The notes beneath the pieces are model-generated. The model was not told the origin of the DNA and did no database searches. It saw nothing but the letters and a program-made list of their open reading frames with translations. 56,665 nt of DNA from Thermoleophilaceae bacterium (GTDB lineage Bacteria; Actinomycetota; Thermoleophilia; Solirubrobacterales; Thermoleophilaceae): the NCBI GenBank assembly GCA_019683805.1, contig JADGHQ010000010.1:1-56665 (forward strand), read 5' to 3'. This document shows, in pieces, positions 1-56,665 of the stretch. The position numbers and the translations under genes were made by a program. Position 1 is the first letter of the stretch; every line of letters begins with the position of its first letter.

Positions 1-35
1 CCGCCGAGTCCGCCCGCAGGGTTACGGGGGCGGAA

Positions 36-95
36 CCCCCCCCCCCCGACGCGGGGGCGGGCGCGCCGCCGCCCGCGGAGCCGGCTGCCGGCTCC
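36..95. other. C12 homopolymer and GC hairpin at window start
   Basis: The first 139 bases hold no gene I can support. A run of 12 C lies at 36-47, flanked by G5 tracts at 26-30 and 51-55 that could pair with it. At 77-95 there is a 7-bp perfect hairpin (GGAGCCG, loop GCTGC, CGGCTCC). The hairpin lies just past the stop of the minus-strand reductase and could help end its transcript, but there is no T-tract, so a terminator call would be weak. Confidence 0.4.
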
Positions 96-139
96 GGAGA
101 GGGCCAGTGGCGCGCGCGCCGCAGAAGGCGACGGTCGGC

Positions 140-967
140 TCAGGCCATCATGCCGCCGAACTGGCCGCCGGTCACGTTCAGCACCTGCCCGTGCACGTAG
201 TTCGACCAGGGCGAGCAGAGGAAGAACACGCCGCCCGCGGCCTCCTCGGGCGTGGCGGGACGGCCGAGCGGGATCAGCAGCGAGGCCATCTGGCGCATCT
301 GCTCGGGGATGCCGAGCTTGATCTCCTCGCCGTCCTTCTTGAAGGTGCCGCCCTCCTCCTTCGCGGCGGTGAGGCGCGTCTCGACGAAGCCGAAGGCCAC
401 GGCGTTCACGTTGATCTTGAACTGGCCCCACTCCTTCGCGAGCGTCTTCGTGAGGCCGACGACGCCCGACTTGCCGGAGGCGTAGTTCACCTGGCCGGCG
501 TTGCCCATCGTGCCCGAGATCGAGGACACGTTGACCACCTTGCGGAAGACCTCGCGCCCCTCCTCGCGCTCCTTCTTCGCCGGCTCGCGCAGGTGCGGCG
601 CCGCCGCGCGCAGGACCCTGAACGGCACGACGTTGTGGATGTCGAGCATCGCCTGGAACTGCTCGTCCGTCATCTTGTGGATCGGGCCGTCCCAGGTGTA
701 GCCGGCGTTGTTCACGACGATGTCGAGCTTGCCCCAGGTGTCCACGGCCTTCTGGACGAGCGCCTCCGGGACGCCGGGCTTGGTCAGGTCGCCGGCGAAC
801 GCGACCGTCTCGCCCTTGATCTCGTTGGACGCCTGCTCGGCGACGTCGCCGTCGAGGTCGTTGATCAGCACCTGCGCGCCGTGCTCGGCGAGCAGCTCCG
901 CGGTCGCGCGGCCGATTCCCCTGGCGGAGCCTGTGACGATGGCCACCTTCCCGTCAAGAACTCCCAT
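140..967 (-). CDS. SDR-family oxidoreductase, FabG-like (3-oxoacyl reductase type)
   Basis: Classical short-chain dehydrogenase/reductase, 275 aa. It has the glycine-rich cofactor motif TGSARGIG (residues 12-19), NNAG at 86-89, catalytic Ser in NVSSISG (148/149) and YASGK with Tyr162 and Lys166. ND at 36-37 after the second strand is compatible with either NAD or NADP use. Between the NNAG region and the catalytic serine there is a charged insert (REPAKKEREEGREVFRK, about 127-143) longer than in typical FabG. The ATG at 967 is preceded by AAAGGAG at good spacing. It probably reduces or oxidises a 3-hydroxy/3-oxoacyl thioester, since its neighbours are acyl-CoA enzymes; the exact substrate cannot be read from sequence. 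Confidence 0.9.
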   Translation of the reverse strand: MGVLDGKVAIVTGSARGIGRATAELLAEHGAQVLINDLDGDVAEQASNEIKGETVAFAGDLTKPGVPEALVQKAVDTWGKLDIVVNNAGYTWDGPIHKMTDEQFQAMLDIHNVVPFRVLRAAAPHLREPAKKEREEGREVFRKVVNVSSISGTMGNAGQVNYASGKSGVVGLTKTLAKEWGQFKINVNAVAFGFVETRLTAAKEEGGTFKKDGEEIKLGIPEQMRQMASLLIPLGRPATPEEAAGGVFFLCSPWSNYVHGQVLNVTGGQFGGMMA

Positions 968-1057
968 TGGTTGTGCTCCTTTCGCCTGTCCGGATGACGG
1001 CGGCATGATGACGCCACGACGCCGTTTCCGCTTGCACGGGCCGGGTAGCTCCCGCCC

Positions 1058-1519
1058 ATGACGACGAAAAGCGCCTTCAACGCAGAAGAGTGGGAGCTGC
1101 TCGCGCAGGCGCCCGCGCTCGCCGCGCTCTCCGTCGCCGCCGCCGACCGCGGCGGCAGCTTCAGGGAGAGCACCTCGCTCGCGCGCGCCTACGCCGAGGC
1201 GCGCGAGCACCCCGGGACCGAGCTGGTCGGCGAGATCGTCTCCACGCCGCCGACGATCGAGCCGCGCCGCTTTCAGAGCCCGGACCAGATCCGCTCGCAG
1301 GCCGCGCACACCCTCCGCGAGGCGCTGGCGCTGCTCGCCGCGAAGGCCACCCCCGAGGAGGCCGAGTCCTACAAGCGCTTCACCGTGACCGTGGCCGACA
1401 CGGTCGCGCACGCCCACAAGGAGGGCGGCGTGCTCGGCATCGGCGGCAAGGAGGTGAGCGCGGAGGAGCAGGCCGTGCTCGACGAGATCACGCGGACCGT
1501 GGGGGCGCCCGCGGGCTAG
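1058..1519 (+). CDS. conserved hypothetical protein, 153 aa, helical
   Basis: I do not recognise a named family with certainty. The protein is 153 aa, Ala/Glu-rich and predicted helical, with no signal peptide, no membrane segment and no cysteine. It starts with an FNAEEWELLAQAPALAALSVAAAD segment and ends with a glycine-rich GVLGIGGKEVSAEEQAVLDEI stretch resembling the ends of small bacterial proteins of unknown function in Actinobacteria and Chloroflexi. It is divergent from the SDR gene (90 bp between starts) and overlaps the convergent acyl-CoA dehydrogenase by 4 bp. ATG at 1058 is the first in-frame start; no strong ribosome site is visible. Reading frame and composition look real. Confidence 0.75.
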   Translation: MTTKSAFNAEEWELLAQAPALAALSVAAADRGGSFRESTSLARAYAEAREHPGTELVGEIVSTPPTIEPRRFQSPDQIRSQAAHTLREALALLAAKATPEEAESYKRFTVTVADTVAHAHKEGGVLGIGGKEVSAEEQAVLDEITRTVGAPAG

Positions 1520-2718
1520 AGCCCGAGCTGGCGCCCGAGGATCTCGCGCATGATCTCGTCGGTGCCGCCGCCGATCGGGCCGAGGCGCAGGTCGCGCAGC
1601 GCGCGCTCGATCTCGTACTCCTTCATGTAGCCGGCGCCGCCGTGGATCTGCAGCGCCGCGTCGGCCACCTCGAAGGCGTCGCGCTGGGTCTTGAGCTTGG
1701 CCATGGTCACCTCGCGCACCGCGTCGTGTCCCTCGGCGAACAGTCGCAGCGCGTTGTAGGTCAGCGCCCGCCCCGTCTCGAGCTTCAGCGCCATCTCGGC
1801 GAGCTTGTGGCGGATCGCCTGGTGGCGGCCGATCGGCCGGCCGAACGCCCGGCGCTCGCGCGCGAACTCGAGCGTGCGCTCGAGCGTCGCCTGCATCGAG
1901 CCCACGGCGCCGAGGGCCATCAGCAGCCGCTCCCACTGGAAGTTGGCCATGATCAGGTAGAAGCCGCGGTTCTCCTCGCCGAGCAGGTTCTCCTCGGGGA
2001 CGAGCACGTCGTCGAAGGCGAGCTCCGCGGTGTCCGACGCGTGCCAGCCGAGCTTGTCCAGCTTGCGCGACACCGAGAAGCCCTCCATCCCCTTCTCGAT
2101 CACGAGGAACGAGAGCCCGCGGTGCCCGCCCTCGGGCGTGGTCCTCACGGCCGTTACCACGAAGTCCGCCCGCACGCCGTTGGTGATGAACGTCTTCGAG
2201 CCGTTCACGACGAAGCCGCCGTCGACGCGCCGCGCGTGCGTGCGGATGCCCGCGACGTCCGAGCCCGCGCCCGGCTCGGTGATCCCGAGCGCGGCGATCT
2301 TCTCGCCCCTGATCGCGGGCGCGAGGAAGCGCCGCTTCTGCTCCTCGGTCCCGAACTTCCAGATCGGCGGCGTCGCGATGCCGGTGTGGGCGCCGATGCC
2401 GGCGGCGAGCCCGCCCGAGCCGCAGCGCGCGAGCTCCTCGGCGAAGACCGCGTCGTGGAGGTAGTCGCCGCCCTGCCCGCCGTACTCCTCGGGGTACTTG
2501 AGCCCGAGGTAGCCGTGGGCGGCGAGCAGGCGGAAGACCTCGTTCGGGAACCAGCGCGCGTCCTCCCACTCCTGCGCGTGCGGTCGCAGCTCGCGCTCGA
2601 CGAAGCTGCGCGTCACCTGCCGGAAGTCCTCGTGCTCCCTGGTGAACGGGGGCGCCGGGGCGCGCGGGGCGCCCTCGCCGGGCGCCCGCCCGCTCGCGCT
2701 TGTCCACTGCCCGGCCAT
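1516..2718 (-). CDS. acyl-CoA dehydrogenase (LCAD/IVD-type catalytic base)
   Basis: FAD-dependent acyl-CoA dehydrogenase, 400 aa, which introduces the alpha-beta double bond in acyl-CoA. Visible signatures are ITEPGAGSDVAGIRT, the FITNG loop, ALQIHGGAGYMKEYEIER and the C-terminal GGGTDEIMREILGR. The glutamate found in the YEGT motif of short/medium-chain enzymes is replaced by Gly. A Glu lies instead in FQWERLL (about residue 261), where long-chain and isovaleryl-CoA dehydrogenases carry their base. The N terminus has about 25 low-complexity Gly/Ala/Pro residues before the conserved start, so the true start could be somewhat internal. It is the last gene of a three-gene operon with the MBL hydrolase (13 bp gap) and a second dehydrogenase. 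Confidence 0.94.
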   Translation of the reverse strand: MAGQWTSASGRAPGEGAPRAPAPPFTREHEDFRQVTRSFVERELRPHAQEWEDARWFPNEVFRLLAAHGYLGLKYPEEYGGQGGDYLHDAVFAEELARCGSGGLAAGIGAHTGIATPPIWKFGTEEQKRRFLAPAIRGEKIAALGITEPGAGSDVAGIRTHARRVDGGFVVNGSKTFITNGVRADFVVTAVRTTPEGGHRGLSFLVIEKGMEGFSVSRKLDKLGWHASDTAELAFDDVLVPEENLLGEENRGFYLIMANFQWERLLMALGAVGSMQATLERTLEFARERRAFGRPIGRHQAIRHKLAEMALKLETGRALTYNALRLFAEGHDAVREVTMAKLKTQRDAFEVADAALQIHGGAGYMKEYEIERALRDLRLGPIGGGTDEIMREILGRQLGL

Positions 2719-2731
2719 CGCCCGGCGCCGC

Positions 2732-3505
2732 TCAGTCGGCGGCGGCGACGCGCTCGAGCTGAGCGCGGACGTCCCCCCGGAGCGGGTCCGCGTGCCCGGG
2801 CCAGGCCGCCGCCGGCTCCATCTCCGCCAGCTTGCGGATGCTCGCGCGCGCCTGCTCGTGGTCGTGGTTGAAAGCGCGGTGGGGCACGCGCGGCTCGCCC
2901 CAGGCGCCCGTCTCGGGGTCGAGCGTGTAGAAGGTGTCCGAGACGAGCGCCAAGCGGTCGTCCTCCCGCCACAGCCCGATCAGCCCCGGCGCGTGGCCCG
3001 GGAGGTGCACGACCCGGAAGCCCGCGATCTCGTCGCCCTCCTCGATCGTGCCGGCGATCCGCACGGGCCCGCCGTCCCAGTGGCGCAGGAGCCACGGCAT
3101 CGCCGCCCGCGTCGGCCCGGCCTTGGTGAAGCGGCGCAGCTTCGAGAAGTCGAAGTAGTGCTTGCCGCCGTCGCCCTCCGCGTCGGCGCGCTCGGCCGGG
3201 TGGCAGTGGACCGGCGCCCCGAGCGCCGGCGCGGCGCCGCGGTGGTCGGGGTGCCCGTGGCCCAGGACGACCCGCCTGATGCCGCCGAAGCGCGCCGCCG
3301 CGAGCTCGATCCAGCGCGCCATCGAGGCGACGCCGGCGTCGAACACGGTCACGCCGCCGTCGTCCTCGATCAGGTAGACGTTCATCCGCCGCGGGACGTC
3401 GCCGCGCACGAGCCAGACGCCGTCTGCGATCGGCTCGATGGTCGCGGCGAGCGGGTGGCGGCTCAGCCTGCGCCGCTGGGCGGTGGTCTCGGAGGGGCGT
3501 GCCAT
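2732..3505 (-). CDS. MBL-fold metallo-hydrolase
   Basis: Metallo-beta-lactamase-fold hydrolase, 257 aa. The metal ligands are clear: GHGHPDH (HxHxDH), HCHPAE, LPGHAPG, SDTFY (bridging Asp) and a C-terminal WPGHADPL. This glyoxalase-II-like arrangement usually binds two metals and hydrolyses thioesters, lactones or similar bonds. It sits between two acyl-CoA dehydrogenase genes on one transcript, so a thioesterase or acyl-CoA-related hydrolase role is plausible, but that is inference from context only. The ATG at 3505 follows TAGGAGAGAAG, a good ribosome site overlapping the stop of the upstream dehydrogenase. Confidence 0.92.
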   Translation of the reverse strand: MARPSETTAQRRRLSRHPLAATIEPIADGVWLVRGDVPRRMNVYLIEDDGGVTVFDAGVASMARWIELAAARFGGIRRVVLGHGHPDHRGAAPALGAPVHCHPAERADAEGDGGKHYFDFSKLRRFTKAGPTRAAMPWLLRHWDGGPVRIAGTIEEGDEIAGFRVVHLPGHAPGLIGLWREDDRLALVSDTFYTLDPETGAWGEPRVPHRAFNHDHEQARASIRKLAEMEPAAAWPGHADPLRGDVRAQLERVAAAD

Positions 3506-3515
3506 CGCTTCTCTC

Positions 3516-4703
3516 CTAGAGCCCGTAGGAGCGCCCGATCACCTCGAGCATGATCTCGTCGGTCCCCGCGCCGATGCGGTTCAGGCGCATGTCGCGCCAG
3601 ACCCGCTCGACGCCGTACTCCTTCATGTAGCCGGCGCCGCCGTGGATCTGGATGCACTCGTCCGCGACCTCGACGGCCACCCGGGAGGCGTGCAGCTTCG
3701 CCATCGAGATCTCGCGCACGGGGTACTCGCCGTTCTGGAAGCGCCAGGCGGTGGCGTAGACCATCTGCCGCGCCGACTCGATCTTCGTGGCCATCTCCGC
3801 GAATTTGTGCCGGATCACCTGGAAGTGGCCGATCTCGCGGCCGAAGGCCTTGCGCTCGAGCGCGTACTGGAGCGTCCTGTCGAAGACGCGCTGCGCGCCC
3901 GCCACGCAGCCCGCGGCGCCGATCAGGCGCTCGCCCTGGAGCTCCCACATGATGTGGTAGAAGCCCTTGCCGACCTCGCCGAGCACGTTCTCCGCCGGCA
4001 CGCGGACGTCCTGGAAGGAGAGCAGGGCGGTGTCCGAGGCGTGCATGCCGAGCTTCTCGAGCTTCTTCTCGCGCACCACGCCGGGGGTGTTCAGGTCGAC
4101 CAGGAAGAGCGTGAAGCCGTCGTAGCCCGCATCCGGATCGGTCTTCGTGACGAGCACGATGAAGTCGGCGCGGTGGCCGTTCGTGATGAACGTCTTCGAG
4201 CCGTTGATGACGTACTCGTCGCCGTCGCGCACGGCGCGGGTGCGGATGCCGGCGACGTCGGACCCCGCGTCGGGCTCGGTGATGCCGAGGCAGGAGATCT
4301 TCTCCCCCTTGATCGCGGGCACGAGGTAGCGCTGCTTCTGCTCCTCTGTGCCGAACAGGTGGATCGGCGGCGTGGCCATGTCGGTGTGCACGGCGATGCC
4401 CATCGCCAGCCCGCCGCAGTTCGCCTTCGTCATCTCCTCGGCGAGGACGATGTTGCAGTAGTAGTCGCCGCCCTGGCCGCCGTACTCCTCGGGGTAGGAG
4501 AGGCCGAGGAAGCCGAGCTCGCCCATGCGCTTGAAGACCCAGTTGGGGAATGTCTCGCGCTCCCACTCCTCGGCGTGCGGGGCGAGCTCCCGCTCGACGA
4601 ACGAGCCGATCGACTCGCGGAGCCGGTCGTGCTCCTCGGTGAAGATGAAGTGGCGCTTCCTGGTCCCGAAGTCGGGCTTGATGACTTTCTCGGCGGTTGC
4701 CAT
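3516..4703 (-). CDS. acyl-CoA dehydrogenase (LCAD/IVD-type)
   Basis: Second acyl-CoA dehydrogenase of the operon, 395 aa from the chosen start. It has ITEPDAGSDVAGIRT, the FITNG loop, CIQIHGGAGYMKEYGVER and GAGTDEIMLEVIGR. As in its neighbour, YEGT is absent and a Glu in ELQGERL (about residue 255) is the probable base. The ATG at 4703 is preferred over an upstream start at 4742 because GGAGGAA lies about 9 bases before it and the conserved sequence begins soon after. It is first in the operon, with a plausible promoter at 4741-4769. The two dehydrogenases are related but clearly diverged, which suggests different chain preferences. Confidence 0.94.
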   Translation of the reverse strand: MATAEKVIKPDFGTRKRHFIFTEEHDRLRESIGSFVERELAPHAEEWERETFPNWVFKRMGELGFLGLSYPEEYGGQGGDYYCNIVLAEEMTKANCGGLAMGIAVHTDMATPPIHLFGTEEQKQRYLVPAIKGEKISCLGITEPDAGSDVAGIRTRAVRDGDEYVINGSKTFITNGHRADFIVLVTKTDPDAGYDGFTLFLVDLNTPGVVREKKLEKLGMHASDTALLSFQDVRVPAENVLGEVGKGFYHIMWELQGERLIGAAGCVAGAQRVFDRTLQYALERKAFGREIGHFQVIRHKFAEMATKIESARQMVYATAWRFQNGEYPVREISMAKLHASRVAVEVADECIQIHGGAGYMKEYGVERVWRDMRLNRIGAGTDEIMLEVIGRSYGL

Positions 4704-4740
4704 GCGGCGGCGTTCCTCCGTGCTCGAGTTGCTTGGGCGC

Positions 4741-4792
4741 ACCGTAGACCAACCGCCGCGGAAAGTAAACAGTTGAGCTTCCTACTTCCCAC
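4741..4792 (-). promoter_or_regulatory. candidate promoter and upstream motif of the dehydrogenase operon
   Basis: On the minus strand, TTTACT (4764-4769) and TACGGT (4741-4746) are separated by 17 bases, a reasonable -35/-10 pair placed to transcribe the dehydrogenase operon. Just upstream of the -35 lies a motif which on the plus strand reads TTGAG, 6 bases, ACTTCCCAC (4774-4792). Nearly the same block occurs before the acyl-CoA carboxylase gene at 9337-9357. The rest of the 320-bp gap up to the PEP carboxykinase start shows no gene. No transcription data, so moderate confidence. Confidence 0.45.
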
Positions 4793-5023
4793 GCGCGGGG
4801 CCCGCCGCGGCGGCGGGCCACGCAGCCGGCGCTCAGGCCCCGTCGGAGCCCGTGACGCGGCTCACGCGTTATGGTCCAGGGACAAATTCCGGGACACCGA
4901 TCTCAACAGCGGCAGTCGGAGCAGGCGCAGGAGGGGCGCCGTAGCCGGCTGGAATCGTCGCCCCGCCGAGAGACGGGGCCGTTCGCGCTTCGGCGGCCGC
5001 GTGACGGCAGGAGTACTTCCTAA

Positions 5024-6832
5024 TTGAGCACGATCGAGAAGACCACCGCTCACACGAAGCACAAGCGACTCGAGCAGTGGGTGGCCGAGGTCGCGGCGCT
5101 CACCGAGCCCGCTGCCATCCACTGGTGTGACGGCTCGCGCGAGGAGTACGACCGGCTCTGCGCCCAGATGGTGGAGGCCGGCACGTTCACGAAGCTCGCC
5201 GACGCGAAGCGCCCGGGCTCCTACCTCGCGCGCTCCGACGCGGGCGACGTGGCGCGCGTCGAGGATCGCACCTTCATCTGCTCGGAGCGCGAGGAGGACG
5301 CGGGGCCGACCAACAACTGGCGCGATCCGGTCGAGATGCGGAGCACGCTGACCGAGCTCTTCCGCGGCTCGATGCACGGCCGCACGATGTACGTGGTGCC
5401 CTTCTCGATGGGGCCGCTCGGCTCCGATAAGAGCTACATCGGGGTGCAGCTCACCGACTCGCCCTACGTGGCGGTCTCGATGCGGATCATGACGCGCATG
5501 GGGCAGGCCGCCCTCGACGTGCTCGGCGAGGACGGGGACTTCGTGCCCTGCCTGCACTCGGTCGGCATGCCGCTCGACGAGGGCGTCGAGGACGTGCCCT
5601 GGCCGTGCAACGCGGACAACAAGTACATCGTGCACTTCCCCGAGACACGCGAGATCTGGTCCTACGGATCGGGCTACGGCGGCAACGCCCTGCTCGGCAA
5701 GAAGTGCTTCGCGCTGCGCATCGCCTCGGTGATGGCGCGCGACGAGGGCTGGCTCGCCGAGCACATGCTCATCCTCAAGGTCACATCGCCGGCGGGGGAG
5801 ACCAAGTACATCGCCGGGGCCTTCCCGTCCGCGTGCGGCAAGACGAACCTCGCGATGCTGATCCCGACGCTTCCGGGCTGGAAGGTCGAGACGATCGGCG
5901 ACGACATCGCCTGGATGAAGTTCGGGAGCGACGGCCGCCTCTACGCGATCAACCCCGAGGCCGGGTTCTTCGGCGTCGCGCCGGGCACGAGCAGCGACAC
6001 CAACCCGAACGCGATGGGGACGATCGAGCGCAACACCATCTTCACCAACTGCGCGCTCACCGACGACGGCGACGTGTGGTGGGAGGGGATGACCGCCGAG
6101 CCGCCCGCGCACGCGATCGACTGGCGCAGCGGCGAGTGGACGCCCGCCGCGGACGGCCCCGCCGCGCACCCGAACGCGCGCTTCACCTGCCCGGCGTCCC
6201 AGTGCCCGTCGATCGCGCCCGAGTGGGAGGACCCGGCGGGCGTGCCGATCGACGCGATCCTCTTCGGCGGGCGCCGCTCGACTGTCGTGCCGCTCGTGCA
6301 CGAGGCGTTCGACTGGGAGCACGGCGTCTTCCTCGGCTCGATCATGTCGTCGGAGACGACGGCCGCAGCCGCGGGCCAGGTGGGCAAGCTCCGCTTCGAC
6401 CCGATGGCGATGCTGCCGTTCTGCGGCTACAACATGGCCGACTACTTCCGCCACTGGCTGGAGATCGGCCGCCGCGAGGGCGCGCGGCTGCCGCGCATCT
6501 TCTACGTCAACTGGTTCCGCAAGGACGAGTCGGGCCGCTTCCTGTGGCCGGGCTTCGGCGAGAACTCCCGCGTGCTCGCATGGGTGTTCGGCCGCTGCGC
6601 CGGGACGGCCGACGCCGACGACACGCCGATCGGCCGCGTGCCGACGCAGGGCGGGCTCGACACCGAAGGGCTCGACGTCTCCGCCGCGGACATGGCGGAG
6701 CTCCTGAAGGTCGATCCGGAGGAGTGGAGGGCCCAGCTCCCGCAGATCAGGGAGCACTACGCGCAGTTCGGCGACCGCCTGCCGTCCGAGCTGCGCGACC
6801 AGCTCGAGGCGCTCGAGCGCCGGCTGGGGTAG
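5024..6832 (+). CDS. pckG: phosphoenolpyruvate carboxykinase (GTP)
   Basis: GTP-dependent PEP carboxykinase, 602 aa, the usual length of this family. It converts oxaloacetate and GTP to PEP, CO2 and GDP, the entry step of gluconeogenesis in the cytoplasm. Diagnostic parts: [18 protein letters not shown], the kinase-1a loop [13 protein letters not shown] (about 266-278) with its reactive Cys, [11 protein letters not shown] for metal binding, [13 protein letters not shown] and [14 protein letters not shown]. The start is TTG at 5024, preceded by GGCAGGAG about 11 bases upstream; no ATG fits better. The gene is transcribed alone and ends in a strong hairpin terminator. It lets the cell make sugar from the acids produced by the surrounding acyl-CoA genes. 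Confidence 0.97.
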
Positions 6833-6852
6833 CGCGCCCGCCGCGATGCTGG

Positions 6853-6886
6853 AAGGGCCCGGCGCCGCCGGGCCCTTTGCGTTTCC
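6853..6886 (+). terminator. rho-independent terminator after pckG
   Basis: A perfect 11-bp stem (AAGGGCCCGGC, loop GCC, GCCGGGCCCTT at 6853-6877) is followed by TTGCGTTT. It starts 20 bases after the pckG stop. The opposite strand carries the end of the convergent CAP-domain gene at 6894, so the hairpin may serve both directions. Confidence 0.85.
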
Positions 6887-6893
6887 CGAGCGG

Positions 6894-7352
6894 CTAGCGG
6901 TGCCCGAGCTGCCCGACCCAGATGGTCGCCCGGTACCCGTGGAAGCGCCCTGACGTTCGCCCCAGGCCGATCGAGCGGAACCGGCTGCTCAAGAGGATGG
7001 CGCGGTGCTCGGGCGAGCTCGCCCAGGCCCGGAGCGTCAGGGCGACGGCGGGCGCGCGGCCGGTGTGGAAGGCGAGCACCTCGCCGAGCCGCCTGAAGCC
7101 GCCGCTCGCCTCGATGCGGGCGTCGTGGCCGAAGCGGTCCTCGCGCATCAGCTCGCGGGAGAAGGCCGACGCCGACCGGGTGAGGCTCCGCGACACGATC
7201 AGCGGCCGCAGCCCGTGCGCGCGGCGAAGGTCGTTGATCTTGCGGACCATCAGGTCCGTGGCGCTCGGGCCGTCGGCGACGGCGGGCGGCATCGAGGCGG
7301 TGAGGGCGGAGATAGCCACGGCACATGTTGCGAGCACACGGGCGCGGGGCAT
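6894..7352 (-). CDS. secreted CAP-domain (SCP/PR-1-like) protein
   Basis: Small exported protein of 152 aa: a signal peptide of about 26 residues (MPRARVLATCAVAISALTA... AVADG), then one CAP domain. It has the LMVRKINDLRRAHGLRPL opening helix, an FGHDARIE segment in place of the usual FxHxG, an ASSPEHRAILLSSRFRSIGLG block (the NxxxHxxxxL-like region) and a C-terminal IWVGQLG strand. Bacterial CAP proteins are found in cell walls and spore coats; their biochemical activity is mostly unknown. The ATG at 7352 follows AAGGAGG (7363-7369). Its 5' leader is a c-di-AMP riboswitch, so its production should respond to that second messenger, as seen for cell-wall enzymes in other Actinobacteria. Confidence 0.88.
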   Translation of the reverse strand: MPRARVLATCAVAISALTASMPPAVADGPSATDLMVRKINDLRRAHGLRPLIVSRSLTRSASAFSRELMREDRFGHDARIEASGGFRRLGEVLAFHTGRAPAVALTLRAWASSPEHRAILLSSRFRSIGLGRTSGRFHGYRATIWVGQLGHR

Positions 7353-7384
7353 CGCTCGAAGGCCTCCTTGGTCGAACCTCTCTC

Positions 7385-7537
7385 GTGCGCCGGCGGGGTT
7401 AGCTGACGGGCTCGCGTCAAGAGAGCGACGCTACGGCGCGGTGCTGCGTCCGATTCGCCCCGCCGGGAGCTCTCGCCCCCCGCTTCTCTGGTTCCCCCAC
7501 TCGCCCCGGGTCGCCCCGGGAGCGATTAGGCGGCGCG
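7385..7537 (-). ncRNA. cyclic di-AMP riboswitch (ydaO-yuaA class)
   Basis: Read on the minus strand the leader contains the hallmark blocks of the ydaO-yuaA class in order: CCTAATCGC near the 5' end, GGGGGAACCA, GGGGCGAATCGG, and the near-invariant GAGCCCGTCAGCTAACCCC near the 3' end. A P1 helix can form between GCGCC (7532-7536) and GGCGC (7387-7391). The ribosome site AAGGAGG lies about 20 bases after the 3' end of the aptamer. Members of this class bind c-di-AMP and usually turn genes off. In Actinobacteria they commonly precede resuscitation factors and other wall hydrolases; here the gene is a CAP-domain protein. The motif match was made by eye, not with a covariance model. Confidence 0.92.
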
Positions 7538-7538
7538 C

Positions 7539-7544
7539 AATATA
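7539..7544 (-). promoter_or_regulatory. -10 element for the riboswitch transcript
   Basis: TATATT on the minus strand, an unusually AT-rich hexamer in this DNA, lies just upstream of the riboswitch P1 helix. Transcription would begin near 7532, at the first base of the aptamer. No convincing -35 is seen 17 bases upstream. The rest of the gap to the enoyl-CoA hydratase at 7652 shows nothing else I can name. Confidence 0.6.
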
Positions 7545-7651
7545 CCGCCGACCTCGGCCGATGCGCGAGGGCCGGCGCACGCCGGGGGGCGTCCGTCGCC
7601 GCGATCCGACACAGTAGGGAGCAGCGCTTGCCACTTGCCGCGGAGGTGACC

Positions 7652-8437
7652 TTGGCCTACGAGACGATCCAGTACGCGGTGGCGCCCACCGGGGTCGCCA
7701 CCATCACGCTCGACCAGCCGGAGACGCGCAACGCGCTCTCGGACGAGCTGCTCGCCGAGCTGATCGACGCCTTCGAGTCCGCGCGCGACGACGACCGCGT
7801 GCGCTGCGTCGTGCTCGCGTCCTCGCACGAGACCGTGTTCTCGTCCGGCGCGAACCTCGGCGGCTTCTCGGGCGACGCGCCGCTCGTGCACAAGCACCTC
7901 GGCTCGGCAAAGTTCGTCAGGCTCTTCCGGCTGATCGGCGAGCTCGGGAAGCCGACCATCTGCGCGGCGGGCGGTCACGTGCTCGCCGGGGCGCTCGGCA
8001 TCGCGCTCGCGTGCGACCTCGTCGTGGCCAAGGACAGCGCCACGTTCGGCACGCCCGAGATCAACGTCGGGGCCTTCCCCTTCATGATCATGGCGCTGAT
8101 CTACCGCAACGTGCCGCGCAAGAAGACCAACGAGCTGCTTTTGCTCGGGGAGCGCATCTCGGCCGAGGAGGCGCTCGAGGCGGGCATCGTGAACCGGGTC
8201 GTGCCGGCCGAGGAGTTCGACTCCGCGGTCGAGGAGTGGGCCCTGAAGCTCGCCTCGAAGTCGCCGCTCATCATGCGGCTCGGCAAGGACGCGATGTTTC
8301 GCCAGCAGGACATGGCGTTCGCGGACGCGCTCGAGTTCCTGCACTCCCAGCTCACGATCGCGCTGTCGACCGAGGACATCGTGGAGGGCGTGAGCGCCTT
8401 CTTCGAGAAGCGGGAGCCGGTCTGGAAGGGACGTTGA
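7652..8437 (+). CDS. enoyl-CoA hydratase/isomerase family protein
   Basis: Crotonase-fold protein, 261 aa, acting on acyl-CoA. It has ITLDQPETRNALSDEL near the N terminus, the FSSGANLGGFSG oxyanion segment, KPTICAAGGHVLAGALGIALACDLVVAK and FGTPEINVGAFPF. The residues usually held by two Glu in true hydratases are not both obvious: FGTPEINVG supplies one, while the first position (AGGHVLAGALG) has Ala-Leu where hydratases have a Glu. It could thus be an isomerase, hydrolase or other crotonase rather than a plain hydratase. I chose the TTG at 7652 because GGAGGTGA lies 5 bases before it; an upstream TTG at 7628 lacks this. It is translationally coupled to the next gene (TTGA overlap). Confidence 0.88.
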   Translation: MAYETIQYAVAPTGVATITLDQPETRNALSDELLAELIDAFESARDDDRVRCVVLASSHETVFSSGANLGGFSGDAPLVHKHLGSAKFVRLFRLIGELGKPTICAAGGHVLAGALGIALACDLVVAKDSATFGTPEINVGAFPFMIMALIYRNVPRKKTNELLLLGERISAEEALEAGIVNRVVPAEEFDSAVEEWALKLASKSPLIMRLGKDAMFRQQDMAFADALEFLHSQLTIALSTEDIVEGVSAFFEKREPVWKGR

Positions 8438-9267
8438 GCGGGATCTCGCTGATCGCGCACCGCTGCCGCACCTCGGACCGCTCGGCGGGCCGCGCGCGCG
8501 GGGTGGACGCGCTCGCGCCGCTCGTCGGCAAGCGCCTCGGGGTCGAGCCGCGGGCGATCGGCACGCCCGCCGAGCCGCGCGAGCAGCGCTTCGACCGCGA
8601 CCTCGCGGACGCGCGCGGCTGTCTGCTCGAGGCGGGCGGCCAGGTGGAGGACGCGCTCGTTCGGGGCGACGTCCCCGTGCTGCTCGCGGGCGAGTGCTCG
8701 GTCGGGCTCACCACGCTGCCCGCCGCGCTGGCGCGCCGTCCGGAGGCGCGCGTGCTGTGGCTCGACGCGCACGGCGACTTCAACACGCCGGAGACCACCG
8801 AGAGCGGGTACCTGGGCGGGATGCCGCTGGCCGGCGCCTGCGGCCTGTGGGACGCGGGCCTCGGCACGTGCCCGATCGACCCCGCGCGCGTCGTGCTCGC
8901 GGGGGTGCGCTCGCTCGGCGGCCCGGAGCGGGCGCTGCTCGAGTCGAGCCCCGTGACCGTAGTCGGCGCGAGCCTCGAGACGCTCGTGTTCACCCAGAAC
9001 GCCCTCGACCGGGCGCCGGTGTACGTACACGTGGACCTCGACGTGATCGACCCAGCGGCGTTCCCGGCGCAGTTCCCCGCGCCCGGCGGGCTTGCGCCGG
9101 ACAAGGTCTACGATCTGCTCGAGGCGGTGGCCGGCGAGTGCGAGATCGTGGGCGTGGAGGTGACCGGGTTCGAGGCGCCCGAGGACGAGCTCGAGCGCCA
9201 GGCGGCCGCCTCCACGGCTCTGCACGTGCTCGAGCCGCTGCTCGACGCGGTGGCGGGCGCCGGCTAG
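8434..9267 (+). CDS. arginase-family (ureohydrolase-fold) protein with altered metal ligand
   Basis: 277-aa ureohydrolase-fold protein. The second metal motif LDAHGDFN (Asp111, His113, Asp115) and the third VHVDLDVIDP (Asp202, Asp204) are intact. The first motif, GGDHS in arginases and agmatinases, reads GECSV, with Cys88 where a His metal ligand is expected. That change occurs in a subset of uncharacterised arginase-family proteins, so the substrate need not be arginine. Starts at TTG 8434 within the stop of the enoyl-CoA hydratase gene, after GGAAGGG, so the two are coupled. The pairing of an amidine hydrolase fold with a crotonase suggests an acyl-CoA route from a nitrogenous compound, which is only a guess. 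Confidence 0.87.
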   Translation: MSGISLIAHRCRTSDRSAGRARGVDALAPLVGKRLGVEPRAIGTPAEPREQRFDRDLADARGCLLEAGGQVEDALVRGDVPVLLAGECSVGLTTLPAALARRPEARVLWLDAHGDFNTPETTESGYLGGMPLAGACGLWDAGLGTCPIDPARVVLAGVRSLGGPERALLESSPVTVVGASLETLVFTQNALDRAPVYVHVDLDVIDPAAFPAQFPAPGGLAPDKVYDLLEAVAGECEIVGVEVTGFEAPEDELERQAAASTALHVLEPLLDAVAGAG

Positions 9268-9308
9268 CCGCGCGCCGGCGGCCCGGGGCCCGGCCGCGCC
9301 GGCCCGGG

Positions 9309-9357
9309 TTGACGCTCGGTCGCCGGATCCGTCAGATTGAGAAGTAGCACTTCCCAC
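9309..9357 (+). promoter_or_regulatory. candidate promoter/operator of the carboxylase-BKACE operon
   Basis: TTGACG (9309-9314), 17 bases, then TCAGAT (9332-9337) forms a possible promoter. Immediately after it lies GAAGT-AGC-ACTTC (9341-9353), a perfect 5+5 inverted repeat, inside the block TTGAG, 7 bases, ACTTCCCAC shared with the dehydrogenase promoter at 4774-4792. The location around the probable start of transcription suits a repressor site; the MerR protein at the end of this operon is the nearest candidate. Inference from pattern only. Confidence 0.4.
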
Positions 9358-9381
9358 TTCCGACGGAGGATCCCCCCAGCG

Positions 9382-10959
9382 ATGTCCGCTACCGAAGCCG
9401 CCCCGCAGTCGATCCTGAGACCGCTCGTCGAGGAGCTCCACGAGCGGCGCGAGCGCGCGAAGCTCGGAGGCGGCGAGGAGAAGATCGAGCGCCAGCACTC
9501 GCTCGGGAAGCTGACGGCGCGCGAGCGGATCGACCTGCTGGTCGACGAGGGAACCTTCACCGAGCTCGGCATCCACGCCGGCCCGCACTTCTCGCAGCGC
9601 GCGATGGACGGCGTCGAGGCGCCGGCGGACGGCGTCATCACCGGCTACGGCAAGGTGGACGGCCGGCTCGTCGCGGTCTGCGCCTACGACTTCACGGTGA
9701 TGGCGGGCGCGATGGGGATGACCGGCGAGATCAAGGTCGGCCGCCTGCGCGAGCTCGCCCTGCAGAAGCGCATCCCGTTCATCTGGCTGCTCGACTCGGC
9801 CGGCGCGCGCATCCAGGAGGCCGCCGGCTCGCTGTTCGCGGGCTCCGGCCACCTCTTCCGCGAGGAGGTGATCATGAGCGGCGTGATCCCGCAGATCGCC
9901 GCCCTGATGGGGCCGTGCGCGGCCGGGACCGCCTACATCCCCGGGCTCGCCGACTTCGTGCCGATGGTGAAGGGCCGCGGCTCGATGGCGCTCGCCGGCC
10001 CGCACCTCACCAAGGCGGTGACCGGAGAGGACGTGACCCAGGAGGAGCTCGGCGGCTCGCGCGTGCACTGCCGCGTCTCCGGCGTCGGCGACCTCGAGGT
10101 GAAGTCGGACGAGGAGTGCATCCGGCGGATCAAGGAGTACCTCTCCTACTTCCCGCAGAGCTGCGAGGAGCGCCCGCCGCGGATCGAGTGCGCCGACCCG
10201 GTCGACCGCATGGACGACGACCTGCTCGACGTGCTCCCCGACTCGGCGCGCAAGCCCTACGACATGTACGAGGTGATCCGCCGGATCGTCGACGACGGCG
10301 AGTGGTTCGACATCAAGCCGCAGTTCGCCAAGACGATCATCACCTGCCTCGCGCGCATGGGCGGGCGCCCGGTCGGCATCGTCGCCAACCAGCCGAAGCA
10401 GCTCGGCGGCATCCTCGAAAACGACTCGGCGGACAAGGCGGCGCGCTTCATCAACCTCTGCGACGCCTTCAACATCCCGCTGCTCTTCCTGCAGGACGTG
10501 CCCGGCTTCATGGTCGGGACGAAGGTCGAGCAGGCGGGCATCATCCGCCACGGCGCGAAGATGCTCTACGCGGTGTCCCGCGCGACGGTGCCGAAGATCA
10601 CCGTGATCGTGCGCAAGGCCTACGGCGCCGGCTACTACGTCATGTGCGGCAAGGCGTACGAGCCCGACCTGATCGTCGCCTGGCCCACCGCGGAGATCTC
10701 GGTGATGGGGCCCGAGGGCGCGGTCAACATCATCTTCCGCAAGCAGATCGAGCAGGCCGAGGACCCCGAAGCCAAGCGCGCCGAGCTGATCGCCGGGATC
10801 CGCGAGACGATCGACCCCTACCTCGCCGCGCGCAACGGGATGATCGACGACATCATCGACCCGCGCGAGACGCGGCCCACGGTGATCCGGGCGCTCGAGA
10901 TGGCGGAGGGCAAGCGCGTCGAGCGGCCCTGGAAGAAGCACGGTGTGATGCCGGTGTGA
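9382..10959 (+). CDS. acyl-CoA carboxylase, beta (carboxyltransferase) subunit
   Basis: Biotin-dependent carboxyltransferase of the propionyl-/methylcrotonyl-/acyl-CoA carboxylase family, 525 aa. N- and C-terminal crotonase-like halves are visible. The acyl-CoA site includes LLDSAGARIQEAAGSLF and GTAYIPGLADFVPMVKG. The biotin-side half has KAYGAGYYVMCGKAYEPDL and WPTAEISVMGPEGAVNIIF, with oxyanion glycines. It transfers CO2 from carboxybiotin to an acyl-CoA and needs a partner alpha subunit, which is not in this window. ATG 9382 follows GGAGGA with a longish 12-base spacing; an upstream in-frame start at 9337 would add 15 unconserved residues. First gene of an operon running to 13807. Confidence 0.95.
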   Translation: MSATEAAPQSILRPLVEELHERRERAKLGGGEEKIERQHSLGKLTARERIDLLVDEGTFTELGIHAGPHFSQRAMDGVEAPADGVITGYGKVDGRLVAVCAYDFTVMAGAMGMTGEIKVGRLRELALQKRIPFIWLLDSAGARIQEAAGSLFAGSGHLFREEVIMSGVIPQIAALMGPCAAGTAYIPGLADFVPMVKGRGSMALAGPHLTKAVTGEDVTQEELGGSRVHCRVSGVGDLEVKSDEECIRRIKEYLSYFPQSCEERPPRIECADPVDRMDDDLLDVLPDSARKPYDMYEVIRRIVDDGEWFDIKPQFAKTIITCLARMGGRPVGIVANQPKQLGGILENDSADKAARFINLCDAFNIPLLFLQDVPGFMVGTKVEQAGIIRHGAKMLYAVSRATVPKITVIVRKAYGAGYYVMCGKAYEPDLIVAWPTAEISVMGPEGAVNIIFRKQIEQAEDPEAKRAELIAGIRETIDPYLAARNGMIDDIIDPRETRPTVIRALEMAEGKRVERPWKKHGVMPV

Positions 10960-10990
10960 GCGCGAGGACCCGAGTGCGATTGGAGGCAGA

Positions 10991-11875
10991 GTGAGCGTCG
11001 AGGACCCGGTGATCATCACGTGCGCGATCTCGGGCGCCGTCGCGAGCCGCGAGCAGTGCCCGGCGATCCCGTACACCCCGGAGGAGTACGCGGCCGAGGC
11101 TCGCCGGATCGTGGACGAGGGCGGCTCGATGATCCACATCCACGCGCGCAAGCCGGACGGCACGCCGAGCTACGACGTGGAGGACTTCCGCGCTATCACG
11201 GAGGCGATCCTCGCCGAGGTCGACGACGTCATCATCAACTACTCGACCGGCGCGATCGGCGTGCCCGTGGAGAAGCGCGTCGAGTACCTGCGCGTGCTGC
11301 GGCCCGACGTGGCCGCGCTCAACATGGGCTCGATGAACTACGCGAAGTACTCGCCGCGGCGCAAGGACTTCGTGTTCAAGGCCGTGTTCGAGAACAGCTT
11401 CGACACGATCGCGGCGCTGCTCGAGCCGATGCGCGAGCTCGGCATCCGCCCCGAGCACGAGTGCTTCGACTCGGGCCACATCGCGAACCTCGACCCCCTG
11501 CTCGACATGGGGCTGCTCGAGCAGCCGCTGCAGATCTCCTGCGTGATGGGCGTCATCGGGGGCATCCGGCCGACTGCGCGGAACCTCGCGCACATGGCCG
11601 ACCAGATCCCGGGCGGCCCGGACGGGCCGGCGAACTGGGGGGTGATCGGCATCAGCCGCGACCAGTGGCGGCTCGTGGCCGCCGCGCTCGCGCTCGGCGG
11701 CAACATCCGCGTGGGTCTCGAGGACAACTTCTATCTCCCGAGCGGCGAGATGGCCCGCTCGAACGGCGACCTCGTCGCCAAGGCGCGCCAGATGACCGAG
11801 GACGTGGGCCGGCGGCCGGCCACGGTCGCAGAGGCGCGCGAGCTGCTCGGGACTCCGAAGCGGGCGGTGGCCTGA
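10991..11875 (+). CDS. beta-keto acid cleavage enzyme (BKACE, DUF849)
   Basis: 294-aa TIM-barrel protein of the BKACE family, named after 3-keto-5-aminohexanoate cleavage enzyme. Members condense a beta-keto acid with acetyl-CoA to give acetoacetate and a new acyl-CoA, using zinc. Visible: VIITCAISGAVASREQCPAIP at the start, MIHIHARKPDG with the zinc-binding HxH (about 47-49), SFDTI, the HECFDSGHI segment, VMGVIGG and GGNIRVGLEDNFYLPSGE near the C terminus. GTG start at 10991 with GGAGGCAGA close upstream. It lies between a carboxylase subunit and a racemase-like protein on one transcript, so it probably feeds an unusual acid into acyl-CoA degradation; which acid cannot be told. Confidence 0.92.
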   Translation: MSVEDPVIITCAISGAVASREQCPAIPYTPEEYAAEARRIVDEGGSMIHIHARKPDGTPSYDVEDFRAITEAILAEVDDVIINYSTGAIGVPVEKRVEYLRVLRPDVAALNMGSMNYAKYSPRRKDFVFKAVFENSFDTIAALLEPMRELGIRPEHECFDSGHIANLDPLLDMGLLEQPLQISCVMGVIGGIRPTARNLAHMADQIPGGPDGPANWGVIGISRDQWRLVAAALALGGNIRVGLEDNFYLPSGEMARSNGDLVAKARQMTEDVGRRPATVAEARELLGTPKRAVA

Positions 11876-11876
11876 G

Positions 11877-13100
11877 GTGTCCGCGCTCGAGGGCATCCGC
11901 GTGCTCGACCTCTCCCGGCTGCTGCCGGGCGGCTTCTGCTCGCTGCTGCTCGCCGACTTCGGCGCCGAGGTGCTGAAGGTCGAGGACACGGGCCTGGGCG
12001 ACTACATCCGCTGGTCGCCGCCCTTCTACGAGGGCGCGGAGGACTCCGCGAAGTCGGCGCTCTACCTCGCGCTCAACCGCGGCAAGCGCTCGATCCGGCT
12101 GAACCTCAAGGAGGAGCGCGGGCGCGAGCTGCTGGTCGAGCTCGTGCGCGAGTACGACGTGCTGCTCGAGTCCTTCCGCCCGGGCGTGCTCGACCGCCTC
12201 GGCGTGGGCTACGAGCGCCTGCGACAGGAGAACCCCCGTCTCGTCTACTGCGCGATCACGGGCTACGGGCAGGACGGGCCCTACCGGGACCGCGCGGGGC
12301 ACGACATGAACTACCTCGGGCTCGTCGGGCTGCTCGGGCTGACGGGCGAGCGCGACGGCCCGCCGGTCCAGTCGGCCGGGCAGATCGCCGACATCGGCGG
12401 CGGCGCGCTGATGGCGGCGTTCGGGATCCTGGCGGCGCTGCGCGAGCGCGACCGCTCCGGCGAGGGGCAGCTGGTCGACGTGTCGATGGCGCACGGCGCG
12501 CTCTCCTGGCTTGCGATGGTCGCCGGGCGCTACTTCGCCGACGGCGTGCCGCCGCGCCGGGGCGGGCTCGAGCTCGCCGGCGGTCTGATCTGCTACCGCC
12601 CCTACGCGTGCAGGGACGGCTGGGTCACGCTCGGGGCCCTCGAGCCGAAGTTCTGGCAGGCGTGGTGCCGCGGCGTGGGTCGCGAGGACCTGATCGAGAA
12701 GCAGTTCGAGGCGCCGGGGTCGGAGGCGCACGCCGAGGTGGAGCGGATCTTCCTCGAGCGCACCCGCGAGGAGTGGCAGCGGTTCGCGTCCGAGCACGAC
12801 TGCTGCCTCGAGCCGGTGCTCGAGCTGGAGGAGGCGCTCGACTCGGAGCTCGTGCGCGCGCGCGAGATGGTGGTCGAGCTCGAGCAGCCGGGCGTCGAGG
12901 GCGGCGTGCGCCAGCTCGGCGTGCCGGTCAAGCTCAGCCGCACGCCGGGCGGGCCGGCCGGCCCGGCGCCGGTGCTCGGCGCCGACACGCACGCGGTGCT
13001 CTCCTCGCTCGGCTACTCCGCGGAGGAGATCGCGGAGCTCGAGCGGGCCGGCGCGGTGGCGGGACCGACGGCGGGCGCGCGCGGGAGCTTCCTAGCATGA
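11877..13100 (+). CDS. CoA-transferase family III, alpha-methylacyl-CoA racemase-like
   Basis: 407-aa member of the CaiB/BaiF fold. The segment AGHDMNYLGLVGLLG (His142) and QIADIGGGALMAAFG (Asp172) match the catalytic His and Asp of alpha-methylacyl-CoA racemases, including their 30-residue spacing (His126/Asp156 in the mycobacterial enzyme). Formyl-CoA-transferase-type members lack this His. It therefore more likely inverts a 2-methyl centre of acyl-CoA than moves CoA, allowing beta-oxidation of branched chains. GTG start at 11877, one base after the BKACE stop; its own stop overlaps the MerR start by 4 bases. The C-terminal 80 residues are the usual small domain of the family. Confidence 0.88.
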   Translation: MSALEGIRVLDLSRLLPGGFCSLLLADFGAEVLKVEDTGLGDYIRWSPPFYEGAEDSAKSALYLALNRGKRSIRLNLKEERGRELLVELVREYDVLLESFRPGVLDRLGVGYERLRQENPRLVYCAITGYGQDGPYRDRAGHDMNYLGLVGLLGLTGERDGPPVQSAGQIADIGGGALMAAFGILAALRERDRSGEGQLVDVSMAHGALSWLAMVAGRYFADGVPPRRGGLELAGGLICYRPYACRDGWVTLGALEPKFWQAWCRGVGREDLIEKQFEAPGSEAHAEVERIFLERTREEWQRFASEHDCCLEPVLELEEALDSELVRAREMVVELEQPGVEGGVRQLGVPVKLSRTPGGPAGPAPVLGADTHAVLSSLGYSAEEIAELERAGAVAGPTAGARGSFLA

Positions 13101-13807
13101 GCGCGAACGGGCGCGGGGGCGGGCTGCTCAAGATGCGCGAGCTCGCGGAGGCGAGCGGCGTCAGCACGGGCACGATCAAGCACTACCTGCGCGAGGGCCT
13201 GCTGCCCGAGCCGGTGAAGACCTCGCGCAACATGGCCTACTACCCGCCCGAGTTCGTCGAGCGGATCAAGCTCATCAAGCAGCTCCAGGAGGATCGCTTC
13301 ATGCCGCTCAAGGCGATCCGCTCGCTGCTCGAGGAGGACCCCGAGCGCGCGCGCAGGCTGGTCGAGCTCGAGGACCGCATCCTCGAGCGCGCGCTCGCCG
13401 GCGAGCGGCCGCGCGTGTCCGCGGCCGAGGTGAGGCGCCGCTACGACATGCCGCAGGAGGTGCTCGACCGGCTCGCGGAGCTCGGCGTGCTCACGCCCGA
13501 TTCGCGCGGCTACTCGCCGAGCGACGTGAAGATCGTCGAGGCGATCAGCCGCTTCCGCGCCGGCGGCTACGACGAGCGCATCGGCTTCACGGTCTACGAC
13601 ACCCTCCGCTACAAGCGCGCGCTCGAGCAGCTCGTGAAGGAGGAGGTGCAGGTGCTGATGGGGCGCCTCGCGGAGGAGATGCCGCCCGAGCGCGCGGTGG
13701 AGATGATCGAGAGCGGCATCGAGCCGCTGCGCGACCTGATCGCCGCCCTGCACACCAAGACGCTCGTGGCCGAGCTGCGGCGGGCGCGCGAGGCGCGCGC
13801 GGGCTGA
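13097..13807 (+). CDS. MerR-family transcriptional regulator
   Basis: 236-aa regulator. The N terminus has the winged helix MRELAEASGVSTGTIKHYL followed by REGLLPEPVKTSRNMAYY and a helix-rich stretch FVERIKLIKQLQEDRFMPL, typical of MerR proteins. The long C-terminal part (about 100-236) contains a second helix-turn-helix-like piece RRYDMPQEVLDRLAELGVL and has no metal-binding cysteine pattern, so a metal sensor is unlikely. It is translationally coupled (ATGA) to the racemase-like gene. MerR proteins of this shape near acyl-CoA genes often respond to catabolic intermediates; a candidate site is the inverted repeat at 9341-9353. Regulon assignment is inference. Confidence 0.92.
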   Translation: MSANGRGGGLLKMRELAEASGVSTGTIKHYLREGLLPEPVKTSRNMAYYPPEFVERIKLIKQLQEDRFMPLKAIRSLLEEDPERARRLVELEDRILERALAGERPRVSAAEVRRRYDMPQEVLDRLAELGVLTPDSRGYSPSDVKIVEAISRFRAGGYDERIGFTVYDTLRYKRALEQLVKEEVQVLMGRLAEEMPPERAVEMIESGIEPLRDLIAALHTKTLVAELRRAREARAG

Positions 13808-13860
13808 GGGCCCCCCCGGGCGGCTCGTCGTCGCGACCCGATCCGTGCGGCGCCCCCGTC

Positions 13861-13904
13861 CGCGAAGCTCCCGGCGCAACGCGCAGCCTGCCTCGAGCTT
13901 CGCG
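13861..13904. repeat. 10-bp perfect inverted repeat upstream of GT-C-like gene
   Basis: CGCGAAGCTC (13861-13870) and its exact complement GAGCTTCGCG (13895-13904) are separated by 24 bases. The right arm overlaps where the -35 of the next gene would lie (-10 TAGGCT at 13915-13920). It could be a weak terminator of the MerR operon or an operator of the membrane protein gene; there is no T-tract. Confidence 0.5.
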
Positions 13905-13930
13905 TGCCGACCGGTAGGCTCGCGAGCAGC

Positions 13931-15619
13931 GTGATACGTCGTCCAGGCAGAGCCCGATCGCGCCACCGCGCGGCGGCACTCGCCGTGGTGCTGCTCGCGG
14001 TCGCCTTCGCCACCCCTATGCAGCAGCTCGGCTGGGGGCAGACCTCGCAGCTCGCGCTCGTCAAGGCGCTCTCGCACGGCACCGCGCGGATCGACCGCTA
14101 CCACTGGGAGACGCGCGACAAGGCGTGGTACCGGGGTCACTTCTATTCGGTGAAGTCGCCGGGGCTCGCGTTCCTGACGCTGCCGCTCTACGAGCTCGTC
14201 GACTCGCGTGCGTGGAGCCTCTCGAAGCGCGTGGCGGCGCATGCGCGCGCGGGCGGCTCGCGCTGGCACCGGACCTCTCCCTGGGTCGGCCAGTACGGCT
14301 ACGAGGAGCGGATCGCGCGCGCGACTCGTACGACGATCGAGGACGAGACGCCGCTGGCGTGGCTCGTGGGGCTGCTCGGCACCGTCGCGCCGGCGGTCGT
14401 GCTCGTGCTGCTCGTGCGGGCGCTCGCCGAGCGCATCGCGCCGCGCTGGGGCACCGCGACCGGTGTCGCGCTCGGGCTCGGCACGCTCGTGCTGCCGTTC
14501 TCGGGGCTGTTCTTCTCCCACGTGCTCGCGGCCTGCCTCGGGTTCGCGGCCTTCGCCGTCCTCTGGCGCGAGCGCGAGGGGCGGCCGCGGCCGCGGCTCG
14601 TCGCGCTCGCGGGGTTGCTCGCCGGCCTCGCCGTAACCTGCGAGTACCCGCTCGCGCTGGTCGGCGCGATCGTCGGCGCCTACGGCGTCTCCCGCGGACC
14701 CGTGCCGCACCGCGCGCTCGCCTACGCGGCGGGCGCGCTCGTCGGCGTCGCGCCGCTGCTCGCCTACAACTTCGCAGCCTTCGGCACGCCGCTCGAGAAC
14801 GGCTACGCCTATGCCGTGGCGATCCAGGGCGCGACCGGCCACGACGTGCTCGGGCTCAACAGCTCGGGCTTCTTCGGCGTCGGCGCCCCCAGCCTGCGCG
14901 TGGCCGCGGAGCTCCTGCTCGCGGCCAAGGGGCTGCTCGTGATGAGCCCGCTGCTCGCCGCCGGCGCGTTCGGGGTCGTGCTGCTCCACCGCTCCGGCAG
15001 GCGCGCTGAGGCGCTCACGATCGCGGCGGTCGGGCTCGCCTACCTCGTCTACAACTCCGGCTACTACCTGCCCTTCGGCGGCGGCTCGCCGGGCCCGCGC
15101 TTCCTGATCCCGGCGCTCCCCTTCCTCGCGCTGCCGGTCGCGCTCGCGTTCCGGCGCTGGCCGGCGGCCACGCTCGGGCTCGGGGTGGCGTCGGCGGTGA
15201 TGCTCCTGACCGCCACCGCGACGCTGCCGCTGCTCGGCAACCAGGACGCCGGCTTCTGGGCCAGGCTCGCCGCGAGTGGGAACTTCGAGAACACCGTTCT
15301 CAGCGTGCTCGGCCTGGGGCACGGCTGGCTTGCGATCGCGCCGCTCGGGCTGGCGGCGCTCGGCGCGGCCACGGCCGCGGCGCTCGCCACCGGTCGGGTC
15401 CGCGTCACCCGGAGCGACGGCGCGCTGGCCGTGGCGGCGCTCGCCGGCTGGGGCGCCGTGGCGGCGGTCGCGCCGGACCTGCTCGGCCGCGACGCGGACG
15501 TCACCAACACGAGCGGGGCGCTCGCGCTCGTGACGGTGGCGATGGCGTGCGGGCTCGCGGCGGTGGGGGCCGCGGCGGCCGCCGCGGCGCCCAAGCGCTC
15601 TCAGCGGGGAGTCACGTAG
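13931..15619 (+). CDS. polytopic membrane protein, GT-C glycosyltransferase-like
   Basis: Integral membrane protein of 562 aa with about 11-12 hydrophobic segments. After the first helix (about 14-35) it has a long outside loop with RIDRYHWETRDKAWYRG and HFYSVKSPGLAFL, typical of lipid-linked-sugar GT-C enzymes, which keep acidic catalytic residues in the first loop. No experimentally known subfamily can be assigned. I chose GTG 13931 because TAGGCT ends 10 bases before it, the pattern seen before many genes here; an earlier GTG at 13904 is in frame but inside the inverted repeat. Tail-to-tail overlap of 19 bases with the next membrane protein. Likely adds a sugar to an envelope polymer or lipid. 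Confidence 0.8.
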   Translation: MIRRPGRARSRHRAAALAVVLLAVAFATPMQQLGWGQTSQLALVKALSHGTARIDRYHWETRDKAWYRGHFYSVKSPGLAFLTLPLYELVDSRAWSLSKRVAAHARAGGSRWHRTSPWVGQYGYEERIARATRTTIEDETPLAWLVGLLGTVAPAVVLVLLVRALAERIAPRWGTATGVALGLGTLVLPFSGLFFSHVLAACLGFAAFAVLWREREGRPRPRLVALAGLLAGLAVTCEYPLALVGAIVGAYGVSRGPVPHRALAYAAGALVGVAPLLAYNFAAFGTPLENGYAYAVAIQGATGHDVLGLNSSGFFGVGAPSLRVAAELLLAAKGLLVMSPLLAAGAFGVVLLHRSGRRAEALTIAAVGLAYLVYNSGYYLPFGGGSPGPRFLIPALPFLALPVALAFRRWPAATLGLGVASAVMLLTATATLPLLGNQDAGFWARLAASGNFENTVLSVLGLGHGWLAIAPLGLAALGAATAAALATGRVRVTRSDGALAVAALAGWGAVAAVAPDLLGRDADVTNTSGALALVTVAMACGLAAVGAAAAAAAPKRSQRGVT

Positions 15620-17325
15620 AAGAGCACGACGCCGCCGCGGTCGACGCGCCGCAGCGGCAGGCCGCGCAGGGAGCGCTCGCGCCAGGCGGCCCACGGCGTG
15701 CCGTCGACGAAGCCGGGGTGCAGGATCACCGTCCGCACGCCCATCTGCCGCAGCAGCTCCGCGCTGCGGCGGTTCGGGAAGCCCGCGAGCTCGGCCTCGA
15801 GCCGCGCGAACTGGCGCGGCCTGAAGCTGCCGCGCCCGTTCACGAGCGCGGGGAAGCGGTCGGTCGACCACACGAGGTACTTGCGGCTGTCGAGCGTGTC
15901 GAGCGGCAGGTGGACCTGCGGCGCGGGCGCGCCGACCTGGCCGGCGGGCTGGGGAGGCACGCGCGGGTGCGCGGGCGCGGCCAGCGTCGCGCCCCGCTCG
16001 CCGAGGCCGAAGCCCGACCCCTCGATCAGCACCGCCGCGACGAGCGCCACAGCGGCGAGCGCCGCGGCGCGCCGGCCCCGGGCGCGCGCGGCCGACACGA
16101 GGCGCTGCGCGCCGAGCCCCGCGAGCAGCGCGAGCGCGAGCGAGGCGAGCGTCATCAGCCGGCCCGGGACGCGGATCCCCTGCCAGCCCGGGAGCAGCTC
16201 GTAGAGCAGCCGGTACGGCCAGGGGCCGTCGCCGTGGAAGCCGAGCGAGAGCACGAGCAGCGCGACGGCCGCGGCGGCGAGCCCGAGCCGCAGGGCTCGC
16301 GGGTGACGGCGGGCGAGCGCGCCCGCCGCCGCCAGCACCACGATCGCGACGCCGGGGAAGAGCGACATCTCGGGCACCCAGCGCAGGTGGTCGCGCACGC
16401 CCGCCGTGGCCTTGCCCCAGATGAGGTTCTCAGGCGGCGCCGCGAGGAAGGCGCGCAGCGGCGGCGAGAGGGTCTCGACCTGGGCGACGGTGCGCCGCGC
16501 CTCGGGGTGGTCGCGCAGCACGCCCACGTAGGGGATCGCGAGCAGCGCCGCCACGACCGCGAGCAGCGCCACACCCGCCGCCGTCGCCGCGAGCACGCGC
16601 CGCGAGGGCAGCCGCAGGCGACCGCGCAGGAGCAGGAAGGCGACGCCCGCCCCGAGCGCCGCGAGCAGGTACAGGAGCTGAAGCCCGAGCGTGAAGCCGA
16701 GGCTCACCTGCCAGGTCGCGGCCACCCAGCCGGCGAGCACCGTGCGCCAGCTCCCGCGACGGTACCCGCGCACGAGCAGGAACAGCGCGAGCGGTATCCC
16801 GCCGCTCGAGATGACGTGCAGGTGCCCGTCCTGCTCGAGCCGCCAGGGGGCGTACGCGAACGCCGCTCCCGCGACGGCGGCGCCCGCGCGCCCCGCGCCG
16901 AGCTCACGCGCGAGCAGGTAGCCGCCGAGGAAGGCGAGCGCGTAGGCGAGCATGAACAGGAGGTCGTAGCGCGCCACCGCGGCCTGCCAGCCGCTGCCGA
17001 TCAGGCCCGCGGGCGCGTAGCCCACGAGCGCGTCGGAGAACGCGAGCGGGTTCCTCAGCGGCCAGAAGTCGTTCGCCTGGAAGTAGTCGAGCGGCTGGTG
17101 GAGCAGCGCGTGCCCTCCCCATGCGACCTGCCACGCCTGGGTGAGCGGGTCGCCGAGGTCGCGCGGCACGTCGCTTCCGAGCCGGATCGGGATCGGCCAG
17201 TGCATCGCGCAGGCGATCAGGACGGCGGCGAGCGCCGCGAGGGCGAGCTCCCTGCGGGCGATCCGGGGCGATGCGGGCGGACCGGCGGCAGCGCGCCGCC
17301 GCGCTTGCAGGCGTTCGGCCGTCAC
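15601..17325 (-). CDS. polytopic membrane protein, GT-C glycosyltransferase-like
   Basis: 574-aa membrane protein with about 10-12 helices and a C-terminal soluble part of roughly 150 residues (QVHLPLDTLDSRKYLVWSTD..., ELLRQMGVRTVILHPGF). The first outside loop carries SDVPRDLGDPLTQAWQVAW and a YFQANDFWPLRNPLAFSD segment, a hallmark of a large group of uncharacterised GT-C-type proteins in Actinobacteria; the acidic LGDP is the likely active-site element. A GTG at 17325 overlaps the stop of the DUF2804 gene by 4 bases (GTGA), implying translational coupling; two more GTG codons immediately upstream are alternatives. Function in envelope glycan synthesis is inferred. Confidence 0.8.
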   Translation of the reverse strand: MTAERLQARRRAAAGPPASPRIARRELALAALAAVLIACAMHWPIPIRLGSDVPRDLGDPLTQAWQVAWGGHALLHQPLDYFQANDFWPLRNPLAFSDALVGYAPAGLIGSGWQAAVARYDLLFMLAYALAFLGGYLLARELGAGRAGAAVAGAAFAYAPWRLEQDGHLHVISSGGIPLALFLLVRGYRRGSWRTVLAGWVAATWQVSLGFTLGLQLLYLLAALGAGVAFLLLRGRLRLPSRRVLAATAAGVALLAVVAALLAIPYVGVLRDHPEARRTVAQVETLSPPLRAFLAAPPENLIWGKATAGVRDHLRWVPEMSLFPGVAIVVLAAAGALARRHPRALRLGLAAAAVALLVLSLGFHGDGPWPYRLLYELLPGWQGIRVPGRLMTLASLALALLAGLGAQRLVSAARARGRRAAALAAVALVAAVLIEGSGFGLGERGATLAAPAHPRVPPQPAGQVGAPAPQVHLPLDTLDSRKYLVWSTDRFPALVNGRGSFRPRQFARLEAELAGFPNRRSAELLRQMGVRTVILHPGFVDGTPWAAWRERSLRGLPLRRVDRGGVVLFYVTPR

Positions 17326-18182
17326 CACCACGCGTCGTGCGCCTCCATCACGCCGAAGCCCTCGGCGAGCCGGCCCACGCCGGGGAGCTCGCCGCTGAAG
17401 GCGCCGAACGGCTGCCGGTAGTCGGAGCGGACGACGAGCGCGTTCATGCGGTGCTCGCGCGCGCTCCAGGCGCGGAAGCGGAGCGCTCCGCCCTCGGCGA
17501 GCGCCACGCTCGAGAGGTCGGGCTCGAACAGCACGGGCCCGAGCTCGCGCGCGCGGCCGGCGACCCAGAGCGCGCGCTCGCTCGCCTCGCCGGCGTCGTG
17601 CACGCCGTCGACCAGGTTCCACGCCACCGGCTCGCCCGACTCCGCGCGGCCGACGCCCGCGCTCCACAGCCAGCGCGTGTGGCGCTCGTGGTAGCCGGCG
17701 CTCTCGTCCACGATCGCCCGGGCCTCCACGGCGTGGCGGCGGCCGTCGATCTCGACGCTGCCGCGCGCCGGCACCCCGCCGCGCTTGCGCGTCCAGATAT
17801 AGCCGAAGCGGCCGCTAGCCGACACCACCTCGACCGCCTCGGCGGCGTCCGGCTCGAGCGAGAGGTCGACGCGCACGCCCGCGGCATGCACGCGCACGCG
17901 CTCGGGCTCGACCGCCACGCCGCCCCGTCGCGCGCTCGTGCGCTCGCGCAGCTCGCCGCCCGGCAGCGCGAGCGCCCACCAGCGCTGGGGCAGCGGGCCG
18001 ACGCGCGCGTCGCCCGCGCACAGCATCAGCTCGGGCCCGAAGACGCCCACGTAGAGCCAGCGCTTCAGCGGACGGCCGCGCCGGACGAGCGGCATCCGGT
18101 CGGGCGGGAGCGGGAGCGGGAAGTCGCGAACCGCCGCCCCGCGCAGCGGCGGCGCGCCGGGCGCCTGCACGTCCGTCGCCAT
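17322..18182 (-). CDS. DUF2804 family protein
   Basis: 286-aa soluble protein matching the pattern of DUF2804: LKRWLYVGVFGPELMLCAG near the N terminus, a RWWALALP segment, GRFGYIWTRKRGGVPARGSV, then HTRWLWSAGVG and VAWNLVDGVHDAG, ending in FGVMEAHDAWW. The domain is all-beta by prediction and its activity is unknown. ATG 18182 is preferred; a TTG at 18191 would add three residues. Stop codon overlaps the start of the downstream GT-C-like gene, so the pair is co-translated and may act on the same lipid or sugar product. No signal peptide or membrane helix. Confidence 0.82.
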   Translation of the reverse strand: MATDVQAPGAPPLRGAAVRDFPLPLPPDRMPLVRRGRPLKRWLYVGVFGPELMLCAGDARVGPLPQRWWALALPGGELRERTSARRGGVAVEPERVRVHAAGVRVDLSLEPDAAEAVEVVSASGRFGYIWTRKRGGVPARGSVEIDGRRHAVEARAIVDESAGYHERHTRWLWSAGVGRAESGEPVAWNLVDGVHDAGEASERALWVAGRARELGPVLFEPDLSSVALAEGGALRFRAWSAREHRMNALVVRSDYRQPFGAFSGELPGVGRLAEGFGVMEAHDAWW

Positions 18183-18269
18183 CGTCCACAAGTATGCGGA
18201 CCCGCGGGCGGCCGTGCCCCGTGGGCGGACACGCTCCCGCCGGCGCCGCGGCCCGCGGTTAAGATTGGA

Positions 18270-18285
18270 TTGACTCGTCAGTCAA
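18270..18285. promoter_or_regulatory. candidate TetR operator TTGACT-N4-AGTCAA
   Basis: A perfect 6+6 inverted repeat, TTGACT CGTC AGTCAA, sits 51 bases upstream of the nitrilase-family gene whose operon also encodes a TetR regulator. TetR dimers usually bind such 14-20 bp palindromes, and TTGAC doubles as a -35-like hexamer, so binding would block transcription. The 150-bp gap from the DUF2804 gene to the nitrilase gene holds nothing else I can identify. Confidence 0.6.
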
Positions 18286-18335
18286 CTGCCGCTGGCGCAG
18301 CCCCAGCGTCGCGAGTCGGCAGAGGAAGGACGACC

Positions 18336-19163
18336 GTGCGCGCCGCAGCGGTTCAGCTCAACTCCACCGAAGACAAGCAACGCAACCTGGCCGCCGCGGA
18401 CCGCCTCACGCGCGCCGCGGCCGCGGACGGCGCCGAGCTCGTCGTTTTGCCCGAGAAGTTCAACGTGCTCGGCAGCCGCGAGCATTACGCCGCAGGCGCG
18501 GAGACGCTCGAGGGGCCGACGATCGCCTGGGCGCGCGAGACGGCGCGCGAGCTGGGCATCGACCTCGTCGCCGGTTCGATCGTCGAGCGCCGCGAGGGCC
18601 GCGAGAAGCTGTCGAACACCTCCGTGCACGTCGGCCCCGACGGCGGGATCCGCGGCGTGTACCGCAAGATCCACATGTTCGACGTGGTCGTGGGCGGCGT
18701 CGAGTACCGGGAGTCGGAGTCCGAGGAGCCGGGCGACGAGCTCACGCTCACCGAGGCGCGCGGCGTGCCCGTGGGGATGACGGTCTGCTACGACCTCCGC
18801 TTCCCCGAGCTGTTCCGCATCCTCGCGATCCGCGGCGCGCGCGTGATCGTGCTGCCGTCCGCGTTCACCAAGGTCACCGGCCGGGCGCACTGGGAGATCC
18901 TGGTGCGCGCGCGGGCGATCGAGAACCAGGCCTTCATGGTCGCCGCCGACCAGGTCGGGGTCTCCGGCGACGGCAAGGAGAGCTTCGGCGGCTCGATGAT
19001 CGTCGACCCCTGGGGGGAGGTGCTCGCGCGCGCTCCCGACGAGGAGACCTTCGTGGCTGCCGACCTCGACCTCGCGCGCCAGGACGAGGTCCGCGCGAGC
19101 CTGCCGAGCCTCGCCAACCGCGTGCCGTCCGCGTACCGCTGGCCGGAGGAGGCCGCCCGCTGA
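18336..19163 (+). CDS. carbon-nitrogen hydrolase (nitrilase superfamily, Nit-like amidase)
   Basis: 275-aa cytoplasmic amidase of the nitrilase superfamily. The catalytic triad is complete: Glu40 in LPEKFNV, Lys111 in YRKIHMFD, Cys151 in VCYDLRFPELFR. The sequence around them (KIHMFD, CYDLRFPE, NQAFMVAADQVG) is that of the Nit1/Nit2 branch, which includes deaminated-glutathione amidase and omega-amidase, rather than a true nitrilase. GTG 18336 follows GGAAGGA at 6-base spacing and conserved sequence starts at once. Its stop overlaps the TetR start (TGATG), so both are one operon under a palindromic operator. Confidence 0.93.
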   Translation: MRAAAVQLNSTEDKQRNLAAADRLTRAAAADGAELVVLPEKFNVLGSREHYAAGAETLEGPTIAWARETARELGIDLVAGSIVERREGREKLSNTSVHVGPDGGIRGVYRKIHMFDVVVGGVEYRESESEEPGDELTLTEARGVPVGMTVCYDLRFPELFRILAIRGARVIVLPSAFTKVTGRAHWEILVRARAIENQAFMVAADQVGVSGDGKESFGGSMIVDPWGEVLARAPDEETFVAADLDLARQDEVRASLPSLANRVPSAYRWPEEAAR

Positions 19164-19792
19164 TGGCGGCGTCGCGGCATCCGAACGCCGTCGACAAGCG
19201 GCGGCTGATCCTCGACGCGGCGATCCGCGTGTTCGCGAGCCGCGGCTTCCACGCCTGCCGCGTGTCCGACGTCGCCGACGAGGCGGGCGTGGCCTACGGC
19301 CTCGTCTACCACTACTTCGACTCCAAGGAGGAGATCCTCAACACGCTCTTCACCGAGCGCTGGCAGATCATGCTCGACGCGATCCTCGAGATCGATCGCC
19401 AGCAGGTCCCCGCGCGCGACAAGCTCTACCGGGTCGCGTCGTTCATCATCGACTCCTACCGGCACGACCCCGACCTGATGAAGGTCATCATCGTCGAGGT
19501 CACGCGGGCCGCGAACTCCTTCGGGCGCCTCCACCTCGGCAAGATCCGCGAGGCCTACGAGCTCATCGCCGGCATCGTGGAGTCCGCGCGGGCGGACGGC
19601 TCCTTCAAGGAGGATATCTCGGCCGACTTCGCCGCGATGTGCTTCTACGGGGCGATCGAGCAGCTCCTCTCGGGCTGGATCTTCGACCTCATGCCGCAGA
19701 ACGACGAGGACTTCGAGCGCGCCAAGGAGCTGCTGGTCGAGACGATCTGCGGCGGGCTCGAGGCGCCCTCGTCGCGGACGCCGGTTTCCTAG
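19163..19792 (+). CDS. TetR-family transcriptional regulator
   Basis: 209-aa TetR regulator. The N-terminal helix-turn-helix is clear: RRLILDAAIRVFASRGF, then VSDVADEAGVAYGLVYHYF and DSKEEIL. The C-terminal ligand domain (about 65-205) resembles those of fatty-acid-responsive members (FadR-like), with an AMCFYGAIEQLLSGWIF helix, but ligand specificity cannot be read. ATG 19163 shares a base with the stop of the nitrilase gene. The palindrome at 18270-18285 in front of the operon is the likely autoregulatory site. Confidence 0.94.
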   Translation: MAASRHPNAVDKRRLILDAAIRVFASRGFHACRVSDVADEAGVAYGLVYHYFDSKEEILNTLFTERWQIMLDAILEIDRQQVPARDKLYRVASFIIDSYRHDPDLMKVIIVEVTRAANSFGRLHLGKIREAYELIAGIVESARADGSFKEDISADFAAMCFYGAIEQLLSGWIFDLMPQNDEDFERAKELLVETICGGLEAPSSRTPVS

Positions 19793-19819
19793 CGGCGTGG
19801 CGGCTAGACTGCCCGCGAC

Positions 19820-19954
19820 ATGAGCAACGACCTGGTCAAGCGCCTGGCTTGGAGCGGCCTGCTCGCGGGTATAGGCGCGCTCAGCACCATCGTCGCAAAT
19901 CGCATCGCCGCGGCGATCTGGGTGCGGGTCTTCAACGAGGATCCGCCCGAATAG
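19820..19954 (+). CDS. 44-aa single-pass membrane protein, DUF4235-like
   Basis: Tiny protein MSNDLVKRLAWSG... of 44 residues with one hydrophobic stretch (about 9-30) and a C terminus of WVRVFNEDPPE. The order helix, Trp, short linker, EDPP is reminiscent of DUF4235 membrane proteins, but it is about half their length, so the family link is tentative. TAGACT ends 9 bases before the ATG, fitting a leaderless transcript. It is the first of four small envelope genes that follow with overlaps or gaps of a few bases, which supports it as a real gene despite its size. Confidence 0.65.
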   Translation: MSNDLVKRLAWSGLLAGIGALSTIVANRIAAAIWVRVFNEDPPE

Positions 19955-19956
19955 CC

Positions 19957-20214
19957 ATGAGCGCCGAGGACACCACGACCCACGCCAGCGCGTCCGAGCA
20001 GCCGACGGTCGAGACGGAGGCGGTCGGCCGCGAGGCGGCCGAGGCGGCGGCGGGGGCGCCGTACGGCGGGCAGCCGGAGGAGCGCTCGCCGCTCGACGCC
20101 CACGCGATCGCGGTGTCGGAGTCGCCCGACCGACCGGAGCTGCTCGTCGGCGCGGCGTTCGCGGGCGGGTTCCTGCTCGCGCGGATCCTCAAGCGCCTCG
20201 GAGGTGGCCGATGA
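19957..20214 (+). CDS. 85-aa small membrane-anchored protein
   Basis: 85 aa: an acidic, Ala/Glu-rich disordered N-terminal part (1-60) and one C-terminal hydrophobic segment, ELLVGAAFAGGFLLARILKR, followed by GGGR. This tail-anchored shape is common in actinobacterial partners of DUF3618 and holin-like proteins. Starts 2 bases after the previous stop and its own stop overlaps the holin-like gene by 4 bases (ATGA). No named family recognised. Confidence 0.7.
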   Translation: MSAEDTTTHASASEQPTVETEAVGREAAEAAAGAPYGGQPEERSPLDAHAIAVSESPDRPELLVGAAFAGGFLLARILKRLGGGR

Positions 20215-20633
20215 CCAGTCGCGACGGCGCGCCGCCCGCCACCGCCGAGAAGACGCTCGCCGAGATCGTCAACGAGGTGACGGCGAAGGCGACGCTGCTC
20301 GTCCACGAGGAGATCGAGCTCGCCAAGGCCGAGATGCAGGTCAAGGTGGGCCGGCTCGCGAAGGGCGCGGCGCTCGGCGCGGCGGCGGGCGTGTTCATGG
20401 TGTTCGTGCTGATCTACCTGCTGCACGCGCTGTCCTGGTTCTTCTACGACGTCTTCAACTTCAACCAGGTCTGGCTCGGCTACGCGATCACCACGGGCAT
20501 CCTGCTCGTGCTCGGCGTCATCGTCGGGCTGCTGGCGCTGCGGCTCGTCAGGAGGGGCACGCCGCCCACGCCCGAGCTCGCGATCGAGGAGGCGCGGCGG
20601 ACTCGCGAGACGCTCGAGGAGGCCCGGCACTGA
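20211..20633 (+). CDS. phage-holin-superfamily-like membrane protein (PF07332 type)
   Basis: 140 aa, with an amphipathic N-terminal helix LLVHEEIELAKAEMQVKVG, then two transmembrane helices (about 50-75 and 84-112) and a charged C-terminal tail. The ExELAKAE motif before the hairpin is the signature of the actinobacterial holin superfamily III / DUF1469-type proteins, which are chromosomal envelope proteins and not prophage remnants; no phage genes are nearby. ATG at 20211 overlaps the preceding stop; its stop shares a base with the DUF3618 start. Confidence 0.88.
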   Translation: MTSRDGAPPATAEKTLAEIVNEVTAKATLLVHEEIELAKAEMQVKVGRLAKGAALGAAAGVFMVFVLIYLLHALSWFFYDVFNFNQVWLGYAITTGILLVLGVIVGLLALRLVRRGTPPTPELAIEEARRTRETLEEARH

Positions 20634-20851
20634 TGGCGGCCCGCTCTCCGGAGGAGATCCGCCGCTCGGTGGAGGCGACGCGCGCCGAGCTCGCGTACTC
20701 GCTCAACGACCTGCAGGGCAAGGTCCGGGAGCTCACGGACTGGCGCCGCCAGCTGCGCGAGAACCAGCGAACCGCGATCGTCGCCGCGGCGGTCGCCGGC
20801 TTCGTCATCGGCGGCGGGATCGCCGGCTTCGTCTCGCTCTTCCGCCGCTAG
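20633..20851 (+). CDS. DUF3618 family protein
   Basis: 72 aa. It opens with RSPEEIRRSVEATRAELAYS, the defining motif of DUF3618 (usually R(S/D)pe.I..dIe.tR.el), followed by a predicted amphipathic helix and one C-terminal transmembrane segment (IVAAAVAGFVIGGGIAGFV). Function unknown; almost always next to the holin-like protein, as here. Coupled by TGATG to the previous gene. Confidence 0.88.
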   Translation: MAARSPEEIRRSVEATRAELAYSLNDLQGKVRELTDWRRQLRENQRTAIVAAAVAGFVIGGGIAGFVSLFRR

Positions 20852-20885
20852 GCCGATCCGCGCGCGGCCATAGACTGCGGCCCAC

Positions 20886-21962
20886 GTGGTGAGCGCCCGG
20901 ACGATCGCGAAGGTCATCCTCGTCTCGGCGGGGGTGATCCTCCTCCTCTACCTCCTCTACCTGGTCCGCAGGGTGATCGGCCTCCTGCTGATCTCGGTCT
21001 TCCTCGCGATCGCGCTCGGCCCGGCCGTCGACTTCTTCCAGCGGCTCAGGGTGAGGCGCTGGCTCTCGATCCTGCTCGTCTACTTCCTGATCTTCGCGGC
21101 GATCTTCGGCATCGGGCTGCTGTTCGTCCCGCCGGTCGTGAGCGGCGTCAACCAGTTCGTCGACAAGGTCCCGACCTACGTCGACGACCTGCGCAAGAAC
21201 AGGACGCTGCGCCGCTACGACGACAAGTACAACATCACCAGCGAGCTCCGGAAGCAGGCCGACAGGCTGCCGAACACCGTGTCGAGCGCGGCCGGGACGC
21301 TCCGCGACGTGACCGTCGGCGTCTTCTCTGCGCTCTTCCAGCTCCTGACCGTGCTCGTCCTCACCTTCTTCCTGCTGCTCGACGGCCGGCGGCTGGCGGA
21401 GTGGGTGTTCCGTGAGCTCGGGCCGGAGCGAGGTCCGCGCGCCCGCGCGCTCGCGGCCGACGTCTACGCGGCGGTCGGGGGCTACGTCGTGGGCAACCTG
21501 CTGATCTCCCTGATCGCCGGGCTGGGGGCCTACGTGGTGCTCACGATCCTCGGCGTGCCGTTCGCGATACCGCTCGCCGTGATCGTCGGCCTGCTCGACC
21601 TGATCCCGCTCGTCGGCTCGACGATCGCGGGCGTGCTGGTCGGGATCGTGGCGGCGTTCCACGACTTCCCGACCGCCCTGATCGTCTGGGCGATCTGGGT
21701 GATCGTCTACCAGCAGATCGAGAACAACGTGATCCAGCCGGTCGTCTACCGGCGGACCGTCGCGATGCACCCGCTGATCGTCCTGACCGCGGTGCTCGTA
21801 GGCGGCACGCTGCTCGGCGTGCTCGGCGCGCTGCTGGCGATCCCCGTGGCCGCCGGCATCCAGATCGTCGCGCGCGACGTGTGGCGCGAGCGCCAGAGGA
21901 CGCGCGCCGCCCTGCCCGAGCGCACGCGCGCGCGGCCGGACCCGGCGCCGGAGGGCTGGTAG
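20886..21962 (+). CDS. AI-2E family transporter (PerM-like permease)
   Basis: 358-aa integral membrane protein with about 8 helices. Family marks are the N-terminal helix pair with ISVFLAIALGPAVDFFQ, a central soluble region, and the C-terminal LLDLIPLVGSTIAG and QQIENNVIQPVVYRR motifs. Members are named for AI-2 export in E. coli, but several move sodium/protons or have unknown cargo, so no substrate is claimed. TAGACT ends 9 bases before the GTG at 20886, so a separate leaderless transcript is likely despite being only 34 bases after DUF3618. Convergent with degV, 4 bases apart. Confidence 0.9.
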   Translation: MVSARTIAKVILVSAGVILLLYLLYLVRRVIGLLLISVFLAIALGPAVDFFQRLRVRRWLSILLVYFLIFAAIFGIGLLFVPPVVSGVNQFVDKVPTYVDDLRKNRTLRRYDDKYNITSELRKQADRLPNTVSSAAGTLRDVTVGVFSALFQLLTVLVLTFFLLLDGRRLAEWVFRELGPERGPRARALAADVYAAVGGYVVGNLLISLIAGLGAYVVLTILGVPFAIPLAVIVGLLDLIPLVGSTIAGVLVGIVAAFHDFPTALIVWAIWVIVYQQIENNVIQPVVYRRTVAMHPLIVLTAVLVGGTLLGVLGALLAIPVAAGIQIVARDVWRERQRTRAALPERTRARPDPAPEGW

Positions 21963-21966
21963 CGGA

Positions 21967-22824
21967 CTAGCCGAACCAGTGGCGCGGGACACCGCCCACG
22001 CCGAGCAGCCCGGGGCCGGTGTGGACTCCGAGCACGGGGCCGATCTCCGAGATCCAGAGCGGCTCGTTGCCGAAGATCTCGCGGCAGCGATCGGCGAGCC
22101 GCTCGGCCTGGTCCGGGGACCGGATGTGCTGGACCACCCAGGCGTCCGCCCCCTCCGCCTGCCGCTGGCGGGCGTAGTCGACCATGCGCTCGAACGCGCG
22201 CTTGCTCGTGCGCACCCGCTCGACTGGCGTCATCTCGCGCTCGACCGTGAGGATCGGCTTGATCTTAAGCGTGGAGCCGAGCCAGGCGCTTGCGGCGCCG
22301 ATGCGCCCGCCGCGCCGGAGGTACTCGAGCGTGTCGATCGCGAACCAGATCTTGAGGTCCCCCCGCGCGCCGGCCACGCGCTCGGCCACCTCTTCGAGCG
22401 GCAGGCCCTGCTGCGCGGCCTTCGCGGCGACGAGCGCGAGGATCCCGATCCCGCCCGCTCCGGTCTCCGAGTCGATCACTCGCACGCGGCCCTTGCCGTC
22501 GAGCGCCTGCGCCGCCTGACGCGCCGCCTCGACCGTTCCCGACAGGCCGCCCGAGATGTGGATCGAGACGACGTCCCGGCCCTGCTCGAGCAGCGGCTCG
22601 TACACCGAGACGAAGTCGCCGACGGCGGGCTGCGAGGTGGTCGGAAGCTGGTCGGCGGCGCGCAGCTGCGCGAAGAAGGCGTCGTAGTCGACGATGTCGG
22701 CTTCGCGCTCGGTGCGCTCGGCACCGAAGTTCACGTACAGCGAGACGAGCTCGATTCCGTTCGCCTCGGCTAGCTCCCGGGGGAGATAAGCGGTAGTGTC
22801 CGTCACCACTGCGACGCGCGACAT
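21967..22824 (-). CDS. DegV family protein (fatty-acid-binding)
   Basis: 285-aa DegV protein: N-terminal VAVVTDTTAYLP, QPAVGDF and IHISGGLSGTVEAA (the fatty-acid carboxylate site), then VIDSETGAGGIGILAL, EYLRRGGRIGAA and a C-terminal VLGVHTGPGLLG. DegV/FakB proteins bind a fatty acid; FakB works with a FakA kinase in membrane lipid synthesis, but no fakA is in this window. The usual TSQPS is here TSQPA, so the Ser normally near the ligand is Ala. TAGGCT on the minus strand ends 9 bases before the ATG. Confidence 0.92.
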   Translation of the reverse strand: MSRVAVVTDTTAYLPRELAEANGIELVSLYVNFGAERTEREADIVDYDAFFAQLRAADQLPTTSQPAVGDFVSVYEPLLEQGRDVVSIHISGGLSGTVEAARQAAQALDGKGRVRVIDSETGAGGIGILALVAAKAAQQGLPLEEVAERVAGARGDLKIWFAIDTLEYLRRGGRIGAASAWLGSTLKIKPILTVEREMTPVERVRTSKRAFERMVDYARQRQAEGADAWVVQHIRSPDQAERLADRCREIFGNEPLWISEIGPVLGVHTGPGLLGVGGVPRHWFG

Positions 22825-22890
22825 TGCGCGCGCAGCCTACAGCGCCGCGGCGGGGGCTGCCGTGGCGCACCGAGGGAAGAGGATGGTCTG

Positions 22891-23166
22891 TTGCTAGCTG
22901 GGCACGACAGGGAACGCGTCGAGGCGCTCCTTCGTGAGCGGGCAAGGGAGCTCGTGCGGACGCGCGTCGCGCGCCCGGCCCATGGCATCGCCGCCTCCGC
23001 AACGTCCGCGAGCGGGGACGCTCCCGCAGACGTCGCGCGGGGCGGCGTGACCTGCGTCTCGTGCGGGCGCGAGATACCGCCCGCGAGGATGAGGGTGGTG
23101 CCAGGCGCCGTGCGCTGCGTGCGCTGCCAGCTCCGCTTCGAGGCGACCGCGCCGGAGACGGCTTAG
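22891..23166 (+). CDS. DksA/TraR-type zinc-finger protein
   Basis: 91 aa. The C-terminal half has CVSCGREIPPARMRVVPGAVRC-VRC, i.e. CxxC, 17 residues, CxxC, the zinc finger of DksA/TraR proteins; the N-terminal helix HDRERVEALLRERARELV is the short coiled-coil part. Such short members may bind RNA polymerase or be stand-alone zinc ribbons. Start is TTG 22891 with GAGG about 10 bases upstream; no ATG is in frame. Divergent from degV by 66 bases. Confidence 0.78.
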   Translation: MLAGHDRERVEALLRERARELVRTRVARPAHGIAASATSASGDAPADVARGGVTCVSCGREIPPARMRVVPGAVRCVRCQLRFEATAPETA

Positions 23167-23197
23167 CCGCCGCCCGCCAGGACGTACACTCGTCCCG

Positions 23198-24277
<1,080 letters not shown>

Positions 24278-24324
24278 GGCATCGCGACGCGCGCGGCGGG
24301 TAGAGCGGTCACTAAGCTCGCCTC

Positions 24325-24597
24325 ATGGCCACGCTGTACCGCTGCAAGACCCCGACGAACCTGCTCTGCGCCTGCGGCAAGGTCGCGCGCAGGCTCCAGA
24401 AGGCGGGCATCGAGTTCGAGGAGGTGCGCGTGCCCTACCTGAAGCGCCACCGGCCCGAGGTCGAGGAGCTCACCGGCCAGCGCTGGGTCCCCGTGCTCGT
24501 GCACGGGGACGAGGTGATCCACGACTCGCGCCGGATCGTCGAGTACATCGACCACCTCGAGCGCACGAGCCGCGCGCGTGCGGGGGCGGGCCGCTGA
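24325..24597 (+). CDS. glutathione S-transferase N-terminal-domain / glutaredoxin-like protein
   Basis: 90-aa thioredoxin-fold protein made only of a GST N-terminal domain: LYRCKTPTNLLCACGKVARRLQKAG, then VPVLVHGDEVIHDSRRIVEYIDHL with the cis-Pro and the EIDSRRI-type glutathione segment (HDSRRI). The cysteines at about 7, 15 and 17 do not form a standard CPYC. Actinobacteria rarely use glutathione, so the thiol partner is uncertain. TAAGCT ends 6 bases before the ATG. Its stop shares a base with the next small gene. Confidence 0.82.
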   Translation: MATLYRCKTPTNLLCACGKVARRLQKAGIEFEEVRVPYLKRHRPEVEELTGQRWVPVLVHGDEVIHDSRRIVEYIDHLERTSRARAGAGR

Positions 24598-24806
24598 TGC
24601 CGGGCTACCGGCGCGCGTTCAGGTACGCGCGGCGGCTCTACCCGCTCGCGCTCGCGGCGTGGCGGCGCTGGGAGCGCCTGCCCGACCACGAGAAGGAGCG
24701 CTACCGCGCGCTCGCCGCCGAGGCCGCCGCGCGCGGCCGCGCCGCCGCCGGCGAGGCGGTCAGACGCGGCCGCGATCTCTACGGGCGCTCGCGCGGGAAG
24801 CGCTAG
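24597..24806 (+). CDS. 69-aa basic hypothetical protein
   Basis: Very basic, Arg/Ala-rich protein of 69 residues with aromatic-rich N terminus (GYRRAFRYARRLYPLALAAWRRW) and a helical EKERYRALAAEAAARG stretch. No known family recognised. ATG overlaps the stop of the GST-like gene (TGATG), the only support beyond the open frame. Convergent with the glutaredoxin gene, 7 bases apart. Confidence 0.6.
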   Translation: MPGYRRAFRYARRLYPLALAAWRRWERLPDHEKERYRALAAEAAARGRAAAGEAVRRGRDLYGRSRGKR

Positions 24807-24813
24807 CGGCCGT

Positions 24814-25218
24814 CTAGCCGAGCCTGTTCTCGAGCCCGAGCGGAGCGGATCCCGACTGGCCGGGCGCCTCCGGGCCCTCGATCGGCTCCGCGTCCTTCGG
24901 CTGCTCGACGCCGAGCGCCTCGGCGAGCTCGCCCGACTCGTACATCTCGAGCACGATGTCGCAGCCGCCGATCAGCTTGCCGTCGATGAAGAGCTGCGGG
25001 ATCGTCGGCCAGCCCGAGATGGCGGAGAGCTCCTCGCGGATGCGCGGGTCGGGCAGGACGTCCATCGCGGCGTACTCCACGCCCATCGCGTTGATGGCGG
25101 CCGCCGCCCGCATCGAGAAGCCGCAGCGGGGGGCATCGGGCGTGCCCTTCATGAACAGCATGACGCGGTTCTCGGCGATCGCGTTCTGGAGGAACTCGCG
25201 GATCTCCTGGTTGGTCAT
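24814..25218 (-). CDS. monothiol glutaredoxin, Grx4/GrxD family (CGFS)
   Basis: 134-aa monothiol glutaredoxin with the CGFS active site (Cys32), GWPTIPQLFIDGKLIGGCDIV and a 25-residue acidic/Pro tail not seen in the short family members. CGFS glutaredoxins carry a [2Fe-2S] cluster with glutathione or a similar thiol and pass it to targets, with BolA as their partner. The gene overlaps bolA by 4 bases, so both proteins are made together. Confidence 0.95.
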   Translation of the reverse strand: MTNQEIREFLQNAIAENRVMLFMKGTPDAPRCGFSMRAAAAINAMGVEYAAMDVLPDPRIREELSAISGWPTIPQLFIDGKLIGGCDIVLEMYESGELAEALGVEQPKDAEPIEGPEAPGQSGSAPLGLENRLG

Positions 25219-25454
25219 CGGTCGCCCCCTGGCGTCGAAGTCTTGATCGAGAGCGCGTGTATCGGGCCGCCGATCTCGTCCCCGAAGATGTCGTAGACGA
25301 GCTTGTGCTGATCGATGCGCGAGAGGCCGTCGAAGCGCTCGGACACGACCTCGGCGCGGAAGTGGTCCCCGCCACCGGTCAGGTCCTCCACGACGACGCG
25401 CGCCCCGGGCAGGGCCTGCTCGATTCGTGCTTTCAGCTCCTCGGCCGTGGGCAT
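25215..25454 (-). CDS. bolA: BolA family protein
   Basis: 79-aa BolA-fold protein: AEELKARIEQALPGARVVVEDL, then HFRAEVVSERFDGLSRIDQHKLVYDIFGDEIG and a conserved C-terminal His in GPIHALSIKT. Partner of the CGFS glutaredoxin in Fe-S cluster trafficking. TATCTT at about 15 bases before the ATG and GGGAGC next to it may be its -10 and ribosome site. Divergent from erpA, so one small region holds three Fe-S maturation genes. Confidence 0.95.
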   Translation of the reverse strand: MPTAEELKARIEQALPGARVVVEDLTGGGDHFRAEVVSERFDGLSRIDQHKLVYDIFGDEIGGPIHALSIKTSTPGGDR

Positions 25455-25575
25455 GCGCTCCCAGTCAAGAAGATAGCGATGGCGGGCGCCGGGCCTGCCG
25501 GCGGCGGCTGCCGCTGCCGCCGGCCCCGCCCCGGCCCGTCGGCCGCGGGTGCCCGTGCCGCTAGAATCGGGGCCG

Positions 25576-25932
25576 ATGGTCAGCCTGACTGAAGTTGCCG
25601 CCAGGAAGGTGGGGGAGTTCCTGCAGAGCCAGAGCGCGGGTCCGACCGCGGGGTTGCGCGTGGGCGTCCGTGGCGGGGGCTGCTCGGGCTTCCAGTACGC
25701 GCTCGCGCTCGACGAGGAGCGCGAGGGCGATCACGTGTTCGAGGACCGCGGCATCCGCGTGATCGTGGACGACGCGAGCCTCCGGTACGTGAAGGGCTCC
25801 ACGGTCGACTACAAGGAGAGCCTCATGGGCGCCGGGTTCGAGGTGAACAACCCGAACGTCGTCGCGGCCTGCGGTTGCGGCTCGTCCTTCCGGGTGGCCG
25901 ACGAAGAGCCGAGCTGCGGCGTCACCGTCTAG
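25576..25932 (+). CDS. erpA: A-type iron-sulfur carrier protein (ErpA/IscA-like)
   Basis: 118-aa A-type carrier. The three cluster-binding cysteines are Cys36 in GGGCSGFQYAL and Cys99 and Cys101 in ACGCGSSF. It accepts and delivers Fe-S clusters to target enzymes. ATG 25576 is used because the conserved sequence MVSLTEVAARKV begins there and TAGAAT ends 8 bases before it; an upstream ATG-like start at 25549 would only add unconserved residues. An extra Cys (114) near the C terminus is not a family feature. ErpA versus IscA cannot be separated with certainty from sequence alone. Confidence 0.93.
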   Translation: MVSLTEVAARKVGEFLQSQSAGPTAGLRVGVRGGGCSGFQYALALDEEREGDHVFEDRGIRVIVDDASLRYVKGSTVDYKESLMGAGFEVNNPNVVAACGCGSSFRVADEEPSCGVTV

Positions 25933-25965
25933 CGCCCGCGGAGCGGGGTCCCGTCCTGCGGGCGC
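25932..25965. terminator. extended hairpin between convergent erpA and glycosylase genes
   Basis: GCGCCCGC (25932-25939) pairs perfectly with GCGGGCGC (25958-25965), and an inner CGGG/CCCG helix extends the stem. It begins at the last base of the erpA stop codon and lies 17 bases beyond the glycosylase stop on the other strand. There is no long T-run on either side, so it may be a bidirectional terminator or only an RNA-stabilising hairpin. Confidence 0.55.
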
Positions 25966-25981
25966 CGGCGCGATTTCCCGC

Positions 25982-26635
25982 TCAAGCGGGGGCGTTGTCG
26001 AGCGACTCCCAGAGGTAGAGGCACGCCAGCGAGCGGTGCGGACGCCACGGCTCGGCGATGCGCTCGAGGTCGTCCGGCGTCGGCGGCCGCTCGAGCGCGT
26101 ACGCGCGCTCCACGGCCCGGCGTATGCCGAGGTCGCCCACCGGGAGCACGTCGGGGCGGCCGAGGTGGAAGATCAGGAACATGTCGGCCGTCCACTGGCC
26201 GAGCCCCTTCACCGCGGTGAGCTGGGCCGACACCTCCTCGTCGGGCAGCTCGGCCAGGCGCTCGAGCTCGAGCTCCCCGGCGAGCACGTGCTCGGCGAGC
26301 GAGCGCAGGTAGGCCACCTTGGCGCGCGATAGGCCGGCGGCGCGCAGCGCCTCGGGGTCGGCCTCGAGCAGGTCCTGCGGCGCGGGCGCGCGCCCGCCGA
26401 AGAGCTCCGTCAGCCGGGTGTAGATCGAGCGCGCGGCCTTGGTCGAGAGCTGCTGGCCGACGATCGAGCGCAGCAGCGCCCCGTAGGGGTCCCGCGGCCG
26501 GCCGCGCCTGCGCTGCTCGTGGTCGAGCGGCCCGATCGCGTCGATCAGCCGCCGCAGGACGGGGTCGGCGGCGCGCAGGGCCTCGAGGGCGGAGCCGGCG
26601 CCGGCGCCCGCCGGCTCGGGTGAGGTCGAGGTCAA
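25982..26635 (-). CDS. DNA-3-methyladenine glycosylase (AlkA-type, HhH-GPD)
   Basis: 217-aa DNA glycosylase of the helix-hairpin-helix GPD superfamily. It has IVGQQLSTKAARSIYTRL, the hairpin VKGLGQWTADMFL and catalytic Asp in LPVGDLGIRR, then the C-terminal EPWRPHRSLACLYLW of AlkA proteins. It removes alkylated bases, creating abasic sites for repair. Starts with TTG 26635, 4 bases after the stop of the transpeptidase gene, so likely co-transcribed. No [4Fe-4S] cysteines, unlike MutY/Nth. Confidence 0.92.
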   Translation of the reverse strand: MTSTSPEPAGAGAGSALEALRAADPVLRRLIDAIGPLDHEQRRRGRPRDPYGALLRSIVGQQLSTKAARSIYTRLTELFGGRAPAPQDLLEADPEALRAAGLSRAKVAYLRSLAEHVLAGELELERLAELPDEEVSAQLTAVKGLGQWTADMFLIFHLGRPDVLPVGDLGIRRAVERAYALERPPTPDDLERIAEPWRPHRSLACLYLWESLDNAPA

Positions 26636-26639
26636 CGAG

Positions 26640-27620
26640 CTACCGGATCAGGACCGGCGTCCCGACCGGGACGCGCGGGTAGAGGCGCTTGATGTCGCTC
26701 ACGTGCATCCGGATGCAGCCGTGCGAGGCGCGCGACCCGATCGACCAGTCCTCCGCCGTGCCGTGGATGCCGACGCCGTCGCCGAGCGCGATGAACGCGT
26801 ACTTCAGCGGGTTGCTCGGCGAGCCCGGCGGCACGGTCTGCCCGGCGAGCGACCCCGCCCAGGGGCTGTTCGGGACGTGCCAGGTCGGGTTGAGCTCCTT
26901 CCAGAGCACGCGGCGCAGGCCGGGCGGCGTGTCGTGCCCCGCCATGCCGACGGCGATCGGGTAGGTCCTCACGTGCCGGAGCCGCTTGAACAGCCGCAGC
27001 TTGAAGTGGCGGCGGTCGACCGAGAGGTACGCGGGGTAGAGGCGGCGCAGATCGCCCGTCGAGATCCGCGGCCGGATCGAGCGCACGCCCGCCTTCACGA
27101 TGCGCTGGGGGGTCGGGCGGCGCAGCTCGGCGAAGAGCGCCTTGCGCAGCGCGGCGGTGTCGAGCCCGCGGCCGCGCCGCGCCCGAATTCGCACGACCCT
27201 GGTGATGCCGAAGCGCACGCGGGCGTCCCGGGGCGCGCGGTAGAACGGCCTGCCGAGGGCGACCGCGGCGCGCGTGAGCGCCTTCCCGTCGTAGTCGCGG
27301 TCGAGCCGCACGTGCACGGGCTGGCGCGCGGCCGCGAGCCGGAAGGCCCGGTCGATCATGGCCGCGTACTCGATCGTCTGCCCGGCCCGCCGGGTCGAGA
27401 TGCGCTGGTCTCGCGATCCGACGCGCACCGTGATCGGCCGCTCGTAGACCCGGCCGAGCGCCTGCTCGACGGTGCGGCGCGCCCCGCTCGCGTCGAGCCC
27501 GCCCACCGGTACGCGCGCGATCGTGGCGCCGTCGGGCAGCGTCAAGTGCTCCTCGGCGGACGCCGGGAGCGCGAGCGCGAGAGCCGCGGCGAGCGTGGCG
27601 CAGGCGATCGGCCGCCTCAC
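26640..27620 (-). CDS. L,D-transpeptidase with PG-binding domain
   Basis: 326-aa exported enzyme. A signal peptide of about 22 residues precedes one peptidoglycan-binding_4-like domain (VGGLDASGARRTVEQALG... through about 170) and a C-terminal YkuD domain with HGTAEDWSIGSRASHGCIRM, Cys302 nucleophile and the His of SHGC. It forms 3-3 cross-links in peptidoglycan or attaches proteins to it. GTG start at 27620; no riboswitch in front, unlike the CAP gene. Operon with the DNA glycosylase. Confidence 0.93.
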   Translation of the reverse strand: MRRPIACATLAAALALALPASAEEHLTLPDGATIARVPVGGLDASGARRTVEQALGRVYERPITVRVGSRDQRISTRRAGQTIEYAAMIDRAFRLAAARQPVHVRLDRDYDGKALTRAAVALGRPFYRAPRDARVRFGITRVVRIRARRGRGLDTAALRKALFAELRRPTPQRIVKAGVRSIRPRISTGDLRRLYPAYLSVDRRHFKLRLFKRLRHVRTYPIAVGMAGHDTPPGLRRVLWKELNPTWHVPNSPWAGSLAGQTVPPGSPSNPLKYAFIALGDGVGIHGTAEDWSIGSRASHGCIRMHVSDIKRLYPRVPVGTPVLIR

Positions 27621-27693
27621 AGTGGCATAAGGATTACCGGTCGGCCCGCGGAGGCGCGGCGTGGGCGCCGGCTTGCGCTAGGTTGCCGCCTCG

Positions 27694-28548
27694 ATGAGGC
27701 TCGTGACCTACGACTCTGGACGCGGCCCGCGCGCGGGGTTGCTCGCAGGCAGCGATGCGATCGTCGACATCTGGGACGCGCTCGGCGACCCGCCGCGGGG
27801 CGAGCCGAGCGTGAGCGCGCTGCTGCGCTCGGGGCGCCTCGCCGAGGCGCGCGGACTCGCGGACGCAGAGCCCGCCGCCCGGCTCGGCGAGGCCGAGCTG
27901 CTGCCGCCGATCACCGACCCCGGCAAGATCGTCTGCCTCGGCCTCAACTACCGCTCGCACGCCGAGGAGGCGGGCCTCGAGGCGCCGGAGCAGCCGACGA
28001 TCTTCGCGAAGTTCGCGAACGCCCTCGCGGCGCCCGGGGCGACGGTGAAGCTGCCCTCGTTCAGCCGCAAGGTCGACTACGAGGCCGAGGTCGCGTTCGT
28101 GGTCGGCGAGCGCTGCAAGGACGTGCCGGAGGCCGAGGCGCTCTCCAAGGTCGCCGGCTACATGCTGCTCAACGACCTCTCCGCGCGCGACTTCCAGTTC
28201 AAGACGCCGCAGTGGATGCCCGGCAAGGTGTTCGACGGCGCGGCGCCGTGCGGCCCGGCGCTCGTGACGCCCGACGAGGCCGGCCCCCACGACGCCATCG
28301 AGATCGAGCTGCGCCTGAACGGCGAGGTGATGCAGCACGCCACCACGGCGGACCTGATCCATTCGGTGCCCGCGCTGGTGGCGCACCTCTCGCTGCTGAT
28401 GACGCTCGAGCCGGGCGACATCGTCTCGACCGGCACGCCCGCCGGCGTCGGCAGCGTGCGCCAGCCGCGCGTGTGGTTGAAGCCGGGCGACGAGATCGCG
28501 ATCAGCTCGCCCACGCTCGGCACGCTGGAAACCAGGCTCTCAGGCTAG
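27694..28548 (+). CDS. fumarylacetoacetate hydrolase family protein
   Basis: 284-aa FAH-family enzyme. It has GLNYRSHAEEAG, the metal-binding DYEAEVAFVVG, NDLSARDFQF and the C-terminal DIVSTGTPAGVGSVR. The family includes 2-keto-3-deoxy acid hydratases, acylpyruvases and ring-cleavage hydrolases; the exact reaction is not readable, but acylpyruvate hydrolase or 5-oxopent-3-ene-1,2,5-tricarboxylate-type activities are typical. TAGGTT ends 9 bases before the ATG. Ends 4 bases inside the convergent FNR-like gene. Confidence 0.9.
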   Translation: MRLVTYDSGRGPRAGLLAGSDAIVDIWDALGDPPRGEPSVSALLRSGRLAEARGLADAEPAARLGEAELLPPITDPGKIVCLGLNYRSHAEEAGLEAPEQPTIFAKFANALAAPGATVKLPSFSRKVDYEAEVAFVVGERCKDVPEAEALSKVAGYMLLNDLSARDFQFKTPQWMPGKVFDGAAPCGPALVTPDEAGPHDAIEIELRLNGEVMQHATTADLIHSVPALVAHLSLLMTLEPGDIVSTGTPAGVGSVRQPRVWLKPGDEIAISSPTLGTLETRLSG

Positions 28549-29627
28549 GGCTGGCCCTCGACCGCCCCGGGCACGCCCGTGTTGGTGGAGTACTTCGGCT
28601 GGATCTTGGTCTCCGGCCGGATGTGGTGAACGGCCTGCGCCACCGCGATCGCCGCCTCCGCGAAGCCGGTGGCGATGAGCTTGAGCTTGCCCTCGAAGGT
28701 CGTGATGTCGCCGGCCGCCCAGACGCCCTCCATCGAGGTCCTCATCTGCGGATCGACCACGATCGCGCCCTTCGAGATCTCGAGCGGCCAGTCCTTGAGC
28801 GGGCCGAGCGCCGTCTTGAAGCCGAGCTGCAGCAGGACGGCGTCGCAGTCGACGTCCACCACGTCGTCCTCGTTCTCGGAGTGGAAGAGCCTGACCCGCT
28901 CGATGCGGCCGTTGCCCTCCACCTCCTTGATCTGGTACGGCACGCGCAGGTCGACCTTGCCCGCCTCCGCGGCCCGCATCACCTCGGCGACCGTCACCTC
29001 GTGCGCGCGGAAGCCCTCGCGCCGGTGCACGAGCGTTATCCCTGCGGCGGTGTCGAGCAGGTTCAGCGCCCAGTCGCAGGCGGAGTCGCCGCCGCCGACG
29101 ATCACCACGCGCTTGCCGGCGAACTCGGCCTTCTCGCTCACGATGTAGTGGGCGCCGCGCCCCTCCCAGGGCGTCATGTCGTAGCCGGGCAGCCGCTTGG
29201 GCTCGAAGGCGCCGTGGCCGCCGGCGATGATGATGGTGCGGGTGAGCAGGTCGCCGCGGTCGGTGACGAGCCGCAGGATGCGCCTGTCGGGGTCGTCGGG
29301 GTCGGGCTCGTACTCGACGCGCTCGGCCGTCGTCTCGAGGTGGACCGGCACGTCGAACTGCTCGATCGACTGCTTGCGCAGGAGCTCCACGAGGTCCTTC
29401 GCGAGCACGCGCGGGTGGCCCGGCACGTCGTAGATCCACTTCTCCGGGTAGAGGGTGGTGAGCTGGCCGCCGAGCTCGGGGAGCGAGTCGACGATCCGCG
29501 AGCTCGCCTCGCGCATGCCCGCCCAGAACGAGGCGATCAGGCCGACGGGGCCTGCGCCGATCACCGTGATGTCGCGGATCCCGCTGTCCTGCTCGATGCC
29601 GGGTGTGCCGTTCCTGCCCATCGCCAT
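28545..29627 (-). CDS. FNR-type NAD(P)/FAD-dependent reductase (thioredoxin-reductase-like)
   Basis: 360-aa flavoprotein of the thioredoxin-reductase-like ferredoxin-NADP reductase type. It has the FAD-binding VIGAGPVGLIASFWAG, ELGGQL, the NADPH motif VIVGGGDSACDWAL and the C-terminal AAGDITTFEGKLKLIATGFAEA. The redox-active CxxC of true thioredoxin reductases is absent, which is the mark of FNR type 2. A C-terminal PKYSTNTGVP tail is also usual for that group. The electron acceptor may be ferredoxin. Just downstream of hemQ (13-base gap), hence probably one operon. Confidence 0.9.
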   Translation of the reverse strand: MAMGRNGTPGIEQDSGIRDITVIGAGPVGLIASFWAGMREASSRIVDSLPELGGQLTTLYPEKWIYDVPGHPRVLAKDLVELLRKQSIEQFDVPVHLETTAERVEYEPDPDDPDRRILRLVTDRGDLLTRTIIIAGGHGAFEPKRLPGYDMTPWEGRGAHYIVSEKAEFAGKRVVIVGGGDSACDWALNLLDTAAGITLVHRREGFRAHEVTVAEVMRAAEAGKVDLRVPYQIKEVEGNGRIERVRLFHSENEDDVVDVDCDAVLLQLGFKTALGPLKDWPLEISKGAIVVDPQMRTSMEGVWAAGDITTFEGKLKLIATGFAEAAIAVAQAVHHIRPETKIQPKYSTNTGVPGAVEGQP

Positions 29628-29640
29628 GCCGGGTCGCCCG

Positions 29641-30342
29641 CTAGCTGCGCACCGCCGCGGGGACCGCGCTGCCGTCGAGCGCGTTCAGCGCCCGCTCGAC
29701 CGAGCACGAGACGCACGTGAAGATCGGGGTCTCGCTCTGCGTGTACGAGCTCGACTCCGTCTCGCGCAGCTCGTGCACGAGGTCGAGGAACTGCGAGGGG
29801 TCGTCGGTGTCGAACGCCACCACGAACTCCTGGTCGTCGAGCCCGAACGAGTAGGCCGTGTTGGTCTCGATCGTGGGGTACCGGCGCGCCGTCTCGATGT
29901 GCCCGCGCATGATCCGCATCCGCTCCTCCGCCGGCAGCAGGTACCAGTCGCGGCGCTTCCACATCGGGTAGACGATCAGATAGCTCGAGTCGCTGCCTGG
30001 CCGCGGCGCGAGCGGCCGGGGCTCGTCGGCGTAGGCCGACTCCTTGGTCATCGCGAGGTACGAGTAGGGGATCTCCGCCCACGCCATCAGGCCGGTCTGG
30101 TTGAGCAGCACGTGCAGCTCGTGGATCGGGTCGAGCGTGGGCGAGACGGCGCGGATCATCAGGTCCGCGTCGCCGCGCGTGCCGACCAGCGAGTAGGCGC
30201 GGAGGTAGCGCTCCTCGGCGAACGCGTTGCAGGCGCTCGCGAACTCGGCCTTGTGGCGCGCCCGCTCCTCCCCGGGCAGGCGGCGCCAGGCGGGCTGGAC
30301 CTTGACGAAGGTGTACTTGACGTAGTTGCGGCGGTCGGACAT
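29641..30342 (-). CDS. hemQ: coproheme decarboxylase HemQ (chlorite dismutase family)
   Basis: 233-aa chlorite-dismutase-family protein. In Gram-positive bacteria this is ChdC/HemQ, which decarboxylates coproheme III to heme b. Features: YVKYTFVKVQPAWRRLP at the N terminus, YLIVYPMWKRRDWYLL with the expected catalytic Tyr region (about 121-134), His148 in RGHIETARR as proximal heme ligand, and DDQEFVVAFDTDDPSQFLDLVHELR near the C terminus. The distal Arg of chlorite-degrading enzymes is not evident, as in HemQ. Start ATG 30342 after GGAGAGCGA. Divergent from the next gene; only 26 bp separate the starts, so promoters overlap. Confidence 0.92.
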   Translation of the reverse strand: MSDRRNYVKYTFVKVQPAWRRLPGEERARHKAEFASACNAFAEERYLRAYSLVGTRGDADLMIRAVSPTLDPIHELHVLLNQTGLMAWAEIPYSYLAMTKESAYADEPRPLAPRPGSDSSYLIVYPMWKRRDWYLLPAEERMRIMRGHIETARRYPTIETNTAYSFGLDDQEFVVAFDTDDPSQFLDLVHELRETESSSYTQSETPIFTCVSCSVERALNALDGSAVPAAVRS

Positions 30343-30368
30343 CGGTCGCTCTCCATAGAGTTTGGCGC

Positions 30369-32363
30369 ATGCGGTCGATCGCGGCGGTCCTAGCCGTCTC
30401 GGCGCTCGCGCTGACCGCCGCGCCCGCCGCCGCGAGCGGCGGCGCGGGCGACCTCCAGTCTGACGGGCCGCGGGCGCTCATCGCCTTCCTGCCGACCAGG
30501 CCGGCGCCACGCCAGCCGCTGCTCGGCGAGCTCGCGCACCGGCCCGGGCTCGCGATCGGGCTTACGAGCCCGACCCTGGGCGGCTTCTCGCCCGCGCAGA
30601 TGGCGCTCGACATCAGCCAGGGCACCCGCATCTCGACGCGCGCCTACGGCGAGCGCCTCGGCCCCCTCGCCTTCTCGAGACGGGGCGCGGGCGGCCTCGT
30701 GGCCGGCTGGGGCGACGCCGTGCGGCGCGCGGACGACGCCCCGGGCGAGCTCGTGCCGGGCCTGCTCGCCACGACCGTCGAGCGCGCCGGCGGACGGGTG
30801 GGCTACGTCGGGCCGGACGGCGCCGACCAGCTCGAGGCGATCGTGGCGGCCGACGAGCGCGGCCGGGTGGAGGAGGCCTCGCTCGGCCCCGCCGGGACCG
30901 TGGCCGCGCGCGCGGTGCGGATGTGGCGGCGCGCGACGCTCACCGTCGTGCGGCTGCCGGGCGACGCCGCGGGGCTGCGCGCGCTCGACGCCCTGCTCGC
31001 GGCCCGGCGCCCGGGGGACCTGCTGTACGTGGTGCGCGCCGCGCCCGCCGGGCTGCGCCTGCTGCCCACCGGGATCGCCGGCCCGGGCTTCCGCGGCGGC
31101 GTGCTGCGCTCGGCCACCACGCGCCGCGACGGGCTCGTGACCGCCACCGACGTGGCGCCGACGGTGCTGCGGTTCCTCGGCCTCAGCGCGCCGAGCGAGA
31201 TGGAGGGTCAGCCGATCGAGAGCCGGCCGAGCCCGTCCGGGCCGGCCGCGGCGCGCGACCTGCAGCGGCTCTCCGCGCGGCTCGACGTGGTGATGACGCG
31301 GCGGCTCGGCGTGTTCCGGGTCGCGCTGCTCTCCTGGCTCGCCGTGCTCGCCCTGCTCGGCGCGGCACGGCGCGCGCGCGGGCTGCGCCAGGGCCTGCGG
31401 ATCGCGTTCCTGAGCGCCCTCTGGCTGCCGGTGCTCGCGCTGCTCGCGGCGGCGCTCCGGCCCGGCCGCACCGCCGAGTCCCTGCTCGTCGCGCTCGGCG
31501 CCCTCGCGCTCGGCGCGCTCACCGATCGCCTCGTCCGCTGGCCGGTGGCGCCCGCGCTCCCCGCCGCGGTCTCGCTCGCCGCGCACGCGGCCGACCTCGC
31601 CGGCGGCTCGTCGCTGATCGCCCTGGCGCTGACGGGGTCGAACCCGAAGGGGGGCGCCCGCTTCTACGGCATCGGCAACGAGCTCGAGATCATCCTCAGC
31701 GTCACCACGCTGATCGGCGCGGGAGCGGCGCTCACGACTGTCGCGCCGCGGCTCGTCCCGCGCGGCTTCGCGCTCGCCGCCCTCGCGGCCGCGGTCTTCA
31801 TCGGCGCGGGCCGGCTGGGCGCGGACGTGGGCGGGGTGATCACGCTGGGCGCCGGCGCGGCCGTGGCGGTGCTCGCCTCGCTTCCGGGCGGCGTGACGAG
31901 GCGCGCTGCGGCGGTCGCGGTCGCCGTCCCCGTGCTCGCGGTGGGAGCGCTGATCCTGCTCGACGTCGTGAGCGGGGGCGGGGCGCACCTCACCCGCTCC
32001 GTCGTCGACGCGGGCAGCCCGGGGGACGTCGTCGACATCGTCGTGCGTCGACTGCGGCTCTCGACCGCCGGCATCGGGAAGGGCACGATACCGATCAGCA
32101 TCGGCGTCTCGATCGCCCTGCTGGTCGCGGGCGTGGCGTGGCGGCGGCCGCTGCTCGCGCCGCTCGACGCTGCCGCCGACGGCGGCCGCTCCTTCCGCGC
32201 GGGGCTCGCGGGCGCGCTCGCGGCCACGGTCGTCGGGGCGCTCGCGAACGACTCAGGCCCGGTGATCCTCTTCATCGGCACCGTGTCCCTGGTGCTCGCC
32301 GTGGCGTACGTGCACGGCGCTCTGGCGGCAGCCGTAGGGCGCGGCCGCCGCGCGCGCGTCTAA
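30369..32363 (+). CDS. membrane protein with degenerate alkaline-phosphatase-like N domain
   Basis: 664 aa. A signal peptide (about 1-24) leads to an exported domain of some 300 residues that ends in VTATDVAPTVLRFLGL, a hallmark of the alkaline-phosphatase/sulfatase fold. I find none of that fold's metal-binding residues in clear form, so it is probably catalytically degenerate. Then come about 10 transmembrane helices (about 316-655) with the GARFYGIGNELEIIL motif characteristic of a group of actinobacterial membrane proteins of unknown role. TAGAGT ends 7 bases before the ATG, suggesting a leaderless mRNA. Followed 9 bases later by the mannosyltransferase fusion, which suggests a shared envelope pathway. 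Confidence 0.8.
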   Translation: MRSIAAVLAVSALALTAAPAAASGGAGDLQSDGPRALIAFLPTRPAPRQPLLGELAHRPGLAIGLTSPTLGGFSPAQMALDISQGTRISTRAYGERLGPLAFSRRGAGGLVAGWGDAVRRADDAPGELVPGLLATTVERAGGRVGYVGPDGADQLEAIVAADERGRVEEASLGPAGTVAARAVRMWRRATLTVVRLPGDAAGLRALDALLAARRPGDLLYVVRAAPAGLRLLPTGIAGPGFRGGVLRSATTRRDGLVTATDVAPTVLRFLGLSAPSEMEGQPIESRPSPSGPAAARDLQRLSARLDVVMTRRLGVFRVALLSWLAVLALLGAARRARGLRQGLRIAFLSALWLPVLALLAAALRPGRTAESLLVALGALALGALTDRLVRWPVAPALPAAVSLAAHAADLAGGSSLIALALTGSNPKGGARFYGIGNELEIILSVTTLIGAGAALTTVAPRLVPRGFALAALAAAVFIGAGRLGADVGGVITLGAGAAVAVLASLPGGVTRRAAAVAVAVPVLAVGALILLDVVSGGGAHLTRSVVDAGSPGDVVDIVVRRLRLSTAGIGKGTIPISIGVSIALLVAGVAWRRPLLAPLDAAADGGRSFRAGLAGALAATVVGALANDSGPVILFIGTVSLVLAVAYVHGALAAAVGRGRRARV

Positions 32364-32372
32364 GATCCCGGG

Positions 32373-34703
32373 GTGCGCGTCGCTCTCGTCTCGCCTTACT
32401 CGTTCACGTACCCGGGCGGGGTCGGCAGGCATGCCGAGGCGCTCGCGAGCGAGCTCGCCGCCCAGGGTCACGAGGTCCGGCTGCTCGCCCCGTACGACCC
32501 CGACGACCGCCTCGCTCGCGCGATGCACCGCGGCGCGCGCCCCGAGGCGCGCGAGATCCCCGACTACCTCGTCCCGCTCGGGCGGACCGTCGGCATCCCG
32601 GCGAACGGCGCGGTCTCCAACCTGAGCGTGTTCCCCGAGGCCGTCTCGCTCCTGCGCAGGGAGCTGCGGCACGGCCGCTACGACGTCATCCACGTCCACG
32701 AGCCGAACGCGCCGGTCGTGAGCTGGTCCGCGCTGGGCGCGCCGGAGGCTCCCGTCGTCGGCACCTTCCACGCCTACGCCAACCGGCCCATCGCGCTCGG
32801 CCTCGCGCACCTCGCCGGCATGTGGCGGCAGTACAACCACCTCCGGGTGCGCATCGCCGTGTCCGAGGCGGCGCGCTGGACCGCCGAGCGCTTCGCCGGC
32901 GGCCGCTACCGGATCATCCCCAACGGCGTCGACCTGGGCGCCGCCCCGGCCGGGCCCAAGCGGCGCGGCGAGGAGCTCAAGATCCTGTTTCTCGGCCGCG
33001 CGGAGGAGCGCAAGGGGCTGCCGGTGCTGCTGCGCGCCTTCGAGGCGCTGCACGACGCGGACCGGGCGTGCAGGCTGATCGTGGCGGGCGCGACGCCCGA
33101 GGAGGTGGACCCGTACCTGCTCGAGCGCGAGGGCGTCGAGATCCACGGCCGCGTGATCGAGGCGGAGAAGTGGCGGCTGCTCCACGAGGCCGACCTGCTC
33201 TGCGCGCCGTCGCTCGGCGGCGAGAGCTTCGGCATGGTGCTCACGGAGGCGTTCGCGTGCTCGACGCCCGTGGTCGCCTCAGACATCCCGGGCTACCGCG
33301 ACGTCGTCCGCGACGGCGTCGACGGAGTGCTCGTGCCGCCCGCCGACCCGCGCGCGCTCGCCGAGACGCTCCTCTCGCTCGTCGTCGACCGCGAGGTCGT
33401 GGCGCGCATGTCCGAGCGCGCGCGCGAGCGCGCCGAGCGCTACGCCTGGCCGCGCGTGGCCGAGGAGGTCCTGCGCGCCTACGAGGACGCGATCGAGCTG
33501 CCGGCCCCCGCGGGGGCGATCGCGCGCGCGGCCGTGCGGGTCGGGCTCAGGCCGGCCGACGGCCTGCCCCCGCGGCCGCCCCGCCGGATCCCCTCGCTCG
33601 AGCCGGCGCTCCCCGGCGCGGGCCGCCGCCGTGCGCTGAAGACCGCGCGCCGCGTGGGCGTCGCAGCCGGCGGGGCGGCGGCCGTGGGCCTCGGCGCGCT
33701 CGCGCTGCAGCGCATCGGCCTCCAGTCGATCGCCGACGCGCTGATCGCCGCCACTCCCACGTGGGTGCTCCTCGCCCTCGCCCTGATGTGCGGCTCGATG
33801 CTGCTGCGCGCGGAGGCCTGGCACGCGGTGCTCCGCGCAGCGCTCCCGGGCGTGCGCGTGCGCCGCCGCGACGCGGCGCGCGGGACGATGATCGGCGTGC
33901 TGATGTCGGCCACGCTGCCCGCCCGCCTGGGCGAGCCCTCGCGCGCGCTGATCGTGTCGCGCCGCCTCGGGCGCGTGCGCGAGCGGCTCCCGCTCGTCCT
34001 CGGCACGGTCGTCTCGCAGACGATCCTCAACCTCGTGGCGCTGCTGGTGCTCGGCTCGGTGATGTTCGCCACGGTCGGGGTCTTCAAGGGCCACGAGAAG
34101 GCGCTCATGGTCGTCTCGATCGCGCCGGCGGCGATGCTCGCGCTGGTGCTGGCGGCGCCGGCGCTGCTCCGGCGCGGGAAGCCGTCGCGGTTCGCGCGCG
34201 TGCAGGCGGCGGCGAACGTGGCGCGGCGCGCGCTGGTGCAGCTCCGGCAGGGGCTCACGGTCTTCCGCCATCCGCGGCTCGGCCTGTGGGCGGCGTTCAG
34301 CCAGCTCGCTGCCTGGGCGATCCAGTGGCTCGCCTGCTACGTGCTGCTCGCCGCGCTCGGCCTCGACCAGGTCGCGGGGATGGGGGCCGCCGCCGCGGTG
34401 CTGTTCGCGGTCAACGTCACGGCCGTGCTGCCGGCCACGCCGTCGAACCTCGGCGTCTTCCAGGCCGCCTGCGTCGCGGTCCTCTCGGCCTACGGCGTGA
34501 GCCACGCCGACGCGCTCGCCTACGGGATCATCCTGCAGGCCGTGGAGATCGCCACCGCGCTCGCCATGGGCATGCCCGCGCTGCTGCGCGAGGGCATGAC
34601 CTGGAAGGACATGCGCCTGCGCGCCCTGCACGCGGCGCCGGTCGAGATCTCGCTGCCGGGACGCCGGCGCGACGCGCGCGGCGCCAAGCTCGAGCAGCTC
34701 TAG
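32373..34703 (+). CDS. PimA-like GT4 mannosyltransferase fused to flippase-like (UPF0104/LPG-synthase TM) domain
   Basis: 776-aa two-part protein. Residues 1 to about 380 form a GT-B glycosyltransferase of family 4 beginning VALVSPYSFTYPGGVGRHAE, very like PimA of mycobacteria, with the EX7E catalytic pair in GESFGMVLTEAF. After a Pro/Arg-rich linker (about 385-415), the C-terminal 360 residues carry about 7-8 helices of the lysylphosphatidylglycerol-synthase-TM/UPF0104 type, with the signature ATLPARLGEPSRALIV and LPATPSNLGVFQAA. Mannosyl transfer to a lipid coupled to membrane flipping is plausible, but untested. GTG 32373 lies 6 bases after TAAGAT. It overlaps the convergent metH gene by 4 bases. 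Confidence 0.87.
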   Translation: MRVALVSPYSFTYPGGVGRHAEALASELAAQGHEVRLLAPYDPDDRLARAMHRGARPEAREIPDYLVPLGRTVGIPANGAVSNLSVFPEAVSLLRRELRHGRYDVIHVHEPNAPVVSWSALGAPEAPVVGTFHAYANRPIALGLAHLAGMWRQYNHLRVRIAVSEAARWTAERFAGGRYRIIPNGVDLGAAPAGPKRRGEELKILFLGRAEERKGLPVLLRAFEALHDADRACRLIVAGATPEEVDPYLLEREGVEIHGRVIEAEKWRLLHEADLLCAPSLGGESFGMVLTEAFACSTPVVASDIPGYRDVVRDGVDGVLVPPADPRALAETLLSLVVDREVVARMSERARERAERYAWPRVAEEVLRAYEDAIELPAPAGAIARAAVRVGLRPADGLPPRPPRRIPSLEPALPGAGRRRALKTARRVGVAAGGAAAVGLGALALQRIGLQSIADALIAATPTWVLLALALMCGSMLLRAEAWHAVLRAALPGVRVRRRDAARGTMIGVLMSATLPARLGEPSRALIVSRRLGRVRERLPLVLGTVVSQTILNLVALLVLGSVMFATVGVFKGHEKALMVVSIAPAAMLALVLAAPALLRRGKPSRFARVQAAANVARRALVQLRQGLTVFRHPRLGLWAAFSQLAAWAIQWLACYVLLAALGLDQVAGMGAAAAVLFAVNVTAVLPATPSNLGVFQAACVAVLSAYGVSHADALAYGIILQAVEIATALAMGMPALLREGMTWKDMRLRALHAAPVEISLPGRRRDARGAKLEQL

Positions 34704-37700
34704 CGCCGCTCGGTCGCGGCCGTCTCGGCGGAGCCCGCGTCGGCGGACTCGTCGGCCGGCGCGCCCTCGGGCGGCTCCTCGTCGGTGGGCAGCTCGCCCC
34801 CGCGCTCGGTGCCGGCGATCAGCTCGTCGGGCGCCTTGTCCTTCGGGACGAAGCCCGACTTCATGCCGAAGTAGACCGCCTGCGGGTGGTGGGCGACGAT
34901 CGCGACCGTCGACTGTTCCGGCTCGACCGCGTAGCCGCCCGAGAGCGACAGGCCGATCCGCTCGGCGCCGAGCAGGCGGAACACCTTCACGTGCTCGGAC
35001 TGGTCCGGGCAGGCCGGGTATCCCCAGGAGTAGCGGCGCCCCTGGTCGGGGTCGATGCCGAGCGCCCGCCGCACCTGCGCGTGCAGCCACTCCGCCATGC
35101 CCTCGGCGGTCTGCACGCCGAGCCCGTGGACGAAGAGCTGCTCGGAGAACTCGCCCTCCCGCTCGAGCCGCCCGATCAGCTCGGTCACCTCGGGTCCGGC
35201 CGTCACGGCCTGGATCGCGCAGACGTCGCGTTCGCCGGACTCGAGCGGCCGGTAGAAGTCGGCGAGGCAGATGCGGTCGTGGCGCGGCTGGCGCGGGAAC
35301 ACGAGCCGCTCGATCTCGCGGTCGTGATCCTCGGGATCGAAGATCACGAGCTCGTTGCCGTCGGCGTTGCAGGGGAAGTAGCCGAGCAGCGCCCGTGGCC
35401 GCAGGTAGTCCTGCTCGCGCCACATGCGCTCGAGCCGCGGCTTGAAGTCGTTCTCGACGAGCTCGCGCCAGGCGTCGCCCTTCACGCCGCGCCCGCCCCA
35501 GTGGAGCTTGAAAAGCACGTGCCGGTCGAGGTAGGGGAAGACCTCGTCGAGGTCGACCGGGATCTCGCGCACGCCCCAGAACGGCGGCTCGGGGATCGGG
35601 TTGTCGGTGCGCACCTTCGACCGCACCGAGTCGTCGGTCACGGGCGGCGCGTCGTCCTCGACCTCGCCCTTCTCGCGCAGCGCCCTCGCCTCCGCCCGGA
35701 TCTTCTCGACCAGCGCCTTGCGCGCCTCGGGGTCGATCAGCCGGTCCATCACGTCGAGCCCCTGGAAGGCGTCCTTGCAGTAGAAGACGCCGGGCTCGTA
35801 GATCTCGTCGGACTCGGTGCCCTTGGGGTAGAGGATCCGCCGGCCGAAGTCGCGGTTGATCGCGGCGCCGCCCACGAGCACGGGGTAGTCGAGGCCGCGC
35901 TCGTGCAGCTCGCTGACGCAGATCGGCATCTGCTTGGAGGTGGACACGAGCAGCGCGGACAGCCCGATCGCGGTGGCGTCGTGCTCCTCCGCCGCCTCGA
36001 TGATCCGCGACACCGGCACCTGCTTGCCGAGGTCGACGACCGTGTAGCCGTTGTTCGTGAGGATCGTGTTGACGAGCGACTTGCCGATGTCGTGCACGTC
36101 GCCGAACACGGTGGCGAGCACGACGGTGCCCTTCGTGTAGCCCTCGATCCTGTCGAGGTACCGCTCGAGGCGCGCCACGGCCCGCTTCATCACCTCGGCG
36201 GACTGGAGCACGAACGGCAGGATCAGCTCGCCGGCGCCGAACTTGTCGCCCACCTCCTTCATCGCGGGCAGCAGCACGTCGTTCAGCGTCGGCACCGCCC
36301 CGATCTTCTCGACGGCGCGGTCGATCTGCTCCTCCACGCCCTCCTTCTTGCGGCGCAGGATGTGCCAGTGGAGCGCCTCCTCGGGCTCCATGCCGGCGGT
36401 CGGGTCGGCCTGCTCGGCCTCGCCGGGGCCCGCCTTCTGCTCGAAGTGGGCGATGAAGCGCTCGAGCGCGTCCTCGCGGCGGTTGAAGACGAGGTCGTCG
36501 GCGAGCTCGCGCTCCTCCTCGTCGATCTCGGCGTAGGGCGTGATGTGGTTCGGGTTGACCATCGCGAGGTCGAGCCCCGCCTCCACGCAATGGTGGAGGA
36601 ACACGCTGTTGAGCACGGCGCGCGCCGACGGCGAGACGCCGAAGGAGACGTTCGAGACGCCGAGCGAGGTCTTCACGCCGGGCAGCTCGGCCTTCACGCG
36701 CCGGATGCCCTCGATCGTCTCGATCGCGGAGTCGCGCCACTCCTCGTCGCCGGTCGTGAGCGTGAAGGTGAGGACGTCGAAGATCAGAAGCTCCGGGTCG
36801 AGCCCGTGCTCGCCGCAGGCGATGTCGCGGATGCGGCGCGCCACCTCGAGCTTGCGCTCGGCCGTCTTGGCCATGCCCTGCTCGTCGATCGTCAGCGCGA
36901 TCAGCGCGGCGCCGTGGGCCTTCGCGAGCGGGATCACGCGGTCGGCCTTCTCGCGCCCGGCCTCGAGGTTGATCGAGTTCACGATCGCGCGGCCCGGGAT
37001 CTGCTCGAGCGCCGTCTTGATCACGTCCGGCTCTGTCGAGTCGATCTGGATCGGCGCGGGCTGCGACAGCGAGATGCGCTTCACGACCTGCCGCATCTGC
37101 TCGGCCTCGTCCTGGCGCTCGGTGAGCGCCACGCAGACGTCGAGCACGTGCGCGCCGCCCTCGACCTGGTCCTCGGCCACCTGGACGAGGCCGTCGTAGT
37201 CGTCGGCGAGCAGGAGCTCCTTCGCCCTGCGCGAGCCCTGCGAGTTCACGCGCTCGCCGACTAGCGTCGGACGCGGCTCCTGCACGAGCGGGGTGGCGGT
37301 CATCATCGACGAGAGGTGCGGACCCCAGGCGTCGCGCGGGCGCTCGCCGACGGGCCGGCCCTTGACCTTCTCGGCGATCGCGCGGATGTGCTCGGGGGTG
37401 GTCCCGCAGCAGCCTCCGACGATCGACACGCCGTAGCGCTCGACGAACTCCTGCAGCGTCGACGACAGCGACTCCGGCTGCTCGGGGAAGATCGTCTCGC
37501 CGTTCGGCCCCTGCAGGGGGAGGCCCGCGTTCGGGATGCAGTGCACGGGCAGCGGCGAGTGCTCGCCGAGGAAGCGGACGGCGTCGCGCATGTCCTCGGG
37601 GCCGGTGGAGCAGTTGAGCCCGATCGCCTGCACGTCGAGCGCCGAGAGCGTCGTCAGCACCGACTGGATGTCGGTGCCGAGCAGCATCTTCCCGCCGTTG

Positions 37701-38278
37701 GGCAGAAGCGACACCGAGCACTGGATCGGGAGCGCCCTGCCCGTGAGCTTGAACGCCTCGCGCGCGCCGAAGATCGCCGCCTTGACCTCGAGGATGTCCT
37801 GCGCGGTCTCGATGATCAGCACGTCCGCCCCGCCCTCGATCAGGCCCTGGGCCTGCTCGGCGAAGACCTCCACGAGATCGCCGAAGCGGATCTTCCCGAG
37901 GGTTGGGTCGTCGGAGGCGGGCAGGTGGCCCGTCGGCCCGATCGAGCCCGCCACGAAGCGGTGCTCGCCGGCGGCCTTGCGCGCGATCTCGGCGGCCCTG
38001 CGGTTGATCTCGAGCGTGTGGTCGCCGAGGCCCCACTCGTCGAGCTTCAGCCGCGAGGCCTGGAAGGTGTCGGTCTCGACCACGTCGGCGCCCGCCTCGA
38101 GCATCGACTCGTGGACCCCCTCGATCACGTCGGGCCGGTGGAGGACGAGCGCCTCGTGGCACTTGCCCTCGAGGCCGCCGTAGTCCTCGCGGCTCAGGTC
38201 GAACTGCTCGAGGGTCGCGCCCATGCCGCCGTCGAAGACGACGACACGGCTGCGTATGGCTTCGAGGTAGTCGCGCAT
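34700..38278 (-). CDS. metH: cobalamin-dependent methionine synthase
   Basis: 1192-aa MetH, close to the 1227 of E. coli. It transfers a methyl group from methyltetrahydrofolate to homocysteine via cobalamin. All modules are present: homocysteine domain with zinc Cys in LNCSTGPEDM (about 221) and GGCCGTTPEHI (about 288-289); pterin domain (about 330-600) with INSINLEAGREKA; B12 cap; cobalamin domain with the DVHDIGKSLV motif (His about 731); and C-terminal reactivation domain with LLGYFPCNADG and PACPDQSEH. The C terminus adds a 40-residue acidic Ala/Glu/Pro tail. A palindrome and TACGAT promoter lie just upstream; no cobalamin or SAM riboswitch is seen. Confidence 0.97.
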   Translation of the reverse strand: MRDYLEAIRSRVVVFDGGMGATLEQFDLSREDYGGLEGKCHEALVLHRPDVIEGVHESMLEAGADVVETDTFQASRLKLDEWGLGDHTLEINRRAAEIARKAAGEHRFVAGSIGPTGHLPASDDPTLGKIRFGDLVEVFAEQAQGLIEGGADVLIIETAQDILEVKAAIFGAREAFKLTGRALPIQCSVSLLPNGGKMLLGTDIQSVLTTLSALDVQAIGLNCSTGPEDMRDAVRFLGEHSPLPVHCIPNAGLPLQGPNGETIFPEQPESLSSTLQEFVERYGVSIVGGCCGTTPEHIRAIAEKVKGRPVGERPRDAWGPHLSSMMTATPLVQEPRPTLVGERVNSQGSRRAKELLLADDYDGLVQVAEDQVEGGAHVLDVCVALTERQDEAEQMRQVVKRISLSQPAPIQIDSTEPDVIKTALEQIPGRAIVNSINLEAGREKADRVIPLAKAHGAALIALTIDEQGMAKTAERKLEVARRIRDIACGEHGLDPELLIFDVLTFTLTTGDEEWRDSAIETIEGIRRVKAELPGVKTSLGVSNVSFGVSPSARAVLNSVFLHHCVEAGLDLAMVNPNHITPYAEIDEEERELADDLVFNRREDALERFIAHFEQKAGPGEAEQADPTAGMEPEEALHWHILRRKKEGVEEQIDRAVEKIGAVPTLNDVLLPAMKEVGDKFGAGELILPFVLQSAEVMKRAVARLERYLDRIEGYTKGTVVLATVFGDVHDIGKSLVNTILTNNGYTVVDLGKQVPVSRIIEAAEEHDATAIGLSALLVSTSKQMPICVSELHERGLDYPVLVGGAAINRDFGRRILYPKGTESDEIYEPGVFYCKDAFQGLDVMDRLIDPEARKALVEKIRAEARALREKGEVEDDAPPVTDDSVRSKVRTDNPIPEPPFWGVREIPVDLDEVFPYLDRHVLFKLHWGGRGVKGDAWRELVENDFKPRLERMWREQDYLRPRALLGYFPCNADGNELVIFDPEDHDREIERLVFPRQPRHDRICLADFYRPLESGERDVCAIQAVTAGPEVTELIGRLEREGEFSEQLFVHGLGVQTAEGMAEWLHAQVRRALGIDPDQGRRYSWGYPACPDQSEHVKVFRLLGAERIGLSLSGGYAVEPEQSTVAIVAHHPQAVYFGMKSGFVPKDKAPDELIAGTERGGELPTDEEPPEGAPADESADAGSAETAATERR

Positions 38279-38289
38279 GGGTCCGTTCG

Positions 38290-38336
38290 ATCGTAGCGAG
38301 GGCCGCGGAACCTTGACACAAGTTTGGCAACCTTGT
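38290..38336 (-). promoter_or_regulatory. metH promoter with overlapping palindromic operator
   Basis: TACGAT on the minus strand (38290-38295) lies 11 bases before the metH ATG and is a good -10. The -35 would fall at about 38313-38319, a weak match. Over and upstream of it lies a 19-bp near-perfect palindrome, ACAAGTTTGGCAACCTTGT (38318-38336), with one mismatched pair. A repressor there would block metH. On the plus strand TTGACA (38313-38318) abuts it. No known methionine regulator site is matched with certainty. Confidence 0.6.
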
Positions 38337-38618
38337 CGAGGCGGGCGAGACAGATCGATTCCTCGATCCGAGTCCCTACTGCTCCAAAGCCGTCAAGCAG
38401 GTCACGGCGCCCGCCATCGTCTGTTCATCGTGGCGTGGTGGCAGCTCCGCTTCCGGCGTCAGCGTCACGACAGTCGAGGCGGCTTGTGTATAGCGACCAC
38501 CTCGAGTCGAAGGTACGATCGCCCGCGGTCTCCCAAGGCCGGATCGAGCTCGAGGAGCGTGCAGCGGCTCCTTGAGCGAGTGGTGGGCAGCCTTCGGGAA
38601 GTACTTCAGGAGCGAGCG
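38337..38618. other. intergenic region before the low-GC gene pair
   Basis: About 280 bases without a supported gene and with visibly lower GC than the genes around it: 36 of the 60 bases from 38341 are G/C, against 47 of 60 from 37321. It contains a 6+6 inverted repeat GATCGA-TTCC-TCGATC (38353-38368). A possible -10, TGTATA, lies in TTGTGTATAG near 38486-38495 but without a clear -35. The ribosome site AGGAG at 38608-38612 belongs to the next gene. Confidence 0.5.
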
Positions 38619-39920
38619 ATGGGCCTCTTCAGAGCGCGTCGAGCCGAGGCGAGGGCTCGTGCTTACGCGGTCCTGGGCGTGTGCGCGCTCGTCTTTATCG
38701 CTGCGTCGCTTCCCTCGCTGGCTGCGGGGGCGATGCACGAGCAGAACATCTTCGCGAGCGACTTGGCTGCGGCGAAGCGGGCGCTGGAACGCGCGCACCA
38801 GCGACTGGCGAACGCGAACGCAGCGATCGCCGCCGCGGAGGCGGAATTGCCCGCCGCGCAGGCGACGTTGACCCGAGCCGAACCGATCGCGGCGCGCTTG
38901 CGCCGAGCCGCGGACCGGCTGCTTGCGACCGCGAACCGCCGCGCCGCGCAGGTGCGCGCGAGACGCGAAGCGGCACTGACCAGAGTGACATCGGCGCGCG
39001 CGGCCCATCGCTCCGAACTAGCGCGATGGCACGTTCGTCGAGGTCGATTCGTCTCGCTTGCCGCGCTGCTTGTCGCGCTGGGAGGCGCGGGACTGCTCAT
39101 GGTGCGGACGGCAGCCAGCGCGCCAAGCGATGACGAGCGCGCCCGACGCGCCAACGCAACAGCGCTCCTTCTCGGGTCAAGCGTGGCGCTCTACCTCTGC
39201 GGGTTGATTGCGGCACTCTCTGCGGTGGGGGCGTGGTGGTTCTCCTGGTGGGCGGTGGGAGCGGCAGCGGTGGGCCCCGTGGCCGCGGTCGCGGGAACGC
39301 TGCTGGCTTGGCGCCGAGCACGGCCGCTTCACGGCTGGCAGCTCGCGACAGCCGCCGTCTCGAGCACGCTGCTGATCGCCGCTGCCGTAGTTCCGTCGGC
39401 GCTTGCAATGAAGTCGAACGCACCGCGCCCGCCAGTGTTGGCAGCGTCGACGCTGCGGCTCGCCGAGCTTGCCCGCGTCGGCGGGTCCTTGCCGCCGCAC
39501 GTTCAAGCGCTTCGCGAGAAGGCTCTTGCGGCGGACGAGCGGGCTACCGCCGCTGAGCATCGCTTCGATGCCGCGTCATCGCGTGTCGACGAGTTGGAGC
39601 GGCAGAGAGACGCCGGTTTCCGCCGGCAGCGGAGCGCGATGAACGCCGTCGAGCAGCGGTATCGGGAGTTGCGCGACGTCCAGGCTGAGTACGACGACTA
39701 CCAGACGCTGCTCGTCGACACGGGGGGCGGCGGTGACGAGGTCGACGTTCCGTACGACGTGGGCCCCGGCGAGGGCTACTACCTGCCGTCAGCCCCAGAC
39801 GCGCCGACCACGGAGAACTTCGGCAGCGGCCGGGGCAGCATCGGGCTCTGCGCGGACGGCACGCTCAGCGACTCCATCGGGCGGCCGGGGGCTTGTTCGC
39901 ATCACGGGGGTGTCGGCTAG
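38619..39920 (+). CDS. coiled-coil membrane protein with C-terminal DUF3761-like motif
   Basis: 433 aa. Order of parts: first transmembrane helix (about 14-37); Ala-rich coiled coil (45-135); three or four hydrophobic helices (145-165, 180-204, 206-231, 240-263); second coiled coil (275-362); Gly/Asp/Pro-rich linker; and a C-terminal SIGLCADGTLSDSIGRPGACSHHGG. This end matches the short DUF3761 pattern (C.DGtyS.S....CS.HGG), found in secreted proteins. ATG 38619 is fixed by AGGAG seven bases upstream. It could be a membrane scaffold with an outside cysteine-linked tip. Base composition and codon use differ from neighbours, suggesting later arrival. Function unknown. Confidence 0.8.
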   Translation: MGLFRARRAEARARAYAVLGVCALVFIAASLPSLAAGAMHEQNIFASDLAAAKRALERAHQRLANANAAIAAAEAELPAAQATLTRAEPIAARLRRAADRLLATANRRAAQVRARREAALTRVTSARAAHRSELARWHVRRGRFVSLAALLVALGGAGLLMVRTAASAPSDDERARRANATALLLGSSVALYLCGLIAALSAVGAWWFSWWAVGAAAVGPVAAVAGTLLAWRRARPLHGWQLATAAVSSTLLIAAAVVPSALAMKSNAPRPPVLAASTLRLAELARVGGSLPPHVQALREKALAADERATAAEHRFDAASSRVDELERQRDAGFRRQRSAMNAVEQRYRELRDVQAEYDDYQTLLVDTGGGGDEVDVPYDVGPGEGYYLPSAPDAPTTENFGSGRGSIGLCADGTLSDSIGRPGACSHHGGVG

Positions 39921-40339
39921 CGATTGCGCTCTGGGCTTGGCTTCTGATCGCCGCCGGCACCGGACTGCTGGTCGGGCTCGAATCCTGGGCGTGGATGCGC
40001 TACGGGACCTCGGCGATCGCGCTCGCGATCGGCGGGGCAATCTCCATCGGAGTGACGCTCGCCATCGCAGCGATCTGTCTTGCGATCGCGTACGGAGCCC
40101 TGAGCGGCATTACAGGCGTCGATCCGCTGGGCTGGGAGGCCAACTCCAGCTCTTCGAGTTCATCGAGCGGCGCATGTGACCCCAACTACAAGGGCGAATG
40201 CCTGGACCCGAACGCCAGTGACTACGACTGCGCCGGAGGAAGCGGCGACGGCCCTGAGTACACGGGCCCGGTAGAGGTCGTAGGGAGTGACGTCTTCGGG
40301 CTCGACCGCGACGGCGACGGCTACGCCTGCGGATGGTAG
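39893..40339 (+). CDS. membrane-anchored Excalibur-like calcium-binding-motif protein
   Basis: 148 aa. Two hydrophobic helices (about 10-30 and 38-68), then an eight-Ser linker and a domain that starts CDPNYKGECLDPNASDYDC and ends VFGLDRDGDGYACG. The DxDxDG loop next to a Cys is the Excalibur calcium-binding pattern seen at the ends of secreted nucleases and wall proteins. The start is TTG 39893, 28 bases inside the previous gene; no other in-frame start precedes the first helix. The eight linker serines use all six serine codons, unusual in such GC-rich DNA. Probably displayed outside the cell with the preceding protein. Confidence 0.72.
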   Translation: MFASRGCRLAIALWAWLLIAAGTGLLVGLESWAWMRYGTSAIALAIGGAISIGVTLAIAAICLAIAYGALSGITGVDPLGWEANSSSSSSSSGACDPNYKGECLDPNASDYDCAGGSGDGPEYTGPVEVVGSDVFGLDRDGDGYACGW

Positions 40340-40505
40340 CCCTCACCTTTGCGGCTAGTCCGCCGGCACGAGTGCGCCGAGCTCCGCTCGCGCACAGCAG
40401 ACGCGCGGTTACTACTTGCGAATCGGCCTCGGGCGGTCCGCCCGCGGCGACACGCCGTTGGCGGCGCGCTAGCGTCTCGAATCGACCCGCACCGAGGAGC
40501 CCGAT
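40340..40505. other. gap between low-GC pair and acyl-CoA dehydrogenase
   Basis: About 165 bases without gene. TAGCGT at 40470-40475 may be the -10 of the dehydrogenase, with GAGGAG (40494-40499) as its ribosome site. Base composition returns to the GC-rich norm from about 40430 on. No repeats marking an insertion edge are seen. Confidence 0.4.
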
Positions 40506-41708
40506 GTGACCACGACCGAACAGCCGCCTGCCGACGCTCGCAGCCACGCCCCCGACCCGCGCGACTTCCTCGCCCTCGACTCCCTGCTCACCGACGAGGA
40601 ACGGATGATCCGCGACAACGTCCGCCGCTTCGTGCGCGAGCAGCTTCTGCCGCAGGTGCCGGAGTGGTTCGAGGCCGGCGTCCTCCCGCGCGAGGTGGCT
40701 TCGCAGCTCGGCGCGCTCGGCGTGCTCGGCATGCACCTGAAGGGCTACGGCTGCGCCGGGGCGAGCGCGGTCGCCTACGGGCTCGCCTGCCTCGAGCTCG
40801 AGGCGGGCGACAGCGGGCTGCGCAGCCTCGTGTCGGTGCAGGGCTCGCTCGCGATGTTCGCGATCTGGCGCTGGGGGTCGGAGGAGCAGAAGCAGGAGTG
40901 GCTGCCGCCCCTGGCGCGCGGCGAGGCGGTGGGCTGCTTCGGCCTCACCGAGCCCGACGCGGGCAGCGACCCGGGCTCGATGCGCACGCGCGCCCGGCGC
41001 GACGGGAGCGACTGGATCCTCAGCGGCCAGAAGATGTGGATCACGAACGGCTCGACGGCCGACGTGGCCGTCGTGTGGGCGCGGGCCGACGACGGCATCC
41101 GCGGCTTCCTCGTCCCGCGGGGCACGCCCGGGTTCACCACCCAGGACATCCACCGGAAGCTGTCGCTGCGCGCCTCGGTCACCTCGGAGCTGCTGCTCGA
41201 CGACGTCCGCCTGCCCGCCGAGGCGATGCTGCCCGAGGCGCGCGGGCTGCGCGGGCCGCTCTCGTGCCTCAGCGAGGCCCGCTACGGGATCGTGTGGGGC
41301 GCGATGGGCGCGGCGCGCTCCTGCTACGAGGCCGCGCTCGAGTACAGCACCACGCGCGAGCAGTTCGGCAGGCCGATCGGCGGCTTCCAGCTCACGCAGA
41401 AGAAGCTCGCCGACATGGTGGTGGAGGTGGGCCGCGGCACCCTGCTCGCCCACCACCTCGGGCGGCTGAAGGACGAGGGCCGGCTGACGCCCGAGCAGGT
41501 GAGCTTCGGCAAGCTCGCGAACGTCGACGCCGCCCTGCGGGTGGCGCGCTCGGCCCGCACGGTGCTCGGCGCGAACGGCGTGACGCTCGAGTACCCGGTG
41601 ATCCGGCACGAGAACAACCTCGAGTCCGTGCTCACCTACGAGGGCACCGCGGAGGTGCACTCGCTCGTGCTCGGGCAGGCGCTGACGGGGATCTCGGCCT
41701 ACCGCTGA
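40506..41708 (+). CDS. acyl-CoA dehydrogenase, glutaryl-CoA dehydrogenase-like
   Basis: 400-aa flavoprotein. It keeps the Glu of the short-chain type, Glu379 in LTYEGTAEVHSLVLGQALTGI, and shares the glutaryl-CoA dehydrogenase layout: MFAIWRWGSEEQKQEWLPPL, CFGLTEPDAGSDPGSM, ITNGSTADVAVVWA, LSEARYGIVWGAMGAA and REQFGRPIGGFQLTQKKLADM. Those enzymes oxidise and decarboxylate glutaryl-CoA from lysine or tryptophan. Decarboxylation cannot be confirmed by eye, as non-decarboxylating relatives exist. GTG 40506 with GAGGAG upstream. Overlaps the convergent class III CoA-transferase by 10 bases. Confidence 0.9.
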   Translation: MTTTEQPPADARSHAPDPRDFLALDSLLTDEERMIRDNVRRFVREQLLPQVPEWFEAGVLPREVASQLGALGVLGMHLKGYGCAGASAVAYGLACLELEAGDSGLRSLVSVQGSLAMFAIWRWGSEEQKQEWLPPLARGEAVGCFGLTEPDAGSDPGSMRTRARRDGSDWILSGQKMWITNGSTADVAVVWARADDGIRGFLVPRGTPGFTTQDIHRKLSLRASVTSELLLDDVRLPAEAMLPEARGLRGPLSCLSEARYGIVWGAMGAARSCYEAALEYSTTREQFGRPIGGFQLTQKKLADMVVEVGRGTLLAHHLGRLKDEGRLTPEQVSFGKLANVDAALRVARSARTVLGANGVTLEYPVIRHENNLESVLTYEGTAEVHSLVLGQALTGISAYR

Positions 41709-42868
41709 GGGCGCGGCGGCCCGCCGCCGCCGCCGAGCAGCTCGTCGGTGTGCTCGCCGAGCTTCGGCGGGGGAGAGGACGCGTTCATCGGCTCGCCGTC
41801 GAAGCGCCAGGGGGAGCCCACGAGCCGCAGCCCGCCGGCGAGCGTGATCGTCGCCTCCTCGCCCGCCGCCGCGGCCGCCTCGATCGCCTCGAGCGGGCCG
41901 CGGATCTTCCCGGCCGGCACCCCGGCCGCGTCGAGCCGCTCGAGCCAGCGCTCCGCCGGCTCCTCGGCGAAGCGCGCGGAGAGGATCTCGACGAGCTCCT
42001 CGCGGTGCTCGACGCGCGCGGCGTTCGTCGCGAAGCGCTCCTCGGCCGCAAGCCCCGCGAGGCCCATCGCCCTGCACAACTGCTCGAAGGTGGAGTCGTT
42101 GCCGACCGCCACCGCGATCTCGCCGTCCGCGGTCCGGAACACCTGGTAGGGCACGATGTTGGGGTGGGCGTTGCCGTAGCGGCGCGGCTCGCTGCCCGTG
42201 GCGATCGCGTTCGCCGCCTGGTTGACGAGCCCGGCGAGGCCCGCATCGAGCAGCGACACCTCGATGCGCTCGGCCCGCCCGGTCGCCTCGGCGCGCCGCA
42301 GGCCCGCGAGCAGCGCCATCCCGAGGTGCAGGCCGGCCAGCACGTCCACCACCGCGACGCCCGCCTTCGTCGGGCGCTCGTCCCCGGTGATGCTCATGAA
42401 GCCCGACTCGGCCTGGACGATGAAGTCGTAGCCCGGCCGCCCGGCGGGCTCGCGGCCGCTGCCGAAGCCCGTGATCGTGCAGAAGACGATGCCCGGCCTG
42501 CGCTCGGCGATCGCCTCGAAGCCGATGCCGAGCCGGTCGAGCACGCCCGCCCGGAAGTTCTCGACGACAACGTCCGCCGTCGCCGCGAGGTCGAGCAGCG
42601 CGGCGCGGCCCTCCTCGGTCGCGAAGTCGATCGCGACGCTCCGCTTGCCGCGGTTGACCGACAGGTAGTAGGCCGCCTCGCCCCCGACGAAGGGCGGGCC
42701 CCAGCCGCGCGTCTCGTCGCCCTGGCCGGGTCGCTCCACCTTGATGACGTCCGCGCCGAGGTCCGCGAGCAGCATCGTGCAGTAGGGGCCCGCGAGCACG
42801 CGCGAGAGGTCGAGGACCCTCACGCCCGCGAGCGGGCGCTCGCGCTCAGCTCGGCTCGGCTCGCTCAT
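41699..42868 (-). CDS. CoA-transferase family III (CaiB/BaiF, formyl-CoA-transferase-like)
   Basis: 389-aa CaiB/BaiF protein. The catalytic Asp of transferases is Asp148 in GRPGYDFIVQAESG, and the His of racemases is absent, in contrast to the gene at 11877. It has VRVLDLSRVLAGPYCTMLLADLGADVIKVE at the N terminus and FRTADGEIAVAVGND near the middle. It likely moves CoA between carboxylic acids; next to a glutaryl-CoA dehydrogenase-like gene, a glutarate CoA-transferase (SUGCT-like) is a reasonable guess only. ATG 42868 used; an upstream start at 43039 would add 57 residues of out-of-family sequence. Confidence 0.9.
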   Translation of the reverse strand: MSEPSRAERERPLAGVRVLDLSRVLAGPYCTMLLADLGADVIKVERPGQGDETRGWGPPFVGGEAAYYLSVNRGKRSVAIDFATEEGRAALLDLAATADVVVENFRAGVLDRLGIGFEAIAERRPGIVFCTITGFGSGREPAGRPGYDFIVQAESGFMSITGDERPTKAGVAVVDVLAGLHLGMALLAGLRRAEATGRAERIEVSLLDAGLAGLVNQAANAIATGSEPRRYGNAHPNIVPYQVFRTADGEIAVAVGNDSTFEQLCRAMGLAGLAAEERFATNAARVEHREELVEILSARFAEEPAERWLERLDAAGVPAGKIRGPLEAIEAAAAAGEEATITLAGGLRLVGSPWRFDGEPMNASSPPPKLGEHTDELLGGGGGPPRPQR

Positions 42869-42956
42869 CGCGTGGGGCAGGCTATACCCGCCCGCGCGCG
42901 GGCGAGCAGGCGGCCGCGCGGCGATCCGGGCCGCCCCGCGCGCATACACTCGGCCC

Positions 42957-43190
42957 GTGCCTCGACCCCCGGCCGGACTCTGCGACGGCTGCCTGCACCA
43001 GCGCCTGATCCGCAACACCCGCGGCTCTGAGTTCTCCATGTGCGGGCGCTCCAGGACGGATCCGGCCTACCCGCGCTACCCGCGCCTGCCGGTCGTCGCG
43101 TGCGCGGGCTGGGAGCGGCGGCCCGTGGGGCAAGCGGCGCCCGTCGGTCCGGAGCCGCCCGCCGGGCGCGGCGGGGCTACGGCTCGGTGA
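42957..43190 (+). CDS. 77-aa four-cysteine small protein
   Basis: Small protein with LCDGCLHQRLIRNTRGSEF, MCGRSRTDPAYPRYPRLPVVACAGWE: four cysteines (CxxC plus C and C) in a form widely seen in Actinobacteria but without known role; probably a zinc ribbon-like fold. A Pro/Gly/Arg-rich tail follows and overlaps the convergent lipoprotein gene by 14 bases. TACACT ends 6 bases before the GTG start. Confidence 0.72.
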   Translation: MPRPPAGLCDGCLHQRLIRNTRGSEFSMCGRSRTDPAYPRYPRLPVVACAGWERRPVGQAAPVGPEPPAGRGGATAR

Positions 43191-43770
43191 CGACCGTCTT
43201 GCCGTCGTCTGCGACCTTCGCCTTCGGCGCCTTGCCGACGATCTCGCCGGTGAAGGTGCCGCCCACCTCGCCGCCGTCGGGGCGCACCGCCCGCGCCTTG
43301 CCGTTCAGCCCCGCGGCCACCCGGTAGGCGATCTTGAACGGCCCCGGCTGCACGGGCGTGACGCTCCACTCGAAGCGCTTCACCTGGCCCGGCGCGAGGG
43401 CGCCGAGCGCATAGGTGTTCACGTACGCCGTGTCGCCGCCGGCCGGCGGGCGGTTCACGATGAAGACGGGGCGCTCGGGGTCGGCGAGCGTCGGGTCGCT
43501 CTTGCGGCGGTCGAAGGAGTCGACCGTGACCGCCACGTTCGGCACGGTGCGCGAGTCGACGTTCTTGACCGCGATCACCATCGAGGCGCGCCGCGCGACC
43601 GCCTGCCTCGCGGGGAAGGACGCCTGCACCACCTCGACCTTGAAGTCGCCCGACGGCTCGTGCGCGTCCTGGCGCTCGCCGCCGCCGCAGCCGGCGGCGA
43701 AGGCGACGGCCGCCCCGAGCGCGCAGGCCGCGAGCAGGCGCCGTCCGGTCGCGGCCGCCCTCGCGGGCAC
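43177..43770 (-). CDS. putative lipoprotein
   Basis: 197 aa. Signal peptide with lipobox AVAFAAGC, so the Cys at about position 27 would be lipidated and the protein held on the outside of the membrane. The mature part, after GGGERQDAHEPSGD, is predicted beta-rich and includes MVIAVKNVDSRTVPNVAVTVD, a pattern of DUF4352-like or Ig-like domains. GTG 43770 is fixed by AAGGAGG five bases upstream; an in-frame upstream start at 43818 would break the signal peptide. Divergent from the mce operon, sharing its intergenic region; could be an accessory, not proven. Confidence 0.82.
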   Translation of the reverse strand: MPARAAATGRRLLAACALGAAVAFAAGCGGGERQDAHEPSGDFKVEVVQASFPARQAVARRASMVIAVKNVDSRTVPNVAVTVDSFDRRKSDPTLADPERPVFIVNRPPAGGDTAYVNTYALGALAPGQVKRFEWSVTPVQPGPFKIAYRVAAGLNGKARAVRPDGGEVGGTFTGEIVGKAPKAKVADDGKTVVTEP

Positions 43771-43882
43771 GTGCCCTCCTTGCTCCCCCCGGGCTTCCAC
43801 GCGCGCTGAACATACCACCGCGCAACGGCGCGGGCGCGGGCTCGGGCGGACGCCGCACGCCCGCCGCCCAGCGACGCGTCGG

Positions 43883-43911
43883 TTGTTGACCCCTCGAACA
43901 TGCCTTAGGCT
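43883..43911 (+). promoter_or_regulatory. candidate promoter of the mce operon
   Basis: TTGTTG (43883-43888), 17 bases, then TAGGCT (43906-43911). TTGACC (43886-43891) is a better -35 hexamer but only 14 bases away. TAGGCT is the same -10-like hexamer seen before other genes here. Start of transcription would be near 43918, 48 bases before the permease GTG. Confidence 0.4.
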
Positions 43912-43965
43912 TCGCTCGCGCGTTTGTGGGCGCCGTGGGGGTGGCGCCTGGGGAGGAGTGCCTCC

Positions 43966-44772
43966 GTGGTCCGTGCCGTAGCCGATCGAGCCTTCCTACC
44001 GACGAAGAACCTGCTCGAGCAGGTGGGGGACATGATGATCCTGACCGGCAAGACGATCTTGTCGGCGATCAGGCCCCCGTACCCGTACGGCACGGAGTTC
44101 GTCAACCAGTTCCTGTTCGCGCTGCGGCTCTGCTGGCTGCCGCTCTTGATCTCGACGATCGCGTTCGGCTACGGCGCGCCGGGCCTCCAGGCGGGCAACT
44201 TCCTCGTGCTGTTCGGCGCCATCGACCGGCTCGGCGGCTTCTTCGTGCTCGCCTCGATCCGCGAGTTCGCGCCGGTGGTGACGGCGATCATCCTCGCGGG
44301 AGTCGCCGGAACCGCGATCACCGCTGACCTCGGCGCGCGCAAGATCCGCGAGGAGCTCGACGCGCTGCAGGTGCTGGGGGTGGACCCGGTGAAGAACCTC
44401 GTCGTGCCGCGCTTCCTGGCGCTGATGGTCGTCACCGCGCTGTTCAACATCTACGCCCTGCTGTTCGGCATCTTCGGCGGCGTCCTCGCCACCCTCACCT
44501 TCCAGGCGCCGCTCGGGCCGTTCTTCTCCACGCTCCTCACCAACGCGTCGGTCACCGACCTCTGGGGCTCGGTGGTCAAGACCACGCTGTTCGGGGCGAT
44601 CATCGCGATCGTCTGCTGCTACAAGGGCATGACGGCGTCGGGCGGCGCGGAGGGCGTGGGCCGCGCGGTGAACCAGGCCGTGGTGATCGCGTTCCTCGGG
44701 ATAGGAGCGTTCAACTACGTGTTCACGCAGACCCTGCTCGCCACCCACCCCGAGATCTCGGTGATCAAGTAG
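43966..44772 (+). CDS. MlaE/YrbE-family permease (YrbEA)
   Basis: 268-aa permease with about 5-6 helices and the MlaE core: GFFVLASIREFAPVVTAIILAGVAGTAI followed by ADLGARKIREELDALQVLGVDP. Part of an MCE transport system that moves lipids between the outer envelope and the cytoplasmic membrane. GTG 43966 follows GGAGGAG at 7 bases; an upstream start at 43924 is less likely. First of two permeases. Confidence 0.93.
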   Translation: MVRAVADRAFLPTKNLLEQVGDMMILTGKTILSAIRPPYPYGTEFVNQFLFALRLCWLPLLISTIAFGYGAPGLQAGNFLVLFGAIDRLGGFFVLASIREFAPVVTAIILAGVAGTAITADLGARKIREELDALQVLGVDPVKNLVVPRFLALMVVTALFNIYALLFGIFGGVLATLTFQAPLGPFFSTLLTNASVTDLWGSVVKTTLFGAIIAIVCCYKGMTASGGAEGVGRAVNQAVVIAFLGIGAFNYVFTQTLLATHPEISVIK

Positions 44773-44774
44773 CG

Positions 44775-45575
44775 ATGGGACGGACTTGGCTCGCAGTTCC
44801 GCGCGACTGGGTCGCCTCGTTCGGCGACATAGTGAAGTTCGCCGCGCGCGACTTCGGGGAGGTCTTCGGCGGCCGCGTCTTCCGCTTCTTCGGGGAGGCG
44901 CTCAGGCAGGCCGGCATCCTGATCCTGGGCTCCTCGCTCGTGATCTGGAGCCTTGCCTTCATCCTCGGGCTCCAGTGCGGCATCGAGGGGGCGTACTTCA
45001 ACCGCTCGGTGGGCGCTCCCGCCTACGCGGGCGTGTTCTCGGCCTGGTGCGACCTGCGCGAGATCATGCCCTACGCCTTCGGCTACATGATGGCCGCGAA
45101 GGTGGGCACGGGCCTCGTCGCGGAGATCGGGGCGATGCGGATCACCGAGGAGATCGACGCGCTCGAGGTGATGGGCATCAGCTCGATGACGTTCCTCTGC
45201 GCCACCCGCCTGCTGGCGGCGTTCATGGTCCTGCCGTTCATGTACATCGTGGCCGTCGGCGTGGGCTTCTTCGCCTCGTACCTGGCCGTGGTCAAGCAGA
45301 TCGGCGAGGTCTCGTCGGGAGGCTTCTCCCTGATCTTCTGGATGTTCCAGAACCCGCCCGACCTGCTCTACAGCCTCATCAAGGGGATGGCGATGGCGAC
45401 CGTCATCGTCATAGTGGGCACCTACTACGGCTACACCGCGAGCGGCGGCCCGGTGGGGGTGGGGACCGCGACGGCGAAGTCGATGGTGCTCAACACCGTC
45501 ATGGTGCACCTGGTCGGGATGCTCGGCACCCAGATCTTCTGGGGGTCGAACCCGAGGGCGCCGATAGGCGGCTAG
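44775..45575 (+). CDS. MlaE/YrbE-family permease (YrbEB)
   Basis: 266-aa partner permease with MMAAKVGTGLVAEIGAMRI followed by TEEIDALEVMGISSM and a C-terminal GYTASGGPVGVGTATAKSMV, the same end motif as its neighbour. Starts 2 bases after the YrbEA stop. The pair would form the membrane channel with the ATPase encoded next. The presence of two different permease subunits is the actinobacterial mce arrangement, not the homodimer of Gram-negative Mla. Confidence 0.93.
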   Translation: MGRTWLAVPRDWVASFGDIVKFAARDFGEVFGGRVFRFFGEALRQAGILILGSSLVIWSLAFILGLQCGIEGAYFNRSVGAPAYAGVFSAWCDLREIMPYAFGYMMAAKVGTGLVAEIGAMRITEEIDALEVMGISSMTFLCATRLLAAFMVLPFMYIVAVGVGFFASYLAVVKQIGEVSSGGFSLIFWMFQNPPDLLYSLIKGMAMATVIVIVGTYYGYTASGGPVGVGTATAKSMVLNTVMVHLVGMLGTQIFWGSNPRAPIGG

Positions 45576-45596
45576 GGGGATTCGAGGAGGGATCCA

Positions 45597-46526
45597 TTGG
45601 CTGACGAGGAGCGCACGGAGAAGCAGCGGGGAGGAGGCGCGCAGGACGCGCCGGAGAAGCCGGCGAGCCGGCTGGAGGGCGACGGCCGCGCCGCGGTCGT
45701 GAGCGAGCCCGCGCCCGCGGGCGAGGAGGATCCCTTCCGCTGGCACACCGGGGCCAAGCGCGATCACGGAGCCGAGGACGCGATCGAGTTCATCGACGTC
45801 AAGAAGTCGTTCGGGCGCAACACGGTCCTGAACGGCCTCAACCTCAGCATCCCGGAGGGCAAGATCTCGATGATCCTCGGCCCCTCCGGCACCGGGAAGT
45901 CGGTCTGCATCAAGCACATGGTCGGCCTGCTCTACCCGGACGAGGGCGACGTGCTCGTGCACGGCGAGTCCGTGCCGAGCATGTCCGACGACGAGCTGTT
46001 CGAGATGCGCAAGAAGTTCGGGGTGCTGTTCCAGGACGGCGCGCTCTTCGGCTCGATGAACCTCTACGACAACGTCGCCTTCCCGCTGCGCCAGCACACC
46101 GACAAGGGCGAGGACGAGATCGCCGAGATCGTCAACCGCCGCCTCAAGGAGGTCGGGCTGGCAGGGGCCGGCGACCGCATGCCGAACGAGCTCTCGGGCG
46201 GGATGCGAAAGCGCGCCGGCTTCGCGCGCGCGCTGGTGCTCGACCCCGAGATCGTGCTCTTCGACGAGCCCGACTCGGGCCTCGACCCGGTGCGCACCGC
46301 CCTCCTGTGCGAGCTCATCAAGGAGGTCCACGAGGAGAACGGCGGCGCCTACGTCGTGATCACCCACGACATCATGTCCGCGAGGCGGGTCGCGGAGTAC
46401 ATCGCGATCCTCTGGAAGGGCCGGATCGTCGAGGCCGGCCCGGCGGAGGAGCTGTTCAACTCCGACAACGAGTTCGTCAGGCAGTTCCTCGCCGGCGAGG
46501 CCCAGGGCCCCCTCGGCATGGAGTGA
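45597..46526 (+). CDS. MCE-system ABC ATPase (MlaF/Mkl-like)
   Basis: 309-aa ABC ATPase: Walker A GPSGTGKS (about 95-102), signature LSGGMRKRAGFARAL, Walker B IVLFDEPDSGLDPV and the switch His in VITHDIM. An acidic, disordered N-terminal extension of about 60 residues is unusual and may bind a partner. The start is TTG 45597 after GGAGGGA. In mycobacteria the ATPase (MceG/Mkl) is encoded away from mce operons, so having it here between permease and MCE genes makes this a self-contained importer. Confidence 0.93.
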   Translation: MADEERTEKQRGGGAQDAPEKPASRLEGDGRAAVVSEPAPAGEEDPFRWHTGAKRDHGAEDAIEFIDVKKSFGRNTVLNGLNLSIPEGKISMILGPSGTGKSVCIKHMVGLLYPDEGDVLVHGESVPSMSDDELFEMRKKFGVLFQDGALFGSMNLYDNVAFPLRQHTDKGEDEIAEIVNRRLKEVGLAGAGDRMPNELSGGMRKRAGFARALVLDPEIVLFDEPDSGLDPVRTALLCELIKEVHEENGGAYVVITHDIMSARRVAEYIAILWKGRIVEAGPAEELFNSDNEFVRQFLAGEAQGPLGME

Positions 46527-46608
46527 CGGACCCGATCTGCCGACAGACCGCTCGTGCACCGCTACCCAACCATGCCGGCCGCGCTTGACATCGAACTAAC
46601 CTCACCGA

Positions 46609-46629
46609 TCGACGGACGGAGACCGTCGA
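46609..46629. repeat. 7-bp inverted repeat before the first MCE gene
   Basis: TCGACGG-ACGGAGA-CCGTCGA, perfect 7+7 arms, lies 20 bases before the TTG start of the first MCE gene in the only sizeable gap (122 bases) of the operon. It could be an RNA hairpin controlling the ratio of ATPase to MCE proteins, or a protein site. TTGACA at 46585-46590 has no good -10 at 17 bases. Confidence 0.45.
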
Positions 46630-46648
46630 CGCGCAACTGGACTCGCGC

Positions 46649-48070
46649 TTGCGCTCGTCTGCATCGACAGCACCCACCGGAGCCGGCGCTGGGCTAGGCC
46701 GCCCGGCGCGGGGCCCGGGCCGCGGGACGCTCGCGGCTCGCGCCGCGGCCGTGGCCGTCGTCCTCGCGGCGGCGGTCATCGTCGCGCTGCTCATGTTCGG
46801 CTCGAGCGGCGGCACGACGCTGACCGCCTACTTCGAGAACGCCGGCCAGCTCGTCAAGGGCAACCAGGTGAAGGTCGGCGGGCGCACGATCGGGTCGGTC
46901 ACCGACGTGGGGCTCAGCCGCAACGGCCAGGCGATCGTGAAGATGAAGATCGACGGCGGCTTCGGCCGGCTCCACCAGGGGACGACCGCGGTGATCCGCG
47001 CCCCCTCGCTGTCAGGCATCGCGAACCGCTACGTCTCGCTCCAGCCCGGCCCGAACAACGCGCCCGAGCTGCCGGACGGCGCAGTGCTCACGAGCGACAA
47101 GACGACCGCCCCGGTCGAGGTCGACCAGATCTTCGACACGTTCGATCCCAAGACGCGCGAGGGTCTGCGCAACTTCATCCGCGGCTCCGCGGCGCAGTAC
47201 CGCGGCAAGGGACGGCAGGCCAGCGAGAGCCTGCGCTACCTCGCGCCTGCGATCTCGACGACCGCGCAGCTCACCGACGAGCTCGCGCGCAGCCAGGCCG
47301 AGCTCGAGCGCTTCGTGCGCGACACCTCCGGCGTCGTCACGACGCTCGCCAGCCGCAGCGACGACCTCTCGGCGCTCGTGCGCAACGCCGCCGCCACGAG
47401 CGCCGCGATCGGCGACGACCAGCAGGCGCTCGCGCGCACCCTCGACGTGCTCGCGCCGGCGCTGCGCAAGGGCTCCGACGCGTTCGCCGGGCTGCGCACC
47501 ACGCTCGACCGGCTCGACCCGCTCGTCGCCGTGTCGAAGCCGGTGGCGCCGAAGCTCGCGCCGTTCTTCGCCGCCTTGCGCCCGCTCGTCCGTGACGCGC
47601 AGCCGACCGTCGAGGACCTCCGCTTCCTGATCCGCAGCGCCGGCTCGGGCAACGACCTCACCGAGCTCACGTCCGAGCTGCCGCAGCTCGCGAGCACCGC
47701 CCACACCGCGTTCCCGAACTCCATCCGGGCGCTGCAGAAGTCGCAGCCGGTCGTCGAGTACATCCGGCCGTACACGCCCGACTTCACCGGCTGGCTCCAG
47801 AAGTTCGCCGAGGTGGCCGCGCCCTACGACGCGAACGGCCACTACGCGCGCGTGCAGCCGGTGTTCGCCTCGTTCCAGTACTCGGCCGACGCGAGCGGGG
47901 CGAGCCTCACCGCGATTCCGCCGCAGCAGCGCCTCGGCACGTTCCAGTTCGGCAACCAGCGCCGCTGCCCGGGCACCGCGACCCAGAACAGCGACGGCTC
48001 CGCCCCGTTCCTCGACATGGGCCAGCTCAGCGGCTCGTGCGACCCGAGCAGGAGGCTGCCGGGACCGTGA
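46649..48070 (+). CDS. MCE family protein 1
   Basis: 473 aa: Gly/Arg-rich N terminus, one transmembrane helix (about 28-50), the MCE domain (about 56-130, with ENAGQLVKGNQVKVGG and SGIANRYVSLQPG), then a long helical needle region to about 400 and a Pro-containing C terminus. Exactly two cysteines, both near the C terminus (RRCPGT and SGSCDPS). MCE proteins form hexameric tunnels for lipids; the six here probably build one hetero-hexamer. The TTG at 46649 has no clear ribosome site and the start is uncertain. Stop overlaps the next start. Confidence 0.88.
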   Translation: MRSSASTAPTGAGAGLGRPARGPGRGTLAARAAAVAVVLAAAVIVALLMFGSSGGTTLTAYFENAGQLVKGNQVKVGGRTIGSVTDVGLSRNGQAIVKMKIDGGFGRLHQGTTAVIRAPSLSGIANRYVSLQPGPNNAPELPDGAVLTSDKTTAPVEVDQIFDTFDPKTREGLRNFIRGSAAQYRGKGRQASESLRYLAPAISTTAQLTDELARSQAELERFVRDTSGVVTTLASRSDDLSALVRNAAATSAAIGDDQQALARTLDVLAPALRKGSDAFAGLRTTLDRLDPLVAVSKPVAPKLAPFFAALRPLVRDAQPTVEDLRFLIRSAGSGNDLTELTSELPQLASTAHTAFPNSIRALQKSQPVVEYIRPYTPDFTGWLQKFAEVAAPYDANGHYARVQPVFASFQYSADASGASLTAIPPQQRLGTFQFGNQRRCPGTATQNSDGSAPFLDMGQLSGSCDPSRRLPGP

Positions 48071-49614
48071 GGCGGATCGTCGGCATAGCGCTCGCGATCG
48101 TCGCGGTCCCGCTCGTGCTCGTCGTCGGGCTCGGCGCCTCGGGCGGAGGCGGCTCGGGCTACGAGGTCCGCGCGATCTTCGACTACGTGCGCGCCGTCCC
48201 CGGCGAGGACGTGAAGATCTCCGGCGCGCGCGTCGGCACGATCAAGTCGCTCGATGTGACCAAGGACCAGAAGGCCGTCGTCGTCTTCAGCGTCGAGAAG
48301 GGCGGCTTCACGCCCTTCCACACCGACGCGCACTGCTCGATCCGGTCCCAGTCGCTGATCGGCGAGACCTTCGTCGAGTGCCAGCCGGGCACGCGCTCGA
48401 AGCCCGAGCTCGCCCGCATCCCCGACGGCCAGCCCGGCGCGGGGCAGCACCTGCTGCCGCTCGCGAACACGAGCTCGCCGATCGACATCGACCTCATCAA
48501 CGACATCTGGCGCCTGCCGATCCGCCAGCGGCTCGCGATCATCATCAACGAGTTCGGCGCGGGCCTCGCCGGCCGCGGCGCCGATCTCAACGAGGTGGTC
48601 CACCGCGCCAACCCGGCGCTGCGCGAGACCGACAAGGTGCTCGCGATCCTCGCGAGCCAGAACCGCACGCTCGCGCGGCTCGCGCGCGACTCCGACCGCT
48701 CCCTCGCGCCGCTCGCGCGCCAGCGCAAGCGGTTCGCGCACTTCATCCAGGCCGCCAACGAGACCGCCCAGGCGAGCGCCGAGCGGCGCGCCGACATCTC
48801 GCGCTCCTTCGAGCGGCTGCCGCGGCTCCTGCAGGAGCTCCGTCCGACCCTCGCCGACCTGCGCGACTTCGCAGGCCAGGCGACGCCCGTCGTCTCCGAC
48901 CTGCGCCGGGCCGCCCCCGGGCTCAGCACGTTCTTCCAGAAGCTCAAGCCGTTCTCCGAGGAGTCCGTGCCGGCGTTCCGCACGCTCGGGACGGCGGCCG
49001 ACGTGGGACGCCGCGCACTCGACGCCTCGCAGCCGACGCTCGCAAAGCTCGCGCGCTTCGCGAGCGACGCGCGGCCGGTGGCGCGCAACCTCAGCGCGCT
49101 CGCCACGAGCCTGGACCGCACGAAGGCGATCGACAACCTGATGCTCCTCGTCTACCACGGCACCACCTCGATCAACGGCTTCGACGAGATCAGCCACTTC
49201 CTGCGCGCCGCGCTCGTCGTCAACACCTGCGCGACCTACGCGACCGTGCTCGTGCCGAGCGCGGGCTGCTCGGCGAACTTCACCGTGCCGCGCTCCGTGC
49301 AGGCGGCGAGCGGCCCGTCCGACCCCGCGCTCGCGGGGCAGCGCCAGGCGATCGCCGCGATGAGCGGAGGCGGCGCGGGCGGCGGCAGCGGCTCCGCCGG
49401 CTCGCAGGCCGGTGCCGGCCCGAGCGCCGGCGACCCGGCGCTGCTCCGCCAGCTGCTTGCCATCGTCGCCCCGAAGGCCGATCCGCAGGCGGAGGCCGAG
49501 CGCAAGCGCGTCGTCGCGCAGATCCAGCGCGGCGCGAAGTCCATGCCGCGCGGCGTCGAGACCGGCGATCCGGCCCAGCCCGTCCTCGACTACCTCCTGG
49601 GGAACGACCGGTGA
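48067..49614 (+). CDS. MCE family protein 2
   Basis: 515 aa: one N-terminal helix (about 3-22), MCE domain (32-115, AVPGEDVKISGARVGT) and long helical part, with a Gly/Ser/Ala-rich low-complexity stretch near residues 430-460. Four cysteines: two in the MCE domain (DAHCSI, VECQPG) and two near the C terminus (NTCATY, SAGCSA). GTG 48067 overlaps the previous stop by 4 bases (GTGA). Confidence 0.9.
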   Translation: MRRIVGIALAIVAVPLVLVVGLGASGGGGSGYEVRAIFDYVRAVPGEDVKISGARVGTIKSLDVTKDQKAVVVFSVEKGGFTPFHTDAHCSIRSQSLIGETFVECQPGTRSKPELARIPDGQPGAGQHLLPLANTSSPIDIDLINDIWRLPIRQRLAIIINEFGAGLAGRGADLNEVVHRANPALRETDKVLAILASQNRTLARLARDSDRSLAPLARQRKRFAHFIQAANETAQASAERRADISRSFERLPRLLQELRPTLADLRDFAGQATPVVSDLRRAAPGLSTFFQKLKPFSEESVPAFRTLGTAADVGRRALDASQPTLAKLARFASDARPVARNLSALATSLDRTKAIDNLMLLVYHGTTSINGFDEISHFLRAALVVNTCATYATVLVPSAGCSANFTVPRSVQAASGPSDPALAGQRQAIAAMSGGGAGGGSGSAGSQAGAGPSAGDPALLRQLLAIVAPKADPQAEAERKRVVAQIQRGAKSMPRGVETGDPAQPVLDYLLGNDR

Positions 49615-51032
49615 ACCCGCGCCGCCGCTCAGCCATCGCCGGCAGCCCGGTGCTCATCGGGGCGGTCACGACGCTCGTCACGGTCGTGGCGGTGTTCCTC
49701 GCCTACAACGCGAACAACGGCCTGCCGTTCGTCCCGACCTACGACCTCAAGGCCGACCTGCCGAACGGCGCGAACCTCGTGAAGGGGAACGAGGTGCGGA
49801 TCGGCGGCTCGCGCGTCGGCATCGTCACGAGCATCGACCCCGTGCGGCGGCCCGACGGCACGACCTACGCCCGGGTCAACATGAAGCTCGAGCGCCGCAT
49901 CGAGCCGCTCCCGCTCGATTCCACGGTGCTCGTGCGCCCGCGCTCCGCCATCGGGCTGAAGTACATCGAGATCACCCCCGGCCAGTCGCGGGCCGGCTAC
50001 CCGAACGGCGCCACGATCCCGCTCTCGCAGGCGACGCCCAGGCCGGTCGAGATCGACGACGTCCTCAACACCTTCGATGCGAGGACCCGGCAGGGCTCCA
50101 AGCAGTCGATCCGCGGCTTCGGCGACGCGCTGATCGGGCGCGGCGCCGACATCAACACCGCGATCCAGGAGTTCAAGCCGCTGCTCGCGCACCTCGAGCC
50201 CGTCGCCGCGAACCTCGCCTCGCAGAGCACCGCGCTCGACCGCTTCTTCCCCTCGCTCGAGCGCGCGGCGTCCCAGGTCGCGCCCGTCGCCAGGCAGCAG
50301 GGCGAGCTGTTCGCGAACCTCGACACGACGTTCACCGCGCTCGCCGGCATCGCGCGTCCCTACCTGCAGGAGACGATCTCGAAGTCGCCTCCCGCCGAGG
50401 ACGCCGCGATCCGCGAGTTCCCGAAGCAGCGCCCGTTCCTCGTCAACAGCGCGGGCTTCTTCCGCGACCTGCGCCCCGGCGCCGCCGTGCTGCCGCGCGC
50501 GGCGACGAACCTCGCCGCCACCGTGCGGGCCGGCGTGCCGGTGCTGAAGGATTCGCCGCGCTTCAACCGCGAGCTGGCGGACAGCTTCCGCTCGCTGCAG
50601 GACTTCGCGACCGACCCGCTCGTCCCGCGCGGGCTCCAGCGGCTCGACGACCTGATGACGACGCTCGACCCGACCCTGCGCTTCCTCACGCCGGTGCAGA
50701 CGACCTGCAACTACGTGTCGGTGCTGCTCCGCAACGGCCAGGACCTCCTCGGCGAGGGCAACGGCCGCGGCACCTGGCAGAGCTTCGTGATCGTCAGCTC
50801 GCCCGTCGGTCCGAACGCCGAGGGCAGCCCGGCGAGCGCGCCCGCCAACGGCCCGACGATCGACAACCACCTGCACTCCGACATCTACCCCAACACCGCG
50901 TCGCCCGGTCAGCCGAAGGAGTGCGAGGCCGGCAACGAGCCCTACATCGCGGGCCGCACGGTGATCGGCAACCTGCCCGGCAACCAGGGGGTGGTCACGG
51001 ACATGCAGCCACGGAAGGGGGGCTCGCGGTGA
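49611..51032 (+). CDS. MCE family protein 3
   Basis: 473 aa: helix at about 11-32, MCE domain (about 40-130, LVKGNEVRIGGSRVG, IGLKYIEITPG), helical needle and a C-terminal domain with the only two cysteines (QTTCNYV, KECEAGN). VEIDDVLNTFDARTRQG after the domain matches the same place in proteins 1 and 6 (FDTFDPKTREG, FRTFDPETRQA). GTG start in GTGA overlap with protein 2. Confidence 0.91.
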   Translation: MNPRRRSAIAGSPVLIGAVTTLVTVVAVFLAYNANNGLPFVPTYDLKADLPNGANLVKGNEVRIGGSRVGIVTSIDPVRRPDGTTYARVNMKLERRIEPLPLDSTVLVRPRSAIGLKYIEITPGQSRAGYPNGATIPLSQATPRPVEIDDVLNTFDARTRQGSKQSIRGFGDALIGRGADINTAIQEFKPLLAHLEPVAANLASQSTALDRFFPSLERAASQVAPVARQQGELFANLDTTFTALAGIARPYLQETISKSPPAEDAAIREFPKQRPFLVNSAGFFRDLRPGAAVLPRAATNLAATVRAGVPVLKDSPRFNRELADSFRSLQDFATDPLVPRGLQRLDDLMTTLDPTLRFLTPVQTTCNYVSVLLRNGQDLLGEGNGRGTWQSFVIVSSPVGPNAEGSPASAPANGPTIDNHLHSDIYPNTASPGQPKECEAGNEPYIAGRTVIGNLPGNQGVVTDMQPRKGGSR

Positions 51033-52483
51033 GGCGCGTGCGCGTGAAGGGCCTCTCGCCGTTCAAGGCCGGCCTGATCGCGGCGATCGTGATCGCGATC
51101 GTGAGCGTGCTCGTGTTCACGAAGGACATCCCCTTCACGCAGCCGTACACGATCAAGGCGGTGTTCGCGAACACCGCGAGCCTCGCCCCGCGCTCCCCGG
51201 TGCGCATCGCAGGCGTGGACGTCGGCCAGGTGAAGAAGGTCGAGCCGTTCGAGGACGGCTACGGCCAGCGCACGAGCGCCGCGGTCGTGACCATGCAGAT
51301 CGAGGACAAGGGCCTGCCGATCCACCGCGACGCGACGGTGAAGATCCGGCCGCGGATCTTCCTCGAGGGCAACTTCTTCGTGCAGATCGACCCCGGCACG
51401 CCGTCGGCGCCGACGCTTCATTCGGGCGACACGATCCCGATGACCCAGACCCGCGCGCCGGTCCAGATCGACCAGGTGCTCGCGACGCTCCAGACGAGCA
51501 CGCGCACCAGCCTCCAGAAGCTGCTCGTCGGGTACGGCGACGCGCTCAACGGCCAGCCGCTCCCGGGCGAGGACGACGACCAGGACCCGGCGGTGCGCGG
51601 CGAGACCGCGGGCAAGGCGCTCAACCAGTCGCTGCGCTACTCCCCGGACGCCCTGCGCGGGACCGCCGTGGTGAACGAGGCCCTCCTCGGCGTCGACCCG
51701 CACGACCTCTCGAAGCTCGTCGCCGGGACGCAGAAGGTGTCGGCCGCGCTGAACGCCAACGAGGGGCAGCTCCAGGACCTCGTCACGAACTTCAACCGCA
51801 CGGTGGCGGCGTTCGCCGCCGAGCAGGGCAACCTGCGCGAGACGATCCGGCTCCTGCCGGGGGTGCTCGGCAAGGCCGAGCGGACCTTCACGCACCTGAC
51901 GCAGTCCTATGGGCCGACGCAGCAGTTCGCCCACGACCTGATCCCGGGCGTGAAGGAGACGCCCGCGACGATCGACGCGGCCTACCCGTGGATCGCGCAG
52001 ACGCGCAGGCTCGTGTCGCCCGCCGAGCTGGGCGGCCTCGTGGCCGACCTGCGCCCGGCGGTGCGCGACCTCGCCTCCACCACCGACGTCTCGCTGAAGC
52101 TGATCCCGCAGCTCAACCTGCTCGCGCGCTGCACGACCGACGTGATCGTGCCGACGGGCGACAAGCCGATCGACGACCGCTTCGCCACGGGCCTGCCGAA
52201 CTACCAGGAGTTCTGGCAGTCGATGGTGGGCCTCGCCGGCGAGTCGCAGAACTTCGACGGCAACGGGCCGTACACCCGCTTCCAGACCGGCGGCGGCTTC
52301 TTCCCCGTGAGGACCGGCAGGGTCACCGGCACCGCGATCGACACGCTCTACGGCAACGCGATCCGGCCGATCCTCGGCACCCAGCCCACGATGCCGGCGA
52401 AGACGCCGCCGATCCGCACCGACGTGCCCTGCTACCGCAACGGCGTCCCGAACCTCACCGGCAGGATCGGAGCGGGCCCGTGA
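51029..52483 (+). CDS. MCE family protein 4
   Basis: 484 aa with N-terminal helix (about 11-30), MCE domain (PRSPVRIAGVDVGQV, IFLEGNFFVQIDPG) and helical needle. An acidic insert GEDDDQDPAVRG follows the domain and is not seen in the others. The only two cysteines are near the C terminus (ARCTTDV, VPCYRNG). GTGA overlap at both ends keeps strict coupling in the operon. Confidence 0.91.
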   Translation: MRRVRVKGLSPFKAGLIAAIVIAIVSVLVFTKDIPFTQPYTIKAVFANTASLAPRSPVRIAGVDVGQVKKVEPFEDGYGQRTSAAVVTMQIEDKGLPIHRDATVKIRPRIFLEGNFFVQIDPGTPSAPTLHSGDTIPMTQTRAPVQIDQVLATLQTSTRTSLQKLLVGYGDALNGQPLPGEDDDQDPAVRGETAGKALNQSLRYSPDALRGTAVVNEALLGVDPHDLSKLVAGTQKVSAALNANEGQLQDLVTNFNRTVAAFAAEQGNLRETIRLLPGVLGKAERTFTHLTQSYGPTQQFAHDLIPGVKETPATIDAAYPWIAQTRRLVSPAELGGLVADLRPAVRDLASTTDVSLKLIPQLNLLARCTTDVIVPTGDKPIDDRFATGLPNYQEFWQSMVGLAGESQNFDGNGPYTRFQTGGGFFPVRTGRVTGTAIDTLYGNAIRPILGTQPTMPAKTPPIRTDVPCYRNGVPNLTGRIGAGP

Positions 52484-53853
52484 GAAGCGCGATCCGCAAG
52501 CACATGCGCGACTTCATCGCGATGACGCTGGTGTTCGTCGCGGCGCTCGGCGTGGCCGCGTACATCCTCGGCCACCAGCGCTTCTACCTGCCTTCGTGGG
52601 TCCCCGGCGTCGGTAGCGACTTCTACACGATCAACGCCGACTTCCAGACCGCGCAGGCGGTCGTGCCGGGCCAGGGCCAGACGATCAACATCGCCGGCGT
52701 CCCGGTGGGCGAGATCGGCAAGGTGGACCTGGTCAACGGCGTCGCGCGGGTGGAGATGAAGATCAGGCGCAAGTACGCGCCGTTCTACCGCGACGCGCAG
52801 CTCCTGCTGCGTCCGAAGACCGGCCTCAAGGACATGTTCATCGAGGCCTCGCGCGGCACGCCGAGGGCGGGCGCGGTCCCGGAGGGCGGCACGATCCCCG
52901 TGAGCAACACGCAGCCCGACGTCAACCTCGACGAGCTCCTCTCGAGCCTCGACACCGACACCCGCTCGTATCTCGCGGTGCTCCTCAACGCGGCCGGCGA
53001 GGCGTTCGGCTCGAAGGGCTACTCCTCCGACCTGCGCGAGACGCTCAAGCGCTTCATGCCGACCGCGCGCGACACCCGCCGCATCACGCAGCTTCTGATC
53101 GCGCGCCGGCGCAACATCCGGCACGTCACCCACAACTTCCAGCTCCTGGCGACCGAGCTCGCGAAGCGCGACGAGCAGCTCACGCAGCTCGTCGGCTCCT
53201 CGAACGCGAACTTCGAGGCGATCGCCCGCGAGGACGCCAACCTGCGCGAGGCGCTGCGCCTGCTGCCGCCCACGCTGAGGACGGCGCAGGGCGCGCTCAC
53301 GAACGCCGACGAGCTGGCGCGCAACCTCGGTCCGGCGCTGCGCGACCTGCAGCCGGCCGCCCGCGCGCTCGCTCCGGCGCTGCGCGCGAGCCGCCCGTTC
53401 CTGCGCGACACCACGCCGATCGTCAAGAACCAGCTGCGCCCGTTCGCGCGCGAGGCGCAGCCGCCCGTGAGGACGCTGCGCCGGGCGGCCGGCGGACTCG
53501 CGGACGCGAGCCCCGGTCTGCTCGACACGGCGAGGTTCCTCAACAAGCTGTTCAACGCGCTCGCCTACAACCCGCCGGGCAGCGAGGAGGGCTTCCTCTA
53601 CTGGCTCGCGTGGGGCAACCACATCGGCGCCACGATCTTCGGGACGCAGGACGCGCACGGCCCGATCCGCCGCGGCATCGTCATCACCGACTGCACGAGC
53701 CTCAGCGTGCTCCAGACGATCGGCAAGACGAACCCGAACCTCCAGGTGCTGATCGACCAGCTCAACGCGCCCTCGCCGCAGAGCGTCAACTGCCCCGGCG
53801 CGACGGCCACGGCGGGCGCGGGCACGGGATCCGGGACAGGGGGGACTCCCTGA
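52480..53853 (+). CDS. MCE family protein 5
   Basis: 457 aa. Helix about 9-28; MCE domain with GQTINIAGVPVGEIG and a GLKDMFIEASRGT end; helical needle; C-terminal region with the only two cysteines (ITDCTSL, VNCPGAT) and an Ala/Gly/Thr-rich tail. The C-terminal YWLAWGNHIG segment suggests contact with membrane or lipid. GTG 52480 overlaps the previous stop; its own stop shares a base with the next ATG. Confidence 0.91.
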   Translation: MRSAIRKHMRDFIAMTLVFVAALGVAAYILGHQRFYLPSWVPGVGSDFYTINADFQTAQAVVPGQGQTINIAGVPVGEIGKVDLVNGVARVEMKIRRKYAPFYRDAQLLLRPKTGLKDMFIEASRGTPRAGAVPEGGTIPVSNTQPDVNLDELLSSLDTDTRSYLAVLLNAAGEAFGSKGYSSDLRETLKRFMPTARDTRRITQLLIARRRNIRHVTHNFQLLATELAKRDEQLTQLVGSSNANFEAIAREDANLREALRLLPPTLRTAQGALTNADELARNLGPALRDLQPAARALAPALRASRPFLRDTTPIVKNQLRPFAREAQPPVRTLRRAAGGLADASPGLLDTARFLNKLFNALAYNPPGSEEGFLYWLAWGNHIGATIFGTQDAHGPIRRGIVITDCTSLSVLQTIGKTNPNLQVLIDQLNAPSPQSVNCPGATATAGAGTGSGTGGTP

Positions 53854-55391
53854 TGCCGAAGCAGGCGCCCAGCCTCGGCCGCGTGCTCATGATGGTGGTC
53901 TTCGCGCTCTCCTGCGTGGGGATCCTGCTCTACCTCTGGCTCGTGTTCGGCGGCGCCAGCCCGCTGCGCGCCAAGGGCTACCAGCTCAACGTGGACTTCC
54001 CCGAGGCGACCACGCTCGCCCAGGAGGCGGACGTGCGCATCTCCGGCGTCACCGTGGGCAAGGTCAAGAAGAAGGAGCTCGTGCGCGTCGACGGCCGGAC
54101 CAAGCCGCTGACGAGGGTGCGCATCGAGATCGCCCGCCGCTACGCGCCGATTCCGCGCGACACCCGCGCGATCCTCCGCCAGAAGACGCTGCTCGGCGAG
54201 ACCTACGTGGAGCTGACGCCGGGGCACCGGGCGTCCGGCGAGCTCCCCGACGGCGGCACCCTTGCGCAGGGCAACGTGGCGCAGACGGTCGAGCTCGACG
54301 AGATCTTCCGCACCTTCGACCCCGAGACGCGCCAGGCCTTCCGGACCTGGCTGCAGCAGCAGGGCACCGCGCTGCGCGGCCGCGGCCAGTCGCTCAACGA
54401 CGCGCTCGGGAACCTCACGCCGTTCGCGGAGAACACCGACAAGGTGCTGCGGGTGCTCGACGCCCAGAGCGCCGAGACGAGCCGCCTGATCCGCAACACG
54501 GGCGTCGTGTTCCGCTCGCTCGCCGAGCGGGACGGCCAGCTGCGCGACCTGATCACGAGCTCGAACCGCGTGTTCGCGCAGACCGCCGCGCGCGACCGCC
54601 AGCTCGCCGACGCCTTCCGCGCGTTCCCGCGCTTCCTCGACGAGTCGCGCGCCACCGTCACGCGCGTGTCGAGGTTCGCCGAGGACACCAACCCGCTGAT
54701 CACCGACCTGCGCCCGGCGGCGCGCCAGCTCTCCCCGACGCTCGTCGCGCTCGACGGGCTCGCGCCCGACCTGCGCGGCCTGTTCGAGAACCTCGGCCCG
54801 CTGCAGGAGGCGGGGCGGCGGGGCCTGCCCGCGCTCTCGCGCTTCCTCGACGACACCACTCCGCTGCTCGGCCAGGTCGACCCGTGGCTGCGCAACGTGA
54901 ACCCGATCCTCCGCTGGATCGGCCTCTACCGGCGCGAGATCGCCGCCTTCTTCGCGAACGACTCCGCAGCTACCCAGGCCGTGGCCTCGCGGCCGGGCGC
55001 GACCGCGCCGCGTCACTACCTGCGCGTGATGAACCCCGTGAACCCGGAGGTGCTCGCGGCCTATCCCAACCGCATCAGGTCGAACCGCTCGAACCCGTAC
55101 GTGGCGCCCGGCGGCTACGAGGACCTCGCGAAGGGCGGCCTCAAGGTGTTCGACCCCTCGCTCTGCACGAGCAACCCGGTGCCGACGCTCACGCGCGACA
55201 CAAGCAGGCTCTCCCCGGACACCGCGGCGATGTACCAGCAGCGCACCTTCGACCTGATCGAGCAGTTCATCTACGGGACGAAGACCCCCGACCAGGTGGC
55301 GGCGCCGCCCTGCCGGGCGCAGGCCCCGCTCGGCAGCGCGATCGGCCAGTCGGGCAGGTATCCGCACCTCACCCAGGACCCGGCGCGCTGA
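53853..55391 (+). CDS. MCE family protein 6
   Basis: 512 aa: helix about 10-30, MCE domain (ADVRISGVTVGKVK, LLGETYVELTPG), helical needle and the longest C-terminal region, which holds the only two cysteines (SLCTSN, PPCRAQ). YLRVMNPVNPEVLAAYPNR lies in that region. Last MCE gene; ATG in TGATG overlap. The next gene starts 45 bases later with its own -10-like hexamer. Confidence 0.91.
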   Translation: MPKQAPSLGRVLMMVVFALSCVGILLYLWLVFGGASPLRAKGYQLNVDFPEATTLAQEADVRISGVTVGKVKKKELVRVDGRTKPLTRVRIEIARRYAPIPRDTRAILRQKTLLGETYVELTPGHRASGELPDGGTLAQGNVAQTVELDEIFRTFDPETRQAFRTWLQQQGTALRGRGQSLNDALGNLTPFAENTDKVLRVLDAQSAETSRLIRNTGVVFRSLAERDGQLRDLITSSNRVFAQTAARDRQLADAFRAFPRFLDESRATVTRVSRFAEDTNPLITDLRPAARQLSPTLVALDGLAPDLRGLFENLGPLQEAGRRGLPALSRFLDDTTPLLGQVDPWLRNVNPILRWIGLYRREIAAFFANDSAATQAVASRPGATAPRHYLRVMNPVNPEVLAAYPNRIRSNRSNPYVAPGGYEDLAKGGLKVFDPSLCTSNPVPTLTRDTSRLSPDTAAMYQQRTFDLIEQFIYGTKTPDQVAAPPCRAQAPLGSAIGQSGRYPHLTQDPAR

Positions 55392-55436
55392 GCGGCCGGC
55401 CCCGGCGCCCGCCTGGCCGTGACCTAAGCTGAGACG

Positions 55437-56665
55437 GTGCCGAAGCGGGACTGGTTCGCACGCATCGTGGGAGCGGCCGCCCGCCGTCCGCTGCCGGTCG
55501 TGGCGGTCGCCTGCGCGCTCGCGCTCGGCGGCGCGGCGCTCGCGCTCCGGCTCGAGCCGAGCACGGGCACGAGCACGCTGGCGGGCAAGTCCTCGAGGTC
55601 CTACGAGGCGACGAGGGAGCTCGAGCGCACCTTCGGCGGCGACGCCGTCGTCGTCCTGGTGCAGGGGAACCTCCAGCGCACCGTGCTGACGACGGACCTC
55701 GGCAGGCTGCTGCGGCTGGAGGGCTGCCTGTCCGGCAAGGTGCCGCCCGTCGGGCTGAAGGACCTCCCGGCGGTGTGCTCGTGGTTCGCCCGGCACAAGC
55801 CCGCCTGGGCGGTCTACGGCCCCGGCACGTTCCTCAACACCGCGGCGGACCGCCTCACCGAGGGGCTGGCCGAGCGGGCCGCCCAGGAGCGCAGGCTCGA
55901 GTCCCAGGCGGCGGACACGGCCCGCAGGCTCGCGCGCAGGCGGGGCCTCCCTCCGGCGGAGCAGGACGCAGCCGCGCGGCGGGCGCGCGCGGCGGTGGCC
56001 GACCAGTACCGGCTTTCGCTGCTCCAGCTCTCGCTGCGCTACGGCATCACGCGGCCGCCCGCGATCGACAACCTCGACTTCGTGGGACAGGTCGTGTTCG
56101 ACCCCGCCCGCGGCGCGGGGCAGCCGAAGGCCCGCTTCGCGTACCTGTTCCCGAGCGCGAACTCCGCGCTCGTGCAGGTCCGAATGAAGCCGGGGCTCTC
56201 GGAGCGGGAGCGCGACGCGGCGATCGCGAAGGTGCGCGAGGCGGTCGCGCAGAGGCCGTTCCGGCTCGAGCACGGTCAGCGCTACGTCGTCACCGGCGTG
56301 CCCGTGGTCGCGAAGGGGCTGGCCGACGCGGTGCGCCACTCGATCGTGATCCTGCTGGTCGCCGCCGTGCTCGTCATGGCGGCCACGCTCGCGCTCGTCT
56401 TCCGCACGCGGCTGCGGCTGCTGCCGCTCGCGCTCGCCCTCGCAGCCGCCGCGCTCACCTTCGGCGCTGTGTCGCTCGCGGGCGGGTCGCTGACGATGGC
56501 GTCGATCGCGGTGCTGCCGGTGCTCGTCGGCCTGGCCGTCGACTACGCGATCCAGTTCCAGGCGCGCTACGACGAGGCGCGCGCCGAAGGCCTCGCGCCG
56601 GCCGCGGCGGCGCCCGCGGCCGCCGCGGCCGGCGGGCCGCCGCTCGCGCCCGCGGGGCGCGCCCC
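55437..56665 (+). CDS. RND/MMPL-family transporter, truncated by window end
   Basis: Only the first about 409 residues are in the window. GTG 55437 lies 6 bases after TAAGCT. Sequence: a first transmembrane helix (about 19-37), a large outside domain with ELERTFGGDAVVVLVQG and two cysteines (EGCLSG, AVCSWF), then helices 2-4 with VLPVLVGLAVDYAIQFQARYDE, the MMPL/RND core motif. The frame is open at 56665. Such transporters export or move lipids; its place right after six MCE genes suggests it works with them, for example returning or handing over a lipid. Subfamily (HpnN-like or MmpL-like) cannot be set from this part. Confidence 0.88.
   Translation, partial: MPKRDWFARIVGAAARRPLPVVAVACALALGGAALALRLEPSTGTSTLAGKSSRSYEATRELERTFGGDAVVVLVQGNLQRTVLTTDLGRLLRLEGCLSGKVPPVGLKDLPAVCSWFARHKPAWAVYGPGTFLNTAADRLTEGLAERAAQERRLESQAADTARRLARRRGLPPAEQDAAARRARAAVADQYRLSLLQLSLRYGITRPPAIDNLDFVGQVVFDPARGAGQPKARFAYLFPSANSALVQVRMKPGLSERERDAAIAKVREAVAQRPFRLEHGQRYVVTGVPVVAKGLADAVRHSIVILLVAAVLVMAATLALVFRTRLRLLPLALALAAAALTFGAVSLAGGSLTMASIAVLPVLVGLAVDYAIQFQARYDEARAEGLAPAAAAPAAAAAGGPPLAPAGRA

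Follow-up and report, generated by a model that had tools for sequence, protein, structure and literature searches.

A predicted c-di-AMP riboswitch precedes the gene of a secreted CAP-domain protein in a Thermoleophilaceae bacterium and recurs before homologous genes of the order

Introduction

In Corynebacterium glutamicum, the c-di-AMP riboswitch of nlpC represses its gene, probably at the level of translation, and transcript levels were unchanged (PMC9960051). The riboswitch of Streptomyces rpfA is reported to be an OFF switch that acts by transcription termination (work of St-Onge and Elliot, summarised in PMC10117811). As both the riboswitch class and its wall-enzyme targets are already known, the finding reported here extends a known system and opens no new one.

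Proteins with a CAP domain occur widely among those that bacteria secrete, and their bacterial role is poorly defined. The only evidence of function that we found for a CAP domain of the kind described below concerns DalA of Rhodobacter sphaeroides, a lipoprotein of the divisome that binds peptidoglycan (PMC10470522). Here we analyse a CAP gene in a 56.7-kb window, that is, the whole stretch of Thermoleophilaceae DNA under study (56,665 nt), for which control by a c-di-AMP riboswitch had been proposed from the sequence (the original prediction).

Results

A full-length ydaO-class aptamer forms the leader of the CAP gene

A cmscan search of the window gave a full-length match to RF00379 (7542-7373 on the minus strand, model positions 1-134 of 134, 55.9 bits, E 2.6e-10; gathering cut-off 38 bits), and no other Rfam family exceeded its cut-off in the 56.7-kb window. 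This search had been proposed together with the assignment of the leader to the ydaO-yuaA class; the assignment was borne out, and the predicted coordinates were correct. The aptamer lies on the same strand as the CAP gene and forms its 5′ leader, with the ATG 35 nt past the end of P1 (Table 1). The block GTCAGCTAACCC is present as predicted. It had been called almost invariant, but in our riboswitch set it is common rather than invariant, versions with GACAGCT, CAGCTCACC, GCCAGCT and GGCAGCT occurring as well.

A chance match to RF00379 was rejected because of the E-value of 2.6e-10 in the window and the repeated position of such matches before CAP homologues (see below). As predictions from sequence, the aptamer and its pairing with the CAP gene are well supported, and the leader RNA would be expected to bind c-di-AMP. 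That the aptamer is a decayed copy which has lost its response to c-di-AMP is highly improbable: its score is below the best RF00379 score in the genome (88.9 bits), but it is well over the cut-off, the conserved blocks GGGGGAACC, GGGGCGAAUC and GAGCCCGUCAGCUAACCCCG are all intact, and a pseudoknot and a promoter box are both present.

The box TATATT was found right before P1, as predicted. A -10-like TAnnnT occurs at the same position in 38 of 119 riboswitches; among 480 stretches of downstream DNA that served as controls, 5 have it. Transcription would start at about the first P1 base (7532). The sigma-70 promoter scan found no promoter, and no -35 hexamer was seen. The CAP gene stands alone between plus-strand neighbours, both named by sequence inspection: a convergent PEPCK-like ORF (5024-6832) and a divergent enoyl-CoA-hydratase-like ORF (7628-8437). 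The palindrome GGGCCCGGCGGCGCCGGGCCC at the convergent side is a possible terminator; the terminator scan, which needs a T run, did not report it.

Table 1. Features of the CAP locus (window positions).
Feature	Position	Strand	Basis and remarks
-10-like promoter box TATATT	7539-7544	-	sequence; lies shortly 5′ of P1 strand (7532-7529)
c-di-AMP (ydaO/yuaA) riboswitch aptamer	7373-7542	-	RF00379 match
P1, CGCC with 3′ strand GGCG	7532-7529 with 7391-7388	-	cmscan structure line
Pseudoknot 5′ strand CUCUCUU, in hairpin loop	7419-7425	-	complementary to 7384-7378
Conserved block GTCAGCTAACCC	7396-7407	-	sequence, RF00379 alignment, riboswitch set
Pseudoknot 3′ strand GAGAGAG	7378-7384	-	7 pairs, one G-U
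Shine-Dalgarno AAGGAGG	7363-7369	-	sequence; 10 nt before ATG, 8 nt after pseudoknot
Secreted stand-alone CAP-domain protein, 152 aa	6894-7352	-	PF00188, alignment A1, AlphaFold2 model
GC-rich palindrome GGGCCCGGCGGCGCCGGGCCC	6852-6873	.	sequence; between convergent CAP gene and plus-strand neighbour

Riboswitch-CAP pairs recur within the order

CAP homologues were gathered from 80 relatives. Among the nearest 16 outside the window (L011-L026), which come from other genomes of the order, 11 are immediately preceded by an RF00379 match over the cut-off in the same orientation. The remaining five (L013, L020, L022, L023 and L026) showed no riboswitch at E 0.5 and none by motif, searches by which missed weak riboswitches were ruled out; these five count against our preferred explanation. 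Four further pairs were found (L099 in G020, L130 in G026, L160 in G003 and L078 in G044), L130 and L099 being CAP paralogues in G026 and G020, respectively. The predicted link between riboswitch and CAP gene is thus a repeated one: the pairing occurs across genera within the family and also in two other families of the order.

In a maximum-likelihood tree, a riboswitch accompanies 15 of the 20 rows of the CAP clade centred on Thermoleophilaceae. L078, which comes from a different family of the order, is placed together with CAP proteins that have no riboswitch (support 87/64, weak), and this placement suggests a separate acquisition. The L078 gene (L078:837-1505, minus strand) encodes a CAP protein of 223 aa whose N-terminus is longer and which contains several cysteines, and the riboswitch lies directly before its called start.

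Among more distant CAP genes (L027-L039 and 40 further loci), only L160 carries a riboswitch. Of 20 loci taken from a class-wide search, a single one was paired, in the window's own family, and none of the 20 supplied by a phylum-wide profile search showed a pairing beyond the order. The comparison across Thermoleophilia and other Actinobacteria, which the original prediction had suggested, therefore shows recurrence within the order and no pair outside it in the loci scanned.

In L020 (G009), a c-di-GMP-I-GGC riboswitch (RF03167, 64.1 bits, 2267-2341, minus strand) lies about 340 nt upstream of the CAP gene on the same strand; the CAP gene runs from about 1925, and a GC-rich hairpin is located between the two. 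RF03167 matches occurred in 22 of the 31 genomes of the family search and were absent from the window's genome.

Most other riboswitches precede genes of cell wall enzymes

The five nearest named relatives are MAGs of Thermoleophilaceae and one of Solirubrobacteraceae, in keeping with membership of the source organism in Thermoleophilaceae. In its genome (2.56 Mb, 134 contigs), the threshold of E<=0.001 leaves nine RF00379 matches, of which six exceed the gathering cut-off and the best scores 88.9 bits. One DAC-domain protein (c-di-AMP synthase, 95.6 bits) is encoded. Apart from the CAP gene (L006), the riboswitches precede genes for NlpC-like proteins with Pfam scores below the cut-off, two of the three with PG_binding_1 (L001, L002, L007), for PG_binding_1 combined with a transglycosylase-like domain (L003), for a PcsB-type coiled coil (CC_PcsB) with peptidase M23 (L005) and for DPBB_1 (RlpA-type) proteins (L008, L009). 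Counting the NlpC calls below the Pfam cut-off, targets are wall-active for seven of the eight other riboswitches, the exception being L004, where the 125-aa product of the downstream gene matched no Pfam family. Because at least seven of the eight lead cell wall enzymes, the CAP protein is probably part of the known wall-remodelling programme. In the L004 protein (L004:1121-1498, minus strand; riboswitch 71.9 bits), the N-terminal part is basic and of low complexity, and one membrane segment is likely.

RF00379 matches were present in all 61 relatives searched. For a census of targets, we took 100 riboswitches with their downstream DNA from among the best-scoring ones in genomes other than that of the window; two known CAP pairs (G023:C218 and G018:C224) were left out beforehand and are not among the 100. 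Mechanical calling gave 98 downstream ORFs. As one protein may count under several Pfam domains, the 98 genes include 30 with PG_binding_1, 24 with M23, 16 with PG_binding_3, nine with a transglycosylase domain, eight with DPBB_1, seven with FlgD_ig, four with NlpC/P60, two with polysaccharide lyase and two with CAP. When L099, whose start codon is outside the rule of the script, and the two omitted pairs are added, five of 102 riboswitches lead CAP genes. CAP is a minor but recurrent target of c-di-AMP riboswitches. The wall-type nature of the other targets and the recurring pairing thus suggest that the CAP protein belongs, as a minor but repeated member, to the known actinobacterial c-di-AMP wall regulon. 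The usual actinobacterial targets named in the original prediction, resuscitation factors and wall lytic enzymes, agree with the literature (PMC9960051, PMC10117811).

Short secreted proteins that share a PYxxGGGH...YDCSG motif form a frequent group of targets, to which L001, L002, L007 and many of L046-L145 belong. With the Pfam NlpC/P60 model, 4 of 98 proteins reach E<0.001; its response to the group is weak, and the group therefore looks like a diverged NlpC/P60 family that this model covers poorly. In the order, c-di-AMP riboswitches are also followed by two polysaccharide-lyase genes (PF14099) and by seven genes with an FlgD_ig domain.

A conserved loop-tail pseudoknot points to probable control of translation

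Complementarity between the hairpin loop and the tail is present in nearly all relatives. Where the loop departs from the consensus CUCUUUC (50 riboswitches), mean loop-tail pairing was 6.64, compared with 5.35 after permutation of partners (maximum 5.86); none of 1000 permutations was as high, a result that gives no formal probability because the riboswitch-bearing relatives share kinship. Compensated loop/tail pairs include CUCCUUU/AAAGGAG, CCUUUUC/GAAAAGG and UCACUCG/CGAGUGA. The crystallised 108-nt ydaO RNA contains the equivalent CUCCUUCG/CGAAGGAG, and the pseudoknot was termed stable (PMC5393176). In the CAP leaders of L014, L016, L018 and L019, no pseudoknot was detectable, so this subgroup may use a different expression platform, a point against the explanation preferred below.

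Between the end of the 3′ strand of the pseudoknot and the start codon lie 0-15 nt in most relatives. A pseudoknot stabilised by the ligand could therefore occlude the ribosome-binding site, which fits the translational OFF control of C. glutamicum nlpC. For the CAP gene of the window this distance is 25 nt and the Shine-Dalgarno sequence falls outside the pseudoknot, a difference from most relatives that counts against the explanation that we prefer. As the Shine-Dalgarno sequence lies 8 nt beyond the pseudoknot, occlusion in this leader would be steric. Energy folding of the leader (z 0.11, in a GC-rich RNA) is uninformative on switching.

We propose that the CAP-gene leader is a ydaO-class c-di-AMP riboswitch working as a genetic OFF switch. 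At high c-di-AMP, the aptamer would fold with P1 and the long-range pseudoknot (7425-7419 with 7384-7378), which, ending 8 nt before the Shine-Dalgarno sequence, would hinder binding of the ribosome, and no CAP protein would be made. At low c-di-AMP, the protein would be made and secreted to the wall, where it would join the peptidoglycan-binding and lytic enzymes similarly controlled elsewhere in the genome. Both the OFF polarity and the translational level of control are what we infer for this gene. Alternatively, a working c-di-AMP OFF switch might act at transcription, by premature termination or by Rho, as the position of the Shine-Dalgarno sequence outside the pseudoknot and the rpfA result of St-Onge and Elliot, summarised in PMC10117811, would allow. 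We consider this unlikely, as nothing in the leader resembled an intrinsic terminator in the terminator scan, transcript levels of nlpC did not change in C. glutamicum (PMC9960051) and the pseudoknot strand in relatives tends to sit near the start codon.

The CAP protein

The predicted stand-alone CAP protein of 152 aa is matched by PF00188 with 43.3 bits (cut-off 21.1) over residues 37-147. Its N-terminus, read by eye, resembles a signal peptide (MPRARVLATCAVAISALTASMPPAVA|D). The CAP/SCP pocket is a tetrad of two histidines and two glutamates; H76, E91 and H116, which are invariant in 17 relatives (alignment A1), may, as we assume, line this pocket. No fourth conserved acidic residue was picked out besides these in the 17 relatives. 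An AlphaFold2 model built from 17 homologues (pLDDT 87.8) supports the CAP fold, an alpha-beta-alpha sandwich, in that its nearest PDB structures are CAP proteins, the best being Borrelia BB0689 (4d53), followed by an SCP protein of Bacillus anthracis and by human GAPR-1.

The model for DalA (NCBIfam NF052539) matched residues 34-131 with 27.4 bits (E 2.6e-6), far below its cut-off of 200, and thus the domain is related and the protein is not DalA. The N-terminus also speaks against identity with DalA; by eye it is of the signal peptidase I type, no lipobox following the normal h-region. The original prediction had spoken of a family of unknown bacterial function; this is slightly out of date since DalA binds peptidoglycan, even though the match to its model is below the cut-off here.

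We suggest that the CAP protein acts on or binds peptidoglycan. The main argument is its co-regulation with wall enzymes, and the DalA match is secondary. It might instead have a role unrelated to peptidoglycan, such as lipid binding, under a working riboswitch, and share only a growth phase or osmotic state with the wall enzymes. CAP proteins elsewhere have diverse roles, some eukaryotic ones being reported to bind lipids, and we know of no catalytic activity established for the CAP fold in bacteria; moreover, no peptidoglycan-binding domain is attached to the protein. Such a role nevertheless seems somewhat unlikely, as, among the co-regulated genes to which a domain could be assigned, nearly all encode wall enzymes or peptidoglycan binders and as the weakly matching DalA family binds peptidoglycan. 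That the CAP protein is active on peptidoglycan or binds it, and that recurrent c-di-AMP control in Thermoleophilaceae places CAP proteins in the wall-remodelling set, is in our judgement an even bet.

Discussion

The aptamer, its recurrent pairing with CAP genes, the complementarity of the pseudoknot strands, the single DAC domain and the wall-dominated regulon are supported by comparison of sequences. Taken as a whole, our explanation, namely a c-di-AMP OFF switch whose pseudoknot would block translation of a CAP protein of the wall regulon, has a probability of roughly 0.7. A regulon shared with RlpA, lytic transglycosylases and endopeptidases of the M23 and NlpC-like types is a concrete clue to what a minimal stand-alone CAP protein does. 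If true, the peptidoglycan role would provide a testable function for a widespread, poorly characterised family of secreted bacterial proteins. In the open literature searched, we found no c-di-AMP riboswitch in Thermoleophilia and none with a CAP/SCP target, although Nelson 2013 and Block 2010 may list such targets.

DalA, like the protein described here, is small and exported, and its model weakly matches our CAP domain; unlike our protein, it is a lipoprotein located in the outer membrane of a Gram-negative bacterium. To our knowledge, no riboswitch is known for DalA. With the ydaO/yuaA (kimA) class (RF00379), the CAP-gene leader shares the full-length match, the conserved blocks, P1 and the loop-to-tail pseudoknot, but its Shine-Dalgarno sequence lies beyond the pseudoknot. 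The ydaO leader of Bacillus subtilis carries an intrinsic terminator, according to PMC9960051, whereas none was found in the CAP-gene leader. In Streptomyces, the same aptamer class precedes the gene of a secreted wall-active protein, rpfA (PMC10117811); its product, however, is a resuscitation-promoting factor, and transcription termination is reported for it, unlike what we propose for the CAP gene. C. glutamicum nlpC (cg2402) is likewise a wall-related actinobacterial target with a terminator-less leader and probable translational OFF control (PMC9960051), its product being an NlpC/P60 peptidase whereas the target here is a CAP protein.
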